This document shows, one piece after another, positions 1 through 33,179 of a stretch of DNA of 33,179 nt (its first letter is position 1; every line of letters starts with the position of its first letter). The translations under genes were made by a program, and so were the position numbers. The notes under the pieces were generated by a model that saw only the letters and a list, made by a program, of their open reading frames with translations, was not told the DNA's origin and did not search any database. Where the stretch lies: contig DATLYJ010000123.1 of the NCBI GenBank assembly GCA_035574915.1, positions 1-33,179 on the forward strand, given 5' to 3'. The DNA comes from Dehalococcoidia bacterium (lineage in GTDB: Bacteria > Chloroflexota > Dehalococcoidia > DSTF01 > WHTK01).

Positions 1-351
1 CCCCGTGGAATCCACCACCGCCACGCTGCCCTGGGCCTGATGGACCGCCTTCCAGGCCGCCTGCTCCTGGTCGATGCCCGGCGCTACGACGGGAGGGTTG
101 CCGTCCATGATCTCCGCGCAGCGGCGTCCGGGTTCCGCGGCGAGCAAGTCCTCGATGCGGATGAGCCCTTCGAGGCGGCCTTCGCGCACTACTGCGACGT
201 CTACGGCGCTTTCAAAGCGTTTACCGATGATGCCGTCACGCGCTTCCCCGGCCGTCGTGGCGGGTGAAACGACCGGTACATTTCGCACCAGGTGCTGGCT
301 GGCGGTGTCGGCTTCGAACGCCTCGATCAGGGCGAGCCTGCTGTCTTCCAT
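1..351 (-). CDS. CBS-domain protein, probable MgtE-type Mg2+ transporter (partial, N-terminal 117 residues)
   Basis: The reading frame runs leftward from ATG at 351-349 and leaves the window at base 1, so only 117 residues are visible. A GGAGGG Shine-Dalgarno lies 8 bases upstream of the ATG. The visible part reads as CBS repeats: residues around 24-70 (VPVVSPATTAGEA, then VREGRLEGLIRIEDLL) look like one CBS motif, and residues 79-117 (IMDGNPPVVAPGIDQEQAA, then GSVAVVDSTG) the first half of a second. CBS pairs bind adenine nucleotides or Mg2+ and gate transporters. I recall Chloroflexota MgtE-like transporters that open with such a pair before the membrane domain, but the membrane domain is outside the window, so a stand-alone CBS protein is also possible. 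It is transcribed divergently from leuS. Confidence 0.7.
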   Translation of the reverse strand, partial: MEDSRLALIEAFEADTASQHLVRNVPVVSPATTAGEARDGIIGKRFESAVDVAVVREGRLEGLIRIEDLLAAEPGRRCAEIMDGNPPVVAPGIDQEQAAWKAVHQAQGSVAVVDSTG

Positions 352-468
352 GGTCGCGTCCCTCCGCGCCTTCGCTGCGCCGAATCTAGCACGCGCTCGC
401 ATTCGCGGGCCGGTCCTGGGAGAGTGGGCCAGCGAAGGTCGGCTCGACAGGTGAGCGGACAGCGGCCC

Positions 469-497
469 TTGGCGGACGGCAGGCCAGGTTGTAAGAT
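469..497 (+). promoter_or_regulatory. sigma-70-type promoter for the leuS leader
   Basis: A -35 box TTGGCG (469-474) and a -10 box TAAGAT (492-497) are separated by exactly 17 bases. The predicted transcription start, about 7 bases after the -10, is 504-507, which places it at or within a few bases of the ATG of the leader ORF. The transcript would then be leaderless or nearly so. Confidence 0.65.
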
Positions 498-506
498 CGA
501 GGTCTG

Positions 507-608
507 ATGGCTGACGTAATCCCCGGCCAGACGAGTAACCGCGACCTCGCAGTCCCGCGACTCACCGCGGGACGCCCCTCCGCGCTGAACGCCCTCATCC
601 TTAGTTAG
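507..608 (+). CDS. putative 33-residue leader peptide upstream of leuS
   Basis: An ATG-initiated ORF of 33 codons ends in TAG at 606-608 and lies between the promoter and leuS. It has no upstream Shine-Dalgarno but starts almost exactly at the predicted transcription start, as leaderless ORFs do. Five codons are Leu, and three of them fall in the last seven sense codons (SALNALILS at the C-terminus). The ORF contains one perfect hairpin and is followed at once by two alternative hairpins before the leuS Shine-Dalgarno. This is the layout of a translation-sensing leader for leucyl-tRNA supply. Supply sensing is inferred from codon content and structure; the Leu enrichment is moderate, so a chance ORF is not excluded. 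Confidence 0.5.
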   Translation: MADVIPGQTSNRDLAVPRLTAGRPSALNALILS

Positions 609-683
609 CCCCGTCCTGCCCTGGGCGGGTACGGGGCACTCCGGACCTTAGCCGGCGGCTTCAACCCGCCCAGTGAAGGAGGA
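552..683 (+). promoter_or_regulatory. candidate leuS attenuator: hairpin in the leader ORF plus two mutually exclusive stems before the SD
   Basis: Three structures can be drawn. Hairpin 1, inside the leader ORF, pairs GTCCCGCG (552-559) with CGCGGGAC (566-573). Hairpin A pairs CCCCGTCCTGCC (609-620) with GGCGGG (624-629) and ACGGGG (631-636), 12 pairs with one bulged T and one G-U. Hairpin B pairs CTGGGCGGGT (621-630) with ACCCGCCCAG (664-673), ten perfect pairs ending 2 bases before the AAGGAGGA Shine-Dalgarno (676-683), and encloses CCGG (641-644)/CCGG (652-655). A and B share 621-630, so only one can form. No U-run follows A, which points to control of translation rather than of termination. 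No T-box motif is seen. Confidence 0.45.
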
Positions 684-690
684 CTGTAGG

Positions 691-3222
691 ATGATCCCTC
701 GATTATCGAGCCGAATTGATAGGATCAGGGACGCTATGACCGAGACCCGGGAACGGCCGGCCCGCGAGGTGCGCATCGACCGCTACGAGCCGAAGACCTT
801 CGAACCGAAGTGGCGGGAGCGTTGGGAGGCCGAGCAGATCTACAAGACCTTCGAGGACCCCTCGAAGCCGAAGTTCTACTGCCTGGACTTCTTCCCCTAC
901 CCCAGCGGCGACGGTCTCTCAGTCGGCCACGTCCGCAACTACGTGCCCACGGACGTCATCTCCCGCTACTACCGCATGCGGGGCTACAACGTGCTGCACC
1001 CGATGGGCTGGGACGCCTTCGGACTGCCGGCGGAGAACCACGCGATTCAGACAGGCATCCACCCGGCTCAGACGGTGAAGAACAACACGGACACCTACAG
1101 GCGCCAGCTGCGCATGGTGGGCACCTCGTACGACTGGTCGCGCGAGATCAACTCGAGCTCGCCGGACTACTACAAGTGGACGCAGTGGTTCTTCCTCTTG
1201 CTGTACAAGCGCGGCCTGGCGTACCGCGCCATCCAGCCCGCCTGGTGGTGTCCGAAGGATGCGACCGTCCTGGCGAACGAGGAGGTCGAGGGTGGCCTCT
1301 GCTGGCGTTGCGGCACGGAAGTGGTCAAAAAGGACATGCCGCAGTGGTTCTTCAAGATAACGGACTACGCCGACCGCCTGATCGAGGACCTGGACCTGAT
1401 TGACTGGCCGGAGCGCATCAAGACGATGCAGCGGAACTGGATCGGCCGCAGCGAGGGCGCCGAGTTCGAGATGAGGGTCCAGGGCCGGGAGGGGCTCTCC
1501 TTCCGCGTGTTCACTACGCGGCCGGACACGAGCTTCGGCATGACGTTCGCCGTGCTGGCGCCCGAGCACCCGCTGGTGCCCGAAATTACCACACCGGACC
1601 GGCAGGACGAGGTGAAGGCCTTCGTCGAGCGCGTCTCGCGCGTGTCCGAGATCGAGCGGCTGTCCACCGAAGGTGACATAAAGTCGCGCGGGGTCTTTAC
1701 CGGGGCGTACGCCATCAACCCGTTCAATCAGCGTCCGGTCCCCATCTTCCTCGCCGACTACGTGCTCGCCACCTACGGCACCGGCGCGATTATGGCCGTG
1801 CCCGGCGAAGACCAGCGCGACTGGGATTTCGCGAAGGCGTACGGTCTGCCGATCATCCGCACGGTGCAACCTCCCGAGGGCTGGGAGGGCGAGGCCTACA
1901 CCGGCGACGGCCCGAAGATCAACTCCGATTGGCTGGATGGGACGCCAACGGTGGCCGAAGCGATCGAGAAGGCGATCGCCTGGCTCGTGGACCAGGGCAT
2001 CGGCGAGCGCACCATCAACTACCGCCTGCGCGACTGGCTGATCTCTCGCCAGCGGTACTGGGGCGCGCCGATCCCGATCGTGCACTGCGCCAGGTGCGGC
2101 GAGGTGCCGGTGCCCGAGGACCAGTTGCCGGTGCGCCTGCCCGATATCGAGAACTATGCGCCCTCCGGCACCGGACGGAGCCCGCTGGCCAATGTCCCGG
2201 AGTTCGTGAACACCACCTGCCCGAACTGCGAGGGCCCAGCAGAGCGCGAGACGGACACGATGGGCGGCTTCGCCTGCTCGTCCTGGTACTTCCTGCGCTT
2301 CACCAGCCCGCACGAAGACAGCTACCCCTTCGACCCGCAGGCCATGCGCTACTGGATGCCCGTCGACCTGTATGTGGGCGGCGCCGAGCATGCGGTAATG
2401 CACCTGCTGTACGCCCGCTTCTGGACGAAGGTGATGTACGACGCGGGGATCGTGCCGTTCAAGGAGCCCTTCCAGAAGCTCATGAACCAGGGCGTCGTGC
2501 ATGCGCCCGATGGGCTGCGCATGTCCAAGAGCAAAGGCAACGTGATCACCCCGGACAGCGTCGTCGAGCGGTTCAGCGCCGACGCCCTCCGCGGCTACGA
2601 GCTCTTCATGGCACCCTTCGAGCAGAACGTGAACTGGAGTGAGGAAGGCGTCCGCGGAATCCATCGCTGGCTAAACCGCGTCTGGCAGTTGGTCCTCGAC
2701 GAGCCGGACTATGGCGACCCTGGCGCCGAAGCCGTGCGCGAGATGCGCCGCTGGACGCATCGGACGATCCGCAAGGCGACGGAGGATATCGAGCGGCTGC
2801 ACTTCAACACTATGATCTCGGCCCTGATGGAGTACACGAACTTCCTGCAGGCGGCGCGCGAGGCGGGGCCGGTGCAGCGCGAAGCGTGGGATGAGGCCAT
2901 CGACGCGATGCTGCGCATGCTGGCTCCGCCCGTGCCCTACATCGCCGAGGAGCTCTGGATGCGCCGGGGCGGGGCGTTCAGCGTCCACCAGCAGTCATGG
3001 CCCTCATACGATGACGCGCTGGCGGCTGCCGATACGTTCACGCTGGTCGTGCAGGTCAATGGCAGGTTGCGCGACCGGTTCGAAGTGCCTGTCGACATCA
3101 GCGAGGAGGCGGCGAAGGAGATGGCTCTGGCCAGTCCGCGCGTGCGTGCCCACACGGAGGGCAAGGAGCTGGTGCGCGTGCTTTACGTCCCCGGCCGCCT
3201 GGTGAACATCGTCGTCAGGTAG
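691..3222 (+). CDS. leuS: leucyl-tRNA synthetase
   Basis: This class I synthetase charges tRNA-Leu with leucine in the cytoplasm. The 843-residue product has a HIGH-type signature at residues 71-80 (PSGDGLSVGH), the CP1 editing domain opening with TTRPDTSFG near residue 275, and the KMSKS loop as RMSKS at residues 610-614. A Cys cluster near residues 185-210 (CPKD, then CWRCG) is the family's zinc-knuckle region, and the end has the anticodon-binding domain and C-terminal domain (VNGRLRDRFEVP). Start choice: ATG 691 has AAGGAGGA 7 bases upstream. The in-frame GTG at 673 lies before that Shine-Dalgarno and is unlikely. ATG 736 (MTETRERP) is a possible second start. It is preceded by the structured leader and followed by a non-overlapping hydrolase gene. 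Confidence 0.98.
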   Translation: MIPRLSSRIDRIRDAMTETRERPAREVRIDRYEPKTFEPKWRERWEAEQIYKTFEDPSKPKFYCLDFFPYPSGDGLSVGHVRNYVPTDVISRYYRMRGYNVLHPMGWDAFGLPAENHAIQTGIHPAQTVKNNTDTYRRQLRMVGTSYDWSREINSSSPDYYKWTQWFFLLLYKRGLAYRAIQPAWWCPKDATVLANEEVEGGLCWRCGTEVVKKDMPQWFFKITDYADRLIEDLDLIDWPERIKTMQRNWIGRSEGAEFEMRVQGREGLSFRVFTTRPDTSFGMTFAVLAPEHPLVPEITTPDRQDEVKAFVERVSRVSEIERLSTEGDIKSRGVFTGAYAINPFNQRPVPIFLADYVLATYGTGAIMAVPGEDQRDWDFAKAYGLPIIRTVQPPEGWEGEAYTGDGPKINSDWLDGTPTVAEAIEKAIAWLVDQGIGERTINYRLRDWLISRQRYWGAPIPIVHCARCGEVPVPEDQLPVRLPDIENYAPSGTGRSPLANVPEFVNTTCPNCEGPAERETDTMGGFACSSWYFLRFTSPHEDSYPFDPQAMRYWMPVDLYVGGAEHAVMHLLYARFWTKVMYDAGIVPFKEPFQKLMNQGVVHAPDGLRMSKSKGNVITPDSVVERFSADALRGYELFMAPFEQNVNWSEEGVRGIHRWLNRVWQLVLDEPDYGDPGAEAVREMRRWTHRTIRKATEDIERLHFNTMISALMEYTNFLQAAREAGPVQREAWDEAIDAMLRMLAPPVPYIAEELWMRRGGAFSVHQQSWPSYDDALAAADTFTLVVQVNGRLRDRFEVPVDISEEAAKEMALASPRVRAHTEGKELVRVLYVPGRLVNIVVR

Positions 3223-3379
3223 CGCACATGTCGCGGCGCGCCGTTGACACGCTCCGGCACTCCCAGGACCAGGGCTCAGACGCTCGGGCGGCAGTGGCGG
3301 GACAGGGCAATGACCTCCGGCCGCTGGGCGGGCGGGAGCAGCGAGGCGCGTCACGTTAGGCCGCTACCTCCTGGCGCCG

Positions 3380-4156
3380 TTGCTAGCCGCCATGCTGCTG
3401 GCCGCTTGCGGCGACGACGATGGTGGCGGCGCCGGCGCCGGGGACGCGCCCAAGGTGACGCCAACGCCGCGGGAAGTCACCGTCATCAGCACCATTCCCG
3501 CCCTCAGTCCAACTCCGGCTACCGGTGGCGGTCGCGCCTCAGACGAACGTGTCGCCTTCCAGACAGAGGACGGAGTCGTCATTCGCGGGCACGTCTATAC
3601 GGCGCCGGGGCCCCAGCGGCGGGCCGTGATCTTCGCCCACATGTTTACCGATGACCAGCGCTCCTGGCAGCCCTTCGCGAGGGAACTGGCGGCCTCCGGC
3701 GTGGCGACCCTGACCTTCGACTTCCGCGGTTACGGCGAGACCGGCGGTAGCAGGGACGTGAGCCGCATTGACCGCGACCTGGCCGCGGCCGTGCTCTTTC
3801 TGAAGTCGCGGGACTATCCGCTCATCTACCTGGTAGGCGCGAGCATGGGTGGCACGGCAGCCCTGAAAGTCGCCGCCAGCCAGGAAGTCGCGGGGGTCGT
3901 TGCCGTCTCCGCACCTGTCAGCTTCATGGGCCTGAGCGCGCAGTCGGACGTTACGCGCGTGACGGAGAGAAAAGCCTTTCTCGCCAGCCGTAACGACCCC
4001 GAGGGCGCCGCCCAGGCCCTGCAGCAATTCATGCAGCTGGCGCCGGAACCCAAGGAATCCTTCCTCTTCGAGGGTTCCGCGCACGGTACGGCCCTGCTCC
4101 AGGGCGCGACGGCAGGGCCATTCAAGGCCTGGATAAGCGAATTCGTACAACGCTAG
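3380..4156 (+). CDS. alpha/beta-hydrolase lipoprotein
   Basis: This predicted serine hydrolase is anchored outside the membrane. From TTG 3380 it has 258 residues and opens with a lipobox LLAAC whose Cys10 would be lipidated, followed by an Asp/Gly/Thr/Pro-rich linker to about residue 50. The hydrolase fold covers residues 55-258: an HM oxyanion-side motif (residues 87-88), DFRGYGETGG (114-123), the nucleophile elbow GASMGG with Ser155, a likely acid Asp206, and catalytic His235 in SAHGT. The substrate is not evident; family members include esterases and dienelactone-hydrolase-like enzymes. The signal peptide from TTG 3380 is too short and lacks a basic N-terminus, while the in-frame codons just upstream (3359-3379, GRYLLAP) would complete it. 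No standard start codon is seen there before a TGA at 3311, so the true start is unresolved. Confidence 0.85.
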   Translation: MLAAMLLAACGDDDGGGAGAGDAPKVTPTPREVTVISTIPALSPTPATGGGRASDERVAFQTEDGVVIRGHVYTAPGPQRRAVIFAHMFTDDQRSWQPFARELAASGVATLTFDFRGYGETGGSRDVSRIDRDLAAAVLFLKSRDYPLIYLVGASMGGTAALKVAASQEVAGVVAVSAPVSFMGLSAQSDVTRVTERKAFLASRNDPEGAAQALQQFMQLAPEPKESFLFEGSAHGTALLQGATAGPFKAWISEFVQR

Positions 4157-4330
4157 CGGCCCGCGCCTGTAACGGTTCATCGCTTTCCCGGGTTTTCGAC
4201 CGTAGGAGATGGGGGCAGCTTCGTTACGGGGCCGTGAGGACAGGTGAACCCGGAGGGGCTTGGAGCAAGTGGCCGTCTTGTGTTAAACACTGCCTGATGG
4301 CTACTGTCCGAGTTCCCCGTCCGACGTAGA

Positions 4331-5482
4331 TTGAGAATCCTCGTTGTAAGCCCGTACGACCTCGCGATCTCCGGCGGCGTCACCAGTCACGTCAACCAGG
4401 TCGTAAAGCAGTTTCGGCGCATGGGCCATGAAGCCCTGCTGCTAGGCCCCGCTTCCCGTCCCCTCAAGCCCGATCGCTTCACGGTCCGCATCGGCGGGAC
4501 CATACGCTTCTTCTCGAAGGGAGATGCGGCGCGGATCAACTTCAACCCTCTGATCATTCGCGAAGTCCGGCGCTTCCTCAGCGGCCAGGAGTTCGACGTT
4601 GTCCATCTACACGAGCCGTTCGTGCCATTCCTTGGCCCGGCAGTCCTGAAGCTCGGCAAGGCGATCAAGATCGGCACCTACCACGCCTCTCGGTCCGGGC
4701 CGCACTGGCCTTACATCGTCATCCTGCCGTTCATTCGCTTCTGGGACCGGCGACTGGACGGCCGCATTGCCGTCTCCGGGCGGTCGCAGATGCTGATCAA
4801 CCGCTACGTGCCGGGCGACTACAAGATCATCCCTAACGGCATCGACTTCGGGCGCTTCGCGACGCCAGCGGGCCAGCCACAGAAGTTCCGGGACTCCAAC
4901 CCTACGATCCTTTATGTCGGGCGCCTCGAACCGCGGAAGGGCGTCGAGTACCTGATCCGCGCCTTCCCGATGATCAAAGCCGCGATGCCGAAGGCGCGCC
5001 TGGTGATCGTTGGCGAAGGCGGACTCATGGACAACTGCCAGCGCCTGGTGAGGCGCCTTAACCTGGACGATGTCTTCTTCGAAGGACACGTGCCGGGGTC
5101 GCAGCTACCTGGCTACTTCCAGCGCGCCGACCTCGTGTGCGTGCCATCCACGGGCAACGAGAGCTTCGGCATTGTGCTCGCCGAGGCCATGGCCGCGGGG
5201 ACGCCCGTGGTCGCTTCCCGGATCGAGGGGTTCCGGACGCTGATCGAAGACCGGCGCACGGGCGTTTTCGCCGAGCCGCGCGACCCGGAAAGCATCGCCG
5301 AGAAGGCGCTCATGGTGCTGCAGAGCGGCGAGTTTCGCCAGGAGCTAATCGAGAACGGCCAGGAGAAGGCCAGGCGCTACGACTGGGAGAACGTGTGTTA
5401 CGAGCTCCTGGAGTACTACGAGTCGTTGCTGGAGACGGTGCCGGCCAGCAAGCCGCGGGCTGTGCTCAGCACGGCTGGCTGA
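4331..5482 (+). CDS. GT4-family glycosyltransferase (PimA-like)
   Basis: This is a retaining GT-B glycosyltransferase of 383 residues that most resembles phosphatidylinositol mannosyltransferase-type enzymes of lipid glycosylation. The N-terminal Rossmann domain opens MRILVVSPYDLAISGGV, with the glycine-rich acceptor loop. HLHEPFVPFLG (near residues 94-104) is typical of the PimA group. The C-terminal nucleotide-sugar domain has PNGIDFGRF, VGRLEPRKGVEYL and the E-x7-E motif at Glu277 and Glu285 (NESFGIVLAEAMAAGTPVVAS). Start codon TTG 4331 is fixed by the conserved N-terminus; no clear Shine-Dalgarno precedes it. A weak promoter-like pair (TTGGAG, 17 bases, TTAAAC) sits in the 174-base gap upstream. 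The convergent PAP2 gene next to it is also lipid-linked, which suggests but does not prove a shared role in membrane glycolipid synthesis. Confidence 0.93.
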   Translation: MRILVVSPYDLAISGGVTSHVNQVVKQFRRMGHEALLLGPASRPLKPDRFTVRIGGTIRFFSKGDAARINFNPLIIREVRRFLSGQEFDVVHLHEPFVPFLGPAVLKLGKAIKIGTYHASRSGPHWPYIVILPFIRFWDRRLDGRIAVSGRSQMLINRYVPGDYKIIPNGIDFGRFATPAGQPQKFRDSNPTILYVGRLEPRKGVEYLIRAFPMIKAAMPKARLVIVGEGGLMDNCQRLVRRLNLDDVFFEGHVPGSQLPGYFQRADLVCVPSTGNESFGIVLAEAMAAGTPVVASRIEGFRTLIEDRRTGVFAEPRDPESIAEKALMVLQSGEFRQELIENGQEKARRYDWENVCYELLEYYESLLETVPASKPRAVLSTAG

Positions 5483-5560
5483 GGCGAGGCAGGGCACCCG
5501 CAAAGCCCGCCAGGGTCCCGTGAGCGCGCGGTAGGTGTGGTCGGACTGGCGTAAGTGGGC

Positions 5561-6403
5561 TCAGCCTGCGCGCGCTGGCGCCAAGGGCTCCACCCGAGAC
5601 CGCCGCCGCAGCATTGGCAGCGCTCGGTCACCGCCGGAGGAGAAGCGCTTCTCGATCACCATGGCAACGCCGAGGCCGGCGGAGGCGACCACGAGTCCGG
5701 CCACGCCATCGAAGAAGTAATGGTTTCCCGTGACGACGGTCGAGAAGAACATCGTTACGGGTATGGCGAGCACGGTGAACCGCAGCCAGGTACGGCCGAG
5801 CGTGCCCACGAGGCCAAGGGTGACCAGGAAATTCCAGCCCACGTGCATGGAGGGCAAGGCGGCGTAGTGGTTCACGCCTGGAATGCTGGAATAGGTCGGC
5901 ACCAGCGGGTGGTTTAGGGCCGTGTCCACGAAGCCAAAGCCGGGGAGGAGCCGCGGCGGCATGGTCGGCGTGAGGAGATAGAAGCACACGGCGATACCGC
6001 CCGAGATGAGAAAGGCGTTGCGCAATAGGACATAGGTCGGGCGGTGGGAGAGGAAGAGCCAGATTGCCGTGGGGATGATGAGCGGGAAGAGGCCGTAGAA
6101 GTACACGATGTTGAAGGGCTCGATGAGGCCACCCGTCTGGAGGACGAGCTGCTGCAGAGCCAGCTCCTCGAAGAGGCCGAGGTTGCGCTCGAGGTCGATA
6201 ATCCAGAGCGCCGTCTCGAATGCGTCCGTCGTGCGGTCGGCGGCGAGGCCGCGGACTTGCGAGTAGACCAAATAGCCCAGGCCCACGAGCAGCACCTCTG
6301 GAATGAAGCGCAACCCGGCCTGGGATAGGCGTCCGGCAGTCTGGCCAGCTGCGGTGCGGGAGTTCAGCGCTGTGCTCGATTCCTTGACCGAAGTGCCTGC
6401 CAA
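5561..6403 (-). CDS. PAP2-superfamily integral membrane phosphatase/phosphotransferase
   Basis: This polytopic membrane enzyme of 280 residues has hydrophobic segments near residues 34-50, 98-118, 125-145, 190-202, 207-225 and 233-250. The PAP2 catalytic motifs are present: PPRLLP (149-154), PSMH with His187, and GNHYFFD with His228 and Asp232. Arrangement and size recall the AUR1/Ipt1-like branch, which moves inositol-phosphate head groups onto lipids; a simple lipid phosphatase is equally possible. The TTG start (6403-6401) has no evident Shine-Dalgarno. A TAAATT box lies about 8 bases upstream, so a leaderless transcript is conceivable. The gene converges on the GT4 gene and diverges from the 5S unit. 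Confidence 0.88.
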   Translation of the reverse strand: MAGTSVKESSTALNSRTAAGQTAGRLSQAGLRFIPEVLLVGLGYLVYSQVRGLAADRTTDAFETALWIIDLERNLGLFEELALQQLVLQTGGLIEPFNIVYFYGLFPLIIPTAIWLFLSHRPTYVLLRNAFLISGGIAVCFYLLTPTMPPRLLPGFGFVDTALNHPLVPTYSSIPGVNHYAALPSMHVGWNFLVTLGLVGTLGRTWLRFTVLAIPVTMFFSTVVTGNHYFFDGVAGLVVASAGLGVAMVIEKRFSSGGDRALPMLRRRSRVEPLAPARAG

Positions 6404-6478
6404 CGCATGAAAATTTACCCGAAAACGAGCCCTGCTGCGACCCCTGGAGGCTAGCAGAACTGAATCGACGGCCAGCGT

Positions 6479-6507
6479 TTGAGACGCGAGTCACGATTTG
6501 CTATGAT
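6479..6507 (+). promoter_or_regulatory. promoter of the orphan 5S rRNA gene
   Basis: A -35 box TTGAGA (6479-6484), a 17-base spacer and a -10 box TATGAT (6502-6507) put the start at about 6514, immediately before the 5S terminal stem. The match is close to the sigma-70 consensus. Confidence 0.8.
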
Positions 6508-6514
6508 CTTCGGG

Positions 6515-6630
6515 CCGGTGGCCAGAGCGCGGTGGCCCCACCCGTTCCCATCCCGAACACGGAAGTGAAACGCCGCAGCGCCGACGATACTTGGGGCGCA
6601 AGCCTCTGTGGAAAATAGGCCGCCGCCGGT
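6515..6630 (+). rRNA. rrf: 5S ribosomal RNA
   Basis: The stretch of about 116 bases shows the 5S signature: CCCATCCCGAACACGGAAGT, then GAAACGCCGCAGCGCCGA, and a terminal stem in which CCGGTGGC (6515-6522) pairs with GCCGCCGG (6622-6629). In the ribosome it belongs to the large subunit and binds L5, L18 and L25. It stands alone here: the only other rRNA gene in the window, 16S, begins 25 kb downstream, and no 23S is adjacent. It has its own promoter and intrinsic terminator, so it is an independent transcription unit. The ends are set from the terminal stem and may be off by a few bases. Confidence 0.96.
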
Positions 6631-6634
6631 ACTG

Positions 6635-6674
6635 TGAAGGCCTCGACGCGAGAGCGGGAGGCCTTCATCTTTTT
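6635..6674 (+). terminator. intrinsic terminator of the 5S rRNA gene
   Basis: A ten-pair perfect stem, TGAAGGCCTC (6635-6644) with GAGGCCTTCA (6658-6667), is followed by TCTTTTT. It begins about 5 bases after the 5S terminal stem. Confidence 0.92.
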
Positions 6675-6712
6675 CGGGCATTCGGGCATTCGGGCATTCG
6701 GGCATTCGGGCA
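6675..6712. repeat. 8-bp tandem repeat, about 4.75 copies
   Basis: The unit CGGGCATT is repeated four times without error (6675-6706) and then partly (CGGGCA, 6707-6712), directly after the 5S terminator. Short perfect arrays like this change copy number by replication slippage. No coding role is seen. Confidence 0.95.
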
Positions 6713-6846
6713 GGCAAGTCGTGGCCGGTCCATGGTCCCGGCCTCGATGTCTCGAGCATGTGCACAGGTCCTCGTTGCAAGCAGGCGGCGAGCCGCAGCC
6801 GGCCGCCGCTGTAATGATTTCGAAACCCCGCGCAGACTCGAAAGGT

Positions 6847-6867
6847 GACAGCGCTGTCTATAGACAG
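6847..6867. promoter_or_regulatory. overlapping palindromes, operator-like, over the riboswitch promoter
   Basis: Two perfect palindromes share a half-site: GACAGCGCTGTC (6847-6858) and CTGTCTATAGACAG (6854-6867). The half-sites read GACAG, CTGTC, GACAG in a row. The second palindrome contains the -35 hexamer TAGACA (6861-6866), so a bound protein would block polymerase. No regulator gene is visible in the window. Confidence 0.55.
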
Positions 6868-6889
6868 GCGGCAGTTGCGGTCATAGAGT
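6861..6889 (+). promoter_or_regulatory. promoter of the riboswitch and otsA-like transcript
   Basis: The -35 box TAGACA (6861-6866) differs from TTGACA at one base. A 17-base spacer leads to the -10 box TAGAGT (6884-6889). The predicted start at about 6896 coincides with the 5' edge of the riboswitch aptamer, which supports the assignment. Confidence 0.6.
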
Positions 6890-6896
6890 GATGAAG

Positions 6897-7032
6897 GCAA
6901 ACGGCCGAGTCTCCTTCCCGTCGAAGGAGAGCGGGGGAACCAAACATCGGGGTGCATCTCGCGAAAGCGAGAGGGGCAGTTCTCTTTCAGCCCTAACCCG
7001 TCAGCTAACCTCGTAGGCCACTGAAAGAGGAC
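6897..7032 (+). promoter_or_regulatory. c-di-AMP riboswitch (ydaO/yuaA class)
   Basis: The stretch carries the conserved blocks of this RNA class in order: a hairpin CTCCTTC/GAAGGAG, GAGCGGGGGAACCAA (6929-6943), GGGGTGCAT, a short hairpin with a GAAA-type loop, the stem arm TCTCTTTCAG (6981-6990), and the highly diagnostic CCGTCAGCTAACCTCGTAGGC (start 6998). The arm CTCTTTCAG (6982-6990) pairs with CTGAAAGAG (7021-7029), as in Bacillus ydaO. The class binds cyclic di-AMP and usually turns off potassium import or osmolyte genes when the ligand is high. Here an intrinsic terminator follows, and the downstream gene is an OtsA-like osmolyte synthase. The assignment is by recognition of the consensus, not by a covariance-model search. 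Confidence 0.92.
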
Positions 7033-7049
7033 GGGTTCTGGTCTCTGCT

Positions 7050-7081
7050 AAAGGCCGGGGTTGTCCTCCGGCTTTCGTTTT
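7050..7081 (+). terminator. riboswitch-controlled intrinsic terminator
   Basis: AAAG, then CCGG and GG (7050-7060), pairs with CC, CCGG and CTTT (7065-7075) around a TTGT loop with single-base bulges, followed by CGTTTT. An antiterminator is available: GAGGAC (7027-7032), at the 3' edge of the aptamer, is complementary to GTCCTC (7063-7068). Ligand-bound aptamer would hold 7021-7030 and let the terminator form, the expected OFF logic. Confidence 0.75.
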
Positions 7082-7183
7082 CCTCCTTGCTTGGGCGGGA
7101 GGACAAGCAGCCGGCCTGCGGAGCGCCAGGACCCTCCTCCCCAGTAGACGCCCTTCCCGCAAGGGCGACCGAAAGGGAGAAGC

Positions 7184-8716
7184 ATGCTCGCGCAGATTCA
7201 ACCCGCCCCCAGCCCAGCGCGCCCCGTCACCGAGCCCAGCCGCAGGCTGATCGTAGCCAGTAACCGCGGGCCCTTCGTGCACTCCTTCAGCGACAGCGGG
7301 CGCATCGTCCGCACTGCTGCCGCGGGAGGGGTCGGTACGGCCCTTACCGCGGCCAGCCACATGGCGCCCCTGGTCTGGCTTGCCGCGCCGGCGTCGGACG
7401 CGGACCGGATGCTCGCGATCGCTGACCGGGCGGTGCCACTGGGAGAAGCCAGCGTTGTGCGCTTTGTGGAGGTGCCGGAGGAGGCGCAGCGGCTGTCTTA
7501 TGAGGTTTTCGCGAACCCGGTCCTGTGGTTCGCGCAGCACGGCCTGACGTCCCTGCTGGAGCGCGACCTCCTGGGGCCGGAGGTCTGGCGCGCCTGGGAG
7601 CACGGCTACCGGCGCGTGAACCAGGTGCTTGCCGCGGCGATTATCCGCCAGGTGGATGAAGAGGGCTCGGACAGCGTGATGCTGCACGACTACCACCTCT
7701 ACCTCGCCTCGCGCACGGTGAAGGCCCTGCGGCCGGCAGTGACCCTGCAGCAGTTCGTCCACATACCTTGGCCTGCGCCACACGCATGGGAGGCGCTGCC
7801 GCCGAAGATGGTCTCGGCCATGTGCCGAGGCCTGCTGGGGAACGACAGCCTTGCCTTTCAGACGGAGGAGTCGGTCGAGCACTTCCTGGCAACGTGCTCG
7901 ATCTACCTTCGCGATGAGGTCGACGTGAAGGCCGCGTCCGGGGAGGTCAAGCGTAACGGCCGGACGACGACGGTCTGGTCGAACCCCATCTCAGTCGAAG
8001 TCAGGGCCCTGCGGGAAGAAATGGAGTCGAGTGAGGCCGCACGCTATCGCGCGCTGCTAGAGGTCGAGCGCGCGAGCTGCGAACGGCTGATCGTGCGGGT
8101 GGACCGGCTGGACCCGAGCAAGGACATCGCGGGTGGCTTTCGGGCCTACGAGCGGCTCCTGGAGGGTCGCCCCGAGTGGCGCGGCAAGGTCAGGTTCCTT
8201 GCCTTCCTGGTACCTTCGCGGACGTCAATCCCCGAGTACGCCAGCTACGCGCGCGAGGTTATGTCCCTGGTGGAGCGCATCAACCGCCGCTTCGGCACGC
8301 CAGGGTGGCAGCCGCTACGGGTGTTCCACGAGCACAACCGCCTCCAGGCCCTCGCCGGGCTCGAACTGTACGACGTACTTCTCGTGAACTCGGTGGCGGA
8401 CGGGATGAACCTCGTGGCGAAGGAGGGTCCTGTCCTGAACCAGCGCGATGGTGTACTCGTTCTGTCCACCAGCGCCGGCTCCTACGCGGAGCTGCGCCGC
8501 GGCGCGGTTGGCGTGCCGCCCGGGGACGAGGCGGCGACGTCGGCCGCCCTCGACCTGGCGCTGCGAATGCCCGCGGGCGAGCGCCGCGCCCGGGCCGAGG
8601 AGCTCCGCGCCTGTATCGAACGGCACCAGCTTGCGGACTGGCTGCGCCTGCTGCTCAAGGACATGACCATCAGGGGCTACGTCAGGGAGCTCTCGCGAGC
8701 AGGCAGCCACGGTTGA
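7184..8716 (+). CDS. otsA: trehalose-6-phosphate synthase-like glycosyltransferase (GT20)
   Basis: The 510-residue product matches the OtsA fold, which joins glucose from a nucleotide sugar to glucose-6-phosphate to give trehalose-6-phosphate. Visible motifs are SNRGP with GGVGTAL (residues 26-53), HDYHLYL (168-174), HIPWP (193-197), the donor-phosphate motif VDRLDPSKDI (Arg308, Lys313) and DGMNLVAKE (406-414). ATG 7184 has AAAGGGAG just upstream. No trehalose-6-phosphate phosphatase gene is adjacent, so the phosphatase must be elsewhere or the product may be another glucosyl compound such as glucosylglycerol phosphate. Expression is predicted to fall when c-di-AMP is high, through the upstream riboswitch and terminator. 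The symbol is assigned by family and the exact acceptor is uncertain. Confidence 0.88.
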   Translation: MLAQIQPAPSPARPVTEPSRRLIVASNRGPFVHSFSDSGRIVRTAAAGGVGTALTAASHMAPLVWLAAPASDADRMLAIADRAVPLGEASVVRFVEVPEEAQRLSYEVFANPVLWFAQHGLTSLLERDLLGPEVWRAWEHGYRRVNQVLAAAIIRQVDEEGSDSVMLHDYHLYLASRTVKALRPAVTLQQFVHIPWPAPHAWEALPPKMVSAMCRGLLGNDSLAFQTEESVEHFLATCSIYLRDEVDVKAASGEVKRNGRTTTVWSNPISVEVRALREEMESSEAARYRALLEVERASCERLIVRVDRLDPSKDIAGGFRAYERLLEGRPEWRGKVRFLAFLVPSRTSIPEYASYAREVMSLVERINRRFGTPGWQPLRVFHEHNRLQALAGLELYDVLLVNSVADGMNLVAKEGPVLNQRDGVLVLSTSAGSYAELRRGAVGVPPGDEAATSAALDLALRMPAGERRARAEELRACIERHQLADWLRLLLKDMTIRGYVRELSRAGSHG

Positions 8717-8746
8717 GTGGTCTTCGTGAAAGGCGTTACAAACCTG

Positions 8747-8775
8747 TTGACGCGCTCGGAGTCGGCTGGTAGCAT
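8747..8775 (+). promoter_or_regulatory. promoter of the ribosomal protein superoperon
   Basis: The -35 box TTGACG (8747-8752), a 17-base spacer and the -10 box TAGCAT (8770-8775) predict a start near 8782. This leaves a 5' untranslated leader of about 230 bases before rpsL. It is the only strong promoter I find ahead of the ribosomal genes. Confidence 0.7.
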
Positions 8776-8857
8776 CTAGTTTTGGCACGTCCCTGCCTGC
8801 CACCTCGGTCCTTTGTGGGCCGGAAGACCAGAAAGTGACAACGGCCGACCGCGTTGC

Positions 8858-8893
8858 CCTTCGACTAGCTCAGGGTGAGCGCAACGTCGAAGG
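8858..8893. repeat. palindromic dispersed-repeat-like element in the rpsL leader
   Basis: CCTTCGAC (8858-8865) pairs with GTCGAAGG (8886-8893), and inside it GCTCA (8868-8872) pairs with TGAGC (8876-8880). The core CCCTTCGACT, GCTCAGGGTGAGC resembles short palindromic repeats scattered through many bacterial genomes. A diverged copy (GCCCTTCGACTGAGCTGAGG) lies at 28060-28078. Transcribed, it would form a hairpin in the rpsL 5' leader. The rest of the 8776-9014 gap shows nothing further that I can name. Confidence 0.6.
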
Positions 8894-9014
8894 ACAGCCA
8901 TCCTTCTGATCTCGGGGATGAGGCCGGCTGGCTCAGGAATGACGGCTTTCGGCCCTTCACTGTGGCCTGCGGTTGGCGGCAGCGCGCCGGAATTGGGAGT
9001 AAGGAAACAAAGAC

Positions 9015-9425
9015 TTGCCGACGATCAACCAGCTTGTGAGGCGTCCGCGCTCCGCGCCTTCCCGGAAGACGAAGGCTCCGGCCCTGCGCTGGCGCTACAA
9101 CGCCCTGCACAACAAGACAGAGTGGACCAAGGGCTCACCACAGAAGCGCGGGGTCTGCGTGCAAGTCCGCACCATGACGCCGAAGAAGCCGAACTCGGCC
9201 CTGCGCAAGATCGCCCGTGTGCGCCTGACGAACCAGATGGAAGTCACGGCCTACATCCCGGGGGAGGGCCACAGCCTTCAGGAGCACTCGGTGGTGTTGA
9301 TCCGCGGCGGGCGCGTAAAGGACCTGCCCGGCGTCCGGTATCACATCATCCGCGGCGCGCTCGACGCGTCGGGTGTCGCTAACCGCAAGCGCGGCCGCAG
9401 CAAGTACGGCGCGAGGAAGAGCTAG
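9015..9425 (+). CDS. rpsL: 30S ribosomal protein S12
   Basis: S12 lies at the decoding centre of the small subunit. The 136-residue product begins MPTINQLVR from TTG 9015 (AAGGAAA upstream) and has the conserved [19 protein letters not shown] and [14 protein letters not shown] blocks, where streptomycin-resistance changes occur. It is about 12 residues longer than the common form because of an insertion at residues 25-39 ([15 protein letters not shown]) between APAL and GSPQKRG. I recall similar insertions in Chloroflexota and some other phyla. It is the first gene of the superoperon, 2 bases before rpsG. Confidence 0.98.
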
Positions 9426-9427
9426 CC

Positions 9428-9898
9428 ATGCCGCGACGAGGCCGCGCCCCCAGGCGAGAGATCCCGCCGGACCCGAAGTTCCACAGCCGGCCGCTGCAGG
9501 CGTTCATCAACAAGGTGATGGTCGGCGGCAAGAAGAGCACGGCGGAGCGCATCGTCTATGGCGCCCTGGAACTCGTCGAGCAGCAGGCCCACCGGCCGGC
9601 GATGGACGTGTTCGACCAGGCGCTGCGCAACGCCACGCCGGCGGTCGAGGTGAAGCCTCGGCGCGTCGGCGGCGCAACCTACCAGGTCCCGGTGGATATT
9701 CGCGCCGAGCGGCGATCGTCCCTGGCCATGCGCTGGCTCGTGCGCTCCGCCCGGGCCAGGCGGGGCCGGTCGATGGCCGAGAAGCTGGCGGGCGAGCTGC
9801 TGGATGCGGCCGCGGGCCAGGGCGCGACAGTGAAACGCAGAGAGGACACGCACCGGATGGCGGAGGCGAACCGCGCCTTCGTCCACTACCGCTGGTAA
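9428..9898 (+). CDS. rpsG: 30S ribosomal protein S7
   Basis: S7 nucleates assembly of the 30S head and contacts the E-site tRNA. The 156 residues are the family's usual length. The N-terminal [18 protein letters not shown], the [16 protein letters not shown] helix region and the [14 protein letters not shown] beta-hairpin are all present. It starts 2 bases after rpsL and ends 5 bases before fusA, so the three str genes are tightly coupled. Confidence 0.98.
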
Positions 9899-9903
9899 TC
9901 GCC

Positions 9904-11985
9904 ATGCCCCGCAAGACCTCGATTGAGAACCTCCGCAACATAGGCATCATCGCCCATATCGACGCCGGGAAGACCACGGTCACCGAGCGCATCCTCTATT
10001 ACACCGGCCGTACCTACAAGATCGGCGAGGTGCACGAGGGCACGGCGGTCATGGACTGGATGGCCCAGGAGCGGGAGCGCGGCATCACCATTACGGCCGC
10101 CGCCACCACCGCCGAATGGAAGGGCCACCAGGTGAACATCATCGACACCCCTGGGCACGTCGACTTCACGGTAGAAGTCGAGCGCAGCCTGCGGGTGCTC
10201 GATGGCGGCGTCGTGGTGTTCGATGCGGTGGCCGGCGTCGAGCCGCAGTCGGAGACGGTCTGGCGGCAGGCGGACCGCTACAACGTGCCGCGCATCTGCT
10301 TCGTCAACAAGATGGACCGCACGGGTGCGGACTTCTGGCGCACGGTGGACATGATCGCCGAGCGGCTGGAGGCGCGTCCGATCCCGATCCAGATCCCCTG
10401 GGGCGTGGAAGCCGACTTTCAGGGCGTGATCGACCTGGTCGAGGAGCGCGCCTGGTACTTCTCCGGCGAGCGCGACACGCCGCCCGAGGAGCGGCCTATC
10501 CCCGAGGAGCTGCAGGACGCCTTCGAACGGGCGCGAGACCGGCTGATCGAGAAGGTGGCGGAAGAAGACGAGCAGCTCATGATCTCGTACGTGGAGGGGC
10601 GCCACGTTACGGTGACCGAGCTGAAGAAGGCCCTGAGGCGGGCGACCCTCAGCGGCGCGATCACCCCCGTCCTTTGCGGCAGCGCCCTGCGCAACAAGGG
10701 TATCCAGCTCCTGCTGGACGCCGTGGTCGACTACCTACCGTCGCCGGAGGACATCCCGCCGGTGAAGGGCACGAACCCGAAGACGGGTGAGGTGGAAGAG
10801 CGCAGGGCCGATGACAAAGAGCCCATGGTCGGCCTGGTCTTCAAGATCGTGTCGGACGAGTACGTAGGCCGGCTGGCATACGTCCGCATTTACTCCGGGA
10901 TCGTCACGAGCGGTATGGCGGTGTTGAACACGACGCGCGACAAGCAGGAGCGGTTCGGCCGGCTGCTGCGCATGCACGCTAACCAGCGCGAGGAGGTAAC
11001 CGACGCCGCGGCTGGCGAGATCATCGCTGCCGTGGGCCTCAAGAACACCTTCACCGGAGACACGCTCTCCGACCCCTCGAAGCCCCTCGTCCTCGAACCG
11101 ATCAAATTCCCCGAACCGGTAATCTCCCAGGCAATCGAGCCGAAGTCCAAGGCGGACCAGGACAAGATGTCCGAGGCCCTGGTCAAGCTGTCCGAAGAAG
11201 ACCCTACCTTCCGCATACGGTTCGACGAGGAGACGGGACAAACACTGATCTCCGGGATGGGCGAGCTTCACCTGGAAGTGATCGTGGACCGGATGATGCG
11301 AGAGTTCGGCGTGAACGCGACCGTCGGCCGCCCGCAGGTGGCCTATCGCGAGGCGCTAACGCGCCCGGTGCGCGTCGAGGGCCGCTTCGTGCGCCAGACT
11401 GGCGGCCGCGGGCAGTACGGCGTCATCTGGCTCGAGGTGGAGCCGCGGGAGCGCGGCGCCGGGTTCCTTTTCGAGAACAAGATTGTCGGCGGCGCCGTGC
11501 CGAAGGAGTATCTGCCGGCGGTCGAGGCGGGCGTCAAGGACGCGCTCGAGAGCGGACCTCTCGGCGGTTACCCGGTGGTCGATGTGAAGGTGGCGGCCGT
11601 GGACGGTTCCTACCACCCGGTCGACTCCTCGGAGATGGCCTTCCGCATGGCAGCGATCGACGGCATGCGCAAGGCGATGGAGATGGCGGACCCGGTCCTG
11701 CTGGAACCGATCATGAAGGTGGAAGTGCGGACGCCAGAGCAGTTCTTCGGCGAAGTGCTCGGCGACATCAACTCGCGGCGTGGCCACGTGCAGGAGGTGG
11801 AGAGCTTCGGGTCGCTGCAGATCATCCGCGCCCTGATACCCCTGGCCGAGACCTTCGGCTACACCACGGACCTGAGGTCTCTGACCCAGGGCCGGGCGAC
11901 GCAGACGATGGAGTTTGACCACTACGAGGTCGTGCCGCCGCAGGTGGCAGAAAAGCTTGGCGCGCGCCAGAAGGTGCGCCGCTAA
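9904..11985 (+). CDS. fusA: elongation factor G
   Basis: EF-G is the GTPase that drives translocation. From ATG 9904 it has 693 residues. The GTPase motifs are intact: G1 AHIDAGKTT (residues 17-25), switch [13 protein letters not shown]3 DTPGH (81-85) and G4 NKMD (135-138). Domains II to V follow, with domain IV near [13 protein letters not shown]. The frame is open upstream into rpsG, but those codons are the out-of-frame shadow of rpsG; the conserved start [20 protein letters not shown] fixes 9904. No clear Shine-Dalgarno is present, which fits coupling to rpsG 5 bases upstream. No tuf gene follows. Confidence 0.98.
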
Positions 11986-12006
11986 AGGGAGCGAAACGGA
12001 GAAGGG

Positions 12007-12315
12007 ATGCCGAGGCAGAAGATCAGAATCCGGCTGAAGGCTTTCGACCACCGCATCCTCGACCAGTCTGCCGAGCAGATCGTCGAGGCGGCGGAGCGGA
12101 CGGGCGTGTCCGTGGCGGGGCCGATCCCTCTCCCCACCGAGATCAAGAAGTTCACGGTGAACCGCTCGCCTTTCGTGGACAAGGACTCACGGGAGCAGTT
12201 CGAGATCCGGACGCACAAGCGCCTTATCGACATAATCGAGCCTTCGTCGCGGACGGTGGACACGCTGATGCGCCTGCAATTGCCGGCGGGCGTAGACATC
12301 GAGATAAAGCTGTAG
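12007..12315 (+). CDS. rpsJ: 30S ribosomal protein S10
   Basis: S10 (NusE) is a head protein of the small subunit and also a NusB partner in antitermination. The 102 residues match the family length and include [52 protein letters not shown] and the C-terminal [11 protein letters not shown]. It follows fusA by 21 bases carrying GGAGAAGGG, with no promoter visible, so the S10 cluster is read from the str promoter. Confidence 0.98.
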
Positions 12316-12317
12316 AC

Positions 12318-12956
12318 ATGACGCAGGCGCTACTGGGCCGCAAGCTTGGCATGACGCAGGTATTCACCAGCAACGGTGAAGCCCGGGGCGTCACCGTGGT
12401 TGAGGCTGGCCCCTGCGTCGTGGTGCAGATCAAGACGCAGGAGAAGGACGGCTACAACGCCATTCAGGTCGGCTTCGGCGCTGTGAAGCGGCTGAACGAG
12501 CCGATGAAGGGCCACCTGAAGCGACTGGGGCAATTCCGCTGGCTGCGGGAGTTCCGGGTGGACGACCCGAACGAGTTCGAAGTCGGCCAGAAGCTGGGTG
12601 CCGAAATCTTCTCCGAGGGTGACCTCGTGGACATCGTCGGACGCTCGAAGGGCCGGGGTTTCGCCGGCGGCGTGAAGCGCCATCACTTCAGCGGCGGCCC
12701 GAAGACGCACGGGCAGTCGGACCGGCACCGGGCGCCGGGTTCCATCGGTTCTGGCACCACGCCCGGCCGGGTCCGCAAGGGCCTGCGCATGGCCGGCCAC
12801 ATGGGAGACGAGCGGGTTACTGTGAAGAACGTGCGCGTTTTTCAGTCCGACCCTGCCCGAGGCGTCATCCTCCTCGAGGGATCTGTGCCCGGCGGGGTCA
12901 ACGGACTGGTGCAGATCAAGAGAAGCCGCCGTCAGGGCAAGCGGGCCAGAGGATAG
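12318..12956 (+). CDS. rplC: 50S ribosomal protein L3
   Basis: L3 is an early-assembly protein reaching toward the peptidyl transferase centre. The 212 residues start MTQALLGRKLGMTQVF and carry the long loop KGRGFAGGVKRHHFSGGPK, then GSIGSGTTPGRVRKGLRMAGHMG. The loop position that is a methylated Gln in E. coli (GSIGQNQTPG) reads Ser-Gly-Thr here, so that modification is not expected. It starts 2 bases after rpsJ. Confidence 0.98.
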   Translation: MTQALLGRKLGMTQVFTSNGEARGVTVVEAGPCVVVQIKTQEKDGYNAIQVGFGAVKRLNEPMKGHLKRLGQFRWLREFRVDDPNEFEVGQKLGAEIFSEGDLVDIVGRSKGRGFAGGVKRHHFSGGPKTHGQSDRHRAPGSIGSGTTPGRVRKGLRMAGHMGDERVTVKNVRVFQSDPARGVILLEGSVPGGVNGLVQIKRSRRQGKRARG

Positions 12957-12958
12957 GC

Positions 12959-13630
12959 ATGAAGCTGGCAGTCCATAACATCAAGGGCGAGGAGGTGCGG
13001 ACGATCGACGCCGACGACAGCGTTTTCGGCCTGCCGCCTCACCACGCGGCGATGCGGCAGGCGCTCCTGGCACAGCTGGCGAACCGCCGCGCCGGCTCGG
13101 CCAACACGAAGACTCGCGGCGAGGTCGCCGGCTCCACCCGCAAGATCAGGCGCCAGAAGGGCACCGGCGCGTCCCGCCAGGGCGCGATCCGGGCGCCGCA
13201 CCACCGCCACGGCGGCATCGTATTCGGGCCCAAGCCGCGCAAGTACCGCCAGGCGCTGCCGAAGATGGTGCGGCGTCTGGCGATCCGTTCCGCGATCTCG
13301 GCGCACGTCGAGGCCGGCACGCTCAAGGTCATCGACACGCTCGGCTTCGATGCTCCGCGCACCAAGTCGATCGTCGAGCTGATGGCAGCCTTCGGCATGC
13401 CGCGCTCGGCGCTGCTGGTGACCGAGGGCGCGAACCGGCCGCTGCACCTCAGCGCCCGCAACGTCGAGGGCGCTAAGGTGCTGCCCGCGGACTACCTGAA
13501 CGTGGATGACTTGCTGAAGCACCGGGGCGTGATCATGAGCGTCGAGGCTGTGCGCCGCGCCGAAGCCCTGTGGGGCGGCGAGCGCGCGACCAAGCGCCTG
13601 GCGCCAGTAGGGGGGCGAGCCGATGGATAA
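12959..13630 (+). CDS. rplD: 50S ribosomal protein L4
   Basis: L4 lines the nascent peptide tunnel. The 223 residues include the extended loop [24 protein letters not shown] and [13 protein letters not shown], then the globular C-terminal part. In enterobacteria L4 represses its own operon; no comparable leader is recognised here. The C-terminus has an additional basic tail ([15 protein letters not shown]), and the gene overlaps rplW by 8 bases. Confidence 0.97.
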
Positions 13631-13928
13631 GTCGCTCAGCCCGTATGCAGTCATCAAGCGTCCGTTGGTGACGGAGAAGAGCACGTCCCTGTCCGCGGCG
13701 AACAAGTACATCTTCGAGGTGGACATGCGCGCGAATAAGCCGCAGATCAAGGCCGCGGTGGAGAAGGCGTTCGACGTCACGGTCACGGACGTGAACGTGA
13801 TGGTCATGAAGGGAAAGCCGCGGGGACGCACCCGCAGCCGCCGCGCTCAGACCTACGGCAGCGACTGGAAGAAGGCCGTGGTGACGCTCGCGCCCGGAAG
13901 CAAGATCGAGCTGTTCGAGGGGGTTTAG
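13623..13928 (+). CDS. rplW: 50S ribosomal protein L23
   Basis: L23 sits at the tunnel exit and is the dock for trigger factor and SRP. The 101 residues include [14 protein letters not shown], the beta-sheet core [33 protein letters not shown] and a GRTRSRR-type basic loop. It starts within the end of rplD and finishes 1 base before rplB. Confidence 0.97.
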
Positions 13929-13929
13929 G

Positions 13930-14760
13930 ATGCCGGTAAAGCAGTTCAAGCCCACCTCAGCGGGGCGCCGGGGCGCCAGCGGTTACACGTTCTCGGAGAT
14001 CACGAAGACCGAGCCCGAGAAGGCGCTGCTGAAGCCGAAGAAGAAAACGGCGGGCCGCAACAACCGCGGCGTCGTCACGGCGCGGCATCGCGGCGGCGGC
14101 TCGCGCCGGAAGCTGCGCGTCATCGACTTCAAGCGTGACAAGCACGGGGTGCCCGGCAAGGTGGCGGCGATCGAGTACGACCCGAACCGCACCGCGCGCA
14201 TCGCGCTCATCCACTACCGTGACGGTGAGAAGCGTTACATCCTGGCGCCCGCCGGGCTGCAGGTGGGGATGGTGGTGGAGGCCGGGCCGTCGGCGGACAT
14301 CCGCGTCGGCAACTCCCTGCCGCTGCGGAACATGCCTACCGGCACCATGGTCCACAACATCGAACTTGTGGCGGGCCGCGGCGGCCAGATCGTCCGCAGC
14401 GCCGGCGCCTCGGCGCAGTTGATGGCCAAGGAGGAGCAGTACTGCCTCCTCCGGCTGCCCTCGGGTGAGATGCGCCGAGTCCCGTCCGGCTGCATGGCGA
14501 CTGTCGGGCAGGTCAGCAATGTCGAGCACGCCCTTGTGAAGCTCGGTAAGGCGGGCCGCAAGCGCTGGCAGGGCCGCCGGCCGCACGTCCGCGGCTCGGC
14601 GATGACGCCGCGGGACCACCCGCATGGCGGCGGCGAGGGCAAGGCGCCCATCGGCCACCCGGGACCGAAGACGCCCTGGGGCAAGCCCACGCTTGGCTAC
14701 CGCACGCGAGGCAAGAAGCCGAGCGACAGCCTGATCGTGCGGCGCCGGTACGACAAGTAG
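13930..14760 (+). CDS. rplB: 50S ribosomal protein L2
   Basis: L2 is one of the most conserved large-subunit proteins and supports subunit joining and the peptidyl transferase centre. The 276 residues carry [25 protein letters not shown] in two blocks, the RNA-binding middle [17 protein letters not shown], and the key C-terminal [18 protein letters not shown] with the functionally critical His. It ends 15 bases before rpsS, in a gap holding AGGAGCCGGTAAGGG. Confidence 0.98.
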
Positions 14761-14775
14761 AGGAGCCGGTAAGGG

Positions 14776-15069
14776 ATGTCGAGGTCAACCAAGAAAGGCC
14801 CGTTCGTCGACGAGAAGCTGATGCGGCGCGTGGAAGCGGCGCAGCGCAGCTCCACGCGCAGCGTGCTCCGCACCTGGTCGCGCGCCTCGACGATCATGCC
14901 CCAGATGGTCGGCCTGACGATCGCCGTGCACGATGGGCGCCGGCACGTCCCGGTGTTCATCACCGAGAACATGGTCGGCCACCGCCTGGGCGAGTTCGCG
15001 CCGACGCGCACTTTCCGCGGCCATGCCGGCGGAAAGTCTGACCGGACGACGCAGGTGAGGAGGAAGTAG
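14776..15069 (+). CDS. rpsS: 30S ribosomal protein S19
   Basis: S19 forms the 30S head with S13 and touches the A-site finger. The 97 residues start [20 protein letters not shown] and have [25 protein letters not shown], then [20 protein letters not shown]. Its TAG stop overlaps the GTG start of rplV by one base. Confidence 0.98.
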
Positions 15070-15404
15070 TGGAGGTCGTCGCGAAGGGCAAGAACGTCCG
15101 CACGGCGCCGCGTAAGGTCCGCCTGATCCTGCGCCCCCTGAAGGGCCGGACGATCGACGAGGCGGTGGCAATCCTGCGCAACCTGCCCATGCCCGTCGCG
15201 CGCAAGGTGGAGAAGCTGGTGAAATCCGCAGCCGCGAACGCGGAGAACAACTACAACATCCCCTCGAGCGTGCTGCGGATCAAGAACGCCTACGCCGACG
15301 AAGGTGTGCGGCTGGACCGCTACCGCGCCGGCCCGCGGGGACGGGTGAAGCCCTGGGTCAGGCGCTACAGCCACATCACCGTGGTCGTTGAGGAGAGGGA
15401 GTAG
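15069..15404 (+). CDS. rplV: 50S ribosomal protein L22
   Basis: L22 has a beta-hairpin that narrows the exit tunnel next to L4. The 111 residues start at GTG 15069, with AGGAGG 5 bases upstream. [20 protein letters not shown] begins the globular domain, and [22 protein letters not shown] is the tunnel hairpin. It overlaps rpsS by one base and precedes rpsC by 2. Confidence 0.98.
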
Positions 15405-15406
15405 CC

Positions 15407-16114
15407 ATGGGTCACAAGGTCCACCCGATCGGCTTTCGCCTGGGGATCCTGTACCCCTGGCAGAGCAAGTGGTATGCGGACCGCAATTACACGCAGCTCC
15501 TTCACGAGGACCTGGAGATCCGGAAGCTCGTGTTCAAGCGCCTCGCGGACGCGGCGATCTCGCGGGTTGAGCTGGAGCGCAACGCGAACCAGGTGATCGT
15601 GACGATCCACACAGCGAAGCCCGGCATCGTAATCGGCCGCGGCGGCCAGAAGGTCGATGAGCTACGGAATGCGCTGGAGAAGCTCACCAACCGGCGCGTA
15701 CGGGTCAACATCATCGAGATCAGGCAGCCGGAGCTCGACGCTTACCTCGTGGCGAAGAGCGTGGCGGAACAGCTGGAGCGCCGGGTGGCCTTCCGGCGGG
15801 CGATGAAGCAGGCCGTGACCCGCACGATGCAGCGCGGCGCCCGCGGCGTCCGCATCCAGGTCGCGGGCCGTCTCGGCGGCGCGGAGATGTCTCGCCGGGA
15901 GACGGAGAAAGAAGGCCGGGTGCCGCTGCACACGCTGCGCGCGGACGTGGACTTCGGCCAGGCGGAAGCGCACACGACTTTCGGCCGCATCGGCGTGAAG
16001 GTCTGGATCTACAGGGGCGACGTGCTGCCGGAGCTGCCGCAACAGCGGCAGCGCGGCCCGGAATCTTCTGAGGAGGGAGCGGCGCCTGAGCCGGCGCCGG
16101 CGGGAGCGAGCTAG
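15407..16114 (+). CDS. rpsC: 30S ribosomal protein S3
   Basis: S3 lines the mRNA entry channel. The 235 residues begin [13 protein letters not shown]. The type II KH domain has its GXXG loop as GRGG in [12 protein letters not shown], and the C-terminal domain has [13 protein letters not shown] and [14 protein letters not shown]. The last about 25 residues are a Pro/Glu/Ala-rich tail ([16 protein letters not shown]), one of several acidic or Ala-rich tails in this operon. Confidence 0.98.
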
Positions 16115-16116
16115 GG

Positions 16117-16536
16117 ATGCTGCAACCGAAGCGGGTCAAGTACCGCAAGCACCATCGCGGACACCGCCGCGGGCGTGCCAACGCCGGCAACCAGGTCTCG
16201 TTCGGCGAGATCGGCCTGCAGGCGACGAGCGCGGCCTGGGTGGACAGCCGCCAGATCGAGGCCGCCCGGCGGGCGATCACCCACCACTTGAAGCGCGGCG
16301 GCAAGGTCTGGATCCGCATCTTCCCGGACAAGCCGGTGACCAAGAAGCCGGCGGAGGTCCGAATGGGCAGCGGCAAGGGTCCCGTCGACCACTGGGTGGC
16401 CGTCGTGCGGCCCGGCCGGGTGATGTTCGAAATCGCTGGCGTGCAGCATGACCTCATGAAGGAAGCGCTGCGCCTGGCGGCGCACAAGCTGCCCTGTTCG
16501 ACCCGCGTGGTCGAGAGGGAGCACGAGGCGGTCTGA
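16117..16536 (+). CDS. rplP: 50S ribosomal protein L16
   Basis: L16 binds near the A-site tRNA elbow and is needed for peptidyl transferase activity. The 139 residues are the usual length, with [25 protein letters not shown] in two blocks, [25 protein letters not shown] and [19 protein letters not shown]. Its TGA stop overlaps the rpmC ATG by one base. Confidence 0.98.
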
Positions 16537-16775
16537 TGGCAAAGAGGAGCAACCAGGAGTTCGCCGAGCTGGCAGCCCTCGATAACGTTCGCCTCGGCCG
16601 AGAGCTCGAGGAGGCCCACCGCCAGCTCTTCACGCTGCGGCTGCAAGTGGCCACGCGCCAGCTTCAGAACGTCAAGCAAGTGGGAAAAGTGAGGCGCAAG
16701 ATCGCCCGCATTAAGACGCTGCAGCGGCAGAGAGAGTTGGGCCTCGGCCAGCCGGCCCGAAGGGGAGGACGCTGA
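16536..16775 (+). CDS. rpmC: 50S ribosomal protein L29
   Basis: L29 is a two-helix coiled protein at the tunnel exit. The 79 residues are slightly longer than the common 62-70, with [23 protein letters not shown] forming the family's first helix-turn, then [21 protein letters not shown]. The N-terminal 15 residues and the C-terminal QPARRGGR are extra. It overlaps both neighbours by one base (ATGA-type junctions). Confidence 0.96.
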
Positions 16776-17119
16776 TGGCAGGGGCGCGCCAGAAGGTCGG
16801 CGTCGTAGTCAGCAACAAGATGGAGAAGACAGCCGTGGTCGCGGTGGAGCGCCGCTATCCGCACCCGCTGTACCGGAAGATCGTTCGCCGGACCAAGAAG
16901 TACAAGGTGCACGACCCCCAGAACAGCGCGAACCTGGGCGACGTCGTCCGGATAGTGGAGACGCGGCCGCTTTCGAAGGAGAAGCGCTGGCGCATCGCCG
17001 AGGTCATAACCCGGGGCGATGTCGCGGAGCTCAAGCCGACGGAGGTAGGCGAGTCCGAAGTGGCCGAGGTCATCGGCCGACCGGCTGAGGCGCAGGGCGC
17101 GGAGGCGAAGGGCGAATGA
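16775..17119 (+). CDS. rpsQ: 30S ribosomal protein S17 with C-terminal extension
   Basis: S17 is a primary 16S-binding protein with an OB fold. The core ([26 protein letters not shown] in two parts, then [31 protein letters not shown]) ends at about residue 88. A further 26 residues, rich in Glu, Val and Ala ([20 protein letters not shown]), extend it to 114 against a usual 80-90. The gene overlaps rplN by 4 bases. Confidence 0.96.
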
Positions 17120-17484
17120 TACAGAAGTTCACCCGCCTCAAGGTCGCCGACAACTCCGGCGCGCGAGAGATCATGTGCATCCAGATCCCCGGCGGCAGCC
17201 GCAAGCGCTACGCCCGCGTCGGCGACGTGATCGTCGCCTCGGTAAAGCAGGCCCAGCCCGGTGCCGCGGTCAAGAAGGGCGATGTGGTGCGTGCGGTCGT
17301 GGTGCGGGTGGCCAAGAACTACGGCCGGCCGGACGGCTCCTACATCAGATTCGATGAGAACGCGGCCGTGATCCTGTCCGACAAGCTGAACCCGAAGGGG
17401 ACGCGCATTTTCGGGCCGGTGGCGCGTGAGCTGCGCGAGCGCGACTTCATGAAGATCGTGTCGCTGGCGCCGGAGGTGATCTAG
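17116..17484 (+). CDS. rplN: 50S ribosomal protein L14
   Basis: L14 forms bridge B8 with the small subunit. The 122 residues match the family exactly, with [22 protein letters not shown] in two parts and [24 protein letters not shown] at the end. The last codons carry GGAGGTGATC (17472-17481), a ten-base perfect complement to the anti-Shine-Dalgarno GATCACCTCC of the 16S gene in this window. The stop TAG at 17482-17484 overlaps a GTG at 17484, and a 105-bp duplication starts inside the gene end. Confidence 0.98.
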
Positions 17485-17678
17485 TGCTGTCGAGGGCTGT
17501 GGGGGCTCGCGAGATTGCCACGTCGCTGCGGGCGCCTGGGGCGGCCTCCGCTCCTCGCAATGACGGGCGGAGGGCCGGAGGTGATCTAGTGCCGTCGAGG
17601 GCTGTGGGGGCTCGCGAGATTGCCACGTCGCTGCGGCCGTCAGGGGCGGCCTCCGCGCCTCGCAATGGCCGGCGGAGG
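17469..17678. repeat. 105-bp tandem duplication, two copies, between rplN and rplX
   Basis: Copy 1 (17469-17573) and copy 2 (17574-17678) differ at only 7 of 105 positions by eye alignment. Each starts with the last codons of rplN, including GGAGGTGATCTAGTG, and continues with GCTCGCGAGATTGCCACGTC and CCTCGCAATG-type sequence. The latter resembles a short dispersed repeat common in many bacterial genomes. The period is 35 codons, so the frame is kept. It separates rplN from rplX, which are usually only a few bases apart. Confidence 0.92.
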
Positions 17679-17690
17679 GCCAGGGTCTGA
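17484..17690 (+). CDS. possible repeat-derived 68-residue ORF bridging rplN and rplX
   Basis: The GTG at 17484 overlaps the rplN stop by one base and has GGAGG 7 bases upstream, inside the ten-base anti-SD match. Its TGA (17688-17690) overlaps the rplX ATG by one base. The product is two near-identical 35-residue units, each with SRAVGAREIATSLR and GAASAPRN. The second unit has its own SD and an in-frame GTG at 17589, so ribosomes could also enter there. The protein matches no family I know and is basic and low in complexity. The signals suggest it is translated, at least to pass ribosomes on to rplX. It may have no function of its own. Confidence 0.45.
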   Translation: MLSRAVGAREIATSLRAPGAASAPRNDGRRAGGDLVPSRAVGAREIATSLRPSGAASAPRNGRRRARV

Positions 17691-18013
17691 TGGCGAAGAT
17701 CCGGCGGAACGACACAGTGTTGGTGATCACGGGCAAGGACCGCGGCAAGACCGGCGTGGTTCGCCAGGTGCTTCCCAAGCACGGGCGGGTCATCGTCGAG
17801 GGGATCAATCAGGTTAAGAAGCACCAGCGGCCGACCCAGCAGGCGGGCGTGCCCGTGCCTGGTGGCATCGTGGTAAAGGAGGCGCCGCTTAGCGTCTCCA
17901 ACGTGATGCTGCTATGCAAGGAGTGCAACCAGCCGGCCCGGGTGGGCCACCGAGTCCGACAAGATGGAGTGAAGGTCCGCGTCTGCAGGCGCTGCGGCGC
18001 GGACGTGGACTGA
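17690..18013 (+). CDS. rplX: 50S ribosomal protein L24 (zinc-ribbon form)
   Basis: L24 initiates 50S assembly. The 107 residues start MAKIRRNDTVLVITGKDRGKTGVV with the KOW motif, then VEGINQVKKHQRPTQQ and PGGIVVKEAPLSVSNV. The C-terminal part holds two Cys pairs, CKEC and CRRC, a zinc ribbon found in only some lineages. ATG 17690 has only a weak GGAGGG or AGGG upstream; the strong SD that normally precedes it has been moved away by the duplication. Confidence 0.97.
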   Translation: MAKIRRNDTVLVITGKDRGKTGVVRQVLPKHGRVIVEGINQVKKHQRPTQQAGVPVPGGIVVKEAPLSVSNVMLLCKECNQPARVGHRVRQDGVKVRVCRRCGADVD

Positions 18014-18016
18014 CGC

Positions 18017-18565
18017 ATGGCATCGCGAGTACAGGACCTATACAAAGAGCGCGCGGCTCCGGCCCTCCAGAAGGAGTTCGAGTACAAGAACCCGATGGAG
18101 GTGCCGCGCCTCGAAAAGATCGTGCTCAACATCGGTGTTGGCACGGAGGCGCGTGAGAACCCGAAGGTGCTCGATTCGGCCTCGGCCGACCTGGCGACGA
18201 TCACGGGCCAGAAGCCGGTAATCACGCGCGCCAAGAAGTCGATCGCCAACTTCCGGCTGCGGGAGGGCAACCCCATCGGCGTGATGGTGACCCTGCGCGG
18301 CCAGCGGATGTACGAGTTCTTCGACCGCCTGGTGAACGCGGCGCTGCCGCGCATCCGGGACTTCCGCGGCCTTTCGCCGAAGGCTTTCGACGGCCGTGGT
18401 AACTACAGCCTGGGCGTGAGGGAGCAGCTGATCTTCCCCGAGATCGACTACGACAAGGTGGAGCGCATCCGGGGGATGCAGATCAACATCATCACGACGG
18501 CGAAGAACGACGAGGAAGGAAAGAGGCTGCTCGAGCTCCTGGGCATGCCCTTTGCCAGGAGCTAG
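18017..18565 (+). CDS. rplE: 50S ribosomal protein L5
   Basis: L5 binds 5S rRNA and the P-site tRNA. The 182 residues carry [20 protein letters not shown], the [23 protein letters not shown] loop in two parts, and [18 protein letters not shown]. It follows rplX by 3 bases. A 48-base gap with a hairpin separates it from rpsN. Confidence 0.98.
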
Positions 18566-18573
18566 GAGAAACA

Positions 18574-18597
18574 CCTCCCGGCCGTCAGGCAGGGAGG
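18574..18597 (+). promoter_or_regulatory. hairpin in the rplE-rpsN gap
   Basis: CCTCCC (18574-18579) pairs with GGGAGG (18592-18597), and GCC (18581-18583) with GGC (18588-18590) around a GTCA loop, with one G-A mismatch. It holds one GGAGG copy in its stem, while a second GGAGG and the likely rpsN SD (CGGAG, 18605-18609) lie outside. A role in rpsN initiation is possible but unproven. Confidence 0.35.
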
Positions 18598-18613
18598 AGG
18601 AGGACGGAGAAGC

Positions 18614-18799
18614 GTGGCCAAGGTCTCGATGATCGTCAAGGCGAACCGGCCGCCGAAATTCCCGGTGCGGAAGCGCAACCGCTGCAAGCTTTGCGGGCGT
18701 CCGCGCGGCTACATCCGCATGTTCGGCATGTGCCGCATCTGCTTCCGCAGGCTGGCGCTCGAGGGCCAGATCCCGGGCGTGACGAAGTCGAGCTGGTGA
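18614..18799 (+). CDS. rpsN: 30S ribosomal protein S14, type Z
   Basis: The 61-residue zinc form of S14 carries CKLC and CRIC, the four Cys that bind zinc, in [20 protein letters not shown] and [21 protein letters not shown]. It belongs to the 30S head near S3 and S10. GTG 18614 is chosen as start ([16 protein letters not shown]), with CGGAG just upstream. This form is the one expected when zinc is sufficient. Confidence 0.97.
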
Positions 18800-18838
18800 G
18801 ACGCTTCGAGTGCTCACGGGGCAGTGGGAGGCTGAGGC

Positions 18839-19237
18839 ATGAGTGTTTCTGACCCAATCGCGGATATGCTGACGCGCATCCGGAACGGTGTGCACGCCAA
18901 GCACGACGCCGTGGTCATGCCGTCCTCCAAGCTCAAGGTGGCAATCGCGAAGGTCCTGCGCGATGAGGGCTTCGTGAAGGACTTCGAGGTCGAGCAGGAG
19001 AACGGCCGGCCGATGCTGCGCGTCTATCTGAGCTATACGGGGCGCAAGGACCCGGTGCTCACCGGCATCAAGCGAGTGTCAAAGCCGGGGCTGCGGGTGT
19101 ACGTCCAGAAGCGGGAGATCCCGCGCGTGTTTGGCGGCCTCGGCGTGGCGATTCTGTCGACGCCCGAGGGCGTGATGACGGGCCAGGCGGCACGCCAGCG
19201 CAATGTCGGCGGCGAGATACTGTGCTACGTGTGGTAG
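18839..19237 (+). CDS. rpsH: 30S ribosomal protein S8
   Basis: S8 binds the central domain of 16S rRNA and is the classic repressor of the spc operon in E. coli. The 132 residues start [17 protein letters not shown] and end with the RNA-binding [20 protein letters not shown] and LCYVW. A GTGGGAGGCTGAGGC stretch precedes the ATG. No S8-binding mimic is recognised in the rplE region. Confidence 0.98.
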
Positions 19238-19277
19238 ATGACGAAGGAGAGGGCGCGGCGCAGGCCGCGGGGAAACG

Positions 19278-19817
19278 ATGTCGCGAGTAGGTAGGCTGCC
19301 GATACCAATCCCGTCTGCCGTGAAGGTGGACATCGATGGGCCGAAGGTCAAGGTCACGGGCCCGAAGGGCAACCTGAGCCGGGAGATCGACCCTGAGATG
19401 CGGCTGCACCTGGAGGAAGGCCGCCTCGTCGTCACGCGCCCCAGCGACGAGCCCAGGCATCGGGCGATGCACGGCCTGACGCGGGCGCTCGTCGCGAACA
19501 TGGTGACCGGCGTCGAGCAAGGGTTCCGGAGGAGCCTGGAGCTGGTCGGCGTTGGCTATCGGGCGCAGAAGCAGGGCAACAAGCTCGTCCTCTCGCTCGG
19601 CTTCTCGCACCCGGTCGAGATCGAGCCGCCTCCCGGCATCAGCTTCGAGGTCGAAGGCAACCGCGTGCACGTGGACGGGATCGACAAAGAGCAGGTGGGC
19701 CAGGTGGCGGCAGACATCCGCAAGCGGAGGCCGCCGGAGCCTTATCTGGGCAAGGGCATCCGCTACGTCGGCGAGCGGGTGAGGCGCAAGGCCGGCAAGT
19801 CAGGGAAGGGCCGCTGA
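19278..19817 (+). CDS. rplF: 50S ribosomal protein L6
   Basis: L6 has two similar domains and lies near the sarcin-ricin loop. The 179 residues begin [19 protein letters not shown]. The second domain has [21 protein letters not shown], and the end has [19 protein letters not shown] and a basic tail. Its stop overlaps the rplR ATG by one base. Confidence 0.98.
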
Positions 19818-20185
19818 TGAAGAGCAGCAAGACACCACGCGCGGCCCGCGTCCGCAGGCACGTGCGTCTACGCAAGAAGATCATGGGTACGCCGGAAAGG
19901 CCGCGCCTGGCGGTCTTCCGCAGCCTCTCGCACATCTACGCCCAGGTCATCGACGACCGGCAGGGCCACACGCTCGCGGCCGCATCGGACCTCGACAAGG
20001 ACGTGGCTTCCCTGGCGAAGGGCAAGAAGAAGTCAGAGGTCGCGACACTGGTGGGCAAGGCGGTGGCGGAGAAGGCGCAGAAAAAGGGCGTGTCGCAGGT
20101 CGTCTTCGACAGGGGCGGCTACCCCTTCCACGGGCGCGTCAAGGCGCTTGCCGAGGCGGCCCGGGAGGCAGGACTGAAGTTCTAG
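19817..20185 (+). CDS. rplR: 50S ribosomal protein L18
   Basis: L18 binds 5S rRNA with L5. The 122 residues have the basic N-terminal arm [20 protein letters not shown], then [17 protein letters not shown] and the C-terminal [22 protein letters not shown]. It overlaps rplF by one base and is 45 bases before rpsE. Confidence 0.98.
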
Positions 20186-20230
20186 GGATCGGTGCGGAGC
20201 GCGCCAGCGCCGGCCGCCGGGGAGTAGGGG

Positions 20231-20752
20231 ATGGTAACAGCGGCGAACCGAGTTGATGCCACCGGGCTCGACCTTCAGGAGAAGGTCGTGTTCATCAACC
20301 GCGTGGCGAAGGTGGTCAAGGGCGGCCGCCGCTTCAGCTTCACGGCTGTCGTCGTCGTCGGAGACCGCAACGGGCACGTGGGTGCGGGCATGGGCAAGGC
20401 GAATGAGGTGCCGGACGCCATCCGCAAGGGCGCTTACATCGCCCGCAAGAACCTCATCAAGGTGCCGATGCAGGGTCACACGCTGCAGCACGGGATGGAA
20501 GTCAAGTACAAGGCGGCGAAGGTCCTCCTGAAGCCTGCCGCGCCCGGCACGGGCCTCATCGCTGGCGGCGGCGTGCGCGCCGTCATGGAGATGGCTGGCG
20601 TCAAAGACGTGCTGGCGAAGTCGCTGGGCAGTAACAACATCATGAACGTGGTGCAGGCTACGATCCTCGGCCTGGCCCGGATGAAGGACCTGAAGGCTGA
20701 GAAGCAGCGCCGCATGGCGGCGGCGGGGAATGGTTCACGGAGCTCCCAGTAA
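20231..20752 (+). CDS. rpsE: 30S ribosomal protein S5
   Basis: S5 contributes to mRNA unwinding and decoding accuracy. The 173 residues have the double-stranded RNA-binding-like part [20 protein letters not shown] with [18 protein letters not shown] and [13 protein letters not shown], and the S5-fold C-terminal part [18 protein letters not shown] with [24 protein letters not shown] precedes the ATG. Its stop overlaps the rpmD start. Confidence 0.98.
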
Positions 20753-20937
20753 TGCCGCGTCTCAAGGTCACGCTAACGAAGAGCCCGATCAGCCAGAAGA
20801 AGGACCAGCAGCTCACGGTGCGCTCGCTGGGCCTGCGCAGGCTGCGCCAGACGGTCGTGGTCGATGACAACCGCACGAACCGGGGCATGGTGCACAAGGT
20901 GCGCCACCTGGTCACGGTGGAAGAGGTGCCGGAGTAA
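20752..20937 (+). CDS. rpmD: 50S ribosomal protein L30
   Basis: L30 is a small large-subunit protein, absent from some phyla. The 61 residues ([47 protein letters not shown]) are the standard length. It overlaps rpsE by one base, and 58 bases separate it from rplO. Confidence 0.97.
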   Translation: MPRLKVTLTKSPISQKKDQQLTVRSLGLRRLRQTVVVDDNRTNRGMVHKVRHLVTVEEVPE

Positions 20938-20995
20938 ATACGGCTTCCGGCCGCGGAGACCACGTAAGGGACCGCGGCGCGAAAGGTCCAGAGTC

Positions 20996-21610
20996 ATGTT
21001 TCAGAACGACCTCAGGCCCGTACCAGGGTCCGTCCACAAGAAGAAGCGCGTCGGCCGCGGCAATGCCAGCGGGCACGGCACCTACTCAGGCCGCGGCATA
21101 AAGGGGCAGAAGTCCCGCTCCGGGCGCGACCTGCGCATTGGTTTCGAAGGCGGGCAGATCCCGCTCGTGCGGGCGCTCTCCCGCGTGCGCGGGTTCAACA
21201 ACAAGTTCCGGGTGGAGTTCGAGGCGGTGAACGTCGCCAGGCTCGAGGCCGCGGCCGTGAACGGCGAGGTCACGCCGGAGACGCTGAAGGCGGCGGGTGT
21301 CGTGAAGTCCAACCTGCCGATCAAGGTCCTCGCCGACGGGGAACTAAGCGCGAAGCTCAAGGTCTCGGCGCACCGCTTTTCGGCCGCGGCGCGCGCCAAG
21401 ATCGAGGCGGCCGGCGGTAGCGTCGTCGAGCTCATGCCGCGGCCTGGCGCCCAGAGCGCGGTCGAAGCTGCCGCGGAGGCGCCGGTAGAGGCTGCGCCAG
21501 CCGCCGAGGCGGCAGAGTCAGCGCCCGCGGAAGCAGCCGCGCCGGATGCGGCGGCGCCTCGCAGGCGGCGCACCCGCGCCGCCGGGGCCGAAGAGGCCAG
21601 GGAAGAGTAG
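20996..21610 (+). CDS. rplO: 50S ribosomal protein L15 with Ala-rich tail
   Basis: L15 is a late-assembly protein of the 50S. ATG 20996 is the start (MFQNDLRPVPGSVHKKKRVGRG); the open frame upstream is the shadow of rpmD. The core has GRGNASGHGTYSGRGIKGQK and FEGGQIPLVRALSRVRGF, and ends near residue 150 (VELMPRPG). About 53 extra residues follow, almost all Ala, Glu and Pro, ending in a basic patch PRRRRTRAAGAEEAREE. Usual length is about 145-150. The stop abuts the secY ATG. Confidence 0.97.
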   Translation: MFQNDLRPVPGSVHKKKRVGRGNASGHGTYSGRGIKGQKSRSGRDLRIGFEGGQIPLVRALSRVRGFNNKFRVEFEAVNVARLEAAAVNGEVTPETLKAAGVVKSNLPIKVLADGELSAKLKVSAHRFSAAARAKIEAAGGSVVELMPRPGAQSAVEAAAEAPVEAAPAAEAAESAPAEAAAPDAAAPRRRRTRAAGAEEAREE

Positions 21611-22951
<1,341 letters not shown>

Positions 22952-22959
22952 GGAGCCGC

Positions 22960-23610
22960 ATGTACGTAGTCCTCCTTGGCGCGCCCGGCACGGGCAAAGG
23001 CACTCAGGCGGTGATCATCGCGGAGAAGTATGGCTGGCCCCACATCTCGACGGGGGACATGCTGCGCGAACACGTCGCGAAGGGCACCGAGCTCGGGGCG
23101 AAGGCGAAGGGCTACATGGACGCGGGCGCCCTGGTGCCGGACGCGCTTGTGATCGAGATGCTCGTCGACCGCCTGCGGCGGCCTGACGCAGCTTCGGGCT
23201 TCGTCCTGGATGGCTTTCCCCGCAACCTCGCGCAGGCCCAGGCGCTGGACCGGGCGCTGTCCGAGGCGGGCAAAGCCATCGACCTTGCCCTGAACATCAC
23301 TGTCCCGGACGACGAGCTCGTGAAGCGTCTCAGCAGCCGTTGGCTCTGCAGGAGCTGCGGCGCCATCTACAACGAGAATGTCAGCCCGCCGAAGGTCGCG
23401 GGAAAGTGCGACAAGTGCGGCGGCGAGCTCTACCAGCGTGATGACGACAAGCCGGAAACGGTGCGCGCCCGCCTGCAGCAGCAGAAGCCGCCTGCGGAGC
23501 TGATCGAGCACTATCGCGCCCAGCGGAAGCTTGTCGACATCGACGGCATGCAGCCCGTCGAGGCCGTCACGGCGGCGATTGCAGCGGCGATCCAGGGTCG
23601 GGGCCAGTGA
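22960..23610 (+). CDS. adk: adenylate kinase (zinc lid)
   Basis: It interconverts ATP and AMP with two ADP. The 216 residues have the P-loop GAPGTGKGTQ (residues 7-16), the AMP-binding ISTGDMLRE, DGFPRN, and a long lid with CRSC and CDKC that binds zinc, as in many Gram-positive and thermophile enzymes. AAGGAGCC precedes ATG 22960. It overlaps the next gene by 4 bases if map starts at GTG 23607. Confidence 0.98.
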   Translation: MYVVLLGAPGTGKGTQAVIIAEKYGWPHISTGDMLREHVAKGTELGAKAKGYMDAGALVPDALVIEMLVDRLRRPDAASGFVLDGFPRNLAQAQALDRALSEAGKAIDLALNITVPDDELVKRLSSRWLCRSCGAIYNENVSPPKVAGKCDKCGGELYQRDDDKPETVRARLQQQKPPAELIEHYRAQRKLVDIDGMQPVEAVTAAIAAAIQGRGQ

Positions 23611-24380
23611 TCGGGGCTCGCACGAACATGATCAACATCAAGTCGGACGACGAGATCCGGATCATGCGCGAAGCCGGCCGTCATGTGGCCCAGGTCATGC
23701 AGATCCTGGTCGACGCTCTGAAGCCCGGCATCCGTACCAAGGACCTCGACAAGATCGTGCGCCAGGAATACGCGAAGCGCGGCGTCGTGCCAACCTTCCT
23801 CGGGTACGCCTACCCGCCATACCCGGCCACGGTATGCGTCTCTGTGAACGATGAGCTCGTGCACGGCATCCCGGGAAACCGGATCATCCAGCCGGGCGAC
23901 CTCGTGAGCATCGACCTGGGTGCGACCTACAAAGGTTTCGTCGGCGACCACGCCGTCACAGTCTGCGTGCCCCCGGTGACCGAGGAGAAACAGAAGCTCA
24001 TCGACGTGACTCGCGGCGCGCTCATGGCCGGCATCGAGGCGGCGCGGGCGGGCGTGCGCCTGGGCGTCGTATCGCACACCATACAGCAGTACATCGAGAG
24101 CCGCGGCTACGGGGTCGTCCGCGAGTACGTGGGGCACGGCGTGGGCCGGGCGATGCACGAGGAGCCCCAGGTGCCGAATTTCGGCTCGCCCGAGCGCGGG
24201 CCTACGCTCCGGCGAGGCATGGTGCTGGCGCTGGAGCCCATGGTTACCGTGGGTGACTGGCGCACGAAGAAGCACGCCGACCAGTGGACGGTGAGCACGC
24301 TCGACGGCAGCCTCTGCGCCCATTTCGAGCACACCATCGCGATAACGGATGACGGCGCGGAGATCTTGACCCTGCCGTGA
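23607..24380 (+). CDS. map: methionine aminopeptidase, type I
   Basis: It removes the initiator Met from new proteins. The five metal ligands of the pita-bread fold are visible in SIDLGATYKGFVGDHAVT (two Asp), GHGVGRAMHEEP (His), LALEPMV (Glu) and HFEHTIAIT (Glu). From GTG 23607 the product has 257 residues. ATG 23628 (MINIKSDDEIRIM) matches the conserved N-terminus better and may be the true start; neither start has a strong SD. A 154-base gap to infA follows. Confidence 0.97.
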   Translation: MIGARTNMINIKSDDEIRIMREAGRHVAQVMQILVDALKPGIRTKDLDKIVRQEYAKRGVVPTFLGYAYPPYPATVCVSVNDELVHGIPGNRIIQPGDLVSIDLGATYKGFVGDHAVTVCVPPVTEEKQKLIDVTRGALMAGIEAARAGVRLGVVSHTIQQYIESRGYGVVREYVGHGVGRAMHEEPQVPNFGSPERGPTLRRGMVLALEPMVTVGDWRTKKHADQWTVSTLDGSLCAHFEHTIAITDDGAEILTLP

Positions 24381-24467
24381 GCAGGAGCAGGTGGCAAGGA
24401 GTCAGGCCCATCGCGGGCAGGGCTGTCGAAGATCGAGGGGGCGGCTCGGATAGAACTGGCGGAAGAG

Positions 24468-24473
24468 TACAAT
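24468..24473 (+). promoter_or_regulatory. possible -10 box of an internal promoter before infA
   Basis: TACAAT differs from TATAAT by one base and lies in the 154-base map-infA gap, which is unusually AT-rich for this window (TATATTAAATAG follows). The -35 region is poor (TCGGAT, 16 bases upstream), so this is a weak call. Confidence 0.3.
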
Positions 24474-24503
24474 GGGAAGGTATATTAAATAGCTATCAGT
24501 CCC

Positions 24504-24532
24504 AAGGAAGGAGCATCAGACCCGCTGGGTCT
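24504..24532 (+). promoter_or_regulatory. infA Shine-Dalgarno followed by a spacer hairpin
   Basis: AAGGAAGGAG (24504-24513) ends 21 bases before the infA ATG (24535), too far for direct use. Between them AGACCC (24518-24523) pairs with GGGTCT (24527-24532) around GCT. Folding the 15-base hairpin leaves an effective SD-to-ATG spacing of about 6 bases. Confidence 0.5.
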
Positions 24533-24534
24533 CT

Positions 24535-24756
24535 ATGCCCGGAAAAAAGGAAGCGATCGAAGTCGAAGGAGTGGTGAAGGACCCACTGCCTAACGCTATG
24601 TTCAGGGTGGAACTGGCGAACGGCCATCAGGTGCTGGCCCACCTCTCCGGCAAGATGAGGATCAACTACATACGGATCACGCCCGGCGACCGGGTCCTGG
24701 TGGAGCTTTCACCGTACGACCTCACGCGGGGACGGATCACGTACCGGCTGAGGTAA
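24535..24756 (+). CDS. infA: translation initiation factor IF-1
   Basis: IF-1 blocks the A site during initiation. The 73 residues are the standard OB-fold protein: [40 protein letters not shown] and [20 protein letters not shown], then ITYRLR. No alternative start codon lies in frame between the strong SD and ATG 24535, so the gap must be bridged by the hairpin or a weak signal used. It is 7 bases before rpmJ. Confidence 0.98.
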
Positions 24757-24763
24757 GGACGGC

Positions 24764-24877
24764 ATGAAGGTCAGGGCATCGGTCAAGCCACGCTGCGACA
24801 AGTGCAAGGTGATCCGGCGCTTCGGCGTGGTGCGGGTGATCTGCGAGAACAAGCGCCACAAGCAGCGCCAGGGCTAG
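24764..24877 (+). CDS. rpmJ: 50S ribosomal protein L36
   Basis: A 37-residue protein ([20 protein letters not shown], then [17 protein letters not shown]) with the C-x2-C, Cys and His zinc ligands of the C+ form. It stabilises a junction in 23S rRNA. AAGGA lies just upstream of ATG 24764. Position between infA and rpsM is the usual one. Confidence 0.98.
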
Positions 24878-24887
24878 GAGAGGCTAG

Positions 24888-25271
24888 ATGGCACGAATCG
24901 CCGGCGTCGACATCCCGCGCGAGAAGCGCGTCGATATCTCCCTGCGCTACATCTACGGCATCGGGCCGCACTCCGCGCGCCTGATCTGCAGCAAGACGCA
25001 GATCGACCCGAGCACCAAGGTCCGCGACCTTACCGACGATGAGGTCAGCCGCATCCGCGAGATCATCGACCGGGAGTTCATGGTCGAAGGTGACCTCCGC
25101 CGCGAGGTCCGGCAGAACATCCAGCGCCTGATCGAGATCAACTGCTACCGCGGCATAAGGCACCGCCGCGGCCTGCCGGTGCGCGGCCAGCGCACCAAGA
25201 CCAACGCGCGCACCAAGCGAGGCGCGCGCCGGACGGTGGCGGGCAAGCGCAAGGCCGTCGGCAAGAAGTAA
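24888..25271 (+). CDS. rpsM: 30S ribosomal protein S13
   Basis: S13 forms intersubunit bridges in the 30S head. The 127 residues have [32 protein letters not shown] and [20 protein letters not shown], then a basic tail reaching the P-site tRNA (GKRKAVGKK). AGGAGAGG precedes the ATG. It is 30 bases before rpsK. Confidence 0.98.
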
Positions 25272-25301
25272 GAGCGAATCGAGAAGGGGAATACGTAGAG
25301 G

Positions 25302-25697
25302 ATGGTCCAGAGGCGAGGACGCGCTACACGAGGGCGACGCGAACGGAAGTCTGTTCCGCGCGGCCGCGCCTACATCAAGTCCACCTTCAACAACACGATC
25401 ATCACGCTCACGGACCCGAACGGGAACGTGCTCAGCTGGGGCAGCGCCGGTACCGCGAACTTCAAGGGGTCGCGGAAAAGCACGCCCTTCGCCGCTCAAA
25501 TGGCGGCCGAAGGCGCCGCGCGGCGGGCGATGGAGCATGGTCTGCGCCAGGTGGACGTGTACGTGAAGGGCCCGGGTAGCGGCCGGGAGGCGGCGATCCG
25601 CTCGCTACAGGCCGCCGGCCTCACGGTCCTCAGCATTCGCGACGTGACGCCCATACCACACAACGGCTGCCGGCCACCCAAGCGGCGGCGAGTCTAG
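25302..25697 (+). CDS. rpsK: 30S ribosomal protein S11
   Basis: S11 lies on the platform near the mRNA exit. The 131 residues have [60 protein letters not shown] and the C-terminal [16 protein letters not shown]. The first 20 residues are very rich in Arg. Confidence 0.98.
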
Positions 25698-25709
25698 GAG
25701 AGGTAGCGA

Positions 25710-26336
25710 ATGGCTCGATACCACGGGCCGGTGTGCCGGCTCTGCCGCCGTTACGGAGAGAAGCTCTTCCTGAAGGGCGACCGCTGTTTCGGCCCCAAGT
25801 GCGCCATCGTGCGGCGCCCGAACCCGCCCGGCTCTGCCGTCCAGCGGCGCCGGAAGGTGTCCGACCGGGGCCTGCAGTTGCGTGAGAAGCAGCGCGCCAG
25901 GGTCTTCTACGGCCTCCTGGAGCGCCAGTTTCGCCGCTACTACCAGGAGGCGCTGCACCGGCCGGGCGTGACCGGTGTCAACTTCATCCAGCTCCTCGAG
26001 TCGAGGCTCGATAACGTCGTCTACCGGCTCGGGTTCGCCGATTCGCGCAAGCAGGCGCGCCAGTTGGTGCGGCACGGCCACGTCAGCCTCAACGGCCGCA
26101 AGACGGACATCCCTTCGGCGCTCGTGAAGGTCAACGACGAGGTGTCCTTTACGCCGCGCGGTCGCAAGACGGAGTACGTCAAGACGCTGCCGGAGATCCT
26201 CAAGTCCAAGCAGGTGCCCTCATGGCTGTCGTTGGACATGGCGGCCCTCAAGGGGCGCGTAATCGGCACGCCGACCATCGAGGAGGCAGAGTCGCTTTTC
26301 GACCCGAACGTAATAGTGGAGTTCTACTCGCGGTAG
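25710..26336 (+). CDS. rpsD: 30S ribosomal protein S4 (zinc form)
   Basis: S4 nucleates assembly of the 5' domain and can regulate the alpha operon. The 208 residues open [20 protein letters not shown] with CRLC and CFGPKC, the zinc ligands. The S4 RNA-binding domain reads [20 protein letters not shown] and [18 protein letters not shown]. The gap to rpoA holds a palindromic element. Confidence 0.98.
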
Positions 26337-26337
26337 T

Positions 26338-26392
26338 CCCTCACCCCCGGACGACCTCCACCTGCCCGCCAGCGGCGGGAAAGGGGAGAGGG
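26338..26392. repeat. nested palindromic element between rpsD and rpoA
   Basis: CCCTCACCCC (26338-26347) pairs with GGGGAGAGGG (26383-26392), with one A-A mismatch. Inside, CCCGCC (26365-26370) pairs with GGCGGG (26374-26379). The CCCTCACCCC and GGGGAGAGGG ends are typical of short interspersed repeats found in intergenic DNA of many bacteria. There is no U-run, so it is not a normal intrinsic terminator. Confidence 0.65.
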
Positions 26393-26432
26393 GGTTCTGT
26401 AAAGTCGCTTTCCCGGGAATGGTGGGAGGTAC

Positions 26433-27563
26433 ATGGTAGTGACAATGGAAGCGGGCGTTCCTCAGCTAAGCCTCGAAGAGGAATCAGAGGGGACGTTCGG
26501 ACGCATAGTAGCGGAGCCGCTGCAGGCCGGTTTCGGGATTACCCTCGGTAATGCCCTGCGGCGCACGCTGCTCAGCGCCCTCCCCGGCACGGCTATCACG
26601 GCCGTACGCATCGAAGGAGTCGAGCACGAATTTTCGACGCTGCCAAACGTCAAGGAGGACATGGTCGAGTTCCTCCTGAACGTGAAGGACATCCGCATCC
26701 GCTCCCTTACGGAGCGGCCCGGCAAGATGTATCTGGACGCCCAGGGCGAAGGCGAGGTGACCGCGGGCAGCATTCAGCCGACGGCGGACTACGAGATCGT
26801 GAACCCGGAGCTGCACCTGGCGACCCTGGAGTCGCCGGACGCCCGGCTGTCCGTGGAGTTCACGGTGGACGTGGGGCGCGGCTACGTCCCGGCCGGCAGC
26901 GCCGATGGTTTGCCAATCGGCGTGATCCCGGTGGACGCCATTTACTCGCCCGTGCGGCGCGTGAACTATCGCGTCGAACCGACGCGCGTCGGCGTCACGA
27001 ACTACGATCGCCTGATCCTGGAGGTGTGGACGGACGGCACCATCTCGCCGATGGACGCGGTCCGCAGCGCGGCCGACCTGTTGACGGACCAGTTCGCGGC
27101 CTTCTCGCGCTTCGGCCGGCCGCAGTCCCCCATGGCGGGACGCGGCCTCGGGTCGGGCGCGGCCCTGCCTCCCGACCGCTACAACACGCCGATCGAGGAC
27201 CTCAACCTGTCCGTGCGCGCCTACAACTGCCTCAAGCGCAGCGGGCTGATGACCGTCGGCGCGGTGCTCGAGAAGAGCGAGGAAGAGCTGCTGGCGCTGC
27301 GCAACTTCGGCCGCAAGTCCTACGATGAACTGCGCGAGAAGCTGATCAGCATGGGCTTCCTCCCGCCCGACGCCGAAGGCATGGGCGGCGGCCTGGGTGC
27401 CGCGCCGGCGGCCGCCGCAGGGCCGGCGCGTTCCATGACCTTCGAGCCGGACATCGAGGAAGGTGAGGAGCTTGGTCCCGTGGCAAAGGCCCTCCTGGAG
27501 GCCTTGAAGGAATCCGGCGCGCAAGACCTGCTCCGGCGCAAGGACGAAGAGGAGGAGGCCTGA
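26433..27563 (+). CDS. rpoA: RNA polymerase alpha subunit with acidic tail
   Basis: Alpha assembles RNA polymerase and contacts activators and UP elements. The N-terminal dimer domain spans about residues 1-230 ([20 protein letters not shown]). The helix-hairpin-helix C-terminal domain reads [20 protein letters not shown] and [20 protein letters not shown]. Some 55-60 residues follow, Gly/Ala-rich then acidic ([18 protein letters not shown]), making 376 in all against about 315-330 usually. GGAGG ends only 3 bases before ATG 26433; GTG 26439 has the better spacing (9 bases) and may be used. Its stop overlaps rplQ by one base. Confidence 0.97.
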
Positions 27564-27919
27564 TGCGACACGGAGTCGCCGGACGCAAGTTCGACCGCCC
27601 GACGGCGCACCGGATGGCGATGTTCCGCAACCTGGTGACGGACCTCCTTCGCTACGAGCAGATCAGGACGACGGAGGCGAAGGCCAAGGAGATCCGGGGC
27701 ATGGCCGAGAAGATGATCACGCTCGGCAAAGACGGTAGCCTCGCCGCGCGCCGCCAGGCGCTGGCCTTCATCTACGACAAGGACGTTGTCCGCAAGGTCT
27801 TCGATGACCTCGCCTCTCGTTACCAGGGCCGCTCGGGCGGCTATACCCGCATCATCCGCCTGGGCCCCCGTCTCGGAGACGGGGCGCCGATCGTGAGTCT
27901 GGAGCTGGTGCAGGAGTAA
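27563..27919 (+). CDS. rplQ: 50S ribosomal protein L17
   Basis: L17 lies near the tunnel exit. The 118 residues start [20 protein letters not shown] and include [20 protein letters not shown] and [19 protein letters not shown]. It is the last gene of the superoperon. No clear intrinsic terminator follows in 27920-28218. Confidence 0.98.
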
Positions 27920-27987
27920 GCGCCGCCGGGCACGGAGCCTGATTCGTGGATCCGGGGGAGACCACTTCGGTTCGTGGCTGGCCGGGT

Positions 27988-28001
27988 CCGACCGCGGTCG
28001 G
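27988..28001. promoter_or_regulatory. 14-bp perfect palindrome after rplQ
   Basis: CCGACCGCGGTCGG reads the same on both strands. It lies 69 bases after rplQ and about 175 bases before the -10-like box for the next gene. It could be an operator or a stem in the rplQ 3' end; no specific factor is indicated. Confidence 0.35.
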
Positions 28002-28175
28002 CGTGTGGCGCCGGCATTGCCTCCGCATCCAGGCTCAACGTTGACTCCAACTTCGTTTGCCCTTCGACTGAGCTGAGGACGAGCCGCCGGCTTTGGCGAG
28101 GCAGGGGACGCGGCGGAAGGCAGCGGGCACCGGAGACGAAGGGGACGACGTGGCCGGCGAGCCGGATGAAGGCCT

Positions 28176-28181
28176 TATACT
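28176..28181 (+). promoter_or_regulatory. probable -10 box for the CoA-transferase gene
   Basis: TATACT matches the -10 consensus at five of six positions and lies 38 bases before the ATG. No good -35 box is seen 16-18 bases upstream. The rest of the 299-base gap contains the 27988 palindrome and a diverged CCCTTCGACT repeat at 28060-28078. Confidence 0.4.
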
Positions 28182-28218
28182 GTCGTCCCAGCGGCTTTCC
28201 ATTGCCACAGGAGGGCGG

Positions 28219-29445
28219 ATGAGCACGAACGGGAGCGCGAACCCGGGGCCACTTGCCCACATCAAGGTCCTCGACCTCTGCCTCGCCCGCGCCGGGCCGA
28301 CCGCGGTCCGCATCCTGGCCGACTTCGGCGCCGAAGTGATCCAGGTGGTCCGGCCCTCCGAGACGGGGATCGACGCCAGCCTGCCGAACTTCGACCGCGA
28401 GAACGTGCACCGCAACAAGCGGTCGATTGCCCTGGACCTGCAGACGGACGCCGGCCGGCAGGTCTTCTACCGCCTGGCGCGGGACGCCGACGTCGTAGTC
28501 GAGAACATGCGGGCAGACGTGAAGTATCGCCTCAGGGTCGATTACGAGACGCTGCGCGCGATCAACCCGCGCATCATCTATGGCAGCATCTCTGGCTTCG
28601 GGCAGGACGGGCCCTACTCCTCGCGTCCGGGTGTGGACCAGATAGCGCAGGGCATGGGCGGCCTCATGAGCATCACCGGCCCGCCCGGAGGCGGCCCCTG
28701 GCGCGTCGGCATCCCGATTTCGGACCTGTGCTCGGGCATGTACCTCGCCCACGGCATTATGGCCGCGATCATCGAGCGCGAGCGGTCGGGCGAGGGGCAG
28801 TGGGTGCAGACCTCGCTCCTTGAGGCGATGATCGCCATGCTGGACTTCCAGGCCACTCGCTGGCTAATCGCCGGCGAGGTCCCGCCCCAGGCCGGCAATG
28901 ACCATCCCACCGCCTTCCCGATGGGTGTCTTCCCGGCGAAGGACGGCATGATCAACATCGCCGCCTCGGGCGACCGCATGTGGCGCGACTTCCTGAAGGT
29001 GATCGGCGCGGAGCACCTGGCGGAGGACGAACGCTTCCGCACGCCGCGGGGGCGGGCTACACACCGCGCCGAGCTGCGCGCGGAGGTCGAGGACAGGCTC
29101 CGGCAGCGGACCTGCCAGGAATGGATCGAGGCGTTGAACGCCGTGGGCGTGCCCTGCGGGCCGATACTCACGGTCGATCAGACCTTTGCGGACCCCCAGG
29201 TCCTGCATCTGGCGATGGCGCAGGAGGTCCACAGCGACACCTACGGCGACCTCACGATAGTGCGCAACCCGGTGCGACTCTCGCGCACCTCCACCTCGCT
29301 GCGCCGCGCCGCACCCCTGCCCGGGGAGCACACGGTGGAGGTGCTACGCGAGTACGGCTACTCAGACGACGAGATCGCAGCATTGCAGGAAGCCGGCGCG
29401 GTGGGCCGCAGAGAGGTGGCCACCGGCGCCGCCAGTACAGGCTGA
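28219..29445 (+). CDS. family III CoA-transferase (CaiB/BaiF/Frc)
   Basis: This enzyme family moves CoA between carboxylic acids through aspartyl anhydride intermediates. The 408 residues show the family pattern: IKVLDLCLARAGPTAVRILADFGAEVIQ split at the N-terminus, NKRSIALDLQT, SGFGQDGPYSSRPGVDQIAQ with the likely catalytic Asp140, then the small domain and VPCGPILTVDQTFADPQV. ATG 28219 has AGGAGGG just upstream; the open frame further upstream is not coding-like. The substrate cannot be read from sequence. The crotonase gene 131 bases downstream suggests they work on the same acyl-CoA pathway, and their position between rplQ and truA is unusual. Confidence 0.93.
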   Translation: MSTNGSANPGPLAHIKVLDLCLARAGPTAVRILADFGAEVIQVVRPSETGIDASLPNFDRENVHRNKRSIALDLQTDAGRQVFYRLARDADVVVENMRADVKYRLRVDYETLRAINPRIIYGSISGFGQDGPYSSRPGVDQIAQGMGGLMSITGPPGGGPWRVGIPISDLCSGMYLAHGIMAAIIERERSGEGQWVQTSLLEAMIAMLDFQATRWLIAGEVPPQAGNDHPTAFPMGVFPAKDGMINIAASGDRMWRDFLKVIGAEHLAEDERFRTPRGRATHRAELRAEVEDRLRQRTCQEWIEALNAVGVPCGPILTVDQTFADPQVLHLAMAQEVHSDTYGDLTIVRNPVRLSRTSTSLRRAAPLPGEHTVEVLREYGYSDDEIAALQEAGAVGRREVATGAASTG

Positions 29446-29576
29446 GGGAGTGCGAAACGGCGTGCGGAGCGCAGAGCCGGGAGGTCAGGGCCGATGTCGG
29501 GTCTGCTCTGCACTCGCCACGCTGTACTACGCGCTGGCCGCTCAGGAAGCCGGCACAGACACTCGTGGAGGAATCG

Positions 29577-30401
29577 ATGTCCGTAGTTGAGGTCGAGCGC
29601 GGTGACGGAGTGATGGTGATCCGCATGAACCGGCCGGAGAGGCTGAACGCCCTCGGCCTGGACATGCGTCAGGGCCTGGCGGCCGCGTGGTGCGAGTTCC
29701 GCGACAGTCGGGATATGGAAGTGGCCATATTCACCGGCACCGGCCGCGCCTTCTGCGCGGGCGAGGACATGAAGGAGTCCGTAGAGCGCGGCATGCCCAC
29801 GCGCATGGACCCGAACGCCCCCCGCCTCGAGAACCCGTACGACGCGGGCACGCTCATGAAGCCGGTCATTGCGGCGATCAACGGCTACGCCATGGGTGGT
29901 GGCTTCATGCAGGCGGAGCGCGCCGACCTGCGGATCGCGGTGCGCGGCGCTATCTTCGAGATGTCGGAGGCCAAGCGCTGGCTGCTTGGCGGCTACAACC
30001 ATGGCTTCATCGGCAACATCTCCCACGCCGTCGCCACGGAGATGGCATTCGCCTACCGCTTCAGCGCTGAGCGGCTGTACGAGCTCGGCTGGCTGAACCG
30101 CCTGGTGGACCCGGAAGACCTGATGACGGAGGCGCAGGCCATGGCGGCGCACCTCCTGACGCTGCCGCCGGCTTCTCGCGTCAACACGCTCGTGATGATG
30201 CGCGCCATGAGGCCGCGAGTGCCGGAGGAGCTGGAAGAGCTCGCCAGCCGGCTCCGGAACCACGGCGCCCAGGAGGACCTGATGGAATCGCGCCGCGCCT
30301 TCGCCGAGAAGCGGCCCCCGAAATTCAAGGGCTGGGACGACCCGGAAGACCGCTATCGCACGCCAACCCTCGAGTCGATCCGGAGCGAACGCCGCGACTG
30401 A
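29577..30401 (+). CDS. crotonase-fold enoyl-CoA hydratase/isomerase family protein
   Basis: The 274-residue product has the crotonase oxyanion-hole segments AFCAGEDM (residues 58-65) and INGYAMGGGF (101-110). In hydratases the second segment reads GGGCE with the first catalytic Glu; here that position is Met111 (GGGFM). The second Glu site appears kept as Glu131 (FEMSEAKRW). Loss of one Glu argues against plain hydration of enoyl-CoA and for an isomerase, hydrolase or another activity. ATG 29577 has GGAGG 5 bases upstream; the longer open frame is a shadow of the CoA-transferase gene. It lies 7 bases before truA. Confidence 0.9.
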   Translation: MSVVEVERGDGVMVIRMNRPERLNALGLDMRQGLAAAWCEFRDSRDMEVAIFTGTGRAFCAGEDMKESVERGMPTRMDPNAPRLENPYDAGTLMKPVIAAINGYAMGGGFMQAERADLRIAVRGAIFEMSEAKRWLLGGYNHGFIGNISHAVATEMAFAYRFSAERLYELGWLNRLVDPEDLMTEAQAMAAHLLTLPPASRVNTLVMMRAMRPRVPEELEELASRLRNHGAQEDLMESRRAFAEKRPPKFKGWDDPEDRYRTPTLESIRSERRD

Positions 30402-30408
30402 CAGCCTT

Positions 30409-31191
30409 GTGGGTCTGCCGGTAACCGAGAGCGCGGCGCAGCGGCGGATCGCCCTCCTCCTGGAATACGAGGGGACGCGGTACGCCGGCTCCCAGTTTCA
30501 GGCAAACGCCGCCACGATCCAGGGCGAACTCGAGGCCGCGATAGGCAAGGCGACGGGCGAGCGGGCGCGCGCTTCCTTTGCTGGCCGCACGGACTCAGGC
30601 GTGCACGCCCTGGGCCAGGTGGCCGCCTTTACCACCACCTCCCGCCTGGACCCCCAGACCATGCGAGATGCCCTCAACGCCTGGCTCCCGCGCGACATCG
30701 CAGTTCTCGCGGCGGCGGATGCAGACCTCTCGTTCGACCCCAGGCGCCAGGCCCTGCGGCGCACCTATCGTTACGTCATCGAGAATCGAGCCGTCCGGCC
30801 GGCCATCGGCAGGGATCTCTGCTGGTACGTCGCGAAGCCTCTGGACATCGAGGCCATGCAGGCTGCGGCACCCGCGCTGGTCGGCGAACACGACTTCGCT
30901 GCCTTTGGCGGCGCGCTCGAGGAACCGGGGGCGAGCACCGTCCGCCGGCTGGAGGCCTTCGAAGTCCGTCGCGAAGGCTCCAGGGTCACCATAGAGGTGA
31001 CGGCGAACGCTTTCCTCCCCCACCAGGTACGGCGCATGACAGGGGCGCTCGTACAGGTCGGGCTGGGCAGGCTGACGCCAGAGGCGTACGGCGCGCTGCT
31101 CGTCGCGGCGCCGTCGAGTGCCGGCCCGGCCGCGCCGGCGAGGGGCCTCTACCTGGTGCGTGTCGAGTACGAGCGCGACCCGTTCGCGTGA
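30409..31191 (+). CDS. truA: tRNA pseudouridine(38-40) synthase
   Basis: TruA makes pseudouridine at positions 38-40 of tRNA anticodon arms. The 260 residues include the catalytic block FAGRTDSGVHALGQ with Asp62, LRRTYRYVIENR, and the C-terminal FLPHQVRRMTGALVQVGLGR. GTG 30409 is the apparent start, with no clear SD; it lies 7 bases after the crotonase gene. In many bacteria truA directly follows rplQ and is followed by rplM-rpsI; here two acyl-CoA genes intervene and rRNA follows. Confidence 0.97.
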   Translation: MGLPVTESAAQRRIALLLEYEGTRYAGSQFQANAATIQGELEAAIGKATGERARASFAGRTDSGVHALGQVAAFTTTSRLDPQTMRDALNAWLPRDIAVLAAADADLSFDPRRQALRRTYRYVIENRAVRPAIGRDLCWYVAKPLDIEAMQAAAPALVGEHDFAAFGGALEEPGASTVRRLEAFEVRREGSRVTIEVTANAFLPHQVRRMTGALVQVGLGRLTPEAYGALLVAAPSSAGPAAPARGLYLVRVEYERDPFA

Positions 31192-31289
31192 GGTGGCCGG
31201 AGGAGGAGTTCCAGGGAGGGACACGACGCGGGCTGGCCAGGGAACGGGCTCCGGACGGCGGCACGAGCGCCGATAGTGGACGAAGCGCC

Positions 31290-31318
31290 TTGAAGGGCGC
31301 GCCGGGGCGCGCTATTAT
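31290..31318 (+). promoter_or_regulatory. rRNA promoter P1
   Basis: TTGAAG (31290-31295), 17 bases, TATTAT (31313-31318). The spacer is itself GC-rich and self-complementary (GGCGCGCC, GGGGCGCGC). Predicted start is about 31325, followed by a CGCCGCC/GGCGGCG hairpin at about 31342-31362. Confidence 0.7.
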
Positions 31319-31387
31319 GTTCGAGGTATTGATGATGTAAGCGCCGCCGGGGGACGGCGGCGGTCCTGCGCCGGGAAGAGAGCGGGT

Positions 31388-31416
31388 TTGACCCCTCGGG
31401 GACCGGCTGCTAGGAT
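31388..31416 (+). promoter_or_regulatory. rRNA promoter P2
   Basis: TTGACC (31388-31393), 17 bases, TAGGAT (31411-31416). It is the middle of three promoters with the same spacing upstream of 16S. Confidence 0.7.
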
Positions 31417-31468
31417 GCTCTGGTACTACGGCCCCTTTACAGAGATAGACGCGTCCAGGCGCCCTTCG

Positions 31469-31497
31469 TTGACGGGCGCCGGTGCGCGTGCTACGAT
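31469..31497 (+). promoter_or_regulatory. rRNA promoter P3
   Basis: TTGACG (31469-31474), 17 bases, TACGAT (31492-31497). Predicted start near 31504, about 137 bases before the 16S gene. A perfect TTGACA at 31548-31553 has no matching -10 and is not called. Confidence 0.7.
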
Positions 31498-31565
31498 GGC
31501 CGTCGGCTCTGCGGCAGGGGACGCCTCTGGCGCTGGGCCGAAGCACCTTGACAGCTGAATAGCGG

Positions 31566-31594
31566 AAGGAAGTACGGGTGAGACCCGTTTCCTT
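31566..31594 (+). promoter_or_regulatory. stem-loop in the pre-16S leader
   Basis: AAGGAA (31566-31571) pairs with TTCCTT (31589-31594), and ACGGGT (31574-31579) with ACCCGT (31583-31588) around GAG, twelve pairs with a two-base bulge. It follows CTTGACAGCTGAATAG, a type of sequence often seen in 16S leaders. It may guide processing or antitermination. Confidence 0.5.
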
Positions 31595-31640
31595 GAAACG
31601 GAAATCCGGACTCCGTCGAAAGACGTGGTCTGACAAGGAT

Positions 31641-33139
<1,499 letters not shown>

Positions 33140-33179
33140 CTAGGGAGTGCTAACGAGCGCTAACCACCTCCACGGTGTT

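Follow-up and report, generated by a model that had tools for sequence, protein, structure and literature searches.

The locus raises the question of whether a bacterium of the Dehalococcoidia places the synthesis of a trehalose-type solute under the control of c-di-AMP, and by which read-out the signal would reach the gene. The window, by which we mean the whole stretch of 33,179 nt that was analysed, forms contig C123 of a draft genome (3.25 Mb, 96% complete). It is highly probable that a canonical transcriptional OFF c-di-AMP riboswitch here controls an OtsA-like GT20 enzyme making a disaccharide phosphate, most likely trehalose-6-phosphate.

In a covariance search of the window, positions 6893-7034 of the plus strand gave a full-length match to RF00379 (90.7 bits, E 3e-20, model positions 1-134 of 134). 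Membership was taken as a score at or above the gathering score, which is 38, together with a full-length match. A sequence-only reading of this DNA had proposed a ydaO/yuaA aptamer at this place and had named the covariance score as a check; the score lies far over the threshold. Judged by its sequence, the segment is a genuine c-di-AMP (ydaO/yuaA) riboswitch, for which ligand binding and switching are predicted. Its features, with those just upstream, are:

6861-6889, plus strand: promoter-like pair, -35 TAGACA, 17 nt, -10 TAGAGT (9 of 12 consensus matches; consensus match only)
6893-7034, plus strand: c-di-AMP (ydaO/yuaA) riboswitch aptamer (RF00379)
6979-6990, plus strand: pseudoknot 5′ strand (loop-to-tail), GTTCTCTTTCAG, located by complement and fold

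The pseudoknot contains an exact 9-bp complement between 6982-6990 and 7021-7029 (duplex -10.9 kcal/mol), grows to 12 pairs with G-U pairs in the fold, and sits outside P1, which is a membership feature of RF00379. The arm between GGGGGAACC and GGGGTG, earlier described as unusually short, proved to be ordinary: its loop of 7 nt is the commonest length, found in 25 of the 72 related switches, out of 95, in which it was measurable. Two promoter-like sites were found against 0.1 expected in shuffles. The promoter-like pair extends to 6889, which would leave hardly any transcript ahead of the aptamer, and a transcription start at about 6896 would place the aptamer at the transcript 5′ end.

Upstream of this promoter-like pair, a 5S rRNA gene stands alone at 6514-6631, 25 kb from the 16S gene (31641-33139), and no match to 23S rRNA was obtained on the window contig; the rRNA genes thus look unlinked. 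A perfect 8-bp tandem repeat of five copies, TTCGGGCA, was also observed at 6673-6712, in the interval separating the 5S gene from the promoter-like pair.

The ligand can be accounted for within the same genome. A diadenylate cyclase, the other check that the sequence-only reading had named, is present on contig C47 (PF02457, 144 bits). It is the only one in the genome; its frame reads as membrane-anchored CdaA and is followed by a CdaR-like frame. Production of c-di-AMP by the host, a membership feature of RF00379, is provided for by this CdaA-type cyclase gene. Three RF00379 copies were found in the genome, preceding the GT20 gene of the window, an otsB-GT20 operon on contig C172 and a gene for a GT2-like membrane glycosyltransferase on contig C183. 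The C183 copy (L035, G000:C183, 1508-1636, 64 bits) is without the conserved CUAAC after GUCAG and reads GTCAGAGGGCC; it may be altered or decayed. That the window copy is a decayed riboswitch which has lost c-di-AMP binding is very improbable: the draft genome comes from one source and its C183 copy departs from the conserved core, but the window aptamer keeps this core, and its 90.7 bits fall within the range of intact relatives.

From the 3′ end of the aptamer onward, two mutually exclusive pairings and a terminator were observed:

7021-7032, plus strand: switching strand CTGAAAGAGGAC, pseudoknot 3′ strand or antiterminator 5′ strand (fold, and swap test over 53 leaders)
7022-7076, plus strand: antiterminator helix of the ligand-free state, refined from 7027-7032/7063-7068 (-22.1 kcal/mol)
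7051-7083, plus strand: intrinsic terminator, 10-pair stem 7051-7075, loop of 5, U-rich tail CGTTTTCCTC

The intrinsic terminator that had been proposed was recovered at 7051-7075 with its tail CGTTTTCCTC, the U-tract being interrupted (CGTTTTCC). The antiterminator pair put forward earlier, GAGGAC at 7027-7032 with GTCCTC at 7063-7068, consists of exact complements and is best read, in the folding model, as part of a larger helix. The minimum-energy fold enlarges it to 7022-7076, so that the terminator 5′ arm is also trapped, and gives -22.1 kcal/mol compared with -17.8 kcal/mol for 7030-7082 folded with the terminator. In this fold the second partner of CTGAAAGAGGAC is the terminator loop and 3′ arm, reached through GAGGAC/GTCCTC plus GAAA/TTTC, while the segment after the switching strand, TTCTGGTC, traps the terminator 5′ arm. 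An expression platform with a terminator and a competing pairing is a further membership feature of RF00379. Because the 5′ strand of the 7022-7076 helix is also the pseudoknot 3′ strand of the aptamer, the arrangement points to a canonical OFF switch.

By energy, the antiterminator fold of the window was no better than that of shuffled sequences (z -0.12), and its duplex gave p 0.2 against shuffles. The pairing was also examined in 53 terminator-bearing leaders by a swap test, in which the mean pairing energy was -10.5 kcal/mol with the own terminator and -8.5 kcal/mol with that of another locus; none of 20,000 permutations was as low. In the 10 GT20 leaders the values were -14.0 and -10.4 kcal/mol (p 0.0001). 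These loci are related to one another, and the p-values of the swap test are guides and not exact. For the window itself the rank was no higher than the top 10% by tail and the top 31% by target. Own-locus pairing is preferred across the 53 leaders, which indicates that the pairing is kept while its letters change; the signal beyond chance for the antiterminator came from this cross-locus comparison and not from the energy of the window.

From these pairings we infer the direction of control, ligand binding being predicted, as follows. When the ligand is absent, CTGAAAGAGGAC would pair with the terminator loop and 3′ arm and the next segment would trap the 5′ arm, so that the terminator would be blocked and transcription would run on into the GT20 gene. 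When c-di-AMP is bound, CTGAAAGAGGAC would be held in the pseudoknot with 6979-6990; since only the terminator can then form, the hairpin at 7051-7075 would arise and transcription would stop. Osmotic stress or K+ limitation is expected to be accompanied by low c-di-AMP, which would in this way lead to more osmolyte synthesis. Published OFF precedents are the c-di-AMP riboswitches of kdpFABC (PMC6488665) and of the osmolyte gene ablA (PMC9337991).

A mainly translational switch, in which 7063-7069 (GTCCTCC) and CCTCC runs within 7082-7142 pair with the ribosome-binding site and the hairpin 7051-7075 is secondary, has to be weighed against this. Several CCTCC runs do lie between aptamer and gene, the full-leader fold favours a large downstream structure, and two other leaders look translational. 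The first is the C172 copy (L034, G000:C172, 2310-2439, minus strand), which precedes a trehalose-phosphatase gene and then a GT20 gene. No terminator was seen in its leader, and the ribosome-binding site AAAGGA, 7 nt before the otsB start, forms part of the pseudoknot strand CTGAAAGGA; ligand binding should for that reason block translation, and the otsB leader is likely under translational control. The second is the leader of L067, of the same family, with CCTTCCTC against GGAAGGGAG. In the window, however, the best fold leaves the ribosome-binding site free, and a terminator is present there and in 8 of the 9 other GT20 leaders of the swap test (that of L075 being doubtful). We regard mainly translational control of the window gene as distinctly unlikely and retain transcriptional termination as its read-out.

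The controlled gene and its translation signal are:

7172-7179, plus strand: ribosome-binding site AAAGGGAG, 4 nt before the ATG, pairing at -9.1 kcal/mol with the 3′ end of the 16S rRNA encoded on the contig
7184-8716, plus strand: OtsA-like GT20 glycosyltransferase of 510 aa (PF00982)

The gene looks monocistronic, since the next genes form a ribosomal-protein/translation-factor cluster with its own promoter-like site at 8747-8775. Membership of the protein in GT20 is firm (PF00982, 311 bits, gathering 32.5). Its score with the OtsA equivalog model TIGR02400 of NCBIfam was 288 bits against a cut-off of 565, and for this reason the protein is filed as an OtsA-like GT20 enzyme. The closest solved relative is 5lqd (228.6 bits), annotated as trehalose-phosphate synthase, which we take to be the GDP-glucose-using OtsA of Streptomyces venezuelae. 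The active site of E. coli OtsA was assumed to comprise R9, Y76, W85, D130, H154, R262, K267, R300, D361 and E369, and all ten residues are identical in the window protein when it is aligned to E. coli OtsA. Trp40 was left out of this set, as neither numbering puts a Trp at that position of E. coli OtsA. The trehalose-6-phosphate synthase-like gene of the sequence-only reading therefore stands as regards the GT20 fold and the catalytic residues and, with the score below the equivalog cut-off, is kept as a family-level reading.

The aptamer may be as described and the enzyme may make a different compound, for instance glucosylglycerol phosphate or some other alpha-glucoside phosphate. The score below the OtsA equivalog cut-off is in keeping with this, as is a match to the glucosylglycerol-phosphate synthase model (157 bits, far below its own cut-off); moreover, one trehalose phosphatase was detected in the genome beside three GT20 paralogues that share 46-49% identity, and the substrates of these paralogues may differ. 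No switch was found at the third paralogue, on contig C87. Against another product stand the annotation of the best solved relative, the conserved active-site residues and the phosphatase part or phosphatase neighbour of relatives under the same switch. We judge another product to be unlikely, and the protein is probably an OtsA-like GT20 enzyme with trehalose-6-phosphate as its product, its substrate and physiological role being putative.

Recurrence of the arrangement was observed in relatives. RF00379 is carried by 33 of 60 related genomes. Nine genomes of the same order have a GT20 gene above the cut-off, and in every one of them the switch stands before at least one such gene; in total it precedes 11 of 17 genes. 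In the switch-led proteins L050, L075, L123, L124 and L126, the second part, past the GT20 domain, reads by eye as a trehalose phosphatase (DYDGT, GDDRTDED); besides these five same-order genomes, a sixth in another order also has a GT20 domain continuing into a phosphatase-like part. GT20 relatives on Ktedonobacter-type, Thermomicrobiales and actinobacterial contigs showed no switch, and among 20 named contigs only the same-class one has it. G024:C59, of the same class, shares its GT20 and its switch score with SCTZ01000247.1, 'Chloroflexi bacterium FW602_bin.16'. Named relatives such as this one support the placement in the Chloroflexota that the sequence-only reading had called probable.

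Two further relatives were observed. At L067 (G001:C66) the switch-led GT20 frame breaks off after some 200 aa, which may reflect decay of the gene or an error of assembly. At L057 (switch at G049:C1:133477-133611) the downstream frame resembles, by eye, lysine 2,3-aminomutase, which in Dehalobacter has been reported as an osmolyte gene controlled by a c-di-AMP switch (PMC9337991).

The commonest target of the c-di-AMP riboswitch in the class is a GT2-like gene, preceded by 17 switches in the window genome and its relatives. It is represented on C183 (L035) by a gene starting at about 1829, has 16 related loci and encodes a membrane glycosyltransferase with QxxRW-like motifs; neither a Pfam match at E 0.001 nor a relative of solved structure was obtained for the family. 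Twelve of the 17 leaders (L055, L066, L068, L073, L074, L078, L083, L086, L093, L094, L120 and L122) have a compact hairpin of at most 34 nt with a T-run, in which the pseudoknot 3′ strand is the hairpin 5′ arm, for example GAAAGGTCGGCCACCGACCTTTT in L055. This compact shared-arm hairpin was present in none of 16 GT20 leaders, with hairpins of at most 34 nt counted in the comparison; the automatic label also caught long antiterminator folds of at least 42 nt in some GT20 leaders. If the pseudoknot is ligand-dependent, binding should keep the terminator from forming, since its 5′ arm is the pseudoknot strand, and the gene should be switched ON. We tentatively suggest, as somewhat the less probable reading, that in this class c-di-AMP switches act with opposite signs at the two ends of the sugar economy, trehalose-type genes being turned OFF and the recurrent GT2 gene ON. 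No ON-type c-di-AMP riboswitch came up in a partial search of the literature.

Already known are the class of riboswitch, its OFF logic and the link to osmolytes. The recurrence of the switch ahead of trehalose-type genes in this branch of the Chloroflexota appears not to have been described previously: the searchable literature contained no such use throughout a Chloroflexota order, and an earlier mention in the primary ydaO target surveys (Nelson 2013, Block 2010) is possible. The findings would extend c-di-AMP control from solute and K+ transport and the one osmolyte precedent in the literature covered, ablA, to trehalose-type solute synthesis in an uncultivated Chloroflexota lineage, in which the arrangement would amount to a lineage-wide regulon. 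Within one genome, a single type of aptamer also seems to be read out in two ways, by termination at the GT20 gene and by occlusion of the ribosome site at the otsB-GT20 operon, which allows a direct comparison.

The window switch shares with RF00379 riboswitches the aptamer, the loop-to-tail pseudoknot, the downstream intrinsic terminator and the predicted OFF control; the targets in the literature covered are a K+ transporter, a cell-wall hydrolase or an ion-linked gene, whereas here the target is a GT20 trehalose-type gene. The kdpFABC switch of Bacillus thuringiensis (PMC6488665) belongs to the same class, has a terminator in its expression platform and acts as an OFF switch on transcription, but it controls K+ uptake, while the window switch would control solute synthesis. 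In the Dehalobacter ablA tandem Na+/c-di-AMP riboswitch (PMC9337991), high c-di-AMP likewise ends transcription of an osmolyte-synthesis gene, although two aptamers and N-acetyl-beta-lysine are involved there, and one aptamer and a disaccharide here. With OtsA (5lqd and E. coli OtsA) the window protein shares the domain family and the catalytic residues; it differs in scoring below the TIGR02400 cut-off, and its donor and acceptor are putative.
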